Positions 1-64,000 of a stretch of DNA of 64,000 nt are shown one piece after another (the stretch's first letter is position 1; the number at the start of each line of letters is the position of its first letter). Where the stretch lies: assembly GCA_030447545.1 (NCBI GenBank), contig JAUJOV010000006.1:1-64000 (forward strand), in the 5' to 3' direction. Under the pieces are notes generated by a model. That model was not told the DNA's origin and made no database searches. It was given only the letters and a program-made list of their open reading frames with translations. The DNA is from Sphingomicrobium sp. (lineage in GTDB: Bacteria; Pseudomonadota; Alphaproteobacteria; Sphingomonadales; Sphingomonadaceae). Both the position numbers and the translations under genes were made by a program.

Positions 1-1
1 C

Positions 2-112
2 GTCCGAAAATGCACCGGCGTCGGCGCGCTCGTCGGCGTGGCCGTCCTCGCAACCGGCCTGCTGTTGCTGCTGTTCTTTCGTCCCGTGCCACTAACGGAC
101 ACGGTCGCATGA
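2..112 (+). CDS. C-terminal fragment of a membrane protein (partial)
   Basis: The window opens inside a reading frame that encodes 36 residues and stops at TGA 110-112. It contains one strongly hydrophobic stretch (ALVGVAVLATGLLLLLFF) followed by a short polar tail, which is what the end of an inner-membrane protein with a last transmembrane helix looks like. The overlapping frame is Arg-rich and looks like an out-of-frame translation. Nothing here identifies the family, and the rest of the gene lies to the left of the window. Confidence 0.5.
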   Translation, partial: VRKCTGVGALVGVAVLATGLLLLLFFRPVPLTDTVA

Positions 113-557
113 AGCCCATCCGATTAATGGAAGCTTGTGCCGCAACATGGACAGTAGGCAATCTTGATGTGCTGTCGGCGTATCCTTCCTCGCCGCGAAC
201 GTAAGAGCCAATAGCCGCCTGACGGGCGCCATCATTGCGTCAGGACATACAGTTCGGATTCGGTACTACTCGCCACGCTGGCCAAGTCGTAAGCCAGTTG
301 GCCACAGCAGGTGAAGCCATGACCCGCTTGTGCCGTGGTGGCCTACGTCCGCTTCCACCCATTGCGGACATTCCATCGAGGTCTCCCGCTCTTGATCGTA
401 GGCTCGTTGCGCCCCTGGCGTGGAGCACGTCCAAAACCTCCCACACGCATCTGGTTCGGCTGAGCCCAAATCGATGCTTTCTTCTGGTATTTAATATGGT
501 GAGCTTAGCCGCCTGCCTCGAGTTGAATGAGGACAAGAGAATACTCATTTAACCTCA
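113..557. other. Intergenic stretch without a convincing gene
   Basis: About 445 bases between the left-edge fragment and the esterase gene. Frames are open on both strands for about 100 codons, but their translations are low-complexity or Arg/Ser-rich and show no recognisable domain or ribosome binding site. The only structure I see is one copy of the palindromic repeat at 346-372. Confidence 0.5.
346..372. repeat. Palindromic repeat, copy 1
   Basis: A copy of the dispersed imperfect palindrome: left arm CGTCCGC, a loop rich in TTCCACCC, right arm GCGGACATT. The arms pair over the GTCCGC/GCGGAC core. It lies in non-coding DNA upstream of the esterase gene. Confidence 0.7.
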
Positions 558-1919
558 ATGCTTTCTTTGAAGTCTCCAGCGGCCGTGAGCGCTGCCGCGG
601 CAGTCCTGTTCGGCTGCACCGCCGAAAGCCGCATCAATGGCGCCTCGCAGTTGGCGGGTACGTCCACGCACGCGCTCGCCGTAGTCCGTGAGGCCGCTCT
701 CCCATTGCGCGGCACGCCGACCGATTACGACCGCTTAATTGCGGCAGCGGCGGGGTCCACCCGCGTCTTGCTGGGAGAGTCCACGCATGGAACGCACGAG
801 TATTATCGTGAGCGCGCTCGCATCACGCAGCGGCTGATCAGCGAAATGGGGTTCAACGCGATAGCTATCGAGGGCAACTGGTCGCCGACCTATCGCGTGA
901 ACCTCTACGTGCGCGGGCTTGGCAACGATCGCTCGGCCGAACAAGCGCTGCAAGACTACAAGCGCTTTCCAAAATGGATGTGGCGCAACAGCGAGTTCCG
1001 TGACTTCGTAGAGCAGCTGCGCGCCTACAATCTGACGCTTCCCCGGCCGAAACGGATCGGCGTTTTCGGGGTCGATGTCTACGACATGTTCGACGCGGCC
1101 GATGCGGTCGTCGGACATCTCGGCACCGTTGATGAGTCCGCGGCCCGCCGCGCCAGGCGCCACTACGCCTGCTTCGCCAGGCACGACCGCGACGAGCACC
1201 GCTATGGCGCGGCCGCGCAGGCTCGCTCCGCTGTCTGCGCTGACGAAGCCGCTGCGGTTCTGGCTGAGGTTAAGCGGCTGCCGCGGCCCGCCTCCCTGGA
1301 AGCGGCCGAAGCACATTTCGCCGCGACTGGCGCCGCGGAGTCGGTCAGCGCTTCGGAAGCGTATTTCCGTACCATCCATGCGAACGTCGACGCGTGGAAC
1401 CTGCGCGACCAGCAAATGGCCGAAAATGTCGAAGCGATCGCCGCTTACGCTGCGCGCCTGACCGGCCGCGAAGGCCGAGTCGTGGTGTGGAGCCACAACA
1501 GCCATACCGGCGACGCGCGGGCAACGATTGCCGCGCTCAAGGGCCAGCTGAACCTGGGCCAGCTCATGAAGCAGCGCCACGCCGACAAGGCGATGCTGGT
1601 TGGCTTCCTCACCCATTCGGGCACCGTCCAGGCCGCGCCTGCATGGGATCAGCCCAGCCGCGAGTTCACGCTCAAGCCGGCTATGGCCAACAGCGACGCA
1701 GATCTGTTCCACCGCACCGGGTTCGACAGCTTTCTGCTAGTGCTGAGGGGCGATCCGAAGCTGGCGGCGAGCCTGTCGGCCCGGATGCTGCAGCGTGCTG
1801 TCGGCGTCGTTTATATCCCGCATGCCGAACTGCAGAGCCACTACGGGCCTGCGCAGCTGTCGGCGCAATTCGATGCGGTGGTGTACATTGACCGGACTCG
1901 AGCAGTGCGCCCGCTATAA
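558..1919 (+). CDS. Erythromycin esterase family lipoprotein
   Basis: A 453-residue protein of the erythromycin esterase family (EreA/EreB-like, COG2312). The conserved N-terminal signature GESTHGTHEYYRER lies around residues 72-86, followed by the long helical region typical of the family. The motif SHNSHTGDAR near residue 313 carries the family's second His-rich signature. The N-terminus is hydrophobic and ends in a lipobox LFGC with the lipidation Cys at residue 20, so the protein is probably anchored in the cell envelope. Family members include macrolide lactone hydrolases but also many proteins of unknown substrate, so resistance cannot be assumed. The gene stands alone between repeat copies in the accessory region. 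Confidence 0.85.
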   Translation: MLSLKSPAAVSAAAAVLFGCTAESRINGASQLAGTSTHALAVVREAALPLRGTPTDYDRLIAAAAGSTRVLLGESTHGTHEYYRERARITQRLISEMGFNAIAIEGNWSPTYRVNLYVRGLGNDRSAEQALQDYKRFPKWMWRNSEFRDFVEQLRAYNLTLPRPKRIGVFGVDVYDMFDAADAVVGHLGTVDESAARRARRHYACFARHDRDEHRYGAAAQARSAVCADEAAAVLAEVKRLPRPASLEAAEAHFAATGAAESVSASEAYFRTIHANVDAWNLRDQQMAENVEAIAAYAARLTGREGRVVVWSHNSHTGDARATIAALKGQLNLGQLMKQRHADKAMLVGFLTHSGTVQAAPAWDQPSREFTLKPAMANSDADLFHRTGFDSFLLVLRGDPKLAASLSARMLQRAVGVVYIPHAELQSHYGPAQLSAQFDAVVYIDRTRAVRPL

Positions 1920-1971
1920 CCGCCGGATTGTCCAACTGTAGCTTTCGACAAACCGCGCCATTATCGACTTA

Positions 1972-1999
1972 GGTCCGCTTCCCACCCATTGTGGACATT
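1972..1999. repeat. Palindromic repeat, copy 2
   Basis: Another copy of the dispersed palindrome, with arms GGTCCGC and GTGGACATT around a CCCACCC loop. The right arm has one change that weakens the stem. It lies 53 bases after the esterase stop codon. Confidence 0.65.
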
Positions 2000-2012
2000 A
2001 GCGGAATCTCTG

Positions 2013-2033
2013 GTTTTCACCCAGCGGACGTTA
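2013..2033. repeat. Degenerate palindromic repeat, copy 3
   Basis: Only the loop (TTTTCACCC) and the right arm (GCGGACGTTA) of the repeat remain recognisable; the left arm is lost. It lies 13 bases after copy 2, so the two may form a decayed tandem pair. Confidence 0.4.
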
Positions 2034-2043
2034 GGAGCCGCAG

Positions 2044-2163
2044 CTACCAAAGGAGGTTTGTGGCGATCACGACAAGCACGATGATGACGATGCCTGTGCA
2101 GGACACCTTCATCCAACTCTCGACGAGCCGCAGGTAGCGTCTCGTAAACTCTCGATGGTCCAC
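2044..2163 (-). CDS. Possible small single-helix membrane protein
   Basis: A GTG-started frame of 39 residues between two repeat copies. The first 20 residues are charged and basic (RRYLRLVES), and the C-terminal half is a single hydrophobic helix (GIVIIVLVVIATNLLW). That charge layout suits a small inner-membrane protein with its N-terminus in the cytoplasm. There is no strong ribosome binding site and no recognised family, so this may be a chance frame. Confidence 0.3.
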   Translation of the reverse strand: MDHREFTRRYLRLVESWMKVSCTGIVIIVLVVIATNLLW

Positions 2164-2183
2164 GAGGTCAGACTATGAGGGTC

Positions 2184-2213
2184 AATGTCCGCTTTCCACC
2201 CAAAGCGGACATT
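2184..2213. repeat. Palindromic repeat, copy 4
   Basis: The best-preserved copy: arms AATGTCCGC and GCGGACATT are perfectly complementary over 9 bases around a loop TTTCCACCCAAA. It can form a stable hairpin in either strand of RNA. It lies 47 bases before the start of the next small gene. Confidence 0.8.
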
Positions 2214-2260
2214 AGCGCGCTGCGTCAGGAAGGACCCTGAGGGCAGCGGCCGGGGACACT

Positions 2261-2512
2261 ATGCGCATTTTGACACGGATGCTGCTAGCGTTGGCCGCGT
2301 ATATCACGGCGTTTACAGGCTTCCGCTACTTGGGCATCGGCGACGGCGGTTTGTTCGACTGGGCCTTGCTAGTAGTCGCTTCACTCGGCGCTGTTCTAAG
2401 TTTACGACCGCTCCCATCCGCCCATGCAGCGCTAGTGTTCCTGTCGATGCTCGTGCTGGGGTTTTTGTCCGCTTTCGTCATTCTTTACGCAGTGTTCGGT
2501 GAAAGCCTTTAA
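2261..2512 (+). CDS. Small multi-helix membrane protein of unknown function
   Basis: An 83-residue, mostly hydrophobic protein with about three predicted transmembrane segments: near residues 5-22, 32-48 and 57-80. The ATG follows GGGGACACT, a passable ribosome binding site. The next gene region begins right after its stop. I do not recognise the family. Its position among palindromic repeats in low-GC DNA, with no conserved neighbours, makes it an orphan accessory gene. Confidence 0.5.
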   Translation: MRILTRMLLALAAYITAFTGFRYLGIGDGGLFDWALLVVASLGAVLSLRPLPSAHAALVFLSMLVLGFLSAFVILYAVFGESL

Positions 2513-2543
2513 TGGCATCTGGAGACGCGCGGCGATCTCTCCC

Positions 2544-2573
2544 AATGTCGGCTTTCGACCCATTGCGGACATT
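2544..2573. repeat. Palindromic repeat, copy 5
   Basis: Arms AATGTCGGC and GCGGACATT around TTTCGACCCATT. One mismatch breaks the stem centre. The copy is translated if the downstream frame is read from its first ATG at 2512, which is why a later start is preferred for that gene. Confidence 0.7.
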
Positions 2574-2607
2574 GGCATGTGCACTCCCATGGCGTACCAC
2601 CCGCTCC

Positions 2608-2814
2608 ATGCCTCTTACGGGCCTAGCAATTGGGTCGTTGATAGCCATCCTCTGCGGTGTTGGTTTCGCGACCTACCTGCTGAATAGAAGTGGTCAGAAG
2701 TGGGGCTGGTATTTCCTTGCCGGCCTGATCTTTTTTATCGTCGCCTCAATTGTTGTCTGGAGCGCATTTGATTTCGCTACGGGGCGCCGGGGGGGGCTCG
2801 AGGCGGCCCCATGA
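2608..2814 (+). CDS. Small two-helix membrane protein of unknown function
   Basis: A 68-residue protein with two hydrophobic segments, about residues 3-22 (LTGLAIGSLIAILCGVGFAT) and 31-50. I placed the start at the ATG at 2608 because the frame upstream of it, back to 2512, only translates repeat copy 5. No family is recognised. Its C-terminal end runs into a Gly/Arg-rich stretch that adjoins the AsnC/Lrp remnant, so the last residues may be read-through of junction DNA. Confidence 0.45.
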   Translation: MPLTGLAIGSLIAILCGVGFATYLLNRSGQKWGWYFLAGLIFFIVASIVVWSAFDFATGRRGGLEAAP

Positions 2815-2829
2815 TTTGCGTAGTCGGGT

Positions 2830-3012
2830 TACGGCAGAGCTCGCCGGAGCGCACGACATGGTGCTGCTGTTCGACTGTGCGGCCATGTCGGAGTTCAACG
2901 AGGTCGCCGAAGCGGTGCTCGTCGCGGATCCCACGGTGCGCAGGTACGAAACATATTCGTCAAGCGCGAGGTGAAGTTCGCGCCCTTCGTGGAGCTGGCC
3001 GAGGGCGGTTGA
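2830..3012 (+). pseudogene. Remnant of an AsnC/Lrp family transcriptional regulator
   Basis: Only the C-terminal ligand-binding (RAM/AsnC) part survives. One frame reads GAHDMVLLFDCAAMSEFNEV then DPTVRRYET. After a frame change near 2950 another frame continues IFVKREVKFAPFVELAEGG and stops at 3010-3012. The order 'D-V/M-L-L ... DP-VRRY ... VKREVKFAPFVEL' is the usual end of sphingomonad AsnC-type regulators. The N-terminal helix-turn-helix is absent and the remnant is fused to the tail of the preceding small gene. It looks like a true gene relic left by recombination at the edge of the DUF885 gene. Confidence 0.6.
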
Positions 3013-3052
3013 GCACGGCTCCTGCCGGCGCCCCTCGCCGCGCGCGCTTCGC

Positions 3053-4906
3053 TCAGCTCGCCTTGCGCTGAGTGATCCAGGCGTCGATCTTCTGCTCGAG
3101 GATCGGGAGCGGCAGCGCGCCGGTCATCAGCACCTGGGCGTGGAAGTCGCGCACGTCGAACCTCTTGCCAAGCTCGGCCTCCGCCTTCTTGCGGAGGCGC
3201 TGGATGGTGAGCGCGCCGATCTTGTAGGCCAGCGCCTGCGAGGGAATTGCGATGTAGCGCTCGACTTCTGCGGTCGCGTCGGTCTTTCCCATGTCCGAAT
3301 GGCCGAGCATGTATTCGATCGCCTGCTCGCGCGTCCAACCCTTCGAGTGAATGCCGGTGTCGACCACCAGCCGCATGGCGCGAAGCATCTCGTCCGACAA
3401 TGTGCCGAACCGCTGGTACGGGTCCTCGAACAGGCCCATTTCATAGCCGAGCGTCTCCGCGTACAGCGCCCAGCCCTCCACGAACGCCGTATTGCCGCCG
3501 AAGCGCATGAACGGCGGCAGCGCCTCGTTCTCCTGCGCGAGGCTGATCTGGAAATGATGCCCCGGCGCGCCCTCGTGCAAATAGAGCGTGGTCATGCCCG
3601 TCGTCGTCCGCGACGGCAGGTCGTAGGCGTTGAAGTAGAATATCCCCGGGCGGCTGCCGTCCGGCGTCCCCGACTGATAGCTTCCGCCAGCCTGGAATTT
3701 CTCGCGGAACGGCTCGTAGGGCCGGATTTCCAGGCTCGCCTTGGGCACCGTGGAGAAGAAGCCCGGGAGCTTCGCATCGACCGTCTTGCCGATCTCGTAA
3801 TAGCGCTCGGTGAGCGCCTCGCGGGTTTTCATCTTGAACTTCGGGTCGCTGCGCAAATGGTTGAAGAACTGGTGAAGCGTGCCCTTAAACCCTACCTCCT
3901 GCTTCACCTTTGCCATCTCGGCGGTGATTCGCTCGACCTCGCGAAGTCCGGTCTGGTGGATTTCGTCCGGGCCGAGCGGCAGCGTCGTGGTCGACTGGAT
4001 GCGGTGGCGGTAAAGCCTGTCGCCCCCCTTCATGTACAACAGGCCCGCACCCTCGCGCGCGCTGGCGAGATATTCGGTCTTCAGAAAGTCGCGAAGGCGA
4101 GTCAGCACCGGATACAGCTGGTCGGTGATTGCCGAGCGGTGCAGCCGGGTCAGCCGCTCGCGGTCGGCCGCGCCGATCGAATCCGGGAACTGCTTGACCG
4201 GGCCGTAATAGGGCGAGTCCTCCGGCTTCATCTTGAGCTGGTTGTCGAGCTGCTCGATCATGTTGCGAACCGTCAGCTTGGTCTCGACAACGCCCGTCTG
4301 CTGTCCCTGGCGGAAGCGGCCGATCGCTCGGTCAATGATCGCAACAAACTCGGCGTGCCGCTTCAGATTGTTCTCATAGTCGGCGAGCGTCTTGAACGGC
4401 GCCGCGCCCTTGCCGCTAGCGAAGGTCGGATAGGAGGTGTGGAAGCCGAAAAAGTGGTTCAACGGCCGAACCGCGGTCAGCGCGAGCATGTCGGGCTGAA
4501 GCGCCTCGAGAGTGTCCCGGTTGTCGAACTCGAACACATCACAGGCAAGTTGGTCGACCGCGTTCAGCTCCGCGCGGGGGATCGTGCGGAGCGCGGCAAG
4601 CTCCTGCTCGGATACGGCGCGCTCGGCGGCATAATATTGGTCGGTGAACAGGTCGCCGATGCGGTCGGCGTAGCGCAGATCGCCGCGGTAGATCGCGCTC
4701 ATCGGATTGCGCCGGAGGCTCGCCTCGTCGCTTGCCTTGAACAGCTCGAACAGCCGGTCGTGAGCGCTCTTTTGCGGCGTCGCTGGGGCTTGCTGCGTCA
4801 CCGCCTGCGCCGGCGCTGCGACGGTCACGGGCGCTGGAGGAACGGTCGCGCATCCGGCGGCCGCGCCGGCCAGAAGCAATGCGGCAAGCGCGTTGCGAAA
4901 CGTCAT
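3053..4906 (-). CDS. DUF885 family lipoprotein, probable metallopeptidase-like
   Basis: A 617-residue protein of the DUF885 family, about the usual length. The N-terminus is a signal peptide with a lipobox ending at Cys19 (AGAAAGC), followed by a Pro/Ala-rich linker, so the protein is likely tethered in the periplasm or outer membrane. The family hallmark HEGAPGHHFQI is near residues 440-450, resembling the zinc-binding motif of gluzincin-type peptidases; the substrate is unknown. Start ATG 4906 is preceded on the minus strand by the binding site AGGGGGAGC. The gene is intact and stands alone, convergent with the AsnC/Lrp remnant. Confidence 0.85.
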   Translation of the reverse strand: MTFRNALAALLLAGAAAGCATVPPAPVTVAAPAQAVTQQAPATPQKSAHDRLFELFKASDEASLRRNPMSAIYRGDLRYADRIGDLFTDQYYAAERAVSEQELAALRTIPRAELNAVDQLACDVFEFDNRDTLEALQPDMLALTAVRPLNHFFGFHTSYPTFASGKGAAPFKTLADYENNLKRHAEFVAIIDRAIGRFRQGQQTGVVETKLTVRNMIEQLDNQLKMKPEDSPYYGPVKQFPDSIGAADRERLTRLHRSAITDQLYPVLTRLRDFLKTEYLASAREGAGLLYMKGGDRLYRHRIQSTTTLPLGPDEIHQTGLREVERITAEMAKVKQEVGFKGTLHQFFNHLRSDPKFKMKTREALTERYYEIGKTVDAKLPGFFSTVPKASLEIRPYEPFREKFQAGGSYQSGTPDGSRPGIFYFNAYDLPSRTTTGMTTLYLHEGAPGHHFQISLAQENEALPPFMRFGGNTAFVEGWALYAETLGYEMGLFEDPYQRFGTLSDEMLRAMRLVVDTGIHSKGWTREQAIEYMLGHSDMGKTDATAEVERYIAIPSQALAYKIGALTIQRLRKKAEAELGKRFDVRDFHAQVLMTGALPLPILEQKIDAWITQRKAS

Positions 4907-5002
4907 GAAAAGCTCCCCCTGACGGGCTGTGTTATGGGCGCAAGACAGCTAGCCCTCACGGGCGAGCCGCGCAACGTCCTTTCGACGAGGTACGGTCGCT
5001 GT

Positions 5003-5247
5003 CTACCAGAATAAACCGTGGACCACGTCCTCGATGTCGCCCGTGTCAAGGTTCACCAGCAGAGCGCCCGGGGCAATTTCCCGCGACGTTCGGAGATGGC
5101 GCAGGAGGAATACTCTTCGGCACCTTCGCTTAGCGTGAAGCGAATGCCTGCCTCAGCCAAAAAAGGAAGCTCGTGCTCGTCGCCCCACGGCTGGACAACG
5201 AGAGTTAACGGCTCCTCATTCCCGTTCTGGAAGGGCTGGATCGGCAT
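5003..5247 (-). pseudogene. Small orphan gene split by a frame change
   Basis: From ATG 5247 the frame reads MPIQPFQNGNEEPLTLVVQP and on to SEGAEEYSSCAISERR. After one shift near 5085 an adjacent frame continues IAPGALLVNLDTGDIEDVVH and ends with TAG at 5003-5005. Both halves have balanced, protein-like composition and the joined product would be about 81 residues. I do not recognise the family. The break could be decay or a sequencing indel. Confidence 0.4.
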
Positions 5248-5300
5248 TTTGCGGCCACCCTTCGAACACCTTGGCAACCGGTTGATTTACTCGGGAACAC

Positions 5301-5328
5301 TGTCCGCTTTCCACCCAAACCAGACATT
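5301..5328. repeat. Palindromic repeat, copy 6
   Basis: Left arm TGTCCGC and loop TTTCCACCC are intact; the right arm reads CCAGACATT, so the stem is damaged. It lies six bases before copy 7 in the same orientation, forming a tandem pair. Confidence 0.7.
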
Positions 5329-5334
5329 AGTCGA

Positions 5335-5363
5335 ATGTCCGCTTTCCACCCAAAGCAGACATT
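5335..5363. repeat. Palindromic repeat, copy 7
   Basis: Left arm AATGTCCGC with loop TTTCCACCCAAA and right arm GCAGACATT. It differs from copy 4 at one right-arm base, leaving a single mismatch in the stem. Confidence 0.75.
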
Positions 5364-5386
5364 CAACACGCGCCTTGCGAGAGCCA

Positions 5387-5596
5387 TCAAGCGAGAAGAA
5401 CTGTCAGCTTCCGATGTGTGCAGCAGCCTGAGCATTGGCCTGCATATCGCCCGACAGTGCCTTGGCGCTTTAGGATCGGATGTGCCGCGGACACTTGCTT
5501 GCGGCTAAGTGCTAGATGGTCAGCGATGCACTCGTCACAAACCGCACGCGGAGCCCGCACTTCCACGAAGCTCCGAACTCTTTCCTTCACCGTCAT
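5387..5596 (-). CDS. Small putative zinc-binding winged-helix protein
   Basis: A 69-residue protein. The first 45 residues contain a helix-turn-helix-like stretch (DHLALSRKQVSAAHPILK). Two Cys pairs, CDEC near residues 20-23 and CSGC near 55-58, would suit a structural zinc site. Proteins of this layout occur as small orphan DNA-binding proteins in alphaproteobacteria, but the function is unknown. It lies between repeat copies 7 and 8 with no operon partner. The remaining uncertainty is whether the gene is expressed. Confidence 0.55.
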   Translation of the reverse strand: MTVKERVRSFVEVRAPRAVCDECIADHLALSRKQVSAAHPILKRQGTVGRYAGQCSGCCTHRKLTVLLA

Positions 5597-5730
5597 GCCG
5601 GCCTCGCCCCCGAGTATGACACTAGGCGTAGCGTCAGCATCGGGAAAGACAAGTCACAACAAACGCTTAGTTCCTGAGTCGGGTCTCGGGCGGCCCTATT
5701 CCTGTCGGCAGCGCCATTCCTTACATTCTG

Positions 5731-5760
5731 GCGTCTGCTTTCCACCCGTTGCAGACATTA
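5731..5760. repeat. Palindromic repeat, copy 8, with compensating changes
   Basis: Here the stem core is TCTGC on the left and GCAGA on the right, instead of TCCGC and GCGGA. Both arms changed together so that pairing is kept. The loop TTTCCACCCGTT is conserved. Confidence 0.75.
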
Positions 5761-5864
5761 GCTAGTTGATCGAATTCCCGCGCTCGCGCCAACTAGCGAG
5801 TGACCGGCGCTTCCTGGGCGCTAGAGAGCGCGCGAACCACATCTGCTGACGTCATGATTGAACA

Positions 5865-6329
5865 TTAGCGGACTGGCGACAGGGCGCGGCCGGCGCTCCC
5901 AACATTGATGCTGAGCAACTCGCCATAGCCGCGGCGCAGCGGCAAAAAACGAAGCTCCAGGCGAGAGGCGCCCGATTCAATCATGTGCGGCAGCTCCCAA
6001 AACGGCGCTCTCGGGAGGTAAGCGAGGGCCGATCGTTGGGCGCCGCGGATCGTAACCGATCCGAAGAACGACGATGAGTGAGGCGTTTCCGAGTAACGCT
6101 CCGCGTGCAGCAGGTGGATAGTAGTCGGCTGGCCAACATGGTCACCGTGTCGACAGTTGATGGTTTCGATAACCGCTTGAATGACCAACTCTGCCTCATC
6201 GTCGATGAACGCCCCCTCCCCCACTTCCGAGCGACTGATGAAGTAGGTGCGCGAAATATCCCTAATCTGTGCGCTCAGCTCCCCAGGCTGTGGATCCGGG
6301 ATCTGCTTCCGCGTGCGCGTTGCTGGCAT
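5865..6329 (-). CDS. Hypothetical protein
   Basis: A protein of 154 residues from ATG 6329, or 171 from an upstream start at 6380; I chose the shorter form because the extra N-terminal residues are Arg/Leu-rich and look like untranslated leader. The sequence has balanced composition (GEGAFIDDEAELVIQAVIET, RLELRFLPLRRGYGELLS) and no transmembrane segment or signal peptide, so it is probably cytoplasmic. I do not recognise the family. It is divergent from the DUF2868 gene, and the palindromic element at 6429-6456 lies between the two starts. Confidence 0.5.
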   Translation of the reverse strand: MPATRTRKQIPDPQPGELSAQIRDISRTYFISRSEVGEGAFIDDEAELVIQAVIETINCRHGDHVGQPTTIHLLHAERYSETPHSSSFFGSVTIRGAQRSALAYLPRAPFWELPHMIESGASRLELRFLPLRRGYGELLSINVGSAGRALSPVR

Positions 6330-6428
6330 GACCGACCAATCAGCTGGAAGTCGCAAGCGCCGCAGCCCCAACTGCGTCAAAGGTTAAGAGGCTCAGCACC
6401 GCGTCCACTTATCATGCCGGTCCACAAC

Positions 6429-6456
6429 TCATGACAAAAATGACAAAATGTCATGA
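6429..6456. promoter_or_regulatory. 8-12-8 palindrome at the start of the DUF2868 gene
   Basis: Perfect 8-base inverted repeat TCATGACA (6429-6436) and TGTCATGA (6449-6456), separated by a 12-base A-rich spacer (AAAATGACAAAA). The start codon of the DUF2868 gene lies inside the right arm. A second copy with identical arms and the same spacing occurs at 9587-9614. It is probably an operator for a dimeric regulator, or an RNA hairpin that controls initiation. Confidence 0.7.
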
Positions 6457-8078
6457 ATACGAAGGCCCGGACACCCGCCCCGAGGCCAACCGGCGGCGGA
6501 CGCGCGGCGCGGATCAACTTTCTCGCCCCGCTGCATCTCGCTAGGGCTTGGGCTATTGTTGGCGCAGGTTTGCAGCGAAAGCACGGTGTGGCCGGACTAC
6601 GATTCGATGAAGAGGCAGCGCGCGACGTCCTGCTCGTGCGCGCCATCGAAAGCGAGGACGCCGAAGCGGTAGTGCTGACGCGTGACGACCGGCAGTATGC
6701 AACGACCGTAGCTCTAAACTCGACCCGGCTAGGAGAGACTGCCGACGCGCGGCACACGGCGGCGTTCCTGACCCGCCGCGCTGGCCTGGCGCTAGATCGG
6801 CTCGTGGGTCGATATCCGATGCTGCAGCGGGCCCGCAATTTGGCGCGCTGGCCGCTGTTCCTGAATTGGGCACTGCCGCTGAGCGCGCTGCTCATTGGCC
6901 TGGCCAGCAATGCCATCGAAGGGGATCGGCTGAACATTTTGGCGTTCCCACTGCTGGGAATGATCGCCTGGAACTTGGCCGTTTACGCACTGCTGCTACT
7001 CAGGTCTGTTCGCGCGTGGGTTGGTGGGGGCAAGCGCGCCACGCCGTCCCCTCCCGTCATCAACTGGATGTTGCGTACCGCAAATGCGCATTTGGCAGGT
7101 CACCCGACGCTCGAGCGCGCGGTCACCCGATTTGGGCGGGACTGGGCGGCCCTGGCGACGCCCCTCACCCGCTGCAGAGCTAGCCGCACACTCCATTTAA
7201 GTGCCGCCACATTCGCGTTGGGCATCATTGCGGGGATGTTTGCACGTGCACGGTACACGGCGGCGTACACTGCGGGCTGGGCTGGCACGTGGGCAGGCGC
7301 TGAGACGGAAATTGCTGCCTTTCTAAAGCTCGTGCTTGGCCCTGCGAGCGCCCTCACGGGCATCTCTCTGCCAACAATTGAGCGACTGCGTGAACTCCGA
7401 GGAGCAGGCGAGAACGCGGGCGACTGGCTGGTTCTGTGGATGGTCACTGCCGCTCTGTTTGTGATCGCGCCGCGTCTGGTTCTGGCTCTCGGCAGCTTGT
7501 CGCGATGCAGGCAGCTAAGTCGCCGCTTCGAGATCGCGCGCGATCTCTACGTCCGACGCGTGCTCCGGGACGCGCTAGGCCGGACAAGCACTGTCCGCGT
7601 GGTACCTTACGGCTTCAAGTTGGCAGGTCAGTCGGGAGACAAGCTCAAGCGTCTCCTTGTCGCCGGCCTGGGCGAGAAGACTACCGTCCACACCGACGCC
7701 TTGGTTCGTTACGGAGAGGAGGACGACTGGGTCGCGCAGCAGGCGAGTCAGGCGGGCAACGCAGATCAGCTCATCGTCCTGTTCAACCTTGCCTCGACGC
7801 CAGAGGCGGAAAATCACGGTGCTTTCGTGGCTCGGTTGCAAAAGCAGCTCAATCACAACCCAGAGCTAATGGTGCTGCTCGATGATAGCGGCTTCATGCA
7901 CAAGGTGCGCGGACAAGCGTACGCGCCCCGACGGCTCGAGGAGCGACTGCAAGGGTGGAGGACCATGCTAGCGAGTTTTGAAATCGTCCCAATCCGAGTG
8001 AGCCTCGACCCCAGCACGAGTAGCGAGGGCGCCAGCGAGTTGGAGCAGGCGCTGTTGCGTAGCACGGGGGCAGGATGA
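6453..8078 (+). CDS. DUF2868 domain-containing membrane protein
   Basis: A 541-residue protein of the DUF2868 family, which is typically encoded directly before a DUF3482 GTPase, as here. Four hydrophobic segments are visible: about residues 137-155, 158-178, 248-268 and 325-345 (LVLWMVTAALFVIAPRLVLA). These are followed by a long cytoplasmic C-terminal region of about 190 residues. The ATG at 6453 lies inside a palindrome and has no Shine-Dalgarno sequence before it, so translation may be leaderless. Its stop overlaps the start of the GTPase gene by 4 bases (ATGA), indicating translational coupling. The family's molecular role is unknown; a membrane partner of the GTPase is an inference from the conserved pairing. 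Confidence 0.8.
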   Translation: MNTKARTPAPRPTGGGRAARINFLAPLHLARAWAIVGAGLQRKHGVAGLRFDEEAARDVLLVRAIESEDAEAVVLTRDDRQYATTVALNSTRLGETADARHTAAFLTRRAGLALDRLVGRYPMLQRARNLARWPLFLNWALPLSALLIGLASNAIEGDRLNILAFPLLGMIAWNLAVYALLLLRSVRAWVGGGKRATPSPPVINWMLRTANAHLAGHPTLERAVTRFGRDWAALATPLTRCRASRTLHLSAATFALGIIAGMFARARYTAAYTAGWAGTWAGAETEIAAFLKLVLGPASALTGISLPTIERLRELRGAGENAGDWLVLWMVTAALFVIAPRLVLALGSLSRCRQLSRRFEIARDLYVRRVLRDALGRTSTVRVVPYGFKLAGQSGDKLKRLLVAGLGEKTTVHTDALVRYGEEDDWVAQQASQAGNADQLIVLFNLASTPEAENHGAFVARLQKQLNHNPELMVLLDDSGFMHKVRGQAYAPRRLEERLQGWRTMLASFEIVPIRVSLDPSTSSEGASELEQALLRSTGAG

Positions 8079-9592
8079 GCAGCCCTCCGCCTCCTCAAAA
8101 AGCGTCTGCGGAGATTATCAACCTCAGCCTGATCAGCCACACGAATGCGGGCAAGACCACTTTGGTCAGGACCTTGCTGCAGCAGGACGTTGGCGAGGTG
8201 CGTGATGCGGCACACGTGACGGACGTCGCCACTGGCTATGTAATGGTGCAGGAGGGTCCCCATACGCTTATGCTATGGGACACTCCCGGCTTCGGCGACA
8301 CGGCTCGGCTGGTGAGCCGCCTACGTGCGTCCGGAAATCCCATCGGCTGGTTCCTCAGCCAAGTGTGGGACCGGCTTCGTGATCGGCCACTTTGGTCGAG
8401 CCAGCAAGCGGTCCGGAATGCTAGAGATGAAGCAGATGTCGTCCTGTACCTGGTGAATGCCAGCGAGGACCCGGCTGGTGCGGCGTACATTCCGCTTGAG
8501 ATGGAAGTCCTTGCGTGGGTCAGAAAGCCCATCGTGCTGCTTCTAAATCAGACGGGGCCTCCAGGCGAAGACGGCAAAGCCGAAGAGCAGCGATGGACAG
8601 AGCACCTCGTCTCTACTGGGCTCGTGCGCGCGACGCTGACGCTCGATGCGTTTGCTCGTTGCTGGGTCCAAGAGCGCACGCTGCTGCGCACTATCACGCC
8701 GCTTCTCAACGACCGGCAGCAGCGGGCAATGGAAAGCTTGATTGCGGCTTGGACAGAGCGCAACTTGCAGCGCTTCCATGCATCCATGGGGGTTCTCGCC
8801 CGCCAGCTCGCTGCGATTGCCTGCGACCGCGAGGAGATTGGCGATCGCAAGTGGTACGACCGTGCGCGCGGTGCGGTCATGAACCCAATGGGAAGTGATA
8901 GCTCTCCGGAAGCTCAGCGGGCAATGGGCCGCCTGGGCGAGCGAGTGGATAAAGCGATCCGGGATTCGACTGACCGGCTCATTCAGCTGCACGGTCTCTC
9001 AGGCCGCGCCGCACAGGACGTGCTGAAGCGCATGCGCGACGACTACACTGAAGCAGCCCCCGCGTCGGAAGGCATTGCCGCCGTGCTTGGCGGGCTTGTC
9101 TCCGGCGCGGCGGGCGGGCTGGCGGCCGACCTCGCTGCAGGCGGACTGACGCTTGGAGCGGGCATGTTGGTCGGCGGCATTCTTGGCGCGGTTGGCGCGG
9201 GCTCCGCGGCGCGGGGCTACAACATGGCACGGGGAGACGAGAGCAATTCAGTGCGATGGTCACAGGAATTCTTTGCTGGCCTCGTTCGATCAGCTTTACT
9301 GCGCTACCTGGCCGTCGCGCACTATGGCCGCGGACGGGGCGAATGGGAGGAGGGCGAGCACCCTACCACTTGGCGCGATGCCGTGAGCGAAGTGGTAACG
9401 GCTGAGCGCGGGAAGATCAGCTCGATCTGGAGAAAGGCGCGTCACGCGGAGCCAGAAACCGTGGTGGGGGCGCTTCAAGAGGTCCTCACTCGTGGCGCTG
9501 GACAGTTACTGTCCGGGTTCTACCCGGAGACGGCGGACTTGTGGACACGAAGCGTAGCCACGACGATGATACGGCCGGCGCGCCACTCATGA
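8075..9592 (+). CDS. GTPase with DUF3482 domain
   Basis: A 505-residue protein with an N-terminal MMR_HSR1-type GTPase domain and a C-terminal DUF3482 domain. The P-loop is SHTNAGKTTL near residues 22-31, with Ser in place of the usual first Gly. The G3 motif is DTPGFGD near residue 70, and the G4 position reads NQTG near 154 instead of NKxD. The DUF3482 part contains a Gly/Ala-rich hydrophobic hairpin near residues 330-375 that could insert into or press against a membrane. It is translationally coupled to the DUF2868 gene. Its stop codon (TGA 9590-9592) lies in the left arm of the second palindrome. Confidence 0.85.
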   Translation: MSSPPPPQKASAEIINLSLISHTNAGKTTLVRTLLQQDVGEVRDAAHVTDVATGYVMVQEGPHTLMLWDTPGFGDTARLVSRLRASGNPIGWFLSQVWDRLRDRPLWSSQQAVRNARDEADVVLYLVNASEDPAGAAYIPLEMEVLAWVRKPIVLLLNQTGPPGEDGKAEEQRWTEHLVSTGLVRATLTLDAFARCWVQERTLLRTITPLLNDRQQRAMESLIAAWTERNLQRFHASMGVLARQLAAIACDREEIGDRKWYDRARGAVMNPMGSDSSPEAQRAMGRLGERVDKAIRDSTDRLIQLHGLSGRAAQDVLKRMRDDYTEAAPASEGIAAVLGGLVSGAAGGLAADLAAGGLTLGAGMLVGGILGAVGAGSAARGYNMARGDESNSVRWSQEFFAGLVRSALLRYLAVAHYGRGRGEWEEGEHPTTWRDAVSEVVTAERGKISSIWRKARHAEPETVVGALQEVLTRGAGQLLSGFYPETADLWTRSVATTMIRPARHS

Positions 9593-9614
9593 CAAAAGCG
9601 TGAAAATGTCATGA
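9587..9614. promoter_or_regulatory. 8-12-8 palindrome at the GTPase/third-gene junction
   Basis: Arms TCATGACA (9587-9594) and TGTCATGA (9607-9614) are identical to those of the element at 6429-6456, with the same 12-base spacing but a different spacer (AAAGCGTGAAAA). The GTPase stop is in the left arm and an ATG at 9611 is at the same place in the right arm as the DUF2868 start. Confidence 0.7.
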
Positions 9615-10213
9615 GGCCCCCGGGAGCAAGCCACCCCTCTTTCGCTAGATCGTTGCGGCGCTTTACCATTTGTGCTCACCTGCGCCTGGGCATGTTCAAC
9701 TTTCTCAACATATTCGGCCACCACGAGATCGACGCATGGCGGGATGAGCAGACGCTCGCGGCCGCGGCAGTCCTCAATGACCTTGCTACCCACCTGGCCT
9801 GTGGCTTCGAAGACGAACTTAAAAGCGCCACCTGGAATGATGGTCTTATAGCGCCTGGCAAATTCATTGCGACGCGCGTTTCGCCAGCTGTGCGAGAGGC
9901 ATCAGAGCCAGTCGTCGAAAAAATTCTCGATCGGGCCAATCGCGAACTTCAAGAGATCGTCGCCCACCAAGCCGTATGGAACGATACGCCAAGGCATTCC
10001 ACCGAAGCAGACGATCCGGCCCCGGCGCTGCAGGACGTGGCTGTTGCTGCGGCGCCGCTGGCCGGTGGACTAGCAGCAGCCGCAGCCCTGCCAGCGATGG
10101 CCGTCACGACCACGAGGCTTTTTTCGGCCTTGCGATCACGACAGCTATCAGTTGGCCGGTCGTGGTGGTCGGTGGCGCTTTGGCAGGGGTCTGCATTGCA
10201 ACTGGCGTGCTGA
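9611..10213 (+). CDS. Third cassette gene: membrane-associated protein, frame-shifted near its end
   Basis: The frame from 9611 gives 200 residues; an alternative start MFNFLNIFGHHEID is at 9692. The first part is acidic and helical, followed by an Ala/Gly-rich hydrophobic stretch (VAAAPLAGGLAAAAALP). At a run of six T (10119-10124) the neighbouring frame takes over and continues naturally with a second hydrophobic helix (AISWPVVVVGGALAGVCIAT) and a basic end (AEQRLRKRIHDHV) to about 10290. The native protein was therefore probably about 225 residues with a transmembrane hairpin. I do not recognise the family; position and the shared palindrome tie it to the DUF2868/DUF3482 pair. Confidence 0.5.
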   Translation: MRPPGASHPSFARSLRRFTICAHLRLGMFNFLNIFGHHEIDAWRDEQTLAAAAVLNDLATHLACGFEDELKSATWNDGLIAPGKFIATRVSPAVREASEPVVEKILDRANRELQEIVAHQAVWNDTPRHSTEADDPAPALQDVAVAAAPLAGGLAAAAALPAMAVTTTRLFSALRSRQLSVGRSWWSVALWQGSALQLAC

Positions 10214-10289
10214 ACACCAGCCGCATCTGGGCAAAAGCAGAGCAGCGTCTGCGCAAACGCATTCATGATCATGTTGTCGGGATCCTTGT

Positions 10290-10936
10290 ACGCGGCCCGC
10301 CCGACCAGCGGTCCCCGCGGCAAGCTGACGCGGTCTTCGGCGTGCTCCGGCTTATACTCGAGTGGGGCCGTGACCGCGGCCTTATCGGCCTCAACCATGC
10401 AACCAGGCCGAAGAAGCTCTACAAAGCCGACAGGTCCGACAAGCTATGGCTTCCCGCTCATCTTGACGCGTTCCGGGCTGTGGCCTCCCCAGAGATGCGG
10501 CTGGCGCTGGAGCTGGCACTTTGGACTGGGCAACGGCAGAGCGATTTACTGCGTCTTGGCTGGTCTAGCTACGACGGACAGCGCCTGACGCTGCGCCAAG
10601 GCAAACGGCGGCGGAAGGTCGACATGCCGGTTGCTGGGCCGTTGAGGGCCATTCTCGACGCCACAAAACGTACTGCGCTGACTATTCTTACCGCACCAAA
10701 CGGGAAACCAATGGCGAGCTGCCACGCTGGCGGCGGGCTTGGATGGGCTCCACTTCCATGATCTGCGTGGCACTACCTGTACCTTGTTGGCTGAAGCTGG
10801 CGCCACGCCCTCTGAAATCGCCGCAATGATCGGCTGGACCGTATCTACCGTGAACCACATGCTCGACACCTATCAAGCAATGACCGCCACCTTGAGTGAT
10901 TCAGCCGTTGCCAAATTGGAGCGCCGTGTCCGCTGA
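10290..10936 (+). pseudogene. Remnant of a phage-type tyrosine recombinase (integrase)
   Basis: The frame that carries the end of the third cassette gene runs without a stop into integrase sequence: ADAVFGVLRLILEWGRDRGL, then LALELALWTGQRQSDLLRL, which holds the first catalytic Arg. Near 10725 the frame changes and about 10-15 residues are missing; the rest reads LHFHDLRGTTCTLLAEAGAT (catalytic His-x-x-Arg) and HMLDTYQAMT with the nucleophile Tyr. The N-terminal DNA-binding domain is absent. All catalytic residues can still be found but the gene is broken. It lies directly beside the 3' end of tRNA-Gln, as expected for an island integrase. Confidence 0.8.
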
Positions 10937-10983
10937 TTTGCGGAATGAACTGCGGAATGGGCTGTGGATAAGTAGCTAAGTGC

Positions 10984-11058
10984 TGGCTGGGGCGGCAGGA
11001 TTCGAACCTGCGAATGCCGGTACCAAAAACCGGTGCCTTACCACTTGGCGACGCCCCA
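10984..11058 (-). tRNA. tRNA-Gln (anticodon UUG)
   Basis: Cloverleaf on the minus strand with acceptor stem TGGGGCG/CGCCCCA. The anticodon loop is TTTTGGT-like with UUG, the T-arm is GGTTCGAATCC, and the 3' CCA is encoded (10984-10986). Total 75 bases. The integrase remnant ends 47 bases from its 3' end, which marks this tRNA as a probable island attachment site. Confidence 0.9.
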
Positions 11059-11103
11059 GCAGCGCGAGGGCGGATATAGACGCACGCGTGCCAGTTGGAA
11101 GGG

Positions 11104-11994
11104 CTAGCGGTTCGGGATGCGGCCGTTGACCAGGTCGTCGTAATCCTTCGCCAGCTGGCGCGACAGGTCGCCGACCTCGAACCGCCACGGCCCGGCCGAC
11201 TGGACGAAGGTGACTTCGGCCGCGCTTCCGGTGACGAACATCTGCTCGAAGCTTTCGAGCTCTTCGGGCCAGATCGTGCGCTCGACCACCTCGGCTCCGC
11301 GACGGCGGGCGAGGTCGATCACCGTCCGGCGAGTGATTCCGTCGAGGAAGCAGTCGGGCGTGGGCGTGTGCAGGCTTCCGTTCTTCACGAAGAAGACGTT
11401 GGCGCCCGTCCCTTCAGCAACCTGTCCGCGCCAGTCGAACATCAGCGCATCGTCGAACCCTCGGTCCTCGGCATGCTTCTTCGACAAGGTTGCGATCATG
11501 TAGAGGCCCGCCGCCTTGGAATGCACCGGCGCGGTGAACGGCGCCGGCCGCCGCCAGGGCGCAATGTCCAGGCGGATGCCCTTTTCGGCCTTGGCCGGAT
11601 CGAAATATTTGCCCCACGGCCACGCGGCGATCGCCAGGTGCGCCTTGGTGCCCGTCGGCGATACGCCCATCCGCTCCGACCCGCGCCAGGCGAGCGGCCG
11701 GACATAGCCGTCGGTGAGCCCGTTCGCCTCGAGCACCTCGTTGCACGCCGCGTCGATTTCCTCGACGCTCCACGGAATGTCGAAAGCCAGGATGCGAGCG
11801 CTGTTGTGCAACCGCTCGCTGTGTTCGCGAAGCTTGAAGATCACGCCATTGTAGGCGCGCTGACCTTCGAACACGCTGCTTGCGTAGTGCATCGCATGGG
11901 TGAGGATATGGACTTCGGCCTCGCGCCACGGGACCAGCCGGCCGTCGAACCAGATCCACCCGTCGCGATCGTCGTAGGTCCTGCGCTCCGCCAT
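11104..11994 (-). CDS. ilvE: Branched-chain amino acid aminotransferase
   Basis: A 296-residue class IV PLP-dependent aminotransferase. It transfers the amino group between branched-chain 2-oxoacids and glutamate, the last step of Ile, Val and Leu synthesis. Visible motifs are HYASSVFEGQRAY near residue 37, the active-site Lys in VHSKAAGLYM near 160, and the cofactor phosphate-binding region EGTGANVFFV near 195. The ATG at 11994 is preferred to a TTG one codon earlier. It is the last gene of a minus-strand run that includes proC, the YbjN gene and ubiK upstream. Confidence 0.92.
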   Translation of the reverse strand: MAERRTYDDRDGWIWFDGRLVPWREAEVHILTHAMHYASSVFEGQRAYNGVIFKLREHSERLHNSARILAFDIPWSVEEIDAACNEVLEANGLTDGYVRPLAWRGSERMGVSPTGTKAHLAIAAWPWGKYFDPAKAEKGIRLDIAPWRRPAPFTAPVHSKAAGLYMIATLSKKHAEDRGFDDALMFDWRGQVAEGTGANVFFVKNGSLHTPTPDCFLDGITRRTVIDLARRRGAEVVERTIWPEELESFEQMFVTGSAAEVTFVQSAGPWRFEVGDLSRQLAKDYDDLVNGRIPNR

Positions 11995-12026
11995 CAAGCC
12001 CGCCTGTTACGCCTCGGCCACAGCGC

Positions 12027-12890
12027 CTAGGCCAGCGGGGTCTCCTCGGCAAGGTTCGTACCTCGAGCCTGGGCTGCAAGCTCCGCCCCTCGGCGCGACG
12101 CGGCCTCGATGGTTCGCGCAACCAGAGCGTCGAGCTCGGGATCGAGCACTGCGAGGCCCGCCTCGGTCGTGCCGTTCGGGCTCGCCACGCGGCCGACGAT
12201 CTCGTCCGTGCTTTCGCGAGTGGTTGCGCCCATCCAGCCTGTTCCCAGCACGGTTTCCAGCGCGATGGTGCGGGCTAGATCGTCCGGGAGGCCGCGCTTC
12301 ACTCCGGCCTTTGCAAGTGCTGCGATGAAGCGCGCGACATAAGCGGGACCGGCGCCGGCGACCGAGCCGATCGCAGCGAGATTGGCCTCGCCGTTCGTCC
12401 ACAGCACAAGTCCCAGCGCGGAAAAGGCGTTGGACAGCGGCTCGAGCACCTGGTCGTGCGAATCCTCGCTGTAGAGCGCGATCACCCCGCGGCGGACCGA
12501 TACCGGCAGGTTGGGCGCCGCCCGCAGGACCGCACGTGCATTGGGGAAACGGGCGCGAATGCTTGCCGCCTCCACTCCGGCGAGGATCGACACAACGGTC
12601 GTGCGCGAAGTCACCCAGGGCGCGAGCTTCGGCGCGATCTGGTCGAGCTGCTGCGGCTTGAATCCGAGGATTACAAGCTTCGGCGGAGGACCCGCGTCGG
12701 CGAAGCTGGTGACCACGCGCAGGCCTTCGACCGGGCGCCCGCTCGGCCGGATTGCAACCGCGGTCGACAGATCGAGCCCGGCCGCGCGCCAGCCCTCGAC
12801 CATCGCTCCCGCCATATTGCCGCAGCCCACGAACCACGTGCGGTCCAGCGCATTCACCTGCCCAGGCTGGGGCCCGTTCGCATCGGCCAT
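12027..12890 (-). CDS. proC: Pyrroline-5-carboxylate reductase
   Basis: A 287-residue enzyme that reduces 1-pyrroline-5-carboxylate to proline with NAD(P)H. The dinucleotide-binding fold begins with WFVGCGNMAGAMVEG near residue 18. The C-terminal dimer domain contains AGAGPAYVARFIAAL and the signature RESTDEIVGRVASPNGTTEA near residues 225-245. The frame is open far upstream, but the start ATG at 12890 sits two bases after the YbjN stop codon, giving a compact operon. The gene is intact. Confidence 0.92.
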   Translation of the reverse strand: MADANGPQPGQVNALDRTWFVGCGNMAGAMVEGWRAAGLDLSTAVAIRPSGRPVEGLRVVTSFADAGPPPKLVILGFKPQQLDQIAPKLAPWVTSRTTVVSILAGVEAASIRARFPNARAVLRAAPNLPVSVRRGVIALYSEDSHDQVLEPLSNAFSALGLVLWTNGEANLAAIGSVAGAGPAYVARFIAALAKAGVKRGLPDDLARTIALETVLGTGWMGATTRESTDEIVGRVASPNGTTEAGLAVLDPELDALVARTIEAASRRGAELAAQARGTNLAEETPLA

Positions 12891-12892
12891 TC

Positions 12893-13408
12893 TCAAGCCT
12901 CCCCGTGGGTGTCGATCAGCGCCGCGGCGATCGCCTCGCCGGGCGACTTGCCGCCCCACAGCACGAACTGGAACACGGGGTAGAAGCGCTCGCATTCCTC
13001 GAGCGCGGCCTCGATGATCGACTCGGCCTGCTCGAGGCTGAGCCCGTCGCTCTCGCGCGTGTCGAGGATGGTCGCGTGGCGGAACACGACCAAGCCCGAG
13101 CCCGACCACATCTCGAAATGGCCGAGCCACAGCTGTTCGTTGATGAGGCCGAGCGCCTCGTAAATCGCGGCGCGCTTCTCGGGGCTCGCCTTGATGTCGG
13201 GAAAGGCGAGGAACTGGAGCACCTGGTCCTCGGGCCGCCACACGCCGCGAAGCTCGTACTGGGTCCAGCTGCCGATCGCCGAGGCGACAATCTCTCCTTC
13301 GGCCGAGCGCTCGCACGCCCAGCCGCGCGCCTCGAAATATTGCTCGAGGATCTCGATGGGAGCGCCGTCGTCGCGCTCTTCCTGGGTCTCTTCGTCGCTC
13401 AGCCTCAC
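12893..13408 (-). CDS. YbjN domain-containing protein
   Basis: A 171-residue acidic protein of the YbjN family, which adopts a type III secretion chaperone-like fold. The typical region FEARGWACERSAEGEIVAS lies near residue 27 and GLINEQLWLGHFEMW near 92. In sphingomonads it is regularly found between ubiK and proC. Its start overlaps the ubiK stop by 4 bases. The molecular role is not established; a chaperone-like or regulatory role is inferred from the fold. Confidence 0.85.
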   Translation of the reverse strand: MRLSDEETQEERDDGAPIEILEQYFEARGWACERSAEGEIVASAIGSWTQYELRGVWRPEDQVLQFLAFPDIKASPEKRAAIYEALGLINEQLWLGHFEMWSGSGLVVFRHATILDTRESDGLSLEQAESIIEAALEECERFYPVFQFVLWGGKSPGEAIAAALIDTHGEA

Positions 13409-13704
13409 GCCTCCCCTGCGTCCTTCGCCTTGCCCGACCGGCGAGTGCCGGGCGGAGGGCCGGCAACCTTCGCTTCGAGGGCTGCGATCCGGCTCTTCAG
13501 GATCTCGTTCTCGTCGCGCGCGGCGGCGGCCATGGCCTTGACCGCGTCGAACTCGTCACGGCCGACGAAGTCGGCGCCCGCCATCCACTCGCGCAGCTTC
13601 TCGCGCGTCGAGGCTTCGGCCTCGCGGCCCATGCCCGCAAAGGTCCCGGCGACGCCGTTCACCATCTTCACGAAGTCGTCGAACAGCTTGTTCTCGGACT
13701 GCAT
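13405..13704 (-). CDS. ubiK: Accessory factor UbiK family protein
   Basis: A 99-residue protein of the BMFP/YqiC family. UbiK helps organise the ubiquinone biosynthesis enzymes at the membrane. The conserved N-terminal helix (FDDFVKMVNGVAGTFAGMG) is amphipathic, and the C-terminal half is a coiled coil (DENEILKSRIAALEAKV) that mediates trimerisation. The start at 13704 (MQSENKLFDD) fits the family; a longer frame upstream only adds non-conserved residues. It overlaps the YbjN gene. Confidence 0.85.
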   Translation of the reverse strand: MQSENKLFDDFVKMVNGVAGTFAGMGREAEASTREKLREWMAGADFVGRDEFDAVKAMAAAARDENEILKSRIAALEAKVAGPPPGTRRSGKAKDAGEA

Positions 13705-13790
13705 CTCGCTCTCCTCCAGCCGCGCCCGGCTGCCAAGCACAACGCCTTCAAATAGGGAAGGGTCATCGCTCCTGCCAGTGGCGGGAGAGG

Positions 13791-14762
13791 CTATCGCGAG
13801 GCCAGCAGCGACTGCCTGAGCATGCTCTCTTCGGGAAGGACGACGCGCAGCTTGCGCCGGGCGAAGTCGATCGAGACCTTCTCGAACCCCTTGAGGGCGT
13901 TCATCCCAAGCAGCAGGGCCGGCTTGTCGGCGAGGCCGAGCGGCTTGAAGGCGTGCGAATCGGCGAAGACGATCGGCAGGTCCTTCATCGTCACTTCGCC
14001 GACCTCCAGCTCGCGCAGGATCATATAGTCGCCAACCAGCTTCTCGCCGGCGACCGAGTGGAGCTCGACCTGGCCGGAGCGCTTCAGGTTCGATCGGCGG
14101 TTGAGCTTGTGGTGGAGCGCCTCATTGCCGACCGACACCTCAGCACCCGTGTCGATCACCAGCGTGACCTTGTTGTTGTCCGCCTCGGTATCGGCGAGGA
14201 TGAAGCGGCCGTTGCGGATGCGCCCGGTGACGACGATCGCGTCCTTGTCTCTGAGCCTCGCCTTCGACGGCACGATGGTCAGGGTCTGCCGCTTGAAATC
14301 GAACAGGATGCGCTGCGAGCGCAGCGAGTCGAGGCCCAGGATGCCGTCGGCGCCCATATATTGAGCGTCGAGCAGCGCGGCATCGACGTTGGTGACCTGC
14401 TTGGCGGCAAGATCCAGGACCGGCACCCTCGCCGTCCCCACCTGCGACTGGCCAAGCACGGTGTGCAGCGTCGCGCGTGCGCTTTCGCGCAAGCCGAGGT
14501 GCCGCGCGAGGTCCGTCGAAATCGCGGTCCGGTCGGCGCCGGTGTCGATCAGGAAGCGATAGGGTCCCGAACCGGCGACGCGCACGGGCACGGTCATGCG
14601 CTGGTGGCGGTCACGGTTGAACGCCAGGTCCTTCGCCTCGGTGGTGCTGTCGACCTGCTCCGGCTGCCCAAGCGTTTCGTACTGGTCGGTCTTGGCGGTC
14701 TGGGCATGGAGCGGGCCGGCGCCAAGCAGCAGAATCGCAATGAAAGGCAAAGTCCGCATCAT
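13791..14762 (-). CDS. Secreted retropepsin-like aspartyl protease
   Basis: A 323-residue protein with a signal peptide (FIAILLLGAGPLHAQ). It has two retropepsin-like half domains, each with a D-T-G-A active-site motif: FLIDTGADRTAIS and LVIDTGAEVSVGN. Having both loops in one chain suggests a pepsin-like arrangement within a single polypeptide. The domain type matches the aspartyl protease family of bacteria (gag-asp_proteas/DUF4124-type annotations); the substrate is unknown and the site of action is the periplasm. The start follows GGTGCGGGG. It lies downstream of tlyA. Confidence 0.8.
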   Translation of the reverse strand: MMRTLPFIAILLLGAGPLHAQTAKTDQYETLGQPEQVDSTTEAKDLAFNRDRHQRMTVPVRVAGSGPYRFLIDTGADRTAISTDLARHLGLRESARATLHTVLGQSQVGTARVPVLDLAAKQVTNVDAALLDAQYMGADGILGLDSLRSQRILFDFKRQTLTIVPSKARLRDKDAIVVTGRIRNGRFILADTEADNNKVTLVIDTGAEVSVGNEALHHKLNRRSNLKRSGQVELHSVAGEKLVGDYMILRELEVGEVTMKDLPIVFADSHAFKPLGLADKPALLLGMNALKGFEKVSIDFARRKLRVVLPEESMLRQSLLASR

Positions 14763-14811
14763 CCCCGCACCTCTTGGCCACCGCTTGTAACACGGATTTC
14801 CAAAAGCCTGG

Positions 14812-15519
14812 TCAGCCTTCCTTGCGTGCTGCCAGCAGGAATTCGACATTGCCCTCGGGGCCGGTGATTGGACTTGGCGTCACACCGAGCACGTTCCACC
14901 CTTGGCTCCCAACCCATTCGGCGGCCGCGTCGCACACGCGCCGGTGAACCTTCGGGTGGCGGATGACCCCGCCCTTGCCGACCTCGTCCCGCCCCGCCTC
15001 GAATTGAGGTTTGACCAGCGCCACCAGCATCGCGCCGGGCCGGGCGAGGTTGAGCGGGGCTTGGAGCACCTTGGCGAGGCTGATGAAGCTCGCGTCGCAC
15101 ACGACCACGTCAACGGGCTCGGGGATGATGCCGGCGTCCAGGTGCCGGGCATTGGTCTGCTCGTGCACCACGACGCGCGGGTCCTGGCGCAGCTTCCAGG
15201 CGAGCTGGTTGGTGCCGACGTCGACCGCGTAAACCTTGGCCGCGCCGCGGCTCAGAAGCACGTCGGTAAAGCCGCCGGTCGAGCTGCCGACGTCGAGGGC
15301 GACTGCGCCGGTCACGTTGAATCCGAAGTGGTCGAGCCCGTGCGCAAGCTTGATCCCGCCGCGCGAAACCCACGGATGGTCCTTGCCCCGGACCTCGAGC
15401 GGCGCGTCCTCGGCGAGCATATCGCCGGGCTTGGCGAGCTTCCTCTCGCCCGAAAACACTGCACCGGCCATGATCAGCGCCTGAGCTTTTGTGCGGCTCT
15501 CCGCCAGTCCGCGGCTCAC
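14812..15519 (-). CDS. tlyA: TlyA family rRNA 2'-O-methyltransferase / hemolysin-like
   Basis: A protein of at least 235 residues with an N-terminal S4 RNA-binding domain and an FtsJ-like methyltransferase domain. The SAM-binding motif is VALDVGSSTGGFTDVL near residue 72, and the catalytic-type Lys region is VALVKPQFEAG. TlyA methylates cytidine 2'-OH in rRNA. The only legal start is GTG 15519, but the frame upstream codes for RADQLLV, the conserved first strand of the S4 domain, with no ATG, GTG or TTG before the dxs stop. The true start is thus unclear, and an indel at the dxs/tlyA junction is possible. Confidence 0.85.
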   Translation of the reverse strand: MSRGLAESRTKAQALIMAGAVFSGERKLAKPGDMLAEDAPLEVRGKDHPWVSRGGIKLAHGLDHFGFNVTGAVALDVGSSTGGFTDVLLSRGAAKVYAVDVGTNQLAWKLRQDPRVVVHEQTNARHLDAGIIPEPVDVVVCDASFISLAKVLQAPLNLARPGAMLVALVKPQFEAGRDEVGKGGVIRHPKVHRRVCDAAAEWVGSQGWNVLGVTPSPITGPEGNVEFLLAARKEG

Positions 15520-15545
15520 CAGCAGCTGGTCTGCCCTGACCTTGG

Positions 15546-17467
15546 TTACGCCCGCACCCCCTCGAATCCCGCACTGTTGACGCGCAGCGCCTTCAGGACG
15601 GTCTCGACGATGTGCGGCGCGTTGAGGCGGGCTTCGTCGTACTGCTTCTCGGGCTTGTCATGGTCGAGGAAGCGGTCGGGCAGGCGCATCGTGCGGAGCT
15701 TGAGGCCCGCGTCGACCAGCCCTTCGTCGCTGGCGAAGGTGAGGACGTGGGCGCCGAGGCCGCCGATCGCCGCTTCCTCGATCGTGACCGCCACCTCGTG
15801 CGTGGTCAGCAGCCGCCGGATCAGTTCCTCGTCGAGCGGCTTTGCGAACCTCAGGTCGGCGACGCTCGTCGAAAGGCCCATTGCATCGAGCTGGTCGGCT
15901 GCCTTCTCCGCCTCGGCAAGGCGCGTTCCAAGCGACAGGATCGCGACCTTCTTTCCCTGGCGGACGATCCGACCCTTGCCGATCTCGAGCGCGTGGGGCT
16001 GCTCGGGCAAGCCAATCCCCGCCCCTCGCCGCGCGGATAGCGCACCGCGCTCGGTCCGCTGTCGTGGAGCGCCAGGGTGTGGACCATGTGCACCAGCTCG
16101 GCCTCGTCGGCCGCGGCCATCACGACGAAGTTCGGCAGAGTGCACAGATAAGCAAGGTCGAACGAGCCCGCGTGCGTGGCACCGTCGGCGCCGACGAGCC
16201 CCGCCCGGTCCATCGCGAAGCGGACCGGCAGGTTCTGGATCGCGATGTCGTGGACCACCTGGTCATACGCGCGCTGGAGGAAGGTCGAATAGATGGCGCA
16301 GAACGGCCGGTATCCCTGCGCGGCGAGCCCGCCGGCGAAGGTCACCGCATGCTGCTCGGCAATGCCGACGTCGAACATGCGTTCGGGGAAGCTTTGCGCG
16401 AACTTGTCAAGCCCGGTCCCCGACGGCATGGCTGCAGTGATCGCCACCACCTTCTCATCGCGCGCGGCCTCGGCGGTCAGCGCCTTTGCGAACACCGATG
16501 TATAACTCGGCGGGCCCGCGGCCGCCTTCGCCTGGACGCCCGAGACCACGTCGAACTTGACCACGCCGTGATATTTGTCGGCCGCATTCTCGGCGGGCGC
16601 GTAGCCCTTGCCCTTGCGCGTGACGACATGGACCAGCATCGGCCCGACGTCGGCGTCGCGCACGTTCTCCAGCACCTCGACCAAAGCGTCGACGTCGTGC
16701 CCGTCGATCGGTCCGACATAATAGAAGCCGAGTTCGTCGAACAACGTGCCGCCGGTGATCAGCCCGCGCGCATATTCCTCCATTCGCCGCGCGGTGCGGT
16801 GAAGCGGCTCCGGCATCGCCCGGGCGAGCTTCTGAGCGAGCTTGCGGGGCGCGAGATATTTGTTCGAGCTTACGAGCCGCGCGAGCGAGTTGCGCATGCT
16901 TCCCACCGGCGGCGCGATCGACATGTCATTGTCGTTGAGGATGACGACCAGCCGGTTGCCCGTGGCCTCGGCATTGTTCATCGCCTCATAGGCCATTCCG
17001 GCGCTCATCGCGCCGTCGCCGATCACCGCGATCGCCTTGCCCGGAGCACCGGACAGCTTGTTGGCGATGGCAAAGCCCAGCGCGGCCGAGATCGAGGTCG
17101 AGCTGTGCGCCGCGCCGAACGGGTCGTACTCGCTCTCGGCGCGCCTGGTGAAGCCGCTGAGCCCCCCGCCCTGGCGCAGCGTGCGGATTCGCTCGCGCCG
17201 GCCAGTGACGATCTTGTGCGGATAGGCCTGGTGCCCGACATCCCAAACAAGCTTGTCTTGCGGCGTGTTGAACACATAGTGAAGCGCGACCGTCAGCTCG
17301 ACCACGCCGAGCCCCGCGCCAAGGTGGCCGCCGGTCACCGATACCGCCGAGATCACTTCCTGGCGCAACTCGTCGGCCAGCTGGCGAAGCTCGCTCCTGT
17401 CGAGCGCCCGCATGTCGGCGGGGACATGGACGCTGTCGAGCAAAGGCGTGTGCGGCCGGTCGGACAT
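15546..17467 (-). CDS. dxs: 1-deoxy-D-xylulose-5-phosphate synthase, frame changed near 16020
   Basis: Dxs condenses pyruvate with glyceraldehyde 3-phosphate using thiamine diphosphate, the first step of the MEP isoprenoid pathway. From ATG 17467 the frame covers the TPP-binding and central domains: [42 protein letters not shown]-like transketolase region and [15 protein letters not shown]. At about 16020, within a G-rich run after AVRYPRGEG, the sequence moves to the next frame, which continues [14 protein letters not shown] through the C-terminal transketolase domain to a stop at 15546. The total length suits a ~640-residue enzyme. Dxs is normally essential, so a one-base sequencing error is likelier than decay. 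Confidence 0.85.
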
Positions 17468-17541
17468 GGCGGCGCACTTACGCGCAAGCCGCCTGCCTGT
17501 CACCAATCGGGCGGTCATTTCAGCAATTGCTCAGGAAATGC

Positions 17542-18006
17542 TCAGCTGTCCCCGCAGTCGCCGCAGGTGCCGCGCACCTCGATCACCGGCCGCTGAGCCG
17601 AGAAGCCGGCCGATGCCGCCGCCTTCCTCACGCCCCCCGACAATGCATCGTCGTCGATGTGCTTCGCCTGACCGCACGTGTCGCAGATCAGGAAGATGCA
17701 GTCGTGGAGGCAATCCGGGTGGGCATTAGCGACATAGGCATTGGCGCTCTCGACCCGCCGCGCGAGGTTCGCTCCGACGAACAGGTCGAGGATTCGGTAA
17801 ACGCTGTTGGCGGCGACTCGGCGGCCCTGCCGCGCCGACACCGCTTCGGCGATGTCATAGGCGCTGGCCGGACGGTCGAACTCGGCGAGCGCCTCGAACA
17901 CCGCTTCGCGCATCCCCGTCCACTGCTCACCGCGCGCGACCAGCTGCCCGCGCGCCGCTTCCTTGAGCGAGTCGCCTTGGTGCACCTTGTGTTCGTGGGA
18001 GGTCAT
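17542..18006 (-). CDS. Fur family transcriptional regulator (Zur-like)
   Basis: A 154-residue metal-dependent repressor. The winged helix is near residues 35-95 (YDIAEAVSARQGRRVAANSV). The C-terminal part has a His/Cys-rich metal site (HPDCLHDCIFLICDTCG) and a second Cys pair CGDC at the very end, the CxxC...CxxC pattern that binds structural zinc. The paired location with a MerC-type transporter suggests zinc or another thiophilic metal as the signal, hence Zur-like rather than iron-sensing Fur. The ATG at 18006 matches the family start; the frame upstream is not conserved. Confidence 0.85.
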   Translation of the reverse strand: MTSHEHKVHQGDSLKEAARGQLVARGEQWTGMREAVFEALAEFDRPASAYDIAEAVSARQGRRVAANSVYRILDLFVGANLARRVESANAYVANAHPDCLHDCIFLICDTCGQAKHIDDDALSGGVRKAAASAGFSAQRPVIEVRGTCGDCGDS

Positions 18007-18064
18007 CGGGATCAGCTGGATAAACTCCGGGCGGCGTGCCCGCAAGCAAGCAGGAGCCTTAAGG

Positions 18065-18439
18065 CTAGTCCTCGGCGATGCGGTTGAGCTGGTGGCCGAG
18101 CGCAAGGATGGCGACGCCGACGACGGTGTAGAGCTCCTCCGAGCCGCCGTGCGGCAGGGTCAGCGCGCCGGCCATCACCCCAAGCCCGAGGCTGCCGATC
18201 GCGCTCGGCATCATGAAGCCATGCTCGACCAGCCCGCGGCCGAGAGCGAGCGCGCCCATCAGCATCGCAAGCACCAGGCCGACTTCATGGACCAGCGGGC
18301 TTCCGAGCAACCCGCCCGCAGCGGACAGCATCGCCAGAAGCACCGCGCTGGCGAGGCAGTGGACGAAGCATATCCCCGACAGGCCGATCGCCATCCGGTC
18401 GAGCCCGCTGGTGTGAAGCGCAATTGCCATGGCGGCCAT
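18065..18439 (-). CDS. merC: MerC domain-containing membrane protein
   Basis: A 124-residue inner-membrane protein of the MerC family with four hydrophobic segments. The pair of thiols in GICFVHC (first helix) is the metal-binding feature of MerC. Family members move mercuric or other soft metal ions; in sphingomonads a copy usually neighbours a Fur/Zur gene, as here, which argues for general metal traffic, not mercury resistance. No merA, merP or merT is nearby. A second ATG three codons in is possible. Confidence 0.8.
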   Translation of the reverse strand: MAAMAIALHTSGLDRMAIGLSGICFVHCLASAVLLAMLSAAGGLLGSPLVHEVGLVLAMLMGALALGRGLVEHGFMMPSAIGSLGLGVMAGALTLPHGGSEELYTVVGVAILALGHQLNRIAED

Positions 18440-18457
18440 ATAAACGCACGTCCGTCA

Positions 18458-18472
18458 GGTTACAACATCACA
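18458..18472. promoter_or_regulatory. Possible Zur/Fur-type operator between merC and ctaA
   Basis: The divergent region contains GGTTACAACATCACA, whose reverse strand reads TGTTGTAAC. This resembles one half of the alphaproteobacterial Zur box (TGTTATAATATAACA-like). It lies 19 bases upstream of the merC start. The match is partial and based on memory of the consensus. Confidence 0.25.
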
Positions 18473-18532
18473 TCCGCCGCAGCCTTCCCACATCTTGCCG
18501 CGCGCCAGCGCCCCGCCATATGGCCGGGACGC

Positions 18533-19581
18533 ATGGACTCGGCTCTCGCTTCGCCCGCCCGCACAAGCGCCGCAGAACGGCGGCCGCGGCCGCTCGCAAT
18601 CGCCAACTGGCTGCTGGCCGTCGCCGCGCTGGTGTTCCTGATGGTGGTCGTCGGAGGGATCACCCGCCTGACCGAGAGCGGACTGTCGATCACCGAATGG
18701 CGGCCGGTCAGCGGCGCGATCCCGCCGCTCACGCAGCAGGAGTGGGCCCAGGCGTTCGAGCTCTACAGGCAAACGCCCGAATATCGTGAGGTCAATGGCC
18801 CGGCGGGAATGGACCTTGCCGCCTTCAAGCGCATTTTCTTCTGGGAGTGGCTCCACCGGCTGCTTGGGCGGCTCGTCGGCCTCGCCTTCGCTCTCCCGCT
18901 GCTGTGGTTCGCTTATCTGCGCGCGATTCCCCGCGGCTATGGCTGGAAGCTCGTCGGCCTGCTCGTTCTTGGCGGAATGCAGGGCGCTCTGGGATGGTAC
19001 ATGGTGATGTCGGGCCTGGTCGACCGCACCGACGTCAGCCATTTCAGACTTTCGGCGCACCTGCTGCTCGCCTTTGCGATCCTCGGCGCCTTGGTCTGGA
19101 CCGCGCTCGACCTCAGGCGGGACCGGCCGGCGCGCCTCACCGGCGCCTCGGCGGCGGTGCTCGCGATCTCGGCATCCAGCTGCTCTACGGCGCCTGGGTC
19201 GCCGGGCTCGACGCCGGCCAGGTCGCCAACAGCTGGCCCGACATGCACGGCCGCTTCTTCCCCGAAGGCGTGGACTGGAGCCGCGGCGTTGCTCACTCGC
19301 TTGCCAACGACCCGTACCTGATCCACTTCGTCCACCGCTGGTGGGCGTGGATCGCCGTAGCAGCGCTCGTCATTTTCGCCCGCCGGATCCGCGCCCGCCC
19401 CGGCGGCCGCCCCGCCTCGGTCGCGATCCACTCGGCTTTCGGCGCGCAGATCGTGCTTGGAATCCTCACCGTGCTGACCGGCGTGGCGATCTGGCTCGCG
19501 GCGCTCCATCAGGCGGTGGGGGCCGTTCTCGTAGCCGTTTGCGCGTGGGGCGCGCATATCCTGGGGAGACGAGACGCATGA
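18533..19581 (+). CDS. ctaA: Heme A synthase (COX15/CtaA), frame changed near 19170
   Basis: CtaA oxidises the methyl group of heme O to make heme A for cytochrome c oxidase. It is an eight-helix membrane protein. The first frame begins at ATG 18533 and gives the signature GGITRLTESGLSITEW and the His-containing FFWEWLHRLLGRLVG. Near 19168-19171 the reading shifts and the second frame continues GIQLLYGAWVAGLDAGQVAN, with HFVHRWWAWIAV and ALHQAVGAVLVA supplying further heme-ligand His residues. The stop overlaps the cutA start (ATGA). The combined length of about 349 residues is normal. An indel is likely since the gene otherwise shows no decay. Confidence 0.85.
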
Positions 19582-19940
19582 GCGTGGTGTCGGTCTATTG
19601 CATCTTTGCCGATGCGGACGAGGCCGAGCGGATCGGCCGCGCAGTCGTCGAAGAGCGGCTCGCCGCGTGCATCAACATCCTGGGCGACTGCCGCTCGATC
19701 TATCGCTGGCAGGGCGCGATCGAGACCGCGACGGAGGTGCCGGCGATCCTCAAGACCAGTGCCGAGCAGGCGGACGCGCTCATCGCGCGAGTCGCTGCGC
19801 TCCACAGCTACGACGTGCCCTGCATCACCGTCTGGCCGATCGACAAATTGCTGTTGAGCTACGCCCAGTGGGTGGAAAGCGAGGCCGACGGTGCCGCGAC
19901 CCTGGTCGCCGGAGTGCGGGCAGGTCGGACGAACATCTAG
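19578..19940 (+). CDS. cutA: Divalent cation tolerance protein CutA
   Basis: A 120-residue CutA-type trimeric protein. The visible family pattern is VYCIFADADEAERIGRAVVE, then ERLAACINI with the conserved Cys and YRWQGAIE, and the C-terminal VPCITVWPI. CutA binds copper and other divalent cations but its physiological role is debated. The start overlaps the ctaA stop by four bases, so the two are co-translated; heme A synthesis and copper handling both serve cytochrome oxidase, which may explain the pairing. Confidence 0.9.
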   Translation: MSVVSVYCIFADADEAERIGRAVVEERLAACINILGDCRSIYRWQGAIETATEVPAILKTSAEQADALIARVAALHSYDVPCITVWPIDKLLLSYAQWVESEADGAATLVAGVRAGRTNI

Positions 19941-19944
19941 TCAT

Positions 19945-20454
19945 TCAGTCCTGCTGTCCGCCCAGTGCGGCGCCGATCTGCGAGATTGGCCCGGCAAGCG
20001 CCTGCTCGACGATCCCGAAGCTGATCGCGCCCATCCCAGCAGCAGCCATGACCAGGAAGGTGAATTCCATCGCCCGCCCGGCAAGCCTGCTCGTGTCGTG
20101 GCGCTGCGCGGCGCATGCCGCCGGGCGGCGCGGGATCGCTGGTGCGCCGGCTTGCGGCTCGCGCTCGCCTGCGGCGGTGGGCTCGCTCAGCAGCCCCTCG
20201 ATCCAGATCGGATCCTGCGAGAAGAGGCCCGCTCGGTGGCCCCTGGTCCACATCACGCGGGCAACGACGACGACCGGACCACGGCACACTTCGACGTAAG
20301 TCCCACGCGGCGGCGGGTCGGGCGCCTGGATGCCGAGCCCGCGCCTCGAAATGTTCAGCACGCACACACTGGACCAGGATCCGCCGCAGCGCATCCGGGC
20401 GGAGACCATGACCTTCTGCCGCTCCTCGCGTGGCTTCACCGGGCACGGTCCCAA
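19945..20454 (-). CDS. PilZ domain-containing protein
   Basis: A protein of about 169 residues with an N-terminal PilZ domain: VCVLNISRRGLGIQAPD carries the N-x-S-x-x-G motif and the following beta-strands (GTYVEVCRGPVVVVARVMW) complete the barrel. The Arg motif that normally precedes it is irregular (REERQK), so c-di-GMP binding is uncertain. A short hydrophobic helix occurs near the C-terminus (EFTFLVMAAAGMGAISFGIV), suggesting membrane association. The gene is convergent with cutA, with only four bases between stops. Confidence 0.75.
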   Translation of the reverse strand: MGPCPVKPREERQKVMVSARMRCGGSWSSVCVLNISRRGLGIQAPDPPPRGTYVEVCRGPVVVVARVMWTRGHRAGLFSQDPIWIEGLLSEPTAAGEREPQAGAPAIPRRPAACAAQRHDTSRLAGRAMEFTFLVMAAAGMGAISFGIVEQALAGPISQIGAALGGQQD

Positions 20455-20704
20455 CGCGCCGCCACTCCCCCATCGGCGTGACTTCCCGCGTGCCTCCCGG
20501 CTAAGCAGCGCCGCCCATCCGGAGGCTTAAACATTCCTCCGATGTGGAGCGTCTTGCGCGCGTCCGGGCTACGACCGGTATCATTTTACCCGCCGCCAAT
20601 GGCCCGGATTTGCTTGACGAATTCGGCGACTACTGCCATTGGGGCGGCCGCGGCGCTGCTCTCGGAGCGGCGCCTTATTCCTTCAGACAAGAGGCAGACA
20701 GGCC

Positions 20705-21184
20705 ATGAAGGCGCTGATGAAGACGACCAGGTCGGCACGCCCGGCCGACGTCGAGAAGAAATGGCATCTGATCGATGCCGACGGGCTGGTTGTCGGCCGC
20801 GTCGCGACGATCATCGCCAACCTGCTGCGCGGCAAGCACAAGCCGATCTTCACGCCGCACGTCGACTGCGGCGACCATGTCGTGGTGATCAACGCCGACA
20901 AGGTGCGCTTCACCGGCCGCAAGCTCGACCAGAAGGTCTATTACAAGCACACCGGCTTTGCGGGCGGGATCAAGGGCGTGACCGCGGGCAAGGTGCTCGA
21001 CGGCCGCTTCCCCGAGCGCGTGCTTGAGAAGGCCGTCGAGCGGATGATCCCGCGCGGGCCGCTCGGCCGGCAGCAGATGCGCAACCTGCACCTCTACAAC
21101 GGCACCGAGCATCCGCACGGCGGCCAGGACCCGCAGGTCCTCGACGTCGCGGCCATGAACCGCAAGAACAAGGTGGGCGCCTAA
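20705..21184 (+). CDS. rplM: 50S ribosomal protein L13
   Basis: A 159-residue L13 protein. Conserved segments are [49 protein letters not shown] and [15 protein letters not shown]13 binds 23S rRNA early in 50S assembly. ATG 20705 lies shortly after an AGAGGCAG-type ribosome binding site; the frame upstream is not conserved. It is followed without a gap by rpsI, the standard bacterial rplM-rpsI operon. Confidence 0.95.
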
Positions 21185-21718
21185 ATGTCCGATACACGCG
21201 AATCCATTGCCGACCAGCTGGGCGCGACCCCGGCTCCGCCTCCCGCCCCTGCCGAAGAGGCTGAGGCCGAAACTCCGGCGGCTCCTCCGCCGGCCGAGGC
21301 TGCGCCGCTCCGCGAGCGGCAGCTCGACAAGTTCGGCCGCGCCTATGCGACCGGGCGCCGCAAGGACGCCGTCGCGCGCGTCTGGCTCAAGCCGGGCTCG
21401 GGCCGGATCGAGGTCAACGGCCGCGACCAGGACGTCTATTTCGCTCGTCCCACGCTTCGCCTGGTGATCAACCAGCCGTTCGACGTGGCCGAGCGCCGCG
21501 GCCAGTATGACGTGGTCGCGACGGTCAAGGGCGGCGGCCTTTCAGGCCAGGCAGGAGCAGTCAAGCACGGCATCGCCCAGGCGCTGACCCGCTTCGAGCC
21601 CGCGCTTCGCACCGCGGTCAAGCAGGCGGGCTTCCTCACCCGCGACCCGCGCGTGGTCGAGCGCAAGAAGTACGGCCGGGCCAAGGCACGCCGGTCATTC
21701 CAGTTTAGCAAGCGCTAG
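21185..21718 (+). CDS. rpsI: 30S ribosomal protein S9
   Basis: A 177-residue S9. The conserved core starts at about residue 48 ([20 protein letters not shown]) and ends with the basic tail [18 protein letters not shown], which reaches the ribosomal P site. The first ~45 residues form an Ala/Pro/Glu-rich extension that is absent in enterobacterial S9 but common in this group. The start codon directly follows the rplM stop. Confidence 0.95.
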
Positions 21719-21742
21719 GCCGCACAACCCATTCGTCACGCG

Positions 21743-21772
21743 AAGGGCGGTCCGGTTCCGGGCTGCCCTTTT
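21743..21772 (+). terminator. Intrinsic terminator of rplM-rpsI
   Basis: Hairpin with AAGGGC on the left and GCCCTT on the right around a GC-rich inner stem, followed by TTT. It starts 25 bases after the rpsI stop codon. Confidence 0.7.
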
Positions 21773-21804
21773 GCCATGCGCTCGGCAACCGGTAGAGGGG
21801 AGCG

Positions 21805-22989
21805 ATGACCGACGACCGCAAGCGCCCGGATACACGCCTCATCCACGGCGGCCGCCGCAAGGAGTGGCTTCGCGGAATGGTCAACGTGCCGGTCTCGCGC
21901 ACCTCGACGGTGCTGTTTGACAGCGTCGCGGATCTGCACGCGGGCTACCCGCCCGAGGACGGGCGCCTGAGCTACGGCCGCAATGGCACCTGGACCCAAT
22001 GGTCGCTCGCTGAAGCGCTGACCGAACTCGAGCCCGGAGCTGCCGGCACGCGGCTGCTGCCGTCGGGCTCCGCCGCGGTGTCGATCGCTTTGACCTCGGT
22101 TCTCGCCCCCGGCGACGAGCTACTGATGGTCGACAGCGCCTATGCGCCGACCCGCCTGTTCTGCGACCGCGAATTGAAGCGCCTCGGCATCGCCACGCGC
22201 TACTACGACCCGCTCGCCACGCCCGACGAGATCGACGCGCTGATCGGCGAGAAGATCCGCGCAATCTTCATGGAAAGCCCCGGCTCCCTCACCTTCGAGG
22301 TACAGGACGTGCCCGGCATTTGCGCGATGGCGCGGAGCCGCGGCGTCACCACTTTGCTCGACAACACCTGGGCGACGCCGCTCTTCTTCCCGGCGATCGA
22401 GCAGGGCGTCGACCTCGCGATCCTCGCCTGCACCAAATATGTTTCCGGCCATTCGGACGTGATGATGGGGTCGGTCACTGCCGCCCCGAGGCACTGGGAG
22501 CGGCTGAGGCGGACCGCGAGCGCGTTCGGCCAATATGTAAGCCCCGACGACGCCTATCTCGTCGCGCGCGGGCTGCGCACGCTCTCGGTGCGCCTGCGCC
22601 GGCACGAGGAGAACGCGCTCAAGGTCGCGCGCTGGCTCAAGGACCAGCCGCAGGTCGCGCGAGTGCTTCACCCCGCGCTCGAGGAATGCCCCGGCCACAG
22701 CTTGTGGAGCCGCGGTTTCGCCGGCGCGTCGGGCCTGTTCTCCTTCGCTCTTCGCGGCGGCGACAAAGCCGCGCGCGACGCACTTATCGACAGCCTCGAG
22801 CTGTTCGGCATCGGCTTCAGCTGGGGCGGGTTCGAAAGCCTCGCCGCCCCCGCCGACCCGCAGCCGGTGCGCACCGCGACCAGCCGCGACTTCGGCGGTG
22901 CGCTCGTGCGCCTCCACATCGGCCTTGAAGACCCGGACGACCTGATAGGAGACCTCGCCCGGGCACTGGCGGAATACCGGCCGGCCTGA
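21805..22989 (+). CDS. metC: Cystathionine beta-lyase
   Basis: A 394-residue Cys/Met metabolism PLP-dependent enzyme. It splits cystathionine to homocysteine, pyruvate and ammonia in methionine synthesis. The PLP Lys is in ACTKYVSGHSDVMMG near residue 212. The N-terminal TRLIHGG and YGRNGTWTQWSL are typical of the MetC branch, and FEVQDVPGICAMAR fits too. Cystathionine gamma-lyases are close relatives, but the WSL variant and C-terminal GGFESL suit beta-lyase. The gene is intact and follows the ribosomal terminator. Confidence 0.9.
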   Translation: MTDDRKRPDTRLIHGGRRKEWLRGMVNVPVSRTSTVLFDSVADLHAGYPPEDGRLSYGRNGTWTQWSLAEALTELEPGAAGTRLLPSGSAAVSIALTSVLAPGDELLMVDSAYAPTRLFCDRELKRLGIATRYYDPLATPDEIDALIGEKIRAIFMESPGSLTFEVQDVPGICAMARSRGVTTLLDNTWATPLFFPAIEQGVDLAILACTKYVSGHSDVMMGSVTAAPRHWERLRRTASAFGQYVSPDDAYLVARGLRTLSVRLRRHEENALKVARWLKDQPQVARVLHPALEECPGHSLWSRGFAGASGLFSFALRGGDKAARDALIDSLELFGIGFSWGGFESLAAPADPQPVRTATSRDFGGALVRLHIGLEDPDDLIGDLARALAEYRPA

Positions 22990-23003
22990 CGTTAACCTCG
23001 GCT

Positions 23004-24032
23004 TTGCCCGCGCCTGTCATCACGGCAGGCGTGGAAAGCTATCGGCCGGAGCTTGATGGATTGCGCGCGATCGCCGTGCTGGCGGTCGTCCTGTTCCATG
23101 CGTCCGGCAGCGGCCCGGTGTCGGGCGGCTTTGTCGGAGTTGATCTGTTCTTCGTGCTGTCGAGCTTCCTGATCACCTCGATCCTGGCGAGCGAGTGGCG
23201 GGAGACCGGCACGCTCGAGCTCAAGCGTTTCTACTGGCGCCGCGCGCTTCGCCTCACGCCGCCGCTGCTCCTGCTCCTGTGCGCCTATGTCGTGATTGCG
23301 CCGCTCGTCTGGCCCGCCCACGCCCACGCCCACGCCCGCGACGCATTGCTCACGGGGCTGTACCTCAGCGACTATAGCTATGCCCTGTTCGAGGCTCCGC
23401 TGTACCTCAGGCACAGCTGGTCGCTTGCAGTCGAAGAGCATTTCTACCTGATCTGGCCGCTGCTGCTCGTCCCGATGCTGAAGAGCCGTCGGCCGCTCAT
23501 TTGGCTGGCGGCGGGCTTCCTTGTCCTGACTCTCTGGCGGACGCTCCAGGCGGGCGATCCCGTTCAGAGCTACTACCGCTTCGATACTCATGCGACTGGC
23601 CTGGTGCTCGGCGCGATCCTCTATTTTTCAGGGCTGCGGTTCGGGCCTCTCGCCGGCTTCACAGCGCTCGGCGCGTTCGGCGTGATCATGGTCACGGGTC
23701 ACTTCCAGGCCGCGGCCGCCTTCATGCCCCCGGCTGAGCTTGCCGCTTTCGTCCTGATCGGCGCCTCGGCGAGCCTGCACTTCCTGCGCACGCCGGCCCT
23801 CGTGTGGCTCGGCAAGCTCTCGTACGGGATCTACTTGTGGCATTTTCCGATCGCGCTCGCGCTGCGCGACGATCTCGGTTTCGCCGCCACCGCCGCGTTG
23901 AGCCTCTCGCTGTCGGTCGGAGCGGCCGCGATCTCCTATCACACGGTCGAGACGTGGGCCCGGCGGGTCAAGTGCGGTGCTGGCGCTCGTTGCTCGCCAG
24001 TCCCCCGGACCGGCTGCGCGACGAGCGGGTAG
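23004..24032 (+). CDS. Acyltransferase family 3 membrane protein (OafA/YrhL-like)
   Basis: A 342-residue multi-pass membrane acyltransferase. The family signature YRPELDGLRAIAVLAVVLFH is at the N-terminus, VGVDLFFVLSSFLIT follows, and WSLAVEEHFYLIWPLLL comes near residue 140. Such enzymes transfer acyl groups to sugars of lipopolysaccharide or other cell-surface glycans. The start is TTG 23004. The last 25 residues are Cys/Arg-rich, unlike the family, and the stop overlaps the opposite-strand tRNA-Gly by nine bases. The natural C-terminus has therefore probably been altered by a late frame change. Confidence 0.8.
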   Translation: MPAPVITAGVESYRPELDGLRAIAVLAVVLFHASGSGPVSGGFVGVDLFFVLSSFLITSILASEWRETGTLELKRFYWRRALRLTPPLLLLLCAYVVIAPLVWPAHAHAHARDALLTGLYLSDYSYALFEAPLYLRHSWSLAVEEHFYLIWPLLLVPMLKSRRPLIWLAAGFLVLTLWRTLQAGDPVQSYYRFDTHATGLVLGAILYFSGLRFGPLAGFTALGAFGVIMVTGHFQAAAAFMPPAELAAFVLIGASASLHFLRTPALVWLGKLSYGIYLWHFPIALALRDDLGFAATAALSLSLSVGAAAISYHTVETWARRVKCGAGARCSPVPRTGCATSG

Positions 24033-24094
24033 CGGGAATCGAACCCGCGCGTTCAGCTTGGGAAGCTGACAGGCTGCCACTACATCATACCCGC
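24024..24094 (-). tRNA. tRNA-Gly (anticodon CCC)
   Basis: Minus-strand cloverleaf with acceptor GCGGGTA/TACCCGC, anticodon stem TCAGC/GCTGA with loop TTCCCAA (anticodon CCC), and T-arm GGGTTCGATTCCC. The 3' CCA is not encoded. Length 71 bases. Confidence 0.88.
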
Positions 24095-24130
24095 GGCCGC
24101 GCCACGAATTAGGTACTGCGCCGCTTTGCG

Positions 24131-24892
24131 TCAAATCCCGCCGGCCACGGGTTCGAACCCGGCTGCCGTGAGCCGCCCGGCAAGGTCGCTCGCGCAGGCT
24201 TGCGCCCGCTCGCCCTGCTCGGAGCGGATCACGAAGTTCGCGCCGAAGCGGCCGTCCTTGGCGAACGGATAGCTTCCGATCGCGACGCCCTCGTGCGCCC
24301 TTTGGGTCTCGCGCAGCAAATCGGCGACCTCGCTTTCCGCGGCGAACGCGCCGACGGTCACCGACACCATCGGGCGCCCGCCCTCGAGCTGGCCGTTGAG
24401 CGCCTCGAGCATGTTGGCGGCGATGCTCGGCACTCCCGCGAGCATGTAGACATTGTCCATCCTGACGCCCGGAGCCCCCGACAGCGGGTTGGGGATCAGC
24501 TCCGCGCCTTCGGGCACGCGCGCCATCCTCAGCCGCGCGTCGTTGAGCCCGCCGCGGCTTCCATAATAAGCCTCGAGGATTGCCCTCGCCTCGGGATGCA
24601 CGATCACCGGCACTGCGAAAGCCGCGGCGATCGAATCGACCGTGATGTCGTCGTGAGTCGGCCCGATCCCGCCGGTGGTGAACAGATAGTCGACGCCCCG
24701 CCTCAGCTCGTTGACGGCCGCCGCGATCCGCTCCTCCTCGTCGGGAACGATCCTGACCTCCGCTAGCCTGATCCCCTGCCGGTTCATCCAGGCGGCGACC
24801 TGCGCGACGTTCCTGTCCTGGGTCCGCCCCGACAGGATCTCGTCGCCGATCACCAGCAGCGCGGCCGTCCAGATTCGCTCACCGCCCACCAA
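24131..24892 (-). CDS. CinA/MoaB-type molybdopterin-binding domain protein
   Basis: A 253-residue protein of the competence/damage-inducible CinA N-terminal family. The conserved segments are ALLVIGDEILSGRTQDRN, VDYLFTTGGIGPTHDDITVD near residue 70, and MLAGVPSIAANML. The C-terminal nicotinamide-nucleotide amidohydrolase domain of full CinA is absent, so this is the short form. In other bacteria the COG1058 fold hydrolyses ADP-ribose-like compounds or binds molybdopterin; the role here is not established. It starts with TTG 24892 or GTG 24889 and is divergent from map. Confidence 0.85.
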   Translation of the reverse strand: MVGGERIWTAALLVIGDEILSGRTQDRNVAQVAAWMNRQGIRLAEVRIVPDEEERIAAAVNELRRGVDYLFTTGGIGPTHDDITVDSIAAAFAVPVIVHPEARAILEAYYGSRGGLNDARLRMARVPEGAELIPNPLSGAPGVRMDNVYMLAGVPSIAANMLEALNGQLEGGRPMVSVTVGAFAAESEVADLLRETQRAHEGVAIGSYPFAKDGRFGANFVIRSEQGERAQACASDLAGRLTAAGFEPVAGGI

Positions 24893-24935
24893 AGCTCCGT
24901 TCGACTCTCAAGGTCCGACTTCCTATCTAGGCGCG

Positions 24936-25766
24936 ATGACCGAATACATCACCGTCGCTGCCGATGACCGCATCGAAGCCCGCAACGGCGTGATCAAACT
25001 GCATGGGCCGGAAGGCTTCGAAGGGATGCGCCGCGCCGGCCGCCTCGCCGCCGAGATCCTCGACGCTTTGGTCCCGCACGTCGTTCCCGGAGTCACGACC
25101 CAGGAGCTCGACGACATCGCACGCAAGCACATGCTGGAGGCGGGTGCGATTCCGGCAACGCTCGGCTACCGCGGCTACACCAGGAGCTGCTGCACCTCGA
25201 TCAACCATGTCGTGTGCCACGGCATCCCGTGCAACAAGGCGCTCAAGGACGGCGACATCGTCAATATCGACGTGACTCCGATCGTCGAGGGCTGGCACGG
25301 CGACACGAGCCGCATGTTCCTGGTCGGGGACGTGCCCCTGAAGGCCCGCCGGCTGGTCGAGGCCACCTACGATTGCCTGATGCTGGGGATCGAGCAGGCG
25401 CGGCCCGGCAACCGCCTCGGCGACATCGCCGCCGCGATCCAACGCTACGCCGAAGCCCACCGCTACACCGTGGTTCGCGACTTCTGCGGGCATGGCGTCG
25501 GCCGCCTGTTCCATGACAGCCCCGAGGTGGTCCACGCCGGCCGCGCGGGCATCGGCCCCGAGCTTCGCCCCGGCATGTTCTTCACGGTCGAGCCGATGAT
25601 CAACATCGGCCGGCCCGACGTGAAGCTGCTCGACGACGGCTGGACCGCGGTGACTCGGGACCGCTCGCTCTCGGCCCAGTTCGAGCATTCGATCGGAATC
25701 ACACAAACCGGCTGCGAGATCTTCACGAAGAGCCCCGCAGGGCTCGACAAGCCACCTTATTTCTGA
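24936..25766 (+). CDS. map: Type I methionyl aminopeptidase
   Basis: A 276-residue metalloprotease that removes the initiator Met from nascent proteins. The five metal ligands can be located: Asp in IDVTPIV, Asp in HGDTSRMF, His in CGHGVGRLFHDSPEV, Glu in TVEPMI and Glu in QFEHSIGIT. The usual MARM-like N-terminus is replaced by a 24-residue extension before IKLHGPEGFEGMRRAGRLA. ATG 24936 is chosen since upstream sequence is shared with the promoter of the divergent CinA-type gene. Confidence 0.93.
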   Translation: MTEYITVAADDRIEARNGVIKLHGPEGFEGMRRAGRLAAEILDALVPHVVPGVTTQELDDIARKHMLEAGAIPATLGYRGYTRSCCTSINHVVCHGIPCNKALKDGDIVNIDVTPIVEGWHGDTSRMFLVGDVPLKARRLVEATYDCLMLGIEQARPGNRLGDIAAAIQRYAEAHRYTVVRDFCGHGVGRLFHDSPEVVHAGRAGIGPELRPGMFFTVEPMINIGRPDVKLLDDGWTAVTRDRSLSAQFEHSIGITQTGCEIFTKSPAGLDKPPYF

Positions 25767-25901
25767 GGTCCCAAACAACCCACAGGATTATCCACAGTTT
25801 TCTGAATTCCAGCCCGAGTCGCGCGCACGAATCATCTGGACAGGCCCGGCCGCGGGAGTAAGGTGATCACGTGCTTCGGGACTTCGGTAACGAAGCATGG
25901 G

Positions 25902-25932
25902 AACCCCCGCCGGGTCAAACCGGTGGGGGTTT
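25902..25932. terminator. Bidirectional intrinsic terminator between map and sixA
   Basis: Stem AACCCCCGCCGG / CCGGTGGGGGTT around GTCAAA, with an A run on one side and TTT on the other. It can serve map from the left and sixA from the right. A weaker hairpin (GCTTCG/CGAAGC) precedes it at 25873-25896. Confidence 0.75.
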
Positions 25933-25948
25933 ACCATTTCTGGGTCGG

Positions 25949-26468
25949 TCACCGCCCGCTCAGCTCCCTCGGCCTCACGAAATCCGCGATCTGCGCGATC
26001 CCCGGCCGTAGCTCCTCCCACCTCTCCACCGGCAGTTCGAGCAGCGCCAGCGCAGCCGTAGGATAAGCGCGCTCCGACCGACTCGCGGTGCGGATCGTCG
26101 GGGCTCGCGAGCATCGCGGCCAGCTCCTGAAGCCCCGGGTTGTGCCCGACGAGGAGCAGCCGCCGGGCCGACTCGTCCACAGCCCGAAGGACGTCCAGCA
26201 AGCTCGCCGCCGTCGCCTGGTAAATGCGCTGCTCGAACCGCGGCTCGAGCGCCTCGCCACAGGCCGCCTCGAGATGCTCGAGCGTCTCGACGACTCGGCG
26301 CGCGGGACTTGCGAGCACCAGATCGAACGCGAGCCCCCGCCGGCCCATCTCCGCACCGATCGCTGCCGCTGCCCCCACGCCGCGTGCGTTCAGCGGCCGG
26401 TCGAAATCGGCAAGCGCCGGATCGTCCCAGCTCGACTTGGCATGGCGAAGCAAGGCGAGCCTCTTCAT
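25949..26468 (-). CDS. sixA: Histidine phosphatase SixA family, frame changed near 26075
   Basis: A phosphoglycerate-mutase-like histidine phosphatase. The active-site motif LLRHAKSSWDDP is at the N-terminus, and the second His is in LLLVGHNPGLQELA near residue 100. SixA removes phosphate from phosphohistidine in phosphorelay or PTS proteins. The frame from ATG 26468 is clear until about LASPDDPHR; the adjacent frame then gives AYPTAALALLELPVERWEEL and ends RPRELSGR at 25949. The start overlaps the end of ppa (ATGA). Joined length is about 173 residues, normal for the family. Confidence 0.78.
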
Positions 26469-26996
26469 CGCCTGTTGGCCGCTTCCTCGATCAGCTCGAC
26501 CGCGCGCTCGGGCCGCCCAGCGCAAGCACTTCGAACCGCTGCCCGCGCGCTTGCTTGTAGGTGCGGAAGAAGTCGCTGAGCTGATCGGTAAATCCGCGGC
26601 CGAGCTGCTCCATCCGCTCCACTGCGGCAAGGTGCGGCTCTCGGCCAGCCGGGCGATCAGCCGGTCGTTGCGCACCCTGGGCTCGCCGTCGCGCCACTGC
26701 TCGACCTCCATCGAGCCGAGCAGGCGGACGGTCACCAGGCAGCCGACCGGGAGCTGCGCTTCGGCCACCACCAGCAGGTCCAAGGCATCGCCGTCGCCGC
26801 CGAGCGTCGAGGGCACGAACCCGAAGTCGACCGGAAAGGCCATGCCCACCGGCAGCAGCTTGCCGAGCGCGAACAGCCCCGTTTTTACATCGTAAATGAA
26901 CTTGGCGCGCGAGCCGTGCGGAGTCTCGACGATCGCGCGGCAGGTGAAAGCGTGCTTGTCGAGCTCATGCGGCAGGTCGGTGAGGCGCGCGTTCAT
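26465..26996 (-). CDS. ppa: Inorganic pyrophosphatase, frame changed near 26640 and 26515
   Basis: A class I inorganic diphosphatase that hydrolyses pyrophosphate from biosynthesis. From ATG 26996 the frame shows KFIYDVKTGLFALGKLLPVG, the Tyr/Phe-rich FPVDFGFVPSTLGGDGDALD with the metal-binding Asp pair, and VEQWRDGEPRVRNDRLI. It then changes frame at about 26640 (HLAAVERMEQLGRGFTDQL, FFRTYKQARGQRFEVLALGG). A second change near 26515 leads to ERAVELIEEAANRR and a TGA that overlaps the sixA start. A single-copy essential enzyme with two breaks in an otherwise conserved sequence points to sequencing indels. Confidence 0.8.
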
Positions 26997-27040
26997 GCGC
27001 TGCTCCAATGCCCGGCGCCCGAAGCGGTTTCCCGGGCCTT

Positions 27041-27421
27041 TTACGCCTCCTGAAGAAGAGTCATCCCGCACACCAAAGTGCTGAGCTCTGCGCTGGCGAA
27101 GGGCTTGCGAATCACGCGAGCTCCGCGAGGCAGATCGGCGAGCCGCCGCTCGCTTCCGTCGGATGCGACGACCAGCCGCGTTCCCGGCCGCTCACGCGCG
27201 ACTCGGTGAGCAAGCTCGATCCCGTCGACCTCGCCGGGCAGCTCCATCTCGGTGAGGACGACCTGGATCTCCGGGTGGTCGCGAAGCCGTTGAAGCGCCT
27301 CGTCAGCGTCATAGGCATGGAAGGTCGCAAAGCCGGCCTCGCGCAATATGTCGGAAGCGATCATTCCAACGAACGGCTGGTCCTCGACGATCAGTGCGGC
27401 GGGCGGACTGCTGCTTGCCAT
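27041..27421 (-). CDS. Single-domain response regulator with Glu at the phosphorylation site
   Basis: A 126-residue stand-alone receiver domain. The acidic pocket is VEDQPFVGM near residue 12, the switch-region Lys is VIRKPF near 108, and the beta-3 strand reads VVLTEMELPG near 57. At that place nearly all receivers have Asp as the phosphoacceptor; here it is Glu. The protein may therefore be locked in an active-like state or use another kind of input. There is no histidine kinase next to it. ATG 27421 is preferred over an upstream frame with no conservation. Confidence 0.85.
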   Translation of the reverse strand: MASSSPPAALIVEDQPFVGMIASDILREAGFATFHAYDADEALQRLRDHPEIQVVLTEMELPGEVDGIELAHRVARERPGTRLVVASDGSERRLADLPRGARVIRKPFASAELSTLVCGMTLLQEA

Positions 27422-27484
27422 GACTGCCTCGTGCCTTCTCGAATGCTTGGGGCCGGATGAAGAGAGCAATCGCGGCTGGGTGCG

Positions 27485-27946
27485 CTACGTCTTGCCCTTC
27501 TTCTTCTTCCCGGCTTTGGCCTTCTTGGGTGCCGCGAGGTCGAACGCGACGGCGGTCCCGGCCGATTCGAGGCTGCGGCGGGCGACGTCGAGCGCGAGCG
27601 CCCACAACGTGCTGCCCCGCCCCTTCGCGTCGGCGGCGACCGACTCGAGCTCGTCGGCGGCCGCGGTGGCCATGGCGCGCGCTTTGTCGGGATTGCGCAT
27701 CGCGGCCGCCGCCGCCACGAGCGTCGCGGCGACGACTTCGGCCACGGCTGGGTTGGAGGCAAGCTCGGCAGCCTTCGCCTTGGCGACTTTCGCGACTTTG
27801 GAGACTTTGGCGCGCTTGGGTCGAGCGGCGGCTTTCGGCGATTCGCCCGTGGGCGCGGCCTTTTCCTTTTTCGCTCGGTCGCCCTTTTTCTTCTTATCTT
27901 TGGCCAAGGCGTGAACCTTTCCAGCGCTGCGGCTTTGCTCACCCAT
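27485..27946 (-). CDS. Lys/Ala-rich histone-like or phasin-like protein
   Basis: A protein of 153 residues from ATG 27946, or about 140 from a TTG at 27907. Both ends are very Lys-rich (KDKKKKGDRAKKEKAAPTG at the N-terminus, KKAKAGKKKKGKT at the C-terminus). The middle is Ala-rich and helical (AEVVAATLVAAAAAMRNPDK). This is the layout of small nucleic-acid-binding or granule-associated proteins. The middle part resembles the Ala-rich region of the protein at 48210-49293 (AAGLAAAAAAISRSPAARAK), so the two may be paralogues. Function is not known. It is divergent from ppk. Confidence 0.6.
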   Translation of the reverse strand: MGEQSRSAGKVHALAKDKKKKGDRAKKEKAAPTGESPKAAARPKRAKVSKVAKVAKAKAAELASNPAVAEVVAATLVAAAAAMRNPDKARAMATAAADELESVAADAKGRGSTLWALALDVARRSLESAGTAVAFDLAAPKKAKAGKKKKGKT

Positions 27947-28081
27947 CAGGCCACCCGGGAGCAGTGCTGCCGTCACATGGCTGAAACAAGCATCTGTTTC
28001 AATTCCGAGACAGTCGAGAAGCCTTTGCGAGCGCACTCGCACGAGCGCTTCAAACGGGACTCGAGGCGGGACCGCAAGTCG

Positions 28082-30232
28082 ATGGACAAGCCTTTGGCTG
28101 AGCTTCCGGGCGAGCCGCGAATCGCCTCTCGCGACCAGCTCTATTTCAACCGCGAGCTGTCCTGGCTGGCGTTCAACCAGCGCGTTCTCGAGGAGGCGTG
28201 CAACCCCGGCCATCCGCTGCTCGAGCGGGTGCGCTTTCTGTCGATCTCGGCGAGCAACCTCGACGAATTCTTCATGGTCCGCGTGGCCGGCCTCAAAGCG
28301 CACCAGGCGCTTGGAGTCGAGGAGCGCTCGATCGACGGCCGCACGCCCGGGCAGCAGCTCGCAGCCGTGAGCCTTGGCGCCGACCGGCTGGTCGCTCAGC
28401 AGCATGAAGCGTGGAACGGCCTTCGCGCCGCGCTCGCCGAGGCCGGTGTGATGGTCGTCGGAATGGAGCCGCTCGATGGAGCGGCAGAAGCCTGGCTGAA
28501 CGAATATTTCCGCGAGCAGATCTTCCCGCTCCTGACCCCGCAGGCCATCGATCCGGCGCACCCCTTCCCGTTCCTTCCGAACCGCGGCTTCGCGCTGATC
28601 TTCGAACTGAGGAAGGGCAAGGCCGAGCCGATCCGCGAGCTCATCATGCTGCCTCAGGCGCTTCCCCGCTTCCTGCGCATTCCCGGCGCCGAGTCGCGCT
28701 ACATCGCGCTCGACACGCTGATCCGGCGCCAGATCGATAATCTGTTCCCCAAATATGAAGTGCTTTGCGGCGGGACCTTTCGAGTGATCCGCGACAGCGA
28801 CATCGAGGTGGAAGAGGAAGCCGAGGACCTCGTCCGCTACTTCCGAACCGCGATCAAGCGCCGGCGCCGGGGGCGCGTCGTGCGCCTGGAGATCGAGCCC
28901 GGAATGCCCGACGCCTTGGTCCGCCTGGTCCAGCAGGGAGTCGACGCCGCCGGCGCGATCACGGCCGAAAGCCGCGGCTTGCTTGGAATGGCCGACCTAT
29001 CCGTGCTGGTCGACGAGGACCGGCCGGAGCTGAAGTTTCCGCCGTTCGACTCCCGCTTCCCCGAGCGCATCCGCGAGCATGGCGGCGACTGCTTCGCGGC
29101 GATCCGTGCCAAGGACATCCTCGTTCACCACCCGTACGAAAGCTTCGAGGTGGTGGTCGAGTTCGTCCGCCAGGCCGCGGCCGACCCCGACGTGGTGGCG
29201 ATCAAGCAGACCCTGTACCGCGCGGGCTCGAAGTCGCCGATCGTCCGGGCGCTGATCGACGCGGCCGAGGCCGGAAAGTCGGTGACCGCCGTGATCGAGC
29301 TCAAGGCTCGGTTCGACGAGGAGCAGAATTTGATGTGGGCCGCGGCGCTCGAGCGCGCCGGAGTGCAGGTCGTCTACGGCTTCATCGAATGGAAGACCCA
29401 CGCCAAGGTGTCGATGGTCGTTCGCCGCGAAGGCAAGGGCTACCGCACCTACTGCCACTTCGGCACCGGCAATTATCATCCGGTCAGCGCGCGCATCTAC
29501 ACCGACTTCAGCTATTTCACCGCCGACCCGAAGCTCGGCCGCGACGCAGCCAAGCTGTTCAACTTCATCACCGGCTATCTCGAGCCCAAGAACCTGCGCC
29601 AGCTCGTCATTTCGCCGCTGATGCTTCGCGACGAGCTGATCCGGCTGATCGACGCGGAGATCGCCGCCGCGCGCGAAGGCAGGCCCTCCGGCGTCTGGGC
29701 CAAGATGAATTCGCTGGTCGACCAGGCGATCATCGACAAGCTTTACGACGCGAGCGCTGCGGGCGTGCCGATCGACCTCGTCGTTCGTGGAATCTGCTGT
29801 CTTCGCCCGGGCGTTCCGGGCCTGTCCGACAACATTTACGTCAAGTCGATCGTCGGCCGCTTCCTCGAGCACGGCCGCTTGTGGTGCTTCGCCAACGGCC
29901 ACCAGCTGCCGCATCCGGGCGCGAAGGTGTACATCAGCTCGGCCGACTGGATGCCGCGCAACCTCGACCGGCGGATCGAATATATGCTGCCGATCGAGAA
30001 CCCGACCGTGCACGCGCAGCTGCTCGAGCAGGTGATGCTCGCCAACCTGCTCGACAATGAGCAGAGCTGGCGGCTGCGGCCTGACGGCAGCTACGAGCGG
30101 CTTCGCCGCAAGCCCGGCGAGGGGTTCAACCTCCACCATTATTTCATGTCGAACCCGTCGCTGTCCGGCCGCGGCCAGGCGCTCAGGAAGGGCCGCAAGG
30201 TTCCCAAGCTCCGCTTCCAGCGCGGTCGCTAG
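28082..30232 (+). CDS. ppk1: Polyphosphate kinase 1
   Basis: A 716-residue PPK1 that reversibly makes polyphosphate from ATP. The N-terminal domain starts with YFNRELSWLAFNQRVLEEA, and DEFFMVRVAGLK follows near residue 62. The catalytic His lies in the GTGNYHPVSARIYTDFSYF region near residue 460. The second conserved His/Arg cluster includes YISSADWMPRNLDRRIEYM near 620. ATG 28082 fits the family; the open frame before it is unconserved. Only the stop codon separates it from ppx, so the two form an operon. Confidence 0.95.
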   Translation: MDKPLAELPGEPRIASRDQLYFNRELSWLAFNQRVLEEACNPGHPLLERVRFLSISASNLDEFFMVRVAGLKAHQALGVEERSIDGRTPGQQLAAVSLGADRLVAQQHEAWNGLRAALAEAGVMVVGMEPLDGAAEAWLNEYFREQIFPLLTPQAIDPAHPFPFLPNRGFALIFELRKGKAEPIRELIMLPQALPRFLRIPGAESRYIALDTLIRRQIDNLFPKYEVLCGGTFRVIRDSDIEVEEEAEDLVRYFRTAIKRRRRGRVVRLEIEPGMPDALVRLVQQGVDAAGAITAESRGLLGMADLSVLVDEDRPELKFPPFDSRFPERIREHGGDCFAAIRAKDILVHHPYESFEVVVEFVRQAAADPDVVAIKQTLYRAGSKSPIVRALIDAAEAGKSVTAVIELKARFDEEQNLMWAAALERAGVQVVYGFIEWKTHAKVSMVVRREGKGYRTYCHFGTGNYHPVSARIYTDFSYFTADPKLGRDAAKLFNFITGYLEPKNLRQLVISPLMLRDELIRLIDAEIAAAREGRPSGVWAKMNSLVDQAIIDKLYDASAAGVPIDLVVRGICCLRPGVPGLSDNIYVKSIVGRFLEHGRLWCFANGHQLPHPGAKVYISSADWMPRNLDRRIEYMLPIENPTVHAQLLEQVMLANLLDNEQSWRLRPDGSYERLRRKPGEGFNLHHYFMSNPSLSGRGQALRKGRKVPKLRFQRGR

Positions 30233-31675
30233 GTGCTCAACGGCGAGCCCGCGGCGATCATCGACATCGGGTCGAACTCGGTTCGCCTGGTCGTCTATGC
30301 CGGCGCCGAGCGCATGCCCGCACCGGTATTCAACGAAAAGGTGACGGCCGGCCTCGGCACCGGCGTTGCGGAGACCGGCCGGCTCGACGAGAAGCGCGCC
30401 GGGCGCGCGCTCCAGTCGCTCGCCCGCTTCCGCCTTCTGCTCGATTACATGGAAGTGAAGACCACCACCGTGGTCGCGACCGCCGCAGTGCGCGACGCAG
30501 GCAATGGCGCAGATTTCGTGCACGCGGTCGACGGCCTCGGGTTCAAGACGCGGATCCTCAGTGGCGCGGAGGAAGCACGGCTGGCGGGGGAAGGTGTGCT
30601 GTCGGCGATCCCCGGAGCGGACGGAATGGTCGCCGACCTCGGCGGGGGGAGCGTCGAGCTGATCGACGTCAGCGGCGACCGCACGCGCGGCGGCGTGTCG
30701 CTGCGCCTCGGCGTGCTGCGCATGAACGCAGGCTCGGCCGGCCAGCGCGAGGTTCGCCGAGCGATCGACCAGGCGTTCGAAGACAATCCCTTCCTCGCAC
30801 GCAGCCGGGGCCGAGACTTTTACATGGTCGGCGGCTCGTGGCGATCGCTCGCGCGCATCGACATGCTCGCGACCGGCTATCCGCTGCCGATCATCCACCA
30901 GTACCGCATAGCGCCCGGCCGCGCGAAGCAGCTCCAGAAGCTCGTCGCCGCGCCGAAGCCCGAGTGGCGCAATGAAATCGCGGCCGCGCGCCTCGCCTCA
31001 TCGCCGGTCGCGGCAATGCTGCTCGCGTCGCTCGCCGAGAGGCTCGAGCCGTCGAGCATGGTGGTCTCGACCTCGGGGATCCGCGAAGGCCTGCTGTACG
31101 AAGCGCTCTCCGCCAAAGCCCGAGCGAAGGACCCGCTGATCGAGGAAGTACGCTGCGCGGGCCACGGCCAGAGCCCCTTCGGCGAGCATGGCGACGAGCT
31201 CGACGAATGGATCGGCACGATCTTCGACGACCCGCTGCAGACCGCGCGAATCCGCCACGCCGCCTGCCTACTCGCCGACATCGCCTGGGACGCCAACCCC
31301 GCCTTCCGCGCGGATCGCGGCGTCGAAATGGCGCTTCACGGCAACTGGGTCGGAGTGAGCGCGCCGGAGCGGGTGATGATCGCCCAGGCGCTGTCCTCGA
31401 CGTTCGGCCGCGACCGCCTCGCCGATCCCGCGATCACTCGCCTGTGCAAGGCCCGCGATCTCGAGCGAGCACGCCAATGGGGCCTGGCAATGCGGCTCGG
31501 CCAGCGCCTGTGCGGCGGAGTCGCCGCGGCGCTGCGCTCCACCCGGCTGTCGGTGAACGGCTCGAAGCTTCGCCTGAGCGGGCAAGGCGCCTTGCTCGGA
31601 GATCCGGTCAAGCGCCGCCTCGCCCCCCTCGCGCAAGCCATGGGCCTCGAGCCGCTGATCGAGCCTGGGGCCTAG
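30233..31675 (+). CDS. ppx: Exopolyphosphatase / Ppx-GppA phosphatase
   Basis: A 480-residue member of the Ppx/GppA family in the actin-like ATPase superfamily. The two phosphate-binding loops are IIDIGSNSVRLVVY near residue 8 and VADLGGGSVELIDVSGD near 133, with the linking Arg/Glu region NGADFVHAV between them. The GTG start directly follows the ppk stop, so both enzymes of polyphosphate turnover are made together. The length, with a C-terminal HD-like extension, suits Ppx rather than short GppA forms. Both exopolyphosphate and pppGpp hydrolysis are possible. Confidence 0.92.
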   Translation: MLNGEPAAIIDIGSNSVRLVVYAGAERMPAPVFNEKVTAGLGTGVAETGRLDEKRAGRALQSLARFRLLLDYMEVKTTTVVATAAVRDAGNGADFVHAVDGLGFKTRILSGAEEARLAGEGVLSAIPGADGMVADLGGGSVELIDVSGDRTRGGVSLRLGVLRMNAGSAGQREVRRAIDQAFEDNPFLARSRGRDFYMVGGSWRSLARIDMLATGYPLPIIHQYRIAPGRAKQLQKLVAAPKPEWRNEIAAARLASSPVAAMLLASLAERLEPSSMVVSTSGIREGLLYEALSAKARAKDPLIEEVRCAGHGQSPFGEHGDELDEWIGTIFDDPLQTARIRHAACLLADIAWDANPAFRADRGVEMALHGNWVGVSAPERVMIAQALSSTFGRDRLADPAITRLCKARDLERARQWGLAMRLGQRLCGGVAAALRSTRLSVNGSKLRLSGQGALLGDPVKRRLAPLAQAMGLEPLIEPGA

Positions 31676-32424
31676 GCCGCGGCCGCCTTCCTGTGCGAAT
31701 CCCATCGCGCGGCAAGCTCACGCGCGCCCTCGAGGTCTTCGGGGAAGTCGACCTCGCCCCACTCCTCGCCGTTGATGTCGAGGGTCCAGACGGCATGCTC
31801 CTGCGCGATCTGGTGGATCACGCGCAAATACCAGATGGTGGTGCCCTCGGCCGTGCGCATGCACCTTTCGATCCACTCGGCGAACAGCTCGGCGCCCCCA
31901 CGGCGAAACGCGAGCAGCCCGATCGACTCGGCGTTCACCTCGTCCATCGGCAGCCTCTTGCCGATCGCGCGCAGCCGGCCCTCGCCGTCGACCACGACCT
32001 TCATGTCATCGGCGTCGTACGAATCCTTGCGGTCCATGGTGACGCAGATGCCGTCCTGCCGGTTGGCCACCACGCGCGCCATCAGCCGCTCCGACACCAG
32101 AGTGTCGCCGTTCCACACCAGACAGTCGCCGCGAAGCTCGGCCCGAGCGATGAACAGCGAGCCGAGATTGTCCGCGACCTTGTAGAACGGATTGTAGATC
32201 GTCCGTACCCGCGGCCCCCCGCTGCGCCGCGCAAGCGCCGCCTCGACCTGGTCGTCACGAAAGCCGGTAACCACGACCGCCTCGCGCACGCCATTGGCCT
32301 CGAGCGTGTCGAGCTGCCGGTCGAGCAGGGTCCGCCCCGAAAAATCGATCAGACACTTGGGCCGGTCGTCGGTGAGGTGCCCAAGGCGCGAGCCCTGGCC
32401 TGCGGAAAGGATGATCGCCTTCAT
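31672..32424 (-). CDS. Nucleotidyltransferase (sugar- or choline-phosphate type)
   Basis: A 250-residue NTP transferase with the N-terminal signature AIILSAGQGSRLGHLTDDRP and the Asp-containing CLVWNGDTLVSERL near residue 102. The family includes choline-phosphate cytidylyltransferases (LicC) and sugar-1-phosphate nucleotidyltransferases. The conserved DNLGSLFIARAEL and NAESIGLLAF patterns place it close to LicC-type enzymes. Without a kinase or transferase neighbour the substrate cannot be fixed. The stop overlaps the end of ppx on the other strand by four bases. Confidence 0.82.
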   Translation of the reverse strand: MKAIILSAGQGSRLGHLTDDRPKCLIDFSGRTLLDRQLDTLEANGVREAVVVTGFRDDQVEAALARRSGGPRVRTIYNPFYKVADNLGSLFIARAELRGDCLVWNGDTLVSERLMARVVANRQDGICVTMDRKDSYDADDMKVVVDGEGRLRAIGKRLPMDEVNAESIGLLAFRRGGAELFAEWIERCMRTAEGTTIWYLRVIHQIAQEHAVWTLDINGEEWGEVDFPEDLEGARELAARWDSHRKAAAA

Positions 32425-32463
32425 GGCCGCGAGCCCTGCCGATCAATTGCGGCGGAGCTGTGA

Positions 32464-32823
<360 letters not shown>

Positions 32824-32868
32824 CTTTTGTTCCGCGCGAGCGCCTGTGCGGCTAGAAGAGCGAGCGCG

Positions 32869-33090
32869 ATGTCTGACTGCCCCGACCCGCAGATGCTCGC
32901 GTCGATGGCGCCCGACGAGCTGCGCTCGGCGATGCGGACTTTGGGCTATCGGACGCAGAACGACCTTGCCAATGCGATCGGCGTGTCGCGTTCGGCAGTC
33001 AGCCTGTGGCTCGAAGGAAAGGTCGGAGTGCCTCGCCCGATCGCGATGCTGCTTCGAATGCTCGTGGCGGCGCAGAGGCGGTCCTACTAG
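32869..33090 (+). CDS. Small helix-turn-helix protein
   Basis: A 73-residue protein whose central part (YRTQNDLANAIGVSRSAVSL) is a clear Cro/C1-type helix-turn-helix. It is followed by WLEGKVGVPRPIAMLLRMLV, the usual recognition-helix flank. It is probably a small DNA-binding protein acting as a dimer. It lies right behind glnB with no gap for another promoter, so it may share its transcript. Function unknown. Confidence 0.7.
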   Translation: MSDCPDPQMLASMAPDELRSAMRTLGYRTQNDLANAIGVSRSAVSLWLEGKVGVPRPIAMLLRMLVAAQRRSY

Positions 33091-33104
33091 GGAGCCGCTC
33101 TTCG

Positions 33105-33611
33105 TCAGTAACGCCCGCCGCCGGGCACCGCCGAAGCGTCCGCCTTGCGCCTTCCGGTGCCGGACGAAGCCCCCTCACCGCGATTGGCGTCGCGCCGCAG
33201 CTCGCGATCGGCCTCGTCAATCCGCTGCAGCAGATCGCTGAAGCAGGGGGACTCGTCCACCGGCCACAGGCGCGAGAAGCCGTGACCCAGCAGCTCGACC
33301 TCCCGCTGGGTCAGCAGTCCGACGGCGACGATCCTCTCACGCGGCAAAATATGCTCCGATTCACGCTGATATGCATCAGTTTCAACGAAGGAACCCACTC
33401 GCCGGTGCCGACCGTTTCGCGGGTGATTCGAATTGGGCTGCTCCTCGGACGACCAGCGCGCACCGAGCCGGGACAAAGGCTCGCCGCTTGCCCGGTTTAC
33501 GAAGCTGCGCGCGCCGCCAATCGCGCCGAAGGACGTGCCGTTGTTCGTGATTGCGCAATCGACCGGGGCTGCGGCGGCGGCGCTGCTTGCGACCTGTTGT
33601 TCGACGAACAT
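33105..33611 (-). CDS. Hypothetical protein
   Basis: A 168-residue frame. The C-terminal half has the look of a conserved protein (ERIVAVGLLTQREVELLGHG, FSRLWPVDESPCFSDLLQRI), and I recall similar short segments in sphingomonads. The N-terminal half contains an Ala-rich stretch and APVDCAITNNGTSFGAIGGA, perhaps a degenerate signal or lipoprotein region. No domain is recognised. The gene lies in the segment that separates glnB from glnA and may start later than 33611. Confidence 0.45.
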   Translation of the reverse strand: MFVEQQVASSAAAAAPVDCAITNNGTSFGAIGGARSFVNRASGEPLSRLGARWSSEEQPNSNHPRNGRHRRVGSFVETDAYQRESEHILPRERIVAVGLLTQREVELLGHGFSRLWPVDESPCFSDLLQRIDEADRELRRDANRGEGASSGTGRRKADASAVPGGGRY

Positions 33612-33762
33612 CGCCGATGAGCAAAGCGGCCCGGCGCCAAGGGCGCCCGAGCCGCTCTGTCCAATCCGCCGGGCATGGCCTCAGAACGGCCTCCCCTGGG
33701 TGGCGGATCACGCCTGATCTACTGGAACGGTGCTGATTAGTCCATTTGGGCTGCAATCAGCA

Positions 33763-34551
33763 TCACTGGTCCTGACCGAGCGTCTCGAGGATGGTTCTCA
33801 CTGTTTCGCCGGGCTGCTCCCACATTGGGAAGTGGCCGCTGCGCTTGAACCAGACGAGGCGCGCATTCGGGAAAGCTCGTTTTGCGCGTCGCGCCTGCAC
33901 TGGAAAGCAGAGGCGGTCGTGGCGACCCCAGCCGATCGTCACTGGGCCTGTGTTCGCTGCCGCTGGACCTGCCTGAGGTGGGCCGTAGGCCAGATCGCGC
34001 ACCAGGGCGTCGAAAGTGGCGGTGTCGGCGATGCTCGCAAGTTCCCGGGCAACAAGATCGCCGTTCAAGGCCCAGGGACGCGCCGCAAGCTGCGCCAGCA
34101 GCAATGTTCGAGCCGTGGGACTGTGAGCAAGCTTCGGCAACGCGGGCCGAAGTGACCGCACGAGCAGTCCGGAGGCGGAGAGCGTCGTCTTGATGAATCC
34201 GCGCTCCCAGCCCTTCCAGAATCCCCCGGGATCGAGTGCAACCACCGCTCCAGCGCGCCCGCGGCGCGCCATCTCGAGCACCAGGCGCGCACCCATCGAG
34301 CTCCCGACCATGTCGGCTCCAGGCAGCTTCTCCTGCACCAGCCAATCGTCGAAACTTCTCGCGAGCCCAGCGAATGTTCCGCTGTCGTTCTCGGGCGGAC
34401 TCCTGCCGTGACCAGGCAGATCGAGCGCGATCACTTCGCGATGTATGGCGAGGGTGAGCGTGACGAGACTCCAGGCGTCTCGACTGCTGCCGAGGCCGTG
34501 CACCAGAATCAGCGGCTTTCCGCTTCCACGGCGGACGTGGTGAATGGACAT
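33763..34551 (-). CDS. Alpha/beta hydrolase
   Basis: A 262-residue alpha/beta hydrolase. The oxyanion-hole region is PLILVHGLGSSRDAW, the nucleophile elbow DMVGSSMGARLVLEMAR gives a G-S-S-M-G serine motif near residue 87, and the acid Asp is in GWGRHDRLCFP. The catalytic His follows in KRSGHFPMWEQP near the C-terminus. The substrate is unknown. The start at 34551 is chosen because the upstream frame is Arg/Gly-rich. It is divergent from glnA. Confidence 0.85.
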   Translation of the reverse strand: MSIHHVRRGSGKPLILVHGLGSSRDAWSLVTLTLAIHREVIALDLPGHGRSPPENDSGTFAGLARSFDDWLVQEKLPGADMVGSSMGARLVLEMARRGRAGAVVALDPGGFWKGWERGFIKTTLSASGLLVRSLRPALPKLAHSPTARTLLLAQLAARPWALNGDLVARELASIADTATFDALVRDLAYGPPQAGPAAANTGPVTIGWGRHDRLCFPVQARRAKRAFPNARLVWFKRSGHFPMWEQPGETVRTILETLGQDQ

Positions 34552-34836
34552 GAGTTCCCAACGTGCAGAGCCGGACACGGAGCCACGGCGGCGGCCGGGG
34601 CCTGTCCGCTGCCCGGTCCGCTCCCGACCCGTCGCTGCGCATCTTCGCGTGAACCTCGCAGTGTCCGGCGCGGCCCATAAAATCATCCCCGTGAAAAGTT
34701 CACGCGCCCGCTGACTCTTGCCCGCGCTTGCGGAATCCCTTGGCCGGGAGCCGCAACTGGCGGCGAATCACTTTATGACGGACGGGGGGCTGTGATGAGC
34801 GGGGAAGTTCTGGACCAGGCGAAAGGCGAAGGCACG

Positions 34837-36285
34837 ATGGCGACTGACGCGACGACCAAGGCCGAAGGCACGACGCCCCGCGGCGCGGGGCAGATCCTGT
34901 CGCAGATTCGCGACGAGGAGATCAACTGGGTCGACCTTCGCTTCACCGATCCCAAGGGCAAGTGGCAGCACCTGACCATGGCCTCGGGGCTGATCGACGA
35001 GGACCAGCTGACCGACGGCTTCATGTTCGACGGAAGCTCGATCGGCGGCTGGAAGGCGATCAACGAGAGCGACATGATCCTGAAGCCCGATCTTGCGCGG
35101 TCCTACCTCGACCCTTTCAGCGCCACTCCGATGATGATCCTGTTCTGCAACGTGGTCGAACCGGCGACCGGGGAGCTCTACAGCCGCGACCCGCGCTCCA
35201 CGGCGACTCGCGCGGAAGCCTATCTGATGGCCAGCGGCATTGCCGACACCATCTATGTCGGGCCCGAAGCCGAATTCTTCATGTTCGACGACGTGCGTTT
35301 CGAGGACGGCTACGCGTCGAGCGGCTACCGAATCGACGACATCGAGCTTCCGACCAATTCGGGCCGCGAATATGAAGGCGGCAACCTCGCCCACCGGCCG
35401 CGCGCCAAGGGCGGCTATTTCCCGGTCGCGCCGGTGGACAGCGCAGTCGACATCCGCGGCGAGATGCTCTCGACCATGATGGAAATGGGTCTTCCCATGG
35501 ACAAGCACCATCACGAGGTCGCGGCGGGCCAGCACGAGCTGGGAATGACCTACGGCGAAATCGTCGAGACTGCCGACCGAATGCAGATCTACAAATATGT
35601 CGTCCACATGGTCGCTCAGGCCTACGGCAAGACCGCGACCTTCATGCCCAAGCCGATCGCCTCGGACAACGGATCGGGCATGCACACCCACATGTCGCTG
35701 TGGAAGAGCGGCAAGCCTTTGTTCGCGGGCAACGGCTATGCCGGGCTCAGCGAGACCGCGCTCTACTTCATCGGCGGCGTCGTGAAGCACGCGCGCGCGC
35801 TAAACGCCTTCACCAACCCGACGACCAACAGCTACAAGCGCCTGGTCCCGGGGTTCGAGGCGCCGGTGCTGCTCGCTTATTCGAGCCGCAACCGCTCGGC
35901 CTCGTGCCGGATCCCGTACGGCGCTGGCGAAAAATCCAAGCGCGTCGAGTTCCGTTTCCCAGACGCCATGGCCAACCCCTATCTCGCTTATTCGGCGCTG
36001 CTGATGGCCGGGCTCGACGGGATCCAGAACCGCATCCATCCGGGCGACCCGATGGACAAGAACCTCTACGACCTTCCGCCGCAGGAGCTGGTCAACGTCC
36101 CCACCGTGTGCGGCTCGCTTCGCGAGGCGCTGGTGTCGCTTCAGAACGACCGCGCGTTCCTTACGCGGGGCGACGTGTTCAGCGACGATCAGATCGACAG
36201 CTACATCGATCTCAAGTGGGAAGAGGTGATGCGCTGGGAGACGACGCCGAGCCCGGTCGAGTTCGACATGTACTATTCGGGCTAG
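34837..36285 (+). CDS. glnA: Glutamine synthetase type I
   Basis: A 482-residue GS-I that makes glutamine from glutamate and ammonium. Visible marks are [20 protein letters not shown] at the N-terminus, the metal and ATP site [17 protein letters not shown], the [12 protein letters not shown] loop, and [17 protein letters not shown]. The adenylylation Tyr is in [10 protein letters not shown], so it is under PII/GlnE control. ATG 34837 follows GCGAAGGCAC, a good ribosome binding site; an alternative start at 34792 would add 15 residues. Confidence 0.95.
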
Positions 36286-36329
36286 GGAGCGACACGTCTT
36301 CTTAACTTCCGTTCGTCCATTACGGATGA

Positions 36330-37259
36330 ATGCCAGCCGAGCCGACGCGCAACTCTTTTCGGGCCGCGGTGATTCGTGGTGAGCGGCCCGAGCTTGTGGT
36401 CACCGACAAGGCGCCCAGGCTTGAGCGCGGCCACGAGCCGGAGACGCTCGACGGCGTCGTGCCGCGTGCAGAGGCCCGGCGCGGCAACCATCGCGGCAAG
36501 GACCGCCACCGGCTGAGCGGCGAGACCGCGACCGCGCGCTATGACGGCGAGCCACACGAAGTCGAGCTGATCAACCTGTCGGCCGGCGGAGCGATGATCC
36601 GTGCAGGCTTTACGCCGCGCCTGTGGGACATGGTCGAGCTTGAGCTTGGCGCAGGCCACCGTGTCGAATGCGCGGTGCGCTGGCTCCGCGGCGGCCTTGT
36701 CGGTCTCGAATTCGCCCACGAGACTCAGATCGACTGCGATCCGGAAGCCCGCGCCGCGCTCCTGCTCGACGTCATCAACCGCAGCTTCCCCGACGCCGCC
36801 CGGCTCGGTGAGCAGGCCGAGGCGCAGGAGTCTGGGGCAGATGCGGACGAGGCCGAGCACCGGATCGACAAGCGCCACCCTCTGATCTGGAATGGCGTCC
36901 TCCACTCCGCGCACCGAAGGCACCCAGTGCGCCTGCGCAACATCTCGGCCGGCGGCGCCCTGGTCGATGTCGAGTGCGACTATGTCGAGGGCGCGCAGGT
37001 GCTGCTCGAGTTGGGCGACGCGGGCGATCTCACTGCCAGCGCCAGCTGGAGCCACGGCAGGCAGGCCGGTCTCAAGTTCCACGAGCCATTCGACCTCGCC
37101 TCGCTGGCCAGGGCGCGTCCCGAAGTGACGCCGCACCATTGGGTCAAGCCGAGCTTCCTCGACAAGGCGCAGGAAGACGACTCTCCGTGGCACAGCAATT
37201 GGAGCCGAAGCTCAGTCTCCGACATCCGGGCCGAGCTCGAGGGCTTCCTCAAACGCTAG
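36330..37259 (+). CDS. Protein with two PilZ domains
   Basis: A 309-residue cytoplasmic protein with two consecutive PilZ domains. Domain one has RGKDR (an R-x-x-x-R motif) and INLSAGGAMI near residues 53-86; domain two has RIDKR and NISAGGALVDVE near residues 180-215. Each keeps both c-di-GMP motifs, so the protein could bind two ligands and act as a c-di-GMP effector. The remaining linker and tail are charged. It is the only gene following glnA on this strand and ends convergent with the permease gene. Confidence 0.85.
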   Translation: MPAEPTRNSFRAAVIRGERPELVVTDKAPRLERGHEPETLDGVVPRAEARRGNHRGKDRHRLSGETATARYDGEPHEVELINLSAGGAMIRAGFTPRLWDMVELELGAGHRVECAVRWLRGGLVGLEFAHETQIDCDPEARAALLLDVINRSFPDAARLGEQAEAQESGADADEAEHRIDKRHPLIWNGVLHSAHRRHPVRLRNISAGGALVDVECDYVEGAQVLLELGDAGDLTASASWSHGRQAGLKFHEPFDLASLARARPEVTPHHWVKPSFLDKAQEDDSPWHSNWSRSSVSDIRAELEGFLKR

Positions 37260-38668
37260 GCGCCTGCCCTCGCCTTCTCGGCGCGCGGCGAGCCGTACAG
37301 CCAGTAGAGGACCAGCCCGGCGACGTTCCAGATCAGGAAGTAGGTCTGGGTCTTCACCGGCAGGCTCCAGAACAGATAGGCGCAGCCGACAATCGCGCCG
37401 ATGCCCACCACCCACGGCAGCGGCGTCGAGAAGCGGCGCTCAGCATTGGGCTCGCGCCGGCGCATCTCGAGCATCGCCGCGGCAACCGCGACGAACGCCG
37501 TCAGCGTTCCGGCATTGGCCAGCGCTGCAATGTCCGCGAGCGGGAACAGCCCGGCGATCACCGCGACCACAATCCCGGTGAAGATCGTGATCCGGACCGG
37601 AGTCTTGCGCCGCGACACGCGTGCAAGGCCCGTCGGCAGCAGGCCGTCGCGGGCCATGGTGAAGAAGATCCGGCTCTGCCCGAAGAAGAAGGCAAGGATC
37701 ACGGTTGGCAGGGTGATCACCGCCGATACGCCGAGGATCTGCGCCGCCCAGCCGTGCCCGAGCTCGCGAAGGATCAGCGCGAGCGGCTCGGCGCTGTCGG
37801 CGAAGCGGGTGTAGACGAGCGCCCCCACGGCCACCGCCGCGACTGCCATGTAGAGCGCGACGCAGACGATCATCGATCCGACAATGCCGATCGCAAGGTC
37901 ACGGTCGGGATCCTTGGCTTCTTCCGCGGCAGTGGCGATCGCGTCGAACCCATAGAAGGCGAAGAAGATGATTGCCGCGGCCGCCATCACTCCGACCTCC
38001 GAGCCCGCCGCCCCGCTCTTGGGGAACCCGTGGGGCATGAACGGGGTCAAATTGTCCGGATTGAACGCCGGCAGCGCCACCACGATGAACATTGCCAGCG
38101 CAACCAGCTTCACCGCGACCAGGATCGCGTTGAGGTTGGCGCTCTCGCGAGTGCCGTAGATGAGCATACCGGCGACGACCGCGATGATGACCATCGCCGG
38201 CAGGTTGAGGATCCCGCCCGCGACGGGGCCTGCGACCAGGTCCGGCGGGAGGGCGGCGCCGATGCTTGCCATGAAACCCGCTGCATAGGCCGACCAGCCG
38301 ACCGCCACCGCGCTCACCACCAAGCTGTATTCGAGGATCAGCGACCAGCCGACGATCCACGCGATCAGCTCGCCGAACACGATGTAGCTGTAGGTGTAGG
38401 CGCTGCCCGAGGCCTGGTACATGGTCGCCATCTCGGCGTAGGCGAGCGCCGCGAACGCGCAGATGATGCCCGCGATCGCGAAGGACAGGATCACCGCCGG
38501 TCCGGCCTTGGCGGCGCCGACACCAGTCAAGGTCAGGATGCCGGTGCCGACGATGGCGCCGACCCCGAGCGCGACGAGGTGCGGCCACGACAGCGACTGC
38601 GGGAGCCGGTGCTCCTCGGGCATGTCCTCCCGAGCGACCATCGTCTTTCGCACGTTCCAGTTTTTCAT
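37256..38668 (-). CDS. APC-superfamily amino acid permease
   Basis: A 470-residue transporter with about 12 transmembrane helices. The first-helix signature VGAIVGTGILTLTGVGAAKAG and the helix 2-3 region AFAALAYAEMATMYQASGSA place it in the cationic amino acid transporter (CAT/YhdG) branch of the APC superfamily. It probably imports a basic or small neutral amino acid with protons. The C-terminus is short and basic. It has no substrate-linked neighbour, and its stop overlaps that of the PilZ gene on the other strand. Confidence 0.88.
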   Translation of the reverse strand: MKNWNVRKTMVAREDMPEEHRLPQSLSWPHLVALGVGAIVGTGILTLTGVGAAKAGPAVILSFAIAGIICAFAALAYAEMATMYQASGSAYTYSYIVFGELIAWIVGWSLILEYSLVVSAVAVGWSAYAAGFMASIGAALPPDLVAGPVAGGILNLPAMVIIAVVAGMLIYGTRESANLNAILVAVKLVALAMFIVVALPAFNPDNLTPFMPHGFPKSGAAGSEVGVMAAAAIIFFAFYGFDAIATAAEEAKDPDRDLAIGIVGSMIVCVALYMAVAAVAVGALVYTRFADSAEPLALILRELGHGWAAQILGVSAVITLPTVILAFFFGQSRIFFTMARDGLLPTGLARVSRRKTPVRITIFTGIVVAVIAGLFPLADIAALANAGTLTAFVAVAAAMLEMRRREPNAERRFSTPLPWVVGIGAIVGCAYLFWSLPVKTQTYFLIWNVAGLVLYWLYGSPRAEKARAGA

Positions 38669-38735
38669 GAGCGCCGCGCCTCCCTGTTCACGCCAGCTTT
38701 CGCTGCGGCAACGGCATGCGTCAACAATCCTCAGT

Positions 38736-38945
38736 TCAGTGGACTGTGCCGAACACCTCGTCGGTGGAAAGGGTCGCGATCACGCGCTCGATCTGGCGCC
38801 AGTGGCAGAAGCGCAGCACATTGCCCGCGTCGCGGCTGCTTTCCGCCCGCGCGGCAGCTTCGCGCCGGGCGCCTTCGCCGAACCGCTCGACGAGGTCGGA
38901 TGCTTCAGCAAGCGCGGCGCGGCCGGCAATGTAGAGGGTCTCCAT
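38736..38945 (-). CDS. Small conserved-looking helical protein
   Basis: A 69-residue protein with a helical, charged sequence (RAALAEASDLVERFGEGARR) and a C-terminal region with one Cys-His pair (VLRFCHWRQIERVI). It has no signal or membrane segment. It starts with ATG behind GGAGCAATG and appears self-contained. I do not recognise a named family. Confidence 0.55.
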   Translation of the reverse strand: METLYIAGRAALAEASDLVERFGEGARREAAARAESSRDAGNVLRFCHWRQIERVIATLSTDEVFGTVH

Positions 38946-39062
38946 TGCTCCGGCTAAAGCACAAACCTCTTTCCCGACCTGCGACGAAGATCGGCAACGC
39001 GCCGTTCACCACGTAACTGCGCCGGGCTGGAGCCGGGAGCCACGCTCTGCCAAGGAACGGGG

Positions 39063-39233
39063 ATGGCGAAGCAGAACCCGAAGGCGGGCGGTTTCCTGTG
39101 GATGGTGTCGATCTTCGTCGGCACCGGGTGGGGCGTGGCAGCGGGCAATCCGATGAAGGGCATCCTGATCGGAACAGCCGTGGGCGCAGCCCTGGCGATC
39201 CTGGTCTGGCTGGCGGACCGCGTCCGCCGCTAG
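39063..39233 (+). CDS. Small two-helix membrane protein
   Basis: A 56-residue frame too short for most gene callers, from ATG 39063 to TAG 39231-39233. It has a basic start (MAKQNPKAGG) and two hydrophobic stretches (FLWMVSIFVGTGWGVAAG and ILIGTAVGAALAILVWLA) separated by NPMKG, then a basic end RVRR. This fits a small inner-membrane hairpin protein. The ribosome binding site GGAACGGGG lies upstream. It is convergent with the S24 regulator gene with a gap of only seven bases. Confidence 0.65.
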   Translation: MAKQNPKAGGFLWMVSIFVGTGWGVAAGNPMKGILIGTAVGAALAILVWLADRVRR

Positions 39234-39240
39234 GCGATGC

Positions 39241-39885
39241 TCATGCGACCTTGCGTCCGGCCCAGATTACGCGGCCGACGCACTGCAGCTCTTCGCGGTC
39301 GCAATCGGGCCAGTCGGGATAGGCGGGATTGTCCGACTGAACCGTCACTCGCCGCCCCGCCGGGTGAAGCGCGAGGCGCTTGACGACCAAGGCGTCATCG
39401 GCGCGAAGCACGTAGATCCCGTCGCGAACCCGATTCCCGCAATCGTTGAGATCAATCAGGATGTCGTCGCCGGCGTTGAGGGTCGGCGCCATCGAGTCGC
39501 CGTCGACCCGAATGATCGACAGCCGATTTGGCCGCGAGCTGGTCAGGCCCTTCAGCCAATTCTCCTCGAAGCCGAAATAGGGCTTGGCAACCTCGTCATA
39601 GGGAATGGCTCCGGGCCCGGCGGACGCACGCACATTGCTCCGCTTCACCGGCACAAGACCGGCGACCGGCTCGTCCTCCGCCGGCCCTCCCAACAGCGAC
39701 TCGGGAACCGAAAAATAGCGGGCAAGCTTTCGCCGCTCCGCTTCGCCCAGCTTTCTTGGCACTCCGCGCCTCACAAACTGCTGAATGTATGCCGGATTGC
39801 GCCCGATAATTCGAGTCATGCCGGCAAAAGACTCGGCCCGCTCGGCGCACAAGCGTTCGAGCACCACACGGGTGTCGTTCAACAT
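39241..39885 (-). CDS. S24/LexA-like transcriptional regulator
   Basis: A 214-residue regulator with an N-terminal helix-turn-helix (GMTRIIGRNPAYIQQFVRRG) and a C-terminal S24 peptidase domain. The catalytic Ser is in GDSMAPTLNAGDD and the Lys in LVVKRLALHPAG. Such proteins repress genes and may cleave themselves in response to DNA damage, like LexA and phage CI. No typical Ala-Gly cleavage site is evident by eye, so self-cleavage is not certain. The 99-base divergent region to the next gene is AT-rich (TATATAGCTAGACAAG) and probably holds the promoters and its operator. Confidence 0.83.
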   Translation of the reverse strand: MLNDTRVVLERLCAERAESFAGMTRIIGRNPAYIQQFVRRGVPRKLGEAERRKLARYFSVPESLLGGPAEDEPVAGLVPVKRSNVRASAGPGAIPYDEVAKPYFGFEENWLKGLTSSRPNRLSIIRVDGDSMAPTLNAGDDILIDLNDCGNRVRDGIYVLRADDALVVKRLALHPAGRRVTVQSDNPAYPDWPDCDREELQCVGRVIWAGRKVA

Positions 39886-39984
39886 GACAGGTCACTCATA
39901 GGCATAGGTATATAGCTAGACAAGTAGGATTTGTGTTGGAATTTACATGATAGCCGAGTCGCACCGGAGTAAGAGGGTTAGCAA

Positions 39985-40157
39985 GTGCATATACTTCGTG
40001 AAGTGGAAAAATTCCTAAATAGGAATAAACTGCCGCAATGCGGTTCGGGCGAGACGTGGTCGGAGACCCGCGGTTCGTGTTCGACCTGCGTCGCGGCCGA
40101 GAACCGCGGCCGGCAACGGTCGAGCGGGTCCGCGCGTTCCTGGAGGCTGCCCGATGA
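39985..40157 (+). pseudogene. Short DNA-binding-like protein, frame changed near 40040
   Basis: From GTG 39985 the frame reads REVEKFLNRNKLPQ. After one shift near 40040 another frame continues RFGRDVVGDPRFVFDLRRGR and PATVERVRAFLEAAR, ending at 40155-40157. The pieces join into a ~57-residue protein with the pattern of small sphingomonad DNA-binding proteins (a helix, then FGRDVVGDP and a basic DLRRGREP). It is divergent from the S24 regulator, a common position for a partner. The break may be a sequencing indel. Confidence 0.5.
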
Positions 40158-40272
40158 ACCGGCTGATGATGTCATCCGCCGCTGCGGGCTGCTGCGGGCG
40201 CTGATCGCCCGTGGCTGCGTCAACCGGGACAGGTTTTTGCTTACCGAGTACCGATCGACGGATTGGCAATCC

Positions 40273-40485
40273 ATGACGTTCATCGGTGAACGCCACGAAT
40301 TCCGCTTCCGGCTCGCAGGGCCTGATGCGGAGCGCGCGTTCGAGTGCCTGGCTTGCGGCCTCGAAGAGGCGGAATTCGCGATCCCGCGGCAAGTCGTCGC
40401 CGAGGTCAGCCTGAGCGGGTCTCCGGAGCATGCTCCGGACGGCTCGATCAGCTTTGGAATCGAGGCCTTGACGATCGAAGAGTGA
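40273..40485 (+). CDS. Small hypothetical protein
   Basis: The protein of 70 residues from ATG 40273 is acidic (GPDAERAFECLACGLEEAEF, PEHAPDGSISFGIEALTIEE). The same frame is open upstream with plausible coding sequence (VIRRCGLLRALIARGCVNRD and FLLTEYRSTDWQS), so the native start may lie near 40150, behind the broken small gene. No domain is recognised; I recall similar C-terminal ends (IEALTI) in other sphingomonads. Confidence 0.5.
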   Translation: MTFIGERHEFRFRLAGPDAERAFECLACGLEEAEFAIPRQVVAEVSLSGSPEHAPDGSISFGIEALTIEE

Positions 40486-40488
40486 AAA

Positions 40489-40968
40489 TCAGCGAAGCGA
40501 CTGGCGCAGAGACGCCAGCGCCTCGTGCAGCGCTTCCGTCGCGTCCGGTGGGGTTGGGATGGGCCGGACCGCGGAGCGCAGGTGTGACGGCACCGGACTG
40601 TGCAACCCATTGGAGGACCGGACAGGCTGCCGGTCGAACAGGCTGATCACTCGCGAGCCGGGCTCGACCGGAGCGAGCACATCGTCGAGCAGCAACTCGG
40701 CATGTTCAGCAGGAGGATCGTCCGGAGCGTCGAGGTCGAGCGCCAGCCGCGCGAACTGCGGCATCCGGTATTGAGGAGCGCCTCGGAAGCCGCGCAGCAG
40801 GAGCCACGCCCCGCACCCTCCGATCAACCCGCCAATCACCGACAGCGCGCATTGGAGCGAAGCGGCGAGCGCGGCACCGGCCGCGAACGCAACGGCACAG
40901 CCGAACAGCGCAGCCGGAACGAGCTCGAGCAGCAGCGCCCAGCCAAAACCTTCCCCCCGCCCGCTCAT
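40489..40968 (-). CDS. Hypothetical membrane protein
   Basis: A 159-residue protein from ATG 40968. The N-terminal third has two hydrophobic segments (LLELVPAALFGCAVAFAAGA and LSVIGGLIGGCGAWLLLRGF), and the rest is a polar, Pro/Asp-rich cytoplasmic or periplasmic tail (LALDLDAPDDPPAEHAELLL). The upstream frame before 40968 is Arg-rich and is not taken. Function unknown. Confidence 0.6.
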   Translation of the reverse strand: MSGRGEGFGWALLLELVPAALFGCAVAFAAGAALAASLQCALSVIGGLIGGCGAWLLLRGFRGAPQYRMPQFARLALDLDAPDDPPAEHAELLLDDVLAPVEPGSRVISLFDRQPVRSSNGLHSPVPSHLRSAVRPIPTPPDATEALHEALASLRQSLR

Positions 40969-41003
40969 GGCGAGCGCACTAGCGCAAATTCCTTTCCAGC
41001 CGG

Positions 41004-41585
41004 TTAGACGGCCCTCACGGGGGTCGGTGCGGGACCCGCGCAACGCGGCGCCTGCTCGACCAGCCGGACCAGCGCCTGAGTGAAGGCCTCGACATCATCC
41101 GGGTTGCGGCTCGTGACGATATTGCCGTCAGCGACCGCGGGCTCATCGACCCAGGTCGCGCCGGCATTCCTCAGATCGGTTCGGATGGAAGACCAGCTGG
41201 TGGCGGTGCGCCCGCGCAGGAGATCGGCTTCGACCAGCAGCCATGGGCCGTGGCAGATCGCGCCCACGGGCTTCCCCTGCTCGGCAAAGGCGCGGATCAG
41301 CGCGATCGCGGCCCGATCCATGCGAAGCGCGTCGGGATTGCGAACGCCGCCCGGCAGGATCAGCGCATCGAACTCCTCCACCCGAACGTCGCCGATGGTC
41401 AGCTCGGGGCGGATCGTCTTGCCGGGATCGTCGTGGACAGTCGCCTGGATCGGCTTGAGGTGCGGCGAGGCGAGCTTCACCTGCGCTCCGAGACCCGCCA
41501 GAATCTCGAGCGGGCCGAACAGCTCCCATTCCTCGAAGCCGTCGGTCGCCATGATCAGCACCCTGGCTTCGGCAATCCTCGGCAC
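41004..41585 (-). CDS. DJ-1/PfpI family protein
   Basis: A 193-residue type-1 glutamine amidotransferase-like protein. The start RVLIMATDGFEEWELFGPLE, the nucleophile elbow GAICHGPWLLVEADL with the conserved Cys near residue 111, and GGVRNPDALRMD are typical of PfpI/YhbO-type proteins. Family members act as glyoxalases, deglycases or proteases; the exact activity cannot be read from the sequence. The start codon is GTG 41585. It sits just upstream of the divergent topoisomerase gene. Confidence 0.88.
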   Translation of the reverse strand: MPRIAEARVLIMATDGFEEWELFGPLEILAGLGAQVKLASPHLKPIQATVHDDPGKTIRPELTIGDVRVEEFDALILPGGVRNPDALRMDRAAIALIRAFAEQGKPVGAICHGPWLLVEADLLRGRTATSWSSIRTDLRNAGATWVDEPAVADGNIVTSRNPDDVEAFTQALVRLVEQAPRCAGPAPTPVRAV

Positions 41586-41642
41586 CGTGCATTCTCCTGT
41601 GGTGCAGGAACCTGCCTGCGCGCCGCTCGCTTAAGGCAGCCG

Positions 41643-42776
41643 ATGGGCGATGAGAAGCCAAGGCGCGCGCAACTGCGCCACAGCTGCGACACCGAGCCGG
41701 GCTACACGCGCCGGCGCATGGGCCGCTACTGGGCCTATTTCGATGAGAGTGGAAAGCGGATCACCGACCGTGAAACCATCGATCGGCTGAACTCCATCGG
41801 ACTTCCCCCCGCCTACGAGAACGCCTGGTTCTGCAAGGAGTCCAACGGCCATCTCCAGGCGACCGGGATCGACGCTCGCGGGCGCAAGCAGTATCGCTAC
41901 CACCCGGACTTCAGGGCTCGCCGCGACAAGAAGAAATATACCGGCACGCTCGAGTTCGGCGCAGCCTTGCCGAAGCTCAGGAGGAAGGTGGCGGCCGACC
42001 TCAAGAAGCCTTCGACCAGCCGGGAGGCCGTGCTCGCGGCGATCGTCCGGCTGCTCGACACCCAATATCTGCGCATCGGCAACGAGGAATATGCGCGATC
42101 GAACAAGAGCTACGGAGCGACCACGCTCCGCTCGCGCCACGTCACGCGCAAGGGCAACGGGCTGTTGATGCGTTTTCCGGGCAAGCACGGGATCGTCCAC
42201 GAAGTTCCGATCACCGAGCGCAACCTCAAGCGCGTCGTTGCGAGGTGCCAGGACCTGCCCGGGCAGAACCTGTTCCAGTACGTCACCGGCGAGGGAGAAC
42301 CCTGCGCCGTCACCTCGTCGGACGTGAACGAGTATATCCGCGAGGCGACGGGCGGCGATTTCACCGCCAAGAACTTCCGCACCTGGGCAGCGAGCGCGAT
42401 CGCCTTCGAGCAGATGCTCGAAGCCGAGCAACAGGACAAGGAGAAGATCACGCTCAAGACCGTGCTGGAGCCGGTGGCCGAAGCACTCGGCAACACTCCC
42501 GCTATCAGCCGCAAATCTTACGTCCATCCCAAGCTGATCGAGGCCGCGCGCGAGCGGCCGCGTGATCCGCTGAACGGGATGGAACCCCCGCGCGCGCGCA
42601 AGTGGCTCTCCTCCGCCGAAGTCGGGCTCCTCGACTTCCTTGCCGGGGGAAAGCGCCGGCCTGAGAGGAGAGCGCAGGTCGAACGGACCGCCGAGGCCGC
42701 GATTGCCGCTGCCGAGACGGCTGGGCCGCAGAAGGTTCGCCAAGCGGCGGAAGAAGCAGCGCAAGCGGGCGCTTGA
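41643..42776 (+). CDS. DNA topoisomerase IB
   Basis: A 377-residue poxvirus-like topoisomerase IB, which relaxes supercoils through a 3'-phosphotyrosine. Conserved pieces are GLPPAYENAWFCKESNGHLQ near residue 55, GRKQYRYHPDFRARRD near 80, and the Arg pair in YGATTLRSRHV near 158. The FRTWAASA motif follows near 240, and the active-site Tyr is in NTPAISRKSYVHPKL near 290. The C-terminal 80 residues are Arg/Ala-rich and less conserved. ATG 41643 is preferred since the family starts close to it. Such enzymes occur widely in alphaproteobacteria. Confidence 0.88.
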   Translation: MGDEKPRRAQLRHSCDTEPGYTRRRMGRYWAYFDESGKRITDRETIDRLNSIGLPPAYENAWFCKESNGHLQATGIDARGRKQYRYHPDFRARRDKKKYTGTLEFGAALPKLRRKVAADLKKPSTSREAVLAAIVRLLDTQYLRIGNEEYARSNKSYGATTLRSRHVTRKGNGLLMRFPGKHGIVHEVPITERNLKRVVARCQDLPGQNLFQYVTGEGEPCAVTSSDVNEYIREATGGDFTAKNFRTWAASAIAFEQMLEAEQQDKEKITLKTVLEPVAEALGNTPAISRKSYVHPKLIEAARERPRDPLNGMEPPRARKWLSSAEVGLLDFLAGGKRRPERRAQVERTAEAAIAAAETAGPQKVRQAAEEAAQAGA

Positions 42777-42808
42777 TAGCAGCCGAGCCTGACGCCATGA
42801 CGTGAGCC

Positions 42809-43870
42809 ATGGTGCGGGGGCTCGAACGCTGGAACGGCCTCATCGACTGGCTGAACGCCAATGACGAGGCGCTGCTGATCGGCGCGATCGTCGCCGCGGC
42901 GCTGGTGGCCGTCATGCTCGTGCTTCGAGCGGTGGGCGCGCGCGTCGCCGCGGCGGATCCCGAATATCGCAGCTGGAAGTCGGTGATCGGCCGCGTTCTC
43001 GCCAGGACCAGCATCGGCTTCATGATCGTCGCTGCGATCGAGGTCGTGCTGACCTTCGCGGAGCCGCCCGAACGGGTCGGGGATATCTGGAAGATCCTGT
43101 TCATCGTCGCGGCGGCGCTTCAGGGCGCGGTGTGGGCGCGTGAGCTGGTGCTCGGCGTGATCAGCCGGCGAGTGAGCGAAGAGCCGGGCGAGACGACCCT
43201 GGGCAACGCCATCTCGATCGTGCGGGTGCTGGTCAGCGTCGCGGTTTTCGCGATCGCCATAATCGTCATCCTCGACAATCTGGGAGTGAACGTCACCGCG
43301 CTGCTCGCGGGCCTTGGCATTGGCGGAATTGCGATCGGCCTGGCTGCGCAGGGCATTTTTTCCGACCTGTTCGCCGCGCTTGCGATCCTGTTCGACAGGC
43401 CCTTTCGGCGCGGCGACCTGATCCGCTACGACCAGAGCACCGGCACGGTCGAGCATATCGGCCTCAAGACGACGCGGCTGCGATCGCTCACCGGTGAACA
43501 GCTGGTCATGGCCAACACCAAACTGCTCGAGCGGCAGATCCAGAACTTCGCGCAGGCCAAGAACAGGCGCAGCGCGATCCATTTCGCCGTCGGCGCCGAG
43601 GGTCCTGCCGAAGCGCTGGACACGATCTGCCGAATCGCAGGGGATGCAGTGACGACCGAGAAGGGCTGCAAGCTTGTGCGATGCGCCCTGACCGGAATGG
43701 GCTCCGGAGCGATCACGCACGAGCTCGTCTATGACGACAGCGCGCGTGACAACAACCGGCTGATCCTCAACCGGTCGAGCATCATGCGCCGGCTGCTCGA
43801 GGGGCTCGAGCGCGAGGGGCTCGAGCTGGTGCGAGCCTCCGAGCTGCCTGCGCCGCCGGCGCCGTTCTAG
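42809..43870 (+). CDS. MscS-type mechanosensitive channel
   Basis: A 353-residue MscS-family protein. An N-terminal helix region is followed by transmembrane helices near residues 25-45, 65-85 and 95-120. The pore-lining TM3 and gating region is LLAGLGIGGIAIGLAAQGIF near residue 168, followed by the beta domain DLFAALAILFDRPFRRGDLI. The C-terminal domain is cytosolic. Such channels release solutes under osmotic downshift. It may be cotranscribed with the DUF4126 gene 33 bases downstream. Confidence 0.88.
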   Translation: MVRGLERWNGLIDWLNANDEALLIGAIVAAALVAVMLVLRAVGARVAAADPEYRSWKSVIGRVLARTSIGFMIVAAIEVVLTFAEPPERVGDIWKILFIVAAALQGAVWARELVLGVISRRVSEEPGETTLGNAISIVRVLVSVAVFAIAIIVILDNLGVNVTALLAGLGIGGIAIGLAAQGIFSDLFAALAILFDRPFRRGDLIRYDQSTGTVEHIGLKTTRLRSLTGEQLVMANTKLLERQIQNFAQAKNRRSAIHFAVGAEGPAEALDTICRIAGDAVTTEKGCKLVRCALTGMGSGAITHELVYDDSARDNNRLILNRSSIMRRLLEGLEREGLELVRASELPAPPAPF

Positions 43871-43902
43871 GGGACAAGGCAAATGCCCCAGGCGATGCGC
43901 TG

Positions 43903-44502
43903 ATGTCGGCCCTCGAACTCATCGCGCTGGCCTCCTCGATCAGCCTGTTGGCGGGCTGGCGGCTGTATTTCGTCACTTTCGCGACCGGGCTGGCGATGAA
44001 GCTCGGGTGGATCGACCTGCCGGAGCAGCTCGCCGCGCTCAACGTGCTGACAAACGACTGGATTATCGGGATCGCCGCGGTCGGCGCCCTCGCGGAATTC
44101 CTTGCCGACAAGATCGCCTGGGTGGACAGCGCGTGGGACTCGGTTCACGCGTTCATCCGTCCGGTCGGAGGCGCGCTGCTGAGCCTCGCGATCGTCGATG
44201 CCGGCGATCCGGCGTGGCAGATCGGAAGCTTTCTGCTCGGCGGCGGAGCGGCGTTCATGGCGCATTCCGGCAAGGCAGGCGCCCGAACGCTCGTCAACGC
44301 CAGCCCCGAGCCCTATTCGAACGTCGCCGTATCGACGGCGGAAGATGTGGCGACGGGCGGCCTGCTCGTCCTCGCGGCCGCCAATCCGATTGCCGCCGCG
44401 GCGATTGCGCTGGTGCTCGTGGCGCTGTCGCTGTGGCTGGTGTTTACCGCGCGGCGGCTGCTCCGGCGGGTGCTTGAACCCAAAGGCCGCAAGTCGGTTT
44501 AA
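43903..44502 (+). CDS. DUF4126 domain-containing membrane protein
   Basis: A 199-residue membrane protein of the DUF4126 family, with about five hydrophobic segments. The segment DAGDPAWQIGSFLLGGGAAF and ATGGLLVLAAANPIAAAAIA are characteristic of the family. Its function is not known; an integral inner-membrane location is clear. It is followed by a small gene in the same direction. Confidence 0.8.
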   Translation: MSALELIALASSISLLAGWRLYFVTFATGLAMKLGWIDLPEQLAALNVLTNDWIIGIAAVGALAEFLADKIAWVDSAWDSVHAFIRPVGGALLSLAIVDAGDPAWQIGSFLLGGGAAFMAHSGKAGARTLVNASPEPYSNVAVSTAEDVATGGLLVLAAANPIAAAAIALVLVALSLWLVFTARRLLRRVLEPKGRKSV

Positions 44503-44524
44503 GCTTGCGAGCAGGAGGTCACCG

Positions 44525-44776
44525 ATGCCCGAATCCAATCGCCCGCTGGTCGAACGAGTTGCGCGAGTGCTCGCGGGAGCCGCGCACAGCAGCAATGCCG
44601 AAGGAAGCGACCCCTCGGCCGGCGAGAAGGTCGACGCGGTCTGGCGCGAGCATTTGAACCAGGCGCTCGCAGTGCTTCACACCGCGCGCGAGCCCGACGA
44701 GGCGATGGCGGCGGTCGGCGACGTCGAGACATGGCGCAGAATGGTCGAGGCGGCACTCTCGCAGGACGTCGAATGA
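44525..44776 (+). CDS. Small hypothetical protein
   Basis: An 83-residue soluble protein (VERVARVLAGAAHSSNAEGS, REHLNQALAVLHTAREPDEA). It looks helical with no signal or membrane segment. The ATG at 44525 follows AGGAGGTCACCG, a strong ribosome binding site. Family not recognised; it probably belongs with the DUF4126 gene, 22 bases upstream. Confidence 0.65.
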   Translation: MPESNRPLVERVARVLAGAAHSSNAEGSDPSAGEKVDAVWREHLNQALAVLHTAREPDEAMAAVGDVETWRRMVEAALSQDVE

Positions 44777-44868
44777 CCCCCCTAAGGCAACATGTTGAGA
44801 GGCCTTGATTTTCCAGGCCGCGCGACTATCTCCGCCCGACTGTTCAACAGCTGAAAGGAGGTGGTCTG

Positions 44869-44937
44869 ATGTCTCATTGTCACATGCCGTTCGCGGCGGA
44901 TCTGGTGGGCGCAGCCTCCACGGAGGTCATCGCTTAA
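44869..44937 (+). CDS. Tiny ORF (22 residues) behind a very strong Shine-Dalgarno sequence
   Basis: ATG 44869 to TAA 44935-44937 encodes MSHCHMPFAADLVGAASTEV plus IA. It is preceded by AAAGGAGGTG, a ten-base complement to the 3' end of 16S rRNA, seven bases before the ATG. It is followed by an intrinsic terminator at 44965-45001. A second tiny ORF with the same leader and the same first residues (MSH) occurs at 49490-49540. It could encode a small peptide, or act as a regulatory RNA that titrates ribosomes. Confidence 0.55.
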   Translation: MSHCHMPFAADLVGAASTEVIA

Positions 44938-44964
44938 GGTCAGACCGCTTTCGGCTGACAATGT

Positions 44965-45001
44965 AAAAGGCCGTCCGGGGAAAACCCCGGGCGGCCTTTT
45001 T
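44965..45001 (+). terminator. Intrinsic terminator after the tiny ORF, shared with phaZ
   Basis: AAAAGGCCG and GCGGCCTTTT flank a GC-rich stem around a loop of AAAA (CCGGGGAAAACCCCGG), then TTT. It ends the tiny-ORF transcript and, in the other strand, can end the phaZ transcript. Confidence 0.85.
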
Positions 45002-45006
45002 CCTTT

Positions 45007-46236
45007 TCAGCCGTGCCGGGCGATCCAGTCCTCGACTTCCGGAGCGATCGCTCCCGCCACTTGCGGCCGTTGAAGATGCCGTAGTGGCCGACGTCGCGGG
45101 CGAGGTGGTATTTCTTGAGCTTCGCGGGCACGGCCGACGCAATTTCGAGCGCCGCTCGGGTCTGACCGAGGCCTGAAATGTCGTCGCGCTCGCCCTCGAT
45201 CGCGAGCAGCGCGGTGTCCCGGATTGCAGCGGGATCGACCCTCCGGCCGCGGTGCTTCAGCTCGCCCTTGGGCAGCGAGTGGCGCTGGAACACGGCTTCG
45301 ACGGTCTGCAGGTAGAATTCGGCGGTCATGTCGCAGACGGAGCGATATTCGTCGTAGAAGTCGCGGGTGGCATCCGCGCTTTCCTCGTCGCCATCGACCA
45401 GGTGCCTGAACATCTCCCAGTGGCTGACGAGGTGGCTGCCGAGGTTCATCGTCATGAAACCGGCAAGCTGCAGGAACCCGGGGTAAACCTTGCGTCCGGC
45501 GCCCGGATAATAATGCGGGATGGTGGCGATGGCATTGTTCTGGAACCAGCTTAGCGGCCGCTCGGTGGCGAGCGTGTTCACCCCGTCGGCGCCTGCCGAG
45601 TGTCGATCGGGCCGCCCATCATCGTCAGCGTCCGCGGCCGCCAGCGATTGCGGTCGGCGTTCATCAGCGCGGTCGCAGCGAAGGCCGGCACCGACGGCTG
45701 GCACACGGCTAGCAGGTGCGGCCGCTCGCCACCTTCCTGGCCGATCGTCTCGAGGAACTCGATCAGATAATCGATGTAATCGTCGAGATCGAAGCTCCCC
45801 TCGCTGAGCGGCACCAGCTTCGCGTCGCGCCAGTCGGTGATGTAGACGTCATGGCCCGGCAGCAGGCGCTGGACTGTCCCGCGAAGAAGCGTCGCATAAT
45901 GGCCAGACATGGGCGCGACGATCAGCAGCCTGGGATCGTTCTCGTTCGCGCCCTCCCGAACGAAGCGTTTGAGCTGGCCGAATGGCTTGCGAAGGACGAT
46001 CTCCTCGCGGACGGCGAAGCGCTTGCGGTCAACCACCGTCTCCTCGATGCCGAACTCCGGTTTGCCGCGCGGAGCGGCGGCATGGGAGAAGACATCGAGG
46101 GCGGCAGCGATCAGCGGGCTACCCGACACATAGGCGAAGGGTTCGCCGGATTGTTGAGCCACCCTGCCCCGAGCCCCGCCAGGCGGCTCGCCCCGGCAAG
46201 GAACGAGCGCTGAACTTCATAGGCATCATAGAGCAT
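45007..46236 (-). CDS. phaZ: Polyhydroxyalkanoate depolymerase, three frame changes
   Basis: An intracellular PHA depolymerase of about 405 residues. Starting with MLYDAYEVQRSFLAGASRLA at ATG 46236, the frame shifts near 46135 to SGSPLIAAALDVFSHAAAP and LLIVAPMSGHYATLLRGTV. It shifts again near 45585 to GVNTLATERPLSWFQNNAIA and VGHYGIFNGRKW, and once more near 45050 to AIAPEVEDWIARHG, ending at TGA 45007. All parts match the family in order. PhaZ mobilises stored polyhydroxyalkanoate, and phaR lies 4.4 kb away. Three breaks in one gene with otherwise full conservation suggest a stretch of poor sequence, though decay cannot be excluded. Confidence 0.75.
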
Positions 46237-46372
46237 TCCGGAGAGGACCTCGCAGTGGCCGAGCGTCAACCGATGTGGCGGCGAATCGCTCCCCCTACAA
46301 GGTCAATGCTGCACTGCACCCGCCGCGGTGCGGCAATTGAGGGAAAAGCGCCACACTGCTACTCCCGCCGCA

Positions 46373-48155
46373 ATGGTTCGCACCAACGTCAAGCGCCCAC
46401 CCGGCCGATCGGTCAGGAACCTCCGCATGATCGGGGTTTCGCGAAGCGCTACCCGCTTCAGATTGGCGCGGCCGCACTCGCGCTGCTGGTCGCGGCGGCG
46501 GCGACCGCGGGCATTCCCTACGCTTTCAAGCTGATCATCGACAAAGGCTTCGCCGCGGGCGCCGCGACCGGCGACGACCTCGCACGATGGTTCGAATATC
46601 TGCTGATGCTCGTCGCGGTGATGGCGCTCGCGACCGCCTTCCGCTTCTACTTCGTCACCTGGCTCGGCGAGCGCACCGTCGCCGACATGCGCCTTGCGGT
46701 TCACCGCAACCTGCTTCGTCTGTCACCCGGCTTCTTCGAGGAGAACCGCCCCGCCGAGATCACTTCGCGCGTGACCGTGGACACGACGATCATCGAGCAT
46801 GTCGTGGGCACCACCTTTTCGGTGGCGCTTCGCAATATCGTGCTTGCGATCGCGTGTTTGATCATCCTGTTCGTCCTCTCTCCGAAGCTCGCGGGGCTGA
46901 TGCTGCTCGGGATCCCGCTGGTGGTCGCGCCAATCAGCATCCTCGGGCGCCGGGTGCGGGTGATCTCGACCCAGACCCAGGACCGGATGGCGGACGTGGG
47001 AACGGTCACCAGCGAAGTTCTGGGCGCGATGAAGATCGTCCAGGCGTTCGGCCAGGAGGGCCGCGAGACGATGCGATTTACGCAGGCCGTCGAGCGTGTC
47101 TTCTCGACCGCCAGGCGCCGCATCATCCTGCGTGCGATCATGACGGCGAGCGCCATCTTCCTGATGTTCGGGGCGGTAACCCTGATCATCTGGCAGGGGG
47201 CGATCGACGTCGCGGCGGGACGGATGACCGGCGGCACCATCGCGGCCTTCGTACTCTACGGCGCGCTTTTGGCCGGCGCGTTCGGTGCGCTGTCGGAAGT
47301 CTATGGCGACATGCTGCGTGCTGCCGGAGCGTCGGAGCGGCTGGCCGAGCTGTTGGAAGCCGAGCCGGACATTCGTGCGCCGGCGACCCCGACCCCGCTG
47401 CCCGAACCCGCACGCGGCGAGCTGCTGTTCGAGCGCGTATCCTTTCGCTACCCGACGCGGCCGGACACCGCGGCGCTCCACGATTTCAGCCTCGCGGTAA
47501 GGGCGCGCGAGCGGCTCGCGCTGGTGGGGCCGTCGGGCGCAGGCAAGACCACCATCTTCCAGCTCGCCGAACGTTTCTACGACCCGCAGGAGGGCCGAAT
47601 CCTGTTCGACGGAGTCGACCTGCGCGATGCCGACCCGGCCGACATCCGCGAGCGAATCGCGCTTGTGCCGCAGGACACGGTGATCTTCGCCGCAAGCGCT
47701 CGCGAGAATCTGCGCTACGGCAACTGGAACGCGAGCGAGGAGGAGATCTGGCAGGCGGCGCGCGCGCGCACGCCGACGAGTTCCTGCGCGCGCTTCCGGA
47801 CGGGCTCGACACGTTCCTCGGCGAAGGCGGCGCCCGGCTATCCGGCGGGCAGCGCCAGCGCATCGCCATAGCCCGCGCGCTCCTACGCAACGCGCCGCTG
47901 CTGCTGCTCGACGAAGCGACCTCCGCGCTCGACGCGGAGAGCGAGCGGCTGGTCCAGGATACGCTCGACCGGCTGATGGCCGACCGTACGACGATCGTCA
48001 TTGCGCACCGCCTGGCGACGGTGCGCGCGGCCGACCGAATCGTCGTCATGGATCATGGCCGGATCATCGAGGAAGGCACGCACTCGACGCTCACGATGCG
48101 GGGCGGGCTCTACTCGCGGCTCGCGCGGCTCCAGTTCGACGACCGCGCGGCGTGA
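46373..48155 (+). CDS. ABC exporter, membrane and ATPase domains in one chain, two frame changes
   Basis: A protein of about 593 residues with an N-terminal transmembrane domain and a C-terminal ATPase domain, like MsbA/LmrA-type exporters. Reading starts at ATG 46373 ([11 protein letters not shown]), changes frame near 46435 to [20 protein letters not shown], and continues through six helices. The Walker A motif [20 protein letters not shown] follows near 47530. A second change near 47775 gives [18 protein letters not shown] (signature), Walker [19 protein letters not shown] and the switch His in [14 protein letters not shown]. The substrate may be a lipid or drug. Confidence 0.8.
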
Positions 48156-48157
48156 TG

Positions 48158-48182
48158 CCCTCCCCGGCGTTGCCGGGGAGGG
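48158..48182. terminator. Bidirectional hairpin between the ABC exporter and Ser/Gly-rich genes
   Basis: CCCTCCCCGGC and GCCGGGGAGGG are perfectly complementary around GTT. It lies two bases after the exporter stop and before the convergent gene. The poly-T tract is weak, so termination may be partial. Confidence 0.55.
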
Positions 48183-48209
48183 GGCCGTGGAAGCCTGGAT
48201 TACGCCTGC

Positions 48210-49293
48210 TTAGCTCTGGCCGCCGCCGCCGCTCGTGCCGCCGCCGCCGCTCGTGCCGCCGCCGCTAGAGCCGCCGGCACTCCCGGCGCCTCCGCTCGCG
48301 CCGCCGGCGCCCGTCGACCCGCCAGCGCCGCCGCTGGAGCCGCCGCCGCCAGCGCCGCCGGCACCGCTCGAGCCGCTAGCGCCAGCGCCTCCGGTCGTCC
48401 CGCCAGCCGACGACCCGCCGCGGCCCGAGGTGGTCCGCGCGACGGTGACGGTGGTCGAGCTCGACCGCGGCGCGGTGCCGCGTGAGCCCGTCGAGCGCGA
48501 ACCCGTGCTGCCGCTTGTGCTGCCGGTGCGGCCGGAGCCGCTTTCCGCTGCTCGACGACTTGCGGGCGGTTCCGCTGCTCGACGACTTGCGGGCGGTGCC
48601 GCCCCTGCTCGAGGATGTGCGGGCGGTTCTACCGCTGCTCGAGGATGTGCGCGTGGTGCCGGCCCTGCTCGACTTGCGCGCGGTGCCGGACGAGCTGCTC
48701 GACCCGGTCGAACCCGCGGCCGACGAACGGCTCGAGCCCGTGCCCGAAGACTTCGCTCGAGTGCCGCCTGAGCTGCTTTTGCCCGATGTCTTCGAGCGCG
48801 TTCCGGTCGAGCGCGTTCCGGTCGAGCGAGAGCCGGTCGAGCGTGAGCCCGTTCCGCGTGAGCTCGACGAGCTTGAACGACCACTGCTCGAGCGCGACCC
48901 GCCAGAACTCCTTCGCGACGACGTGCCGCTGCTTGAGCCGGAGCTGCCGCTTTCGCTGTCGCTGGGCGTACCCGACAGGACGCGCTGCGCTGCATCCGCT
49001 ACCGCTTCGGCGATCAGCGAGCCGAGACGCGATGCGCTCGACACGACGCTGCTTGCCGCCTGCTGCGCCGTGTCGGCAGCCTCCAGGCCGGCGTCGCGGA
49101 TCTTGGCGCGGGCAGCCGGGCTGCGGCTGATTGCCGCGGCTGCTGCTGCAAGCCCCGCGGCGAGCATTTCGCGGCTCATCGCCGCCTTGGCGATCTTGTC
49201 GACCGTGCTTTCCGTGCCGCGCGATGAGGATGAAGTGCCCCTCGACGAGGATGTGGATTTTGACGTCCGTTTACGCGTGCTGGATTTCGCCAT
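48210..49293 (-). CDS. Ser/Arg/Gly-rich low-complexity protein with an Ala-rich helical domain, frame changed near 48545
   Basis: The first ~105 residues have a Ser/Arg/Lys-rich start (TSKSTSSSRGTSSSSRG) and then an Ala-rich helical region (EMLAAGLAAAAAAISRSPAA and RLGSLIAEAVADAAQRVLSG). This is followed by about 140 residues of RSSS and TARKSSSSG repeats. Near 48545 the frame changes, and the neighbouring frame continues SGSGRTGSTSGSTGSRSTGS, VTVARTT and a Gly/Ser tail to TAG 48210. The total is about 360 residues. The middle region resembles the Lys/Ala-rich protein at 27485-27946. Function unknown; nucleic-acid or granule binding is possible. Confidence 0.55.
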
Positions 49294-49412
49294 CGCAAAC
49301 CTCCTGTTCGGTTCGCAACGAAAGACACTTCAGAAGCGCAACGGTTCCGTTTCGGCGGCGAACGGAGCCGCATAACGCGGCGATTTCGCATCCTAATGCG
49401 TCCAAATGTGTC

Positions 49413-49445
49413 AAAGGGGACCGCCGGTTTCGCCGGCGATCCCCT
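49413..49445 (-). terminator. Intrinsic terminator after the second tiny ORF
   Basis: On the minus strand AGGGGATCGCCGG pairs with CCGGCGGTCCCCTTT around CGAAA. It lies 45 bases past the tiny ORF, giving a complete short unit of ribosome binding site, ORF and terminator. Confidence 0.8.
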
Positions 49446-49489
49446 CGAACATGGTCAGCGGCCGGAAGTGACGGCCGTCCGTTCAGCGC

Positions 49490-49540
49490 CTACGGCCGAC
49501 GAACACCCCTTTCCGACCTCTCTGCTGAACCATGAGACAT
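49490..49540 (-). CDS. Tiny ORF (16 residues) behind a near-perfect anti-16S leader
   Basis: ATG 49540 to TAG 49490-49492 encodes MSHGSAERSERGVRRP. The leader AAAGGAGGTGATCC is complementary to the last bases of 16S rRNA over 14 positions, much longer than a normal Shine-Dalgarno sequence. The leader, start and next codons (ATGTCTCAT) match those of the ORF at 44869. The ORF is followed by an intrinsic terminator. The high Arg content differs from the other peptide, so the conserved part is the initiation region, not the protein. Confidence 0.5.
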   Translation of the reverse strand: MSHGSAERSERGVRRP

Positions 49541-49659
49541 CGGATCACCTCCTTTCGCTGCGTTGAAGCTGAGCGAAGAATGAGTCAGCGAAGAACAAAG
49601 CGCAAGACTTGTATTCAAACGCGAATGCGGCGATCCTTTGCAATTCGCGTGCGCTGGAG

Positions 49660-50136
49660 TCAGGCGCGGCAATCCTCGAAAACGCGCGCCGGTTCGGGCG
49701 AGCTGACGACGGCCAGGGCAGGCGCGCCCACCATTGCAAATGCGACCTTGCCCCTGCTGAACGCGATCGCGTCGAGAAGCGAGTCGTAGGCGGCGAGTTG
49801 CGCACTCACCCGGTACGAATTCTGGTCGAAGCGCGCGGGCAGGTTGCGCGAACCCCCGGTGGTCCAGACGAACAGTGCGGTGGCGGGCGCCGCACTGATC
49901 CGTGAAATGCTCACCTGGCGCCCGGCACGCCTGCAAGTCACCGCGAGTCGGATCGTGCCGGTCGAATCGACGAAGCGCGCCTCGGTCCCGCCGCTCACGC
50001 TCGCATAGACCCAGGAGCCAGGCGTCACAGCGACCTGGCTGTAGTCGCCGCCGGGCGCCTGTGCCTGTCCCGCAGCACAAGCCACTGCGGACGCAATCGC
50101 GACGAGCGCGATCCTGCACGAACTGCGGAACGTCAC
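49660..50136 (-). CDS. Secreted hypothetical protein
   Basis: A 158-residue protein with a typical signal peptide (MTFRSSCRIALVAIASAVAC, cleavage after AGQAQA). The mature part is a small beta-rich domain with one Cys in LAVTCRRAGRQVSISR and another at the C-terminus, which could form a disulfide in the periplasm. No family is recognised. The start is GTG 50136, overlapping the phaR stop by four bases, so it is translationally coupled to phaR. Confidence 0.7.
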   Translation of the reverse strand: MTFRSSCRIALVAIASAVACAAGQAQAPGGDYSQVAVTPGSWVYASVSGGTEARFVDSTGTIRLAVTCRRAGRQVSISRISAAPATALFVWTTGGSRNLPARFDQNSYRVSAQLAAYDSLLDAIAFSRGKVAFAMVGAPALAVVSSPEPARVFEDCRA

Positions 50137-50663
50137 TTCGAGAGCCGGTCGACTTTGTCGCGCAGGGCCGCGAGCTCGGCGCGCAGCTGATCGATTTCGC
50201 TTTCCTGCGCCGGCTTGTCCGCTTTCTTGGGGCTCGTGGAAGCACTGCCGAACGCGCGGCTTGCGCCTTCGAACAGCTGCATGTTCCGCTTGGCCAGATC
50301 GGCGAGCACATTGGGGCTCATCGCGTCCCGCATCGCGCTCTGATTTCGCTGGAATGCGTCCATCGCGGCGTCGAGATATTGCGGAACCATGCCCTGCACG
50401 GAATTGCCGTATAGGCCGATCAGCTGCTTGAGGAAATTCACCGGAAGCATGGTCGCGCCGCGCGCTTCTTCCTCGACAATGATCTGAGTCAAGATATGGC
50501 GCGTGATGTCCTCGCCGGTCTTGGCGTCCACGACCTGGAACTCACGGCCCTCACGGATCATCTCGGCCAGCCGGTCGAGTGTGATGTATGTCGAGCTTTC
50601 GGTGTCATAAAGCCGCCGGTTGGCGTACTTCTTGATCGTCACCTTGCCCGAAGAGTTGGCCAT
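50133..50663 (-). CDS. phaR: Polyhydroxyalkanoate synthesis repressor PhaR
   Basis: A 176-residue PhaR. The DNA-binding N-terminal domain starts KVTIKKYANRRLYDTESSTY; the PHB/PHA accumulation domain is in EDITRHILTQIIVEEEARG and FLKQLIGLYGNSVQGMVPQY. PhaR represses phasin genes and binds polymer granules, which releases it from DNA. ATG 50663 is set by the conserved MANSSGKV start. The start codon overlaps the divergent PhaC-like ORF's ATG at 50662. Confidence 0.92.
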   Translation of the reverse strand: MANSSGKVTIKKYANRRLYDTESSTYITLDRLAEMIREGREFQVVDAKTGEDITRHILTQIIVEEEARGATMLPVNFLKQLIGLYGNSVQGMVPQYLDAAMDAFQRNQSAMRDAMSPNVLADLAKRNMQLFEGASRAFGSASTSPKKADKPAQESEIDQLRAELAALRDKVDRLSK

Positions 50664-51899
50664 GAACCGCTCCAAAGACTGGGCCCACCTACTACCGGAA
50701 CTTAGTGCGCTGCAACATGAACGCGCACCGCGCCCGCTGCCCCTGTTTCTCGAAATGGTGCGCATCGTGGGCCAGAGCGAGCCTGAAACGGCCCGGGCCG
50801 CGCTCGACGGGCTCGCCGCCTACCAGGGCGCGCCGCGATCCGCAAAGCGCCCGGAGCGCGCGGTCATTGCGTCGGCAAGACCCGCAGTGCTTCGCGATCA
50901 TGGCGGCGAGGGCCCGCCAGCCGTTCTGGTCCCGTCCTTGATCAACCCGCCAAACGTGCTTGACCTCGACGCTGTAGTTTCGCTCGCCTCGGCGGTGAGT
51001 CGCCGCAGCGGCTCGCTCGGCCGATCGTCGCCAGGGTCGGTCCGGCTGTGCTGCGCGATTGCGGCGGCGAGGGCCGGCCGGCAGTGCTGGTGCCGTCGCT
51101 GATCAACCCGCCGCACGTACTCGACCTGGACCCTGAGGTGTCGCTCGCGTCGGCTGTGGCGAACATGGGCCGCCGCGCGCTGCTGCTCGACTGGGGACTG
51201 CTCGCGAACGCTCGCACCTGGATGTGGGCGGGCACGTCGACGAGCTGCTGGTGCCGCTGGTGCGCGAACTGGGGAGCCGCCCGCGCTCGTCGGCTACTGC
51301 CTTGGTGGAACGATGGCGCTCGCCGCAGCGAACATCGTGCCGGTCGAGCGCCTCGCCACCCTCGCCGCTCCGTGGCAGTTCTCGCGCTACCCCGATCAGT
51401 CGCGCTCGGCTTTGCTTGCGCTGTGGCGGCAGGCTCGCCGGCAGCCGCCGCGCTCGATATGCTGCCCCTGGAAGTTCTGCAGGCCGCCTTCTGGTCGCTC
51501 GACCCGAACCGCACCGTCAGCAAGTTTGCGACATTTGCCAGGCCTCGATCCCGACAGCCCGCGAGGCCGGCGATTCATTGCTCTCGAGCAATGGGCGAAC
51601 GAGGGAGAGCCCCTGCCCCTTCCGGCGGCACGCGAGCTGGTCGAGGATTTGTTCGGCGCCGATCTGCCCGGGACCGGCAGCTGGCGGGTCGCGGGCGGAC
51701 GATGAGGGAGCGCCCGCCCGTCCCGGCGCTTCACTTCACCGCAGCGCGCGACAGAATCACGCCCGCCGAGACCGCGCCCGCGCAGGAGCGCCACCAGATC
51801 TGCGCAGGGCATGTGGGAATGGTGGTCGGCTCGGCCCGCGGCCAGCTTCACAGCGCGCTCGCAAGCTTCCTTGACCCGGCTTGTCGCGAGCCCACCTAA
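50662..51899 (+). pseudogene. PhaC-like alpha/beta hydrolase with Cys nucleophile, broken by an out-of-frame duplication and several frame changes
   Basis: The start WAHLLPELSALQHERAPRPL is followed by LVPSLINPPNVLDLD in the first frame. A 161-base imperfect tandem duplication then repeats this segment out of frame (LVPSLINPPHVLDLDPEVSL). Later pieces in changing frames are GHVDELLVPLVREL, the nucleophile motif GYCLGGTMALAAANIVPVE, LPLEVLQAAFWSLDPNRTV, ALEQWANEGEPLPLPAAREL, the acid-containing LHFTAARDRITPAETAP and the His in GHVGMVVGSARG. G-x-C-x-G is typical of PHA synthases. The shifts occur near 51208, 51270, 51435, 51540 and 51705. Confidence 0.65.
50838..51159 (+). repeat. Imperfect 161-base tandem duplication inside the PhaC-like gene
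   Basis: Two units, about 50838-50998 and 50999-51159. The best-conserved core (50887-50997 and 51048-51158) aligns with no gaps at a constant offset of 161 bases and is roughly 80% identical by eye. Most differences are at third codon positions. Since 161 is not a multiple of 3, the second unit is out of frame. Confidence 0.75.
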
Positions 51900-51922
51900 G
51901 CGGCTAAGCGGCTTGTCGACGC

Positions 51923-51999
<77 letters not shown>

Positions 52000-52191
52000 C
52001 CTGATTCACCGGCCGGGTCAGAAAAAACTCACCAACTTCAAACATTAAGGCACGAGTGTGAGACGAAGCAGCGCCAGTAAGCTGCATCCGCCTGCCCCGT
52101 TCCGGAGTATCTGTTGGACAGCTCGTGCGAGCCTGTCTCGTCGGGGCACGGAAAAAATCCATGTTGCAGTACAGGGTGCGAGATCAGGCGA

Positions 52192-52945
52192 GTGGGGACG
52201 CCTTTGGCGGACGCGGCGGGCAATCCGCTGGTTGCCAAGTTCGGCGGGTTCATTCCTCTCAACCTCCAGGAAATCTCCGCGATCAACGCCTTGTGCACCG
52301 ATCAGCAGGAATTTGCTGCCGGGCAGCTCATCATGACGGAGGAGTCGGCCGGAAAATGTGCCGCTGATCCTGGGCGGACTGGCCTTCCTGTTCAAGCACC
52401 CGGCCGCCGGACGGCGTCAGATCGTGGGGTACCGAGTCCCCGGCGATTTTTGCGACGTGCACCTCTCCGAGCTTTACCCGCTCGACTATAGCGTGGCTGC
52501 GCTGGGACCGGTTCGGGTCGCGAGCATCCCCGTCCGCGACCTTAGCGATCTGCTCGCGCGCCACCCGGCAATCGAGCGCGCCTTCGCGCTTGCCGAGTTG
52601 CTCGACCTGGCGATGCTTCGCGAATGGCTCTTGAACATCGGCCAGCGCAACGCCCAGCAGAAGCTTTGCCATTTCTTCTGCGAGATGTCGGTCAGGCTTC
52701 GCGCGGTCGGGATGGTGAACGGCGACGGATCGGTCGAGCTGCCGCTCGACCAGGCAGTCCTTGCAGATACGACCGGGCTTACGCTGGTTCACATCAACCG
52801 CACATTGCAGCAGATGCGCCACGACCGACTGGTCGAGCTGGGCAAACGCCGCTTGACGGTGCGGGACCCGGAGCGCCTCGCCGCAGTCGCCGAGTTCGAC
52901 ACGAGCTATCTGCGCGTTGAGCATGGCAGGACCGCGGTGGCGTGA
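52192..52945 (+). CDS. Crp/Fnr family transcriptional regulator, frame changed near 52350
   Basis: A cyclic-nucleotide-binding-fold regulator. From GTG 52192 the frame gives PLVAKFGGFIPLNLQEISAI and FAAGQLIMTEES. One frame change near 52350 leads to PLILGGLAFLFKHPAAGRRQ, IVGYRVPGDFCDVH and the C-terminal helix-turn-helix QAVLADTTGLTLVHINRTLQ. The joined length is about 251 residues. It is closely related to the intact regulator at 53755-54609 (shared REWLLN-GQRNA and VGYLLPGD-like blocks). No Fnr-type Cys cluster is visible, so iron-sulfur sensing is unlikely. Confidence 0.72.
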
Positions 52946-52999
52946 AGGAGCGGAAAGTTCGTGGCCAAAGCAGGAGGGGCAAGCTAAACCCTTGAATGC

Positions 53000-53655
53000 A
53001 TGGTGCATGCTGCGAGTCTCCCACGCCGCAATCGCGCTGCAGCCCTGACCTTCGTCGTGGCCCTGCACCTGTGCCTGATCCTCCTCGCGCTCGCCGCCCG
53101 TTCCGCGACCAGGCCGGTCGAAGCGCTGCCGGGCGCTCTGGACGGTCGTGTCCATTGCCGCTGCATCCACGACCCCGCCGCCGCCGCCGATGCCAAGCAA
53201 GATCGTCGAACAAAACCCAATCTCGCAGATGGTGGCTGCGGCGGAGGCCGACAGCGGCGCCGATGCTCCGGCAGGCAGCGGTTGCATGACGCTCGAGGCC
53301 GTTAGCAAGGCGCTGCTGTCGGACTCCGCGGCGCTGAACGCAGTACTCGCGCGCGCCGCCCGACACTCGCTCGATCGCCGAAGCCATCGTCGTGGAACGC
53401 CGGCTGGAGCCCGGCGACAAGCTCCGTCGGCGCACCCTGGGCGCGGTTCGTGCGGCAAGTCACGTCGGGCCTCGCTTCGGTCGAGGACAACTGCCTGGAC
53501 GAAGCGGTTGCAGGCCCCGGCTCATCCCCATCCCTGCGGGCCAGAGGACGATGTTCGTCGTGATCGGATCGGAAACTGGAGCTGGCGGCAACTTCTTCAC
53601 CAACCGGCCGGCCTGCCTGGCGCTCCTGCGAACCTCGGCTCGCTCCAAGCGATAA
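53000..53655 (+). pseudogene. TonB-like or hypothetical membrane protein, several frame changes
   Basis: The start MVHAASLPRRNRAAALTFVV and a hydrophobic helix (HLCLILLALAARSAT) are followed, in a second frame, by a Pro-rich linker (PPPPPMPSKIVEQ). A third frame gives the segment GWSPATSSVGAPWARFVRQV and NCLDEAVAG; the last frame reads RLIPIPAGQRTMFVVIGSET. This resembles sphingomonad proteins with one N-terminal helix, a Pro-rich spanner and a C-terminal domain. Shifts lie near 53140, 53375 and 53515. It lies between two Crp/Fnr genes. Confidence 0.45.
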
Positions 53656-53754
53656 AAATACCACAAGGGTGGAACATTCGCGCGCGTCGGAACGAAGCTG
53701 GTACAGCCAGGTTGAACGGAAACTTACCGGGGCTCGAGTGGGACTAGGGGGCGA

Positions 53755-54609
53755 GTGCTCAACTCGGCGGCAATCATCGAATCCAGCGCTGGCGCAACTC
53801 CGCCGACCTGCTTCGTCCCGGTTGAAACCTGCCGCCCGAAAAATCCCTTGATCGAGAAACTCGGCAAGTTTGCGACGCTCGGCGGGCAGGAGTTCGACGC
53901 GCTCGAGCGCGTGTGCCGCAGCCGCAAGAAGCTCGCGCCTCGCGAAACGCTCCTGCGCGAAGGGTGCCGATCGAGCTTCGTCTTCCTTATCCTGAAAGGC
54001 ATGGCCGTTCGCTACAGGTACCTGTCGAACGGCAAGCGGCAAATCATGGGCTATCTGCTTCCCGGCGACCTGTGCGACGCGCATTTCCTCGTGCGCAACT
54101 ATCTCGATCACGACATCGGCCTCCTCACCGATGCCGAAGTCGCTGTCATCCCCATCCGCGAGCTGACCTCGGTCATGGCCGCATTCCCGACCGTTCGACG
54201 GGCCCTGCTCGAGACCATGGTGACCGAGCGGGCGATGCTGCGCGAGTGGCTGCTCAACGTCGGCCAGCGCAATGCGCGGCAGAAGCTTGCGCATTTCATC
54301 TGCGAGATTTCCGAGCGGATGCAGTCGCTCGGCCAGGTGAACCCGGACGGTTCCTACTCCATTGCGCTGACGCAGGTGGAACTGGCGGACACGATGGGGC
54401 TGACGGTGGTGCACGTCAGCCGCTGCCTCCAACGCTTCCGTGCCGAGGGCCTGGTCGAGTGGTTGCGCCACCAGTTGACGATCGTCGATGTGCAGGGACT
54501 TCGCCAGCTAGCGGGGTTCGACGAGGGATATCTGCACATCGCGCGCGATTCCCCGGGCAGCTGCGCAAGCGCCGCTGCCCGGGGCCTGTGCAGCATCGTC
54601 GCCGCCTGA
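53755..54609 (+). CDS. Crp/Fnr family transcriptional regulator
   Basis: A 284-residue regulator with a ~35-residue N-terminal extension. The cyclic-nucleotide-binding fold is near residues 40-160 (LIEKLGKFATLGGQEFDALE, RYRYLSNGKRQIMGYLLPGD), the long dimer helix includes TERAMLREWLLNVGQRNARQ, and the C-terminal helix-turn-helix is QVELADTMGLTVVHVSRCLQ. The Arg-Ser of classic cAMP pockets is not evident, so the effector is unknown. The GTG start at 53755 lies upstream of the EF-hand gene and the divergent-facing vir operon and could regulate either. Confidence 0.83.
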   Translation: MLNSAAIIESSAGATPPTCFVPVETCRPKNPLIEKLGKFATLGGQEFDALERVCRSRKKLAPRETLLREGCRSSFVFLILKGMAVRYRYLSNGKRQIMGYLLPGDLCDAHFLVRNYLDHDIGLLTDAEVAVIPIRELTSVMAAFPTVRRALLETMVTERAMLREWLLNVGQRNARQKLAHFICEISERMQSLGQVNPDGSYSIALTQVELADTMGLTVVHVSRCLQRFRAEGLVEWLRHQLTIVDVQGLRQLAGFDEGYLHIARDSPGSCASAAARGLCSIVAA

Positions 54610-54643
54610 GCCCAGGCTCTCGCGCGAACCGAGGGAGGAAAGT

Positions 54644-55141
54644 TTGCAGCCTCGCGTCTTGTTCGTTCTTGCACTCGCACTGGCCGCATCCACGCCGTCA
54701 CTGGCCCAGCCCAGGACGAGCGCACCCGCATCCTTGCAGGCGCAGCCGCTGCCGCGCGCGAACTTCATCGCCACGATGGACGAGGAGTTCAGGAAGATGG
54801 ACTCCAACCGCGATGGCTTTGCGTCCCACGCCGAGCTTGAAGCGCACCAACACCGCCATGTGGTCACGACGCTAGAGGAGCGCGCCCGCGCCACCTTCGC
54901 CGGAATCGACTCGGATCGGAACGGGCAGATCAGCATGAGCGAGTTCCTGCGGGCGACTGCCCGGCCGGCCAAGCGGCCGGACGTCACCGGCATGATGGCC
55001 CGGCTCGATGCCGACCGCGACCGGAAAGTCACATTGGTCGAATATCGCACGCTCACCCTGGCGACGTTCGACCGGCTCGACGCGGACAAGGACGGCGTCG
55101 TCTCGCCTGCCGAGCAGCGCGCCGGCGGCCTGATCAAATAA
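54644..55141 (+). CDS. Secreted EF-hand calcium-binding protein
   Basis: A 165-residue protein with a signal peptide (VLFVLALALAASTPSLAQ) and four EF-hand loops: DSNRDGFASHAEL, DSDRNGQISMSEF, DADRDRKVTLVEY and DADKDGVVSPAEQ. The third loop has Arg where a Gly is usual. It is probably a periplasmic calcium-binding protein. The start is TTG 54644 behind GAGGAAAG. It ends 34 bases from the convergent virB11. Confidence 0.82.
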   Translation: MQPRVLFVLALALAASTPSLAQPRTSAPASLQAQPLPRANFIATMDEEFRKMDSNRDGFASHAELEAHQHRHVVTTLEERARATFAGIDSDRNGQISMSEFLRATARPAKRPDVTGMMARLDADRDRKVTLVEYRTLTLATFDRLDADKDGVVSPAEQRAGGLIK

Positions 55142-55175
55142 GGAGAACCGGCGGCGTCCGGCAGGCAAGGGGCGC

Positions 55176-56198
55176 TCAGGCCCTCTGCAAGCTCTCCATC
55201 CGCTGCTCTGCAGTCGTTGGGCGGCGATTGAACTCGATCTCGGTCACGACCCGCTTACCATCTTCAAGGCCGAGCTGGACGAATATGTCGACCGTCGCCC
55301 GTACATAGTCGATCAGTTCCGCGCGGCGCAGCTCGGTGCCGCCTGACATGGACATCAAGGCCAGCTGCTCGACTGCACCGCCGGGCGAGTTGGCGTGAAC
55401 CGTCGTGATCGAGCCCGGATGGCCGGTGCCGACCGCACGCAGCCAGCTGATCGCTTCGGCCCCGCGCACTTCGCCCATGATGATGCGGTCGGGGCGAAGC
55501 CGAAGCGCCGCCTCGACCAGCTCGGCCGGAGTGATCGACGCCTCGCCCAGCTTGCCGCGAACCGCGATCAACCCGACCGCATTCTGGTGGTGCAGCTGAA
55601 TCTCGGGCGTGTCCTCGATCAGCACGAAGCGCTCGCTCGCTGACGCTTCCTTGAGAAGAGCGTTGAGGAAGGTGGTTTTTCCCGTCCCGGTGCCGCCCGC
55701 AATGACGATGGTCTTGCGCTGGCGAACGGCGGCCGAGAGGAAGTGCATGGTATTGCCGGACGCGAGAAGATCCGCGAGTGCCGCGTCCGTCGCCTCGCGA
55801 GCCCGTGCCGCCTCCCCCACCCTGCCGAACGCTCCGGATTCCAGATAGTCGGACAGGCGCAGGTCCGGCATGCTGTGCTTGCGGATGGCGACGATGACGT
55901 TGCCGCGGGTGGCAGGCGGCGCGCAGATCTGGACTCGCGCGCCGTCCGGAAGAGTCGCCGACAGCAGCGGATGCTCGCGATTGATGCCCTGGTCGGACGC
56001 CGCCGCAATCTGGCGGGCAAGCCGCCACAGCGATGCATCGTCGAGCGCGCCATTGTCGTGCCGTTCGATTCCGGCCGCCGTCTCGAGCCACAGTTCGCCC
56101 GGGCGGTTGATGTACAGATCGGTCACGTCGGTGCGTGCAAGCGCCGCCGCCAAAGGCGCGAGAAAGGCGTCGAGGTAGACGCGTTGCGCGCTGATCAT
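55176..56198 (-). CDS. virB11: Type IV secretion ATPase VirB11
   Basis: A 340-residue hexameric traffic ATPase of the type IV secretion system. It has an N-terminal domain and a RecA-like domain with Walker A IAGGTGTGKTTFLNALL near residue 168, the Asp/Glu box FVLIEDTPEIQL, and the His box GHPGSITTVHANSPGGAVE near residue 260. RPDRIIMGEVRGAEAI is the Walker B region. It powers substrate transfer and pilus assembly together with VirB4. Its ATG overlaps the virB10 stop by four bases. The gene is intact, as are all vir genes here. Confidence 0.93.
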   Translation of the reverse strand: MISAQRVYLDAFLAPLAAALARTDVTDLYINRPGELWLETAAGIERHDNGALDDASLWRLARQIAAASDQGINREHPLLSATLPDGARVQICAPPATRGNVIVAIRKHSMPDLRLSDYLESGAFGRVGEAARAREATDAALADLLASGNTMHFLSAAVRQRKTIVIAGGTGTGKTTFLNALLKEASASERFVLIEDTPEIQLHHQNAVGLIAVRGKLGEASITPAELVEAALRLRPDRIIMGEVRGAEAISWLRAVGTGHPGSITTVHANSPGGAVEQLALMSMSGGTELRRAELIDYVRATVDIFVQLGLEDGKRVVTEIEFNRRPTTAEQRMESLQRA

Positions 56199-57340
56199 CT
56201 GGCTGGGCCGACCTGCGAGAAATCGAGGTCACGAGCGACGAAGATGCGCACGGTCGCGCCTTGGCGGGTCGTGATGGTCGGCGGGATGTCGGTGTTCTGC
56301 GTGGCCTGGCTGGCGAGTGTCGAAGCCTGATCGGCGCTGCCGACGATGATCGTGGAGCCGCCCGAGCGCGCACCAGCGACCGAGTTGATCGCTCCGCTGA
56401 GCACCGAGGTCAGGATGGCCCCGCCGAAGCGCCGAAGGAAATGGCGGTTGACCTTGCCGCCGATGCCGCCGCGCCCGAGCTCGTCGACCGCGGGCGACGC
56501 GAGCTGGATCGAAACGCCGTCGGGGCGGATCAGGCGAGTCCACAGCAGGAACACTCGCGACGCGCCCTGCGCGACGCCCGACTTGTACTGGCCGATCAGC
56601 CGGCTGCCGGCAGGAATGAGCACCGCGGAGCCGTCGAAGCTGTACACGTCGCGCTGCGTGAGCGCGCGCGCATAGCCAGGCAAATCGGAATTCAACGCGG
56701 TTTCCATCACCGCGCCGATGACCGCGCCTTGGGGCACGAGCCGGTTGAGGCTGGTGATGCGCTGAGCCTTGGCGACTTCGACCTCCTCGTTGCCGATACG
56801 ATCGGAAAAGCGCTCGGTGTCCGACAGGTCACGGTTGGCGCCCGGCGCGCCCTGAACGCGTACCCCCCCATCGGTGACAACCCCGCTGGTGCCCGGCGCA
56901 GCCGGACGCTGCGACTCGGCCTGTGCCAGATCGACCACCAGTGCCGGCGCTCGCAGCCGTTCATTGGTTCGGTCGACAGGCGGCGGCGGCGGCGCGAGCC
57001 CCGACGCCGGGCCGAAAACCGGCGTGCCCGGCCGCGTCGGAACGAGCGTCACGGGCCCGCTGTTCGGGATCGAGAAGGGTTGCGTTGAAGCAAGGCCGGG
57101 GACGGGCGTCGCGGTCGGCTGCGTCGCACCAGTCGGCGCGAGGGGAGCCGGCGCCGGCGCAGTGCTCGACACGAGCGGCGGCAGCGCCGTGTCGCCCGCG
57201 CTCTGAGCCGCGCGCGCATCCGACAGCCAGACGAACACGCCGAGACCCAGCGCGCCCAGCAAGGCGGCGGCGCCTGCGACCGACGCCGGCTTCGGGGTAC
57301 TGGCGACTTGCGGACGCTTGACGAGCAACACTTCGCTCAT
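56195..57340 (-). CDS. virB10: Type IV secretion core protein VirB10 (TrbI)
   Basis: A 381-residue inner- and outer-membrane-spanning core protein. There is a short cytoplasmic start, one transmembrane helix (AAALLGALGLGVFVWLS) near residues 24-42, and a Pro-rich linker of about 120 residues. The C-terminal TrbI domain contains SLNRLVPQGAVIGAVMETAL, IPAGSRLIGQYKSGVAQGAS and GGSTIIVGSADQAS. It forms the core complex with VirB7 and VirB9. Overlaps with both neighbours are four bases. Confidence 0.93.
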   Translation of the reverse strand: MSEVLLVKRPQVASTPKPASVAGAAALLGALGLGVFVWLSDARAAQSAGDTALPPLVSSTAPAPAPLAPTGATQPTATPVPGLASTQPFSIPNSGPVTLVPTRPGTPVFGPASGLAPPPPPVDRTNERLRAPALVVDLAQAESQRPAAPGTSGVVTDGGVRVQGAPGANRDLSDTERFSDRIGNEEVEVAKAQRITSLNRLVPQGAVIGAVMETALNSDLPGYARALTQRDVYSFDGSAVLIPAGSRLIGQYKSGVAQGASRVFLLWTRLIRPDGVSIQLASPAVDELGRGGIGGKVNRHFLRRFGGAILTSVLSGAINSVAGARSGGSTIIVGSADQASTLASQATQNTDIPPTITTRQGATVRIFVARDLDFSQVGPAR

Positions 57341-58023
57341 TTCTTTTCCTCGATCCCGTAGGTCACCGTCGCCTCACGCCTGCCGTCGCGCAGCGTGAAC
57401 CGGCCGCTGGTCTGCTGGACGATGACCACCCGCCCGCGCATCATAGAATTGACCAAAGTTTCATCGCGCTTGGGCCCGCCGGCGAAAATCGCCGGAATGG
57501 ATGTCTCGGGCGCGAACTCGAAATAGGTCATCAGCCCGTCATCCCACACCCGGGCTGGCCGCAGCCCCGAGTCACCGGCGAAGGTGTAGGCGAAATTGAG
57601 TGGCGGCGGCGGCGGCGGCAGGGGTTCCTCGACCACTTCGACCACTTCGCGCGGATAGTCGAACCGCACGACCCAGGGCGTCGTCGCCAGGCGCGGCCCG
57701 GTTTCGAGCTGGAAGGAATACATTCGCTTGTCCGTGACGACGGTCATGTTGGTCGCCGCGTTCTTGATCAGCGGCTTGAGGAACAGGTTGCGCGCGCGCT
57801 TGTTGGGCGTGACCTGCCAGGCGAGCGCATCGCCGATCGACACGTTCTCGATTCGCTCGTCGGGGCCGAACTCCAGCATGATCTGCCAGCCGAGCGCGCC
57901 GCGAAGCAGGGTGACTTCCTCGGGGTGGTAGAGAATCGACTGGATGTGCGGATCGACCGCACCCGGTTCGGGCGTGCGCGCGGCGACGAGCGCCAACAGG
58001 ATCAGCGGAAGCGCGCGCTTCAT
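57337..58023 (-). CDS. virB9: Type IV secretion protein VirB9 (TrbG/CagX)
   Basis: A 228-residue secreted protein. A short signal peptide (ALPLILLALVAA) is followed by the family region VTLLRGALGWQIMLEFGPDE and DALAWQVTPNKRARNLFLKP. The Pro-rich PLPPPPPPLNFAYTF lies near residue 143, and the C-terminal domain VWDDGLMTYFEFAPETSIPA binds VirB10 in the core ring. ATG 58023 overlaps the virB8 stop by one base. The frame upstream is unrelated to VirB9. Confidence 0.92.
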   Translation of the reverse strand: MKRALPLILLALVAARTPEPGAVDPHIQSILYHPEEVTLLRGALGWQIMLEFGPDERIENVSIGDALAWQVTPNKRARNLFLKPLIKNAATNMTVVTDKRMYSFQLETGPRLATTPWVVRFDYPREVVEVVEEPLPPPPPPLNFAYTFAGDSGLRPARVWDDGLMTYFEFAPETSIPAIFAGGPKRDETLVNSMMRGRVVIVQQTSGRFTLRDGRREATVTYGIEEKK

Positions 58024-58694
58024 CAGCTCAACCCCTCCATGTCGGTGCGATAGCGCGTGACCTGAAAGCCGAGCGGGTTGTCGTAACGGTCCTCCTGCCG
58101 CAGCGGGCGGCCGTTGAAGCCGAAGCTGATCGCCGCGACATGGTTGGTCGACTGGCCCGTGGCCGACCCCGCGGGAATGCGCGTTGCCGTGTAGCGCACG
58201 AGCGCCGCTCCATCGGAGATGAGCGACACGCTGCGGACCTGGATAGACACCGTGTCGCCGCGGTTGAGCGTGTTCAGGGGGCTGGCGGGGTTCGAGGGCG
58301 CCATGTGGCCGACGTAAGCAGCGCGCACCGGCGGCGCGGACATGACTTGCACGCGGCGATATTGCTGCGCGAGGTCGGTCGCATCGAACGTCTCGCGCGC
58401 AACCACATAGCCTGCAAGCTGGGCCTGGATCACCGCCTCGTTCTGAGTGAGCGTCCCGCCGCCCTTGAGCCAGGTCGCGGCCTCCACCGACCCGGTCTGG
58501 CGATCGACGGTAAGCACATAGGGCTGCACCGTCTTCAGCGGCACGAGCAGCGCAAGCGCAAGCGCAAGCAGCAAGGCCACGGCCGCGGCTCCCGCCGCAA
58601 CGCGCCAGGCGAGCCGGGTCTCGCGGGCGGTCGCCTTGGCCTGACCATCGGCCCAGCTGCGCGCAGCGGCATAATATTCGTCCCGCTCGCTCAT
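58023..58694 (-). CDS. virB8: Type IV secretion protein VirB8
   Basis: A 223-residue protein with one N-terminal transmembrane helix (AAGAAAVALLLALALALLVP) and a periplasmic NTF2-like domain (TVQPYVLTVDRQTGSVE, VAISFGFNGRPLRQEDRYDN). VirB8 is an inner-membrane assembly factor. It overlaps the virB6 stop by four bases and is directly followed by virB9. Confidence 0.92.
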   Translation of the reverse strand: MSERDEYYAAARSWADGQAKATARETRLAWRVAAGAAAVALLLALALALLVPLKTVQPYVLTVDRQTGSVEAATWLKGGGTLTQNEAVIQAQLAGYVVARETFDATDLAQQYRRVQVMSAPPVRAAYVGHMAPSNPASPLNTLNRGDTVSIQVRSVSLISDGAALVRYTATRIPAGSATGQSTNHVAAISFGFNGRPLRQEDRYDNPLGFQVTRYRTDMEGLS

Positions 58695-59878
58695 GCGTCC
58701 CTCCGGCTAGCCGCGCGCGTCCGGCGCATCGGAGTTGCAGCGCGGCTGGAGGACCGCCGCGTCGGCGCGACGTCGATGACCGCGCTGCTTGCAGGCTGCG
58801 GCCCTGTGCGCGAGTCACGAGCCGCGCTGCTCGCGCGCGGACTGCCCACCGTGCGAAGGCGTCCGGACGCCGTCGGCGAGTCGCGCCGAGCGATGCTCTC
58901 GAGCGCTCGGCTCGCGGCCGGCGCGGCCGGCTGGCCTGCCAACAGAAGCTGGCGGTCCCTGACCTCGACCCGGTCCTGCGCCACCACCGTCTCCGCGGAC
59001 GCCGGCGCGGAACGACTCCGGCCGAGGGTTATGCCGCGGCCGATGCGGGCGCCGGCGCGCACCGCGATGACCGTTGCGATCGTGAAGACGATGGCCACCA
59101 GGCCGATCGGCATCACCGATGAATTCTCGAAAGTCCCGGCCGCCTGCTCTCTCAGCAGTCGCGCGATCATGGGGGCGAGGATTGCGAACTCGATCGCGGC
59201 AACGAGAAGCACGAACAGTGGAGCCAGGGCGGCGGCCGCGATCGCGCCAAGCCATGCCTGTGCCATTCCGCGCGTGCCGCCGAACAGGATGAACCCGGCC
59301 ATTGCAGGCGCGATCGCAAGAAGGATCGCAAGCACCACTCGCATTGCGACGAGTAGGCCGACTATCGACAGGGTCAGAAGCACTGCGGACACGTTCAAAG
59401 TCATTGCCGCTGCCGCCGGCCCGCCGACCCAAGGCGAAGCAATCCCTGCGCGCATGCGGTATCCGACCGTGGCCGCCGTCAGATCGTCCAGCGCTTTCTC
59501 AAGGCTTTCGAGCGGCGGGGGAGCGCCGATTCCGGCCAGCATCTCGCTTGCGATCTGCGTCGGAGCGCGAGCGACGCCGTCATATGCAAGCGCCTGCCAC
59601 GCCGCCCAGGACGTGGCGAGCAGAAGCACGATCCCGAGCTTCACGGTCAGCGCGACCGCGTCCGACAGCACGATCCCGCGGCCAAGCAGAAGCCGGTAGC
59701 CGAAAAAGGCAACCGCAATGGTCATCAGGCCCGTCAGTGCCAGCGACACGGTGCCGCTGGGTTGGGCAAGCGCCGCATAGCCGCGCTCGACCAGGCCGAA
59801 CGCCTGGCAATCGGTGTCGGCCAGCAGGCGCGCGGCAAAGCGGTCGGCCGCCGGCGGAGTGCAGAAGCTCGGAGTCAT
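58691..59878 (-). CDS. virB6: Type IV secretion protein VirB6 (TrbL)
   Basis: A 395-residue polytopic membrane protein with five or more transmembrane segments, including SLALTGLMTIAVAFFGYRLL, VLLTLSIVGLLVAMRVVLAI and ALAPLFVLLVAAIEFAILA. The C-terminal ~100 residues are Arg/Ser-rich and cytoplasmic. The family signature WxxxL...TxxA is visible as TSWAAWQALAYDGV. It forms part of the inner-membrane channel. ATG 59878 overlaps the virB4 stop (ATGA). Confidence 0.9.
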   Translation of the reverse strand: MTPSFCTPPAADRFAARLLADTDCQAFGLVERGYAALAQPSGTVSLALTGLMTIAVAFFGYRLLLGRGIVLSDAVALTVKLGIVLLLATSWAAWQALAYDGVARAPTQIASEMLAGIGAPPPLESLEKALDDLTAATVGYRMRAGIASPWVGGPAAAAMTLNVSAVLLTLSIVGLLVAMRVVLAILLAIAPAMAGFILFGGTRGMAQAWLGAIAAAALAPLFVLLVAAIEFAILAPMIARLLREQAAGTFENSSVMPIGLVAIVFTIATVIAVRAGARIGRGITLGRSRSAPASAETVVAQDRVEVRDRQLLLAGQPAAPAASRALESIARRDSPTASGRLRTVGSPRASSAARDSRTGPQPASSAVIDVAPTRRSSSRAATPMRRTRAASRRDA

Positions 59879-62256
59879 GCAACTTCCAGCAAGCGCGGAA
59901 GCCACGCCTCGGGCGAATCGCCGACCTGCTGGCGAATGTCGTCGAGCAGGCGAACCGTTCGCTCGCGGCCCGACAGCACGGTCAGCAGGTCGGGTTCGGA
60001 AGCCAGGTTGAGCCGCACCACCACGCTGTCGCTGCCATGCTTCACGAGGAAGGCGCGCGCGGTTTCCGGAATTGTCCGGACGAGATCGAACTCATGCTTG
60101 GTAAGCCCGAAGCCGTCGATGTAATCGCTCGCCTGGGCCGACGCATTGGCCATGAAGATCTGCGTCCCCGCCTGCTCGACGATTGCCGACGCAATCCGGC
60201 TCTGCAGCGCATCGGACGCCGATTGGGTCGCGAAGCCGACGATCCCGCCACGCTTCCGGATCGTCTTCTCCCAGTCGCGGATTCGCGACACGAACACGTC
60301 GTCGTCGAGAGCCTTCCAGCCTTCGTCGACTACGATGATCGTCGGCTTTCCGTCCAGACGCTCCTCGACTCGATGGAACAGGTAAAGCATGGTCGGCGAG
60401 CGCAACGCCGGCTGGTCGAGGATCGCCGTCATGTCGAAGCCGATCGTGTCGGCATGCAGATCGACACAATCGACCGGATTGTCGAACAGCCACGCGTGCT
60501 CGCCGGCCGAATGCCACGGCGCAAGGCGCGCCGCGATATCGGTGCCCGACGCCCGCCCGCGGCCGCGGAACAGCTCGGCGAGGTAGCGCAAGCGGCGGTG
60601 TTCGGGAGGCCCGGCGAAGGACGCGTCGATCGCCTCGCTGATCCAGCCCGCCTCCTCGACCGTCGGGGGTTCGCCTTCGCCGGTCACCAGCTTTGCAATC
60701 CAGTCGGACAGGAAGCGGCGATTGCCCGGCGTGTCCGGAAGCGCGAGCGGATTAAGGCCCGTCGCAACGCCTGGACGCAACGTGTCGTAGGAGGCGCCGA
60801 TCGCGCGAAGGAAGATCTCGGCGCCGCGATCCTTGTCGAAGAAGACTACTCGGGGCGCGAAGCGCCGCGCCTGCGCGATCAGGAACGACAGGACCACCGT
60901 CTTGCCCGATCCCGAAGGCCCGATGATCGTGAAATTGCCGAGGTCGCCGCGGTGGAAGTTGAAGAAATAGGGGCCGGCCGAAGTGGTCTCGAACAGGGCC
61001 ACTGCGTCACCCCAGAAATTGCCGCTGGGCTGGCCGACCGGAAAATTATGCGCGCTCGCGAAGCCGGCGAAATTGGCCGACGAGACCAGCGCGCGCCGCG
61101 CGATGTACCCGAAGTTGCCGGGGAATTGCGCCCAGAACGCGGCCTCGAGCCCGAGCTCCTCGCGCACGGCGACAAAGCCTGCGTCCGACAGGCTCGCCTG
61201 CACTTCGCCAATGGCGACGTCGAGCTCCGCAAGGTTCGCCGCCTTGACCAGCACCGTGAGGTGATGTTCGCCGAACAAGGATCGGCCTGCCGCCACCTCG
61301 TCTTTGGCAAGCGTGAGTTCCGAGCGAAGCGACACCGCCGCATCATCGGCCGAGCGCATCCGGCGTAGGGCAAGATCCATGCGCTCGAGCGCGGGGCCGC
61401 GTTCGACCACCGCGAAGCTCTGGGTGACAACCAGCTCGAGCGGCAGCCGGTACAGATCGTCGAGCATCCCCGCACCAGTTTCGGCTGGATAGTCCTTGAT
61501 CGAAAGGATCGCCGCGACCTCCGCGTCCGCGCCGTCGACGGGTCCGAACTCGATCGCGTCCGGGCCGAAGCTCAGCCGCCGCTTGGCGATCGCATGTGCC
61601 AGCTCGCCCTGGGGCAAAAGCATCGGGGTGGAGGTGCCATTGAGCAGCGTCGAGAGGAACTCGAGCGGCTCCGAGGCAAGCCCGGTCGGAAGGTCGTAGG
61701 TGCTCAGCAGCTTGGGCCCATAGGGCTCGAGCGCGGCAAGCAGCGCTTCGCGCGCCTGGTTGAGCTCGCGCAGGTCGGCACTGGTCTCGGCCGACTGCCG
61801 CCTGTCCCCCGAGATGATGCTGAGCAGGCGATCCGCGGCGCGAGCCCGGCCGGCGAGCGGACGCACGACGAGCGTCAGATAGAGGTCGTTGACGTACAAT
61901 TTGCGCGTGGCGAGGCGTTCGCGCCACGCGCTGTCGAGCGCAGCGCTGAACGGATCGGCAAATTCACCCTCGAGCTGAGGCGCGACCGAGCGCCGGACGA
62001 CGTGGTGAACGAGCGCAAAGCGCGCCGAGGCAATCGACTCCAGCATCATCGCCCGGGCAGTCTTGCGCGCGTCGAGCTCTGCCGCATCGATGGTCTCGAA
62101 TGGCAGCCCTTCGAGACGGATCATCTGCATCGCAAGCCCGTCGCGAGTGACGATCGTGTGATCGTCGACCTGCGCGACACAGGGCAGATGATCTCCCACC
62201 GACTTCTCGCGTGCGGCGGCCCTCGCGCGATCCGTAAGCCTAGGGGCGATAGACAT
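59875..62256 (-). CDS. virB4: Type IV secretion ATPase VirB4
   Basis: A 793-residue ATPase. The N-terminal CagE/TrbE domain is followed by the P-loop IIGPSGSGKTVVLSFLIAQA near residue 450, Walker B IIVVDEGWKALDDDVFVSRI near residue 640, and RKRGGIVGFATQSASDALQS after it. It energises pilin extraction and substrate transfer. The start overlaps the virB3 stop by 17 bases. The gene is full-length and unbroken. Confidence 0.94.
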   Translation of the reverse strand: MSIAPRLTDRARAAAREKSVGDHLPCVAQVDDHTIVTRDGLAMQMIRLEGLPFETIDAAELDARKTARAMMLESIASARFALVHHVVRRSVAPQLEGEFADPFSAALDSAWRERLATRKLYVNDLYLTLVVRPLAGRARAADRLLSIISGDRRQSAETSADLRELNQAREALLAALEPYGPKLLSTYDLPTGLASEPLEFLSTLLNGTSTPMLLPQGELAHAIAKRRLSFGPDAIEFGPVDGADAEVAAILSIKDYPAETGAGMLDDLYRLPLELVVTQSFAVVERGPALERMDLALRRMRSADDAAVSLRSELTLAKDEVAAGRSLFGEHHLTVLVKAANLAELDVAIGEVQASLSDAGFVAVREELGLEAAFWAQFPGNFGYIARRALVSSANFAGFASAHNFPVGQPSGNFWGDAVALFETTSAGPYFFNFHRGDLGNFTIIGPSGSGKTVVLSFLIAQARRFAPRVVFFDKDRGAEIFLRAIGASYDTLRPGVATGLNPLALPDTPGNRRFLSDWIAKLVTGEGEPPTVEEAGWISEAIDASFAGPPEHRRLRYLAELFRGRGRASGTDIAARLAPWHSAGEHAWLFDNPVDCVDLHADTIGFDMTAILDQPALRSPTMLYLFHRVEERLDGKPTIIVVDEGWKALDDDVFVSRIRDWEKTIRKRGGIVGFATQSASDALQSRIASAIVEQAGTQIFMANASAQASDYIDGFGLTKHEFDLVRTIPETARAFLVKHGSDSVVVRLNLASEPDLLTVLSGRERTVRLLDDIRQQVGDSPEAWLPRLLEVA

Positions 62257-62515
62257 TGGCGCCCCACAGGCTTCGGTTCGGCACGCGCGGCACCTTGCGC
62301 AGGCGAGTCAGCCACACCGCCATGATGTGCGGATCGCGCAAGTGCGCGGCATAACCGATCGCGTGGATGAATATGGACGGGAGAAGCGCGAACGGGCTCT
62401 TGAAGATCAGGAACAGTTCGGCGGCGACGATGCCGTTGAGAACGAAAAAGGGATAGGTCACCCCAGCCACCATCTGCGGCCGGGCCAAAGCCCTGAACAG
62501 CCGGTCGCTGGCCAT
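62240..62515 (-). CDS. virB3: Type IV secretion protein VirB3
   Basis: A 91-residue inner-membrane protein with two hydrophobic segments (PQMVAGVTYPFFVLNGIVAA and PFALLPSIFIHAIGYAAHL) and the family's LFRALARPQM start. VirB3 works with VirB4 and VirB6 in pilus assembly. It lies two bases after virB2 and before virB4. Confidence 0.92.
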   Translation of the reverse strand: MASDRLFRALARPQMVAGVTYPFFVLNGIVAAELFLIFKSPFALLPSIFIHAIGYAAHLRDPHIMAVWLTRLRKVPRVPNRSLWGANVYRP

Positions 62516-62517
62516 CG

Positions 62518-62817
62518 TCAGCCGCCCGCCACCGATCGAATGCCGCCGACGATCGACGCGGCGCCGAACAGGATGAACAGGCCGAGCACGACGGTCGCGC
62601 CATATTTCCAGTTGATCCGGCCGGTCAGCATGAGGAACCCGACCCCGGCGACGGCAATCACCGCGACCGCGGTCGCGACATTGCCGAGCAAGGTCCCCTG
62701 AAGCCAGTTCACTGCTCCGACGACCGGTCCCGAGCCGGCGGGATCAGGCGCCGCATACTGCGCCTGCGCGGGTCCGGCGAGCGCGGCGAGCACGAGCATC
62801 CAGCAGCGATTGATCAT
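62518..62817 (-). CDS. virB2: Type IV secretion pilin VirB2
   Basis: A 99-residue pilin precursor. A signal peptide (MLVLAALAGPAQA) is followed by two hydrophobic helices (VATAVAVIAVAGVGFLMLTG and ATVVLGLFILFGAASIVGGI) separated by the short loop RINWKY. This is the layout of a VirB2 major pilin. It overlaps virB1 by four bases. Confidence 0.92.
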   Translation of the reverse strand: MINRCWMLVLAALAGPAQAQYAAPDPAGSGPVVGAVNWLQGTLLGNVATAVAVIAVAGVGFLMLTGRINWKYGATVVLGLFILFGAASIVGGIRSVAGG

Positions 62818-63425
62818 TGACCAGGCACCTCCAGCGAAATGGACGGCGTCGCCTGAAGCGCGGCGGGAACGCGCCAGCGCGACATGATCTTCGCCACATA
62901 ATCCTGCGTTTCCCGATACGGCGGGATTCCGCGATAGCGCATCACCGCGCCCGGGCCGGCATTGTACGCTGCAAGGGCAAGGGGGACGCTGCCGAAGCGG
63001 TCGATCTGCCGGCGCAGATAGAGGGCTCCGCCGCGAATGTTCTCGGCAAGGTCAGTCGGCCGGACGCCAAGCTCCGCCGCGGTGCCAGGCATCAGCTGCA
63101 TCACTCCCAAGGCGCCCTTGGGGCTGACAGCGTTCATCCGACCGCGCGATTCCTGCCACGCAACCGCCTCGAGCAATCCGGGGTGAAGCCCGTATGCGCG
63201 CGCTGCATCGGCAAGCATGGACCCGACCGGGCCGCTGCTGGTGCCAAGGGTCGGCTGGACCGGTTCTTCCTGGCGAAGCGGACTGACCTCCTCCTCCGTG
63301 AACATCGTCGGCCCGTCATAGGTGCGGGCCTCGCCGGAGGAGTCGATCTCGATGACTTGAGCATGCGCCGGGATGGACGTCGCGAGGCAAGCCAGGAGTA
63401 CGCAGAGAGAACTTTTCATCATCAT
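62814..63425 (-). CDS. virB1: VirB1-like lytic transglycosylase
   Basis: A 203-residue secreted transglycosylase. A signal peptide (SLCVLLACLATSIPAHAQ) precedes a linker and an SLT domain with the catalytic Glu in AVAWQESRGRMNAVSPKGAL and the conserved GVMQLMPGTAAELGV and ALAAYNAGPGAVMRY. It opens peptidoglycan for the secretion apparatus. It overlaps the membrane-protein gene upstream in the operon by four bases. Confidence 0.92.
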   Translation of the reverse strand: MMMKSSLCVLLACLATSIPAHAQVIEIDSSGEARTYDGPTMFTEEEVSPLRQEEPVQPTLGTSSGPVGSMLADAARAYGLHPGLLEAVAWQESRGRMNAVSPKGALGVMQLMPGTAAELGVRPTDLAENIRGGALYLRRQIDRFGSVPLALAAYNAGPGAVMRYRGIPPYRETQDYVAKIMSRWRVPAALQATPSISLEVPGQ

Positions 63426-63904
63426 TCCATATGATCGGGCACGTAACCCGGAGTGGGCATCAGCGAAACCAAAAATGACAGCGCTGCCACGGCCATCATC
63501 CAGCTTAAAACCACTTTTGCAACAATAGCATGTCCTCTGCTGCTAAGCCATTTCCCGGGGATGAATAAAAGCGCCAGAGGCAGAATCAGGGCGAGCTGGG
63601 CGAGACTTGACGATACCGAGCCGAGCGCCCCGATCCAAGCGCCGCCATTCACTCCGATGACCACGGGGCCACCTTGCGAAAATCCGCGCGGAAGAAGAGC
63701 CAGCGCAGCGGTCACGACCATGCTCAACCAGAGGACGCTGAGGATCATTGAGTCGAAGCTGCCGGGCACCGGCAGCGACCAGGCGATCACTGCCGTGCCC
63801 GCGAGGCCACCGGCAGCGAGCCAGGCTGCGCGTCCGTCGGCGAACGTCAGGCCGAGGCCGACGACAGCGCACAACAGCGCCATGGCGACGAGCTCGTTGC
63901 TCAC
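63422..63904 (-). CDS. Membrane protein encoded upstream of virB1
   Basis: A 160-residue protein from GTG 63904 with four or more hydrophobic segments: LVAMALLCAVVGLGLTF, MILSVLWLSMVVTAALALLP, LALILPLALLFIPGKWL and VVLSWMMAVAALSFLVSLMP. It is not one of the standard VirB proteins. The start overlaps the stop of the small upstream gene (GTGA), and its stop overlaps virB1, so it belongs to the operon. Function unknown. Confidence 0.7.
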   Translation of the reverse strand: MSNELVAMALLCAVVGLGLTFADGRAAWLAAGGLAGTAVIAWSLPVPGSFDSMILSVLWLSMVVTAALALLPRGFSQGGPVVIGVNGGAWIGALGSVSSSLAQLALILPLALLFIPGKWLSSRGHAIVAKVVLSWMMAVAALSFLVSLMPTPGYVPDHME

Positions 63905-63999
63905 GAGGTCAGCGCGCCCACGACGAACCACGCGCCGAACAAAGCGATCGCGCCGCCGATCGTGCCCAGTGCGATTGCTCCCCCCTTGATGGACTTCAT
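63901..63999 (-). CDS. Very small membrane protein at the head of the visible vir operon
   Basis: 32 residues from ATG 63999: MKSIKGGAIALGTIGGAIAL, then a hydrophobic end with GAWFVVGALTS. It is a single hydrophobic helix with a basic start. It overlaps the next gene by four bases (GTGA). The frame might extend beyond the right edge, so it could be the end of a longer gene. Confidence 0.55.
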   Translation of the reverse strand: MKSIKGGAIALGTIGGAIALFGAWFVVGALTS

Positions 64000-64000
64000 C

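Follow-up and report, generated by a model that had tools for sequence, protein, structure and literature searches.

In integrons, small exchangeable genes have at their ends a palindromic site, attC, which carries end boxes and forms a hairpin with inner pairing. Another type of exchangeable unit is the dif module, which the passages of PMC10132070 that define it describe as genes surrounded by dif sites, each dif site consisting of two 11-bp half-sites around a 6-bp spacer. A third system relevant here is Juk (jumbo phage killer), in which, according to PMC13282480, the pore-forming effector JukB is recruited by the sensor JukA. Here, we compare with these systems a locus in a 64-kb window (i.e. 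the whole stretch of DNA analysed) in which two palindromic sites bracket a DUF2868-like/DUF3482 gene pair. Our preferred reading, to which we assign a probability of about 45%, is that these sites may be boundary marks of exchangeable gene modules, resembling dif modules and having different arms.

The original prediction described two palindromes with identical 8-base arms, identical 12-base spacing and differing spacers, and these are indeed present, as TCATGACA-N12-TGTCATGA with exact arms, at positions 6429-6456 and 9587-9614. Allowing up to three mismatches, the palindrome occurs twice in the 64-kb window, where 0.09 occurrences were expected from shuffled sequences, and a third copy was not found at this threshold. 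In the wider family of sites the arms extend to 10 bases (ACTCATGACA/TGTCATGAGT), with one mismatch in each of the window copies, W1 and W2 (Table 1), whose 6-bp cores are unlike (ATGACA vs GCGTGA). The palindromes enclose a 541-codon frame, which is the first gene as originally framed, and the gene of the DUF3482 GTPase, whose stop codon falls within W2. The view that the palindromes sit on gene starts had to be abandoned, as the start codons that they overlap are without support in relatives. In relatives, the frame of the first gene opens at the codon that corresponds to GTG 6588 or close to it, and DNA similarity to the relatives G680 and G687 sets in at 6556; for the third gene, the related proteins start with the residue equivalent to ATG 9692. 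Therefore, the palindromes lie 130 bp (first gene) and 76 bp (third gene) upstream of the likely true starts.

Table 1. Coordinates of the features of the locus in the 64-kb window.
Feature	Coordinates	Strand	Remarks
Site 1 (W1), 32-bp putative boundary site	6427..6458	no strand	ACTCATGACA AAAATGACAAAA TGTCATGAAT
DUF2868-like membrane protein	6588..8078	+	Probable GTG start; ATG 6453 unsupported by relatives
DUF3482 GTPase	8075..9592	+	Era-like G domain and Gly/Ala-rich hydrophobic segments
Site 2 (W2), 32-bp putative boundary site	9585..9616	no strand	ACTCATGACA AAAGCGTGAAAA TGTCATGAGG
Relic of the first gene of a JukB-associated two-gene module	9692..10320	+	Frame break near 10118; protein end and JukB-like partner missing
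Tyrosine integrase remnant, C-terminal part, in two frames	10321..10936	+	PF00589, below cut-off in both frames
tRNA-Gln (ttg)	10984..11058	-	DNA similarity to four same-genus relatives stops at its 3' end

When the retrieved loci were scanned with the 10-base arms, 20 sites were detected, distributed over 11 loci and carried by Sphingomonas-type and Paracoccus-type bacteria and by one IMG/VR contig. Two of these sites are in the window and one is on contig C43 of the same genome; the relatives G680, G684 and G750 (Sphingorhabdus soli) have four, two and two, respectively. The others are on the IMG/VR contig (L087, one), in Paracoccus benzoatiresistens (one), Paenirhodobacter enshiensis (one) and a Paracoccaceae MAG (two), and on plasmids of P. 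liaowanqingii (three) and P. marcusii (one). The site on C43 (33054-33085; L081:7055-7086), the third and a diverged one of the source genome, is at the stop of an intact-looking tyrosine integrase gene, after which a DUF4062 gene follows on the opposite strand.

The family is rare: the inner pattern was detected with at most one mismatch in 3 of 61 genomes (the source genome, G680 and G684), and exactly in 2 of the 397 family genomes drawn (the source genome and G750). A scan of a contig collection gave 12 stretches, six of which were kept, L091 and L093 being G680 again and L101 being G750 again; the six that were dropped (L092, L094, L095, L096, L099 and L102) have two to four outer-arm mismatches, come from unrelated bacteria, and are taken as chance or unrelated matches. 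Likewise, one of three IMG/VR stretches was kept (L087), and L088 and L089, with four mismatches, were dropped as chance or unrelated; of two further IMG/VR patterns, one returned L087 again and the other nothing. The two Paracoccus plasmids were added through a similarity search. A genome search at up to two mismatches matched 13 genomes, 12 of which were dropped, and six loci from five of these 12 were inspected; among them, the exact match, in L108, is within a gene whose sequence resembles leuS. Genome G145 contains three copies of a related-looking dyad, C(G/A)CATGACA...TGTCATGCG (C1:583242, 851985 and 1175327; L113 and L118), which were not counted as they represent a different-looking repeat. 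Several accepted sites have two or three arm mismatches and those of L080 at 10943 and 14357 have four; they were accepted on the basis of a control (the 665 kb of retrieved loci, mononucleotide-shuffled once) that gave no match at up to five arm mismatches and seven at six. A reversed-pattern control gave none among the matches listed. No description of these 32-bp sites was found in the open-licence PMC literature, a weak negative that applies to that literature, in which the two 10-base arms occur together in papers that, by title, deal with Frizzled receptors and pea root rot.

The 20 sites share a 32-bp layout of a 10-bp arm, three A/T positions, a variable 6-bp core, three A/T positions and a second 10-bp arm. 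Seventeen of the 20 arm columns agree in 18-20 of the 20 sites; the first-seen sites were picked by pattern, so that the conservation of the eight inner arm bases is partly due to selection, and the sequences are not independent. The three columns adjoining each arm are A/T in 95-100% of the sites, and the arm centres of the dyad are 22 bp apart. The inner spacer is mostly non-self-complementary, its positions pairing in 2-8 of the 20 sites. Spacers are more alike within a locus than between loci (8.15 vs 6.42 of 12 letters; permutation p 0.011), although the two spacers of G684 are divergent and share 3 of 12 letters. This architecture looks less like a hairpin than like a site at which two protomers would bind double-stranded DNA on either side of a 6-bp core.

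Many sites adjoin recombinase genes or are located in tRNA islands or on plasmids. In L080, a serine recombinase gene ends in a stop codon that touches one of the sites, and the L087 site is about 145 bp after another serine recombinase gene. tRNA genes are present on the site-bearing islands of L080 (Cys), L090 (Leu), L137 (Ser) and the window, and the islands of L090 and L137 also carry an integrase gene, at 1.3 kb and 12.8 kb from the site, respectively; in L137, the integrase and a TIR-like frame that comes after the site were named from sequence reading. At least two sites are present in 6 of the 11 loci, where they bracket unrelated genes. In L080, four sites part a recombinase gene, a segment that carries HTH-ImmA and DUF3800 genes, a short frame and the gene of a defence-candidate ATPase (PDC-S06, E 1.8e-183), and the array ends near tRNA-Cys. 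The site pairs of L085, L090 and L138 flank one or two genes that have no Pfam match above the cut-off, and two of the three sites of the P. liaowanqingii plasmid bracket VapBC and a tad-pilus block across the origin. Concerning the five single-site loci, three of the sites are no more than 2.6 kb away from a contig end, and those of L135 and L104 are not at contig ends. The single site of the P. marcusii plasmid lies between a DUF262 gene and a phosphoesterase gene in a helicase/methylase cluster.

Like integron cassettes, the genes at issue have palindromic sites at their ends and are small and apparently exchangeable. The attC end boxes, however, are not visible in the 20 aligned sites, and the inner spacer is unpaired, each of its positions being complementary in no more than 8 of the 20. 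The Acinetobacter plasmid dif modules and their pdif sites (PMC10132070 and PMC6449649) have a similar layout: both bracket one or a few genes with short dyad sites that have a variable 6-bp core, and both occur on plasmids and chromosomes with accessory cargo. Two half-sites around a 6-bp core were found in all 20 sites, and genes are bracketed in 6 of the 11 loci, but the half-site letters agree with those given for Acinetobacter in PMC10132070 at 6 of 11 positions for XerD (p 0.034) and 4 of 11 for XerC. Furthermore, the 32-bp sites are symmetric in their arms and are hosted by Alphaproteobacteria, unlike the Acinetobacter modules.

A role in recombination is the simplest reading because the arms of the dyad are fixed, the 6-bp core between the A/T flanks is free, and the genes bracketed are unrelated. 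The dyad site belongs to the mobile element and not to the gene pair, and according to this reading it would be the crossover site of a site-specific recombinase, either a Xer-like tyrosine enzyme or a serine recombinase. This enzyme would join and remove gene modules at matching or near-matching 6-bp cores, as has been proposed for dif modules in Acinetobacter, and the DUF2868-like/DUF3482 pair would be cargo between two sites. Since the cores of W1 and W2 are unlike, a strict need for core identity would bar recombination between them. A recombinase common to all 11 loci was not found, and no relative aligned on both sides of the G684 and G750 site pairs, which would have revealed an empty site; we therefore infer strand exchange, and an operator role is possible. 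Further observations against a boundary role are the mismatch to the XerD half-site, the divergent G684 pair, the single sites of L135 and L104, and an offset in plasmid homology, as the best matches to one plasmid flank, besides the record itself, start about 460 bp after the site and not at it. Two further plasmid flank comparisons showed no module junction among the matches listed.

The first alternative is that a transcription regulator encoded on mobile elements uses the sites as operators, in which case W1 and W2 would control the genes starting downstream of them. The spacing of the arm centres would suit an operator, W1, W2 and the first sites of L138 and L085 are upstream of gene starts, and HTH genes are near the L080 sites and the site at 6695 of a Paracoccus plasmid. 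However, sites in L080 and L081 lie on recombinase stop codons with no start nearby, the second L085 site, the L137 site and the plasmid site at 6695 are between convergent genes, the second L138 site and the last L080 site come after gene ends, and inspection of the frames near the window pair did not reveal a regulator gene. We consider operators unlikely.

Somewhat less probable still is that the sites serve the maintenance of plasmids or elements (partition, dimer resolution or replication) and were carried along into chromosomal islands. On the one hand, ParA/Rep genes are present in several loci that are plasmids or resemble them, and the two complete plasmids also have a recombinase-family gene. 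On the other hand, the sites are scattered and bracket accessory genes instead of clustering at rep/par, chromosomal islands carry two to four of them, and dimer resolution is itself a form of site-specific recombination.

That the sites act as hairpins, i.e. as RNA structures or transcription terminators, seems highly improbable: all six tested sites (of the 20) fold better than shuffled sequences as single-stranded DNA (z -3.4 to -8.4), but at each inner A/T position the letters could pair across the dyad in just 7-8 of 20 sites, the sites are not followed by a T-run, and some of them are between divergent genes.

Returning to the reading of the sites as boundary marks, the pair between W1 and W2 can be compared with the DUF2868-DUF3482 pair of Pseudomonas and other bacteria. 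The identification of the second gene was correct: its protein matches DUF3482 (PF11981) with E 8.5e-23 and 81.6 bits, against a cut-off of 29.2. For the first gene, the name DUF2868 (PF11067, which we take to be its Pfam accession) holds by resemblance and not by Pfam, in which no family was found at E≤1. It is DUF2868-like by profile-profile comparison (E 4.6e-5, probability 68.6), the target being partial proteins upstream of DUF3482 in other proteobacteria that were presumed to be DUF2868. Thus, the GTPase and its upstream partner are like those of the Pseudomonas-type pair, whereas the window partner is divergent and the window copy is bracketed by the 32-bp sites.

The first gene is present in 7 of 36 same-genus genomes (in G687 as two contig pieces) and in none of 24 same-order genomes. 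Two of the seven pair-bearing genomes, G670 and G687, are incomplete and have the pair on short contigs. Six of the seven copies are 67-84% (GTPase) and 48-73% (first gene) identical to the window proteins; the G677 copy was omitted from the alignments because its stretch contains a stop codon. The DUF3482 model scored over the cut-off in 35 of 397 Pseudomonadota genomes besides the source genome, none of them labelled as the same class, and among 289 genomes of the class, searching with the protein gave one longer match outside the source genome (G079, 29%). In two relatives (L062 and L063) the pair adjoins ftsE/ftsX-like genes, as named from sequence reading, and elsewhere it occupies other places; in G680, it is on a different contig from the sites. 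The third-position GC of the window pair (0.72/0.70) is similar to that of the G680 copy (0.68/0.67) and lies below both the average of the 35 window genes of >200 codons (0.815, sd 0.065) and the values of seven genes measured in five other relatives (0.77-0.86), which suits a recent acquisition.

The AlphaFold models of the pair are of moderate quality (pLDDT 66.5 for the GTPase and 67.6 for the DUF2868-like protein, the latter with a pTM of 0.49). In a structure comparison, the G domain of the GTPase model is nearest to Era/Der, Era being the top match. A dynamin-like fold is not established; the matches of the model of pLDDT 66.5 to IniA and to a pair of bacterial dynamins (5owv, 5oxf) have an rmsd of 26-57. 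Residues about 334-470 of the DUF2868-like protein are modelled as an alpha/beta domain. The model of this protein matches small GTPases weakly (best E 1.1e-3), so that its C-terminal part is possibly a pseudo-G-domain and a membrane pair of a GTPase and a pseudo-GTPase is conceivable; our guess is that the pair might combine a membrane protein switched by GTP with a partner that possibly has a pseudo-G-domain. PADLOC does not mark the pair as anti-phage: the first gene matches no family, and the GTPase matches LeoBC/LeoA alone, at about 1e-7 and over the G domain. A Gly/Ala-rich hydrophobic hairpin had been presented as a trait of the third gene; a similar stretch is also found within the DUF3482 protein itself.

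The third gene, proposed as a working component, proved to be broken, and the frame 9611-10213 is not an intact gene. The piece 9692-10117 and, in another frame, the piece 10120-10320 are 56% and 58% identical, respectively, to the same intact 228-residue protein of G665, and near 10320 the gene runs out into integrase sequence. In both G665 and G667, the gene after the homologue matches JukB of PADLOC (3.1e-15 and 3e-11, respectively), and the G665 copy is located after the BREX genes PglX, PglZ and BrxL. JukB-like matches are present in 7 of 177 family genomes, with a homologue of the third gene directly before them in four of the seven loci and none at E≤1 in the other three, which are short; altogether, a JukB-like gene is beside such a homologue in six relatives. 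The window third gene has no JukB-like partner after it, and no JukB match was found in its own genome, which is 70% complete. Because the third gene is split over two frames and ends in integrase sequence, and its homologues precede a JukB-like gene, it is what remains of the first half of a JukB-associated module, now dead. The intact homologues resemble Juk (JukA-JukB; PMC13282480) in preceding a JukB-like gene, unlike the broken and partnerless window gene. The sole PADLOC match of the G665 homologue at E≤0.01 is LeoBC (0.001) and not JukA, for which PADLOC may hold no model. A conserved two-gene module of a small protein with a hydrophobic stretch and a JukB-like protein is seen in L082:9240-10954, L083:9709-11405, L196, L197, L198 and L200, and is a candidate Juk-like defence variant.

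A true three-gene membrane or defence unit under the shared control of one regulator, as originally proposed, can practically be dismissed: gene order and palindrome placement speak for it in the window alone, but the third gene is broken, its relatives pair with a JukB-like gene, and none of the seven pair-bearing same-genus genomes has the palindrome at the pair (0/7) or a third-gene match (0/7; no overlap at E≤0.01), which is the lack of conservation beside other pairs named beforehand as grounds for rejecting the unit.

The suggestion of a mobile, possibly defence-related setting at a tRNA has fared better: a PF00589 remnant is next to tRNA-Gln, the third gene is JukB-associated, and the palindromes follow islands and plasmids. 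The source assembly has a size of 2.3 Mb in 99 contigs. In four same-genus relatives with the same order of tRNA and ilvE, the DNA similarity stops at the 3' end of the tRNA gene (10982-10984). The tRNA-Gln/ilvE locus is variable, with six same-genus regions lacking a syntenic match past this end; on the left flank, these six showed a 42-base match in one region and one protein match of 27% as the only similarity. A 16-base repeat (5504-5519/10975-10990) was unconvincing as attachment repeat of the island, as were other short matches to the tRNA end (best E 0.049, not the 16-base repeat). Three copies of a near-palindromic TGTCCGCTTTCCACCC...GACATT-type repeat are present at 5301-5363 and 5732-5759 of the window; this part of the window has short matches also in L058 and L080, and the repeat is probably a dispersed intergenic one. 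The best explanation of the locus is a patchwork island at tRNA-Gln that contains an intact pair bracketed by the two sites, a dead JukB-associated remnant unrelated to the pair, and an integrase remnant.

The likely misinterpretation of the pair as a machine of three parts under regulation is thereby corrected. More tentatively, and with more doubt than confidence, we propose that the sites might belong to an undescribed recombination system of Sphingomonadales and Rhodobacterales that uses symmetric 32-bp sites (13-6-13) and shuffles small defence or stress modules among tRNA islands and plasmids. If true, Alphaproteobacteria would have for immune genes their own equivalent of dif modules or integrons. 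Defence genes are clustered and rapidly replaced, and the enzymes and marks by which single modules move have been identified in few groups; with a 32-bp mark to search for, exchangeable modules, including unknown defence genes, could be found from DNA alone.
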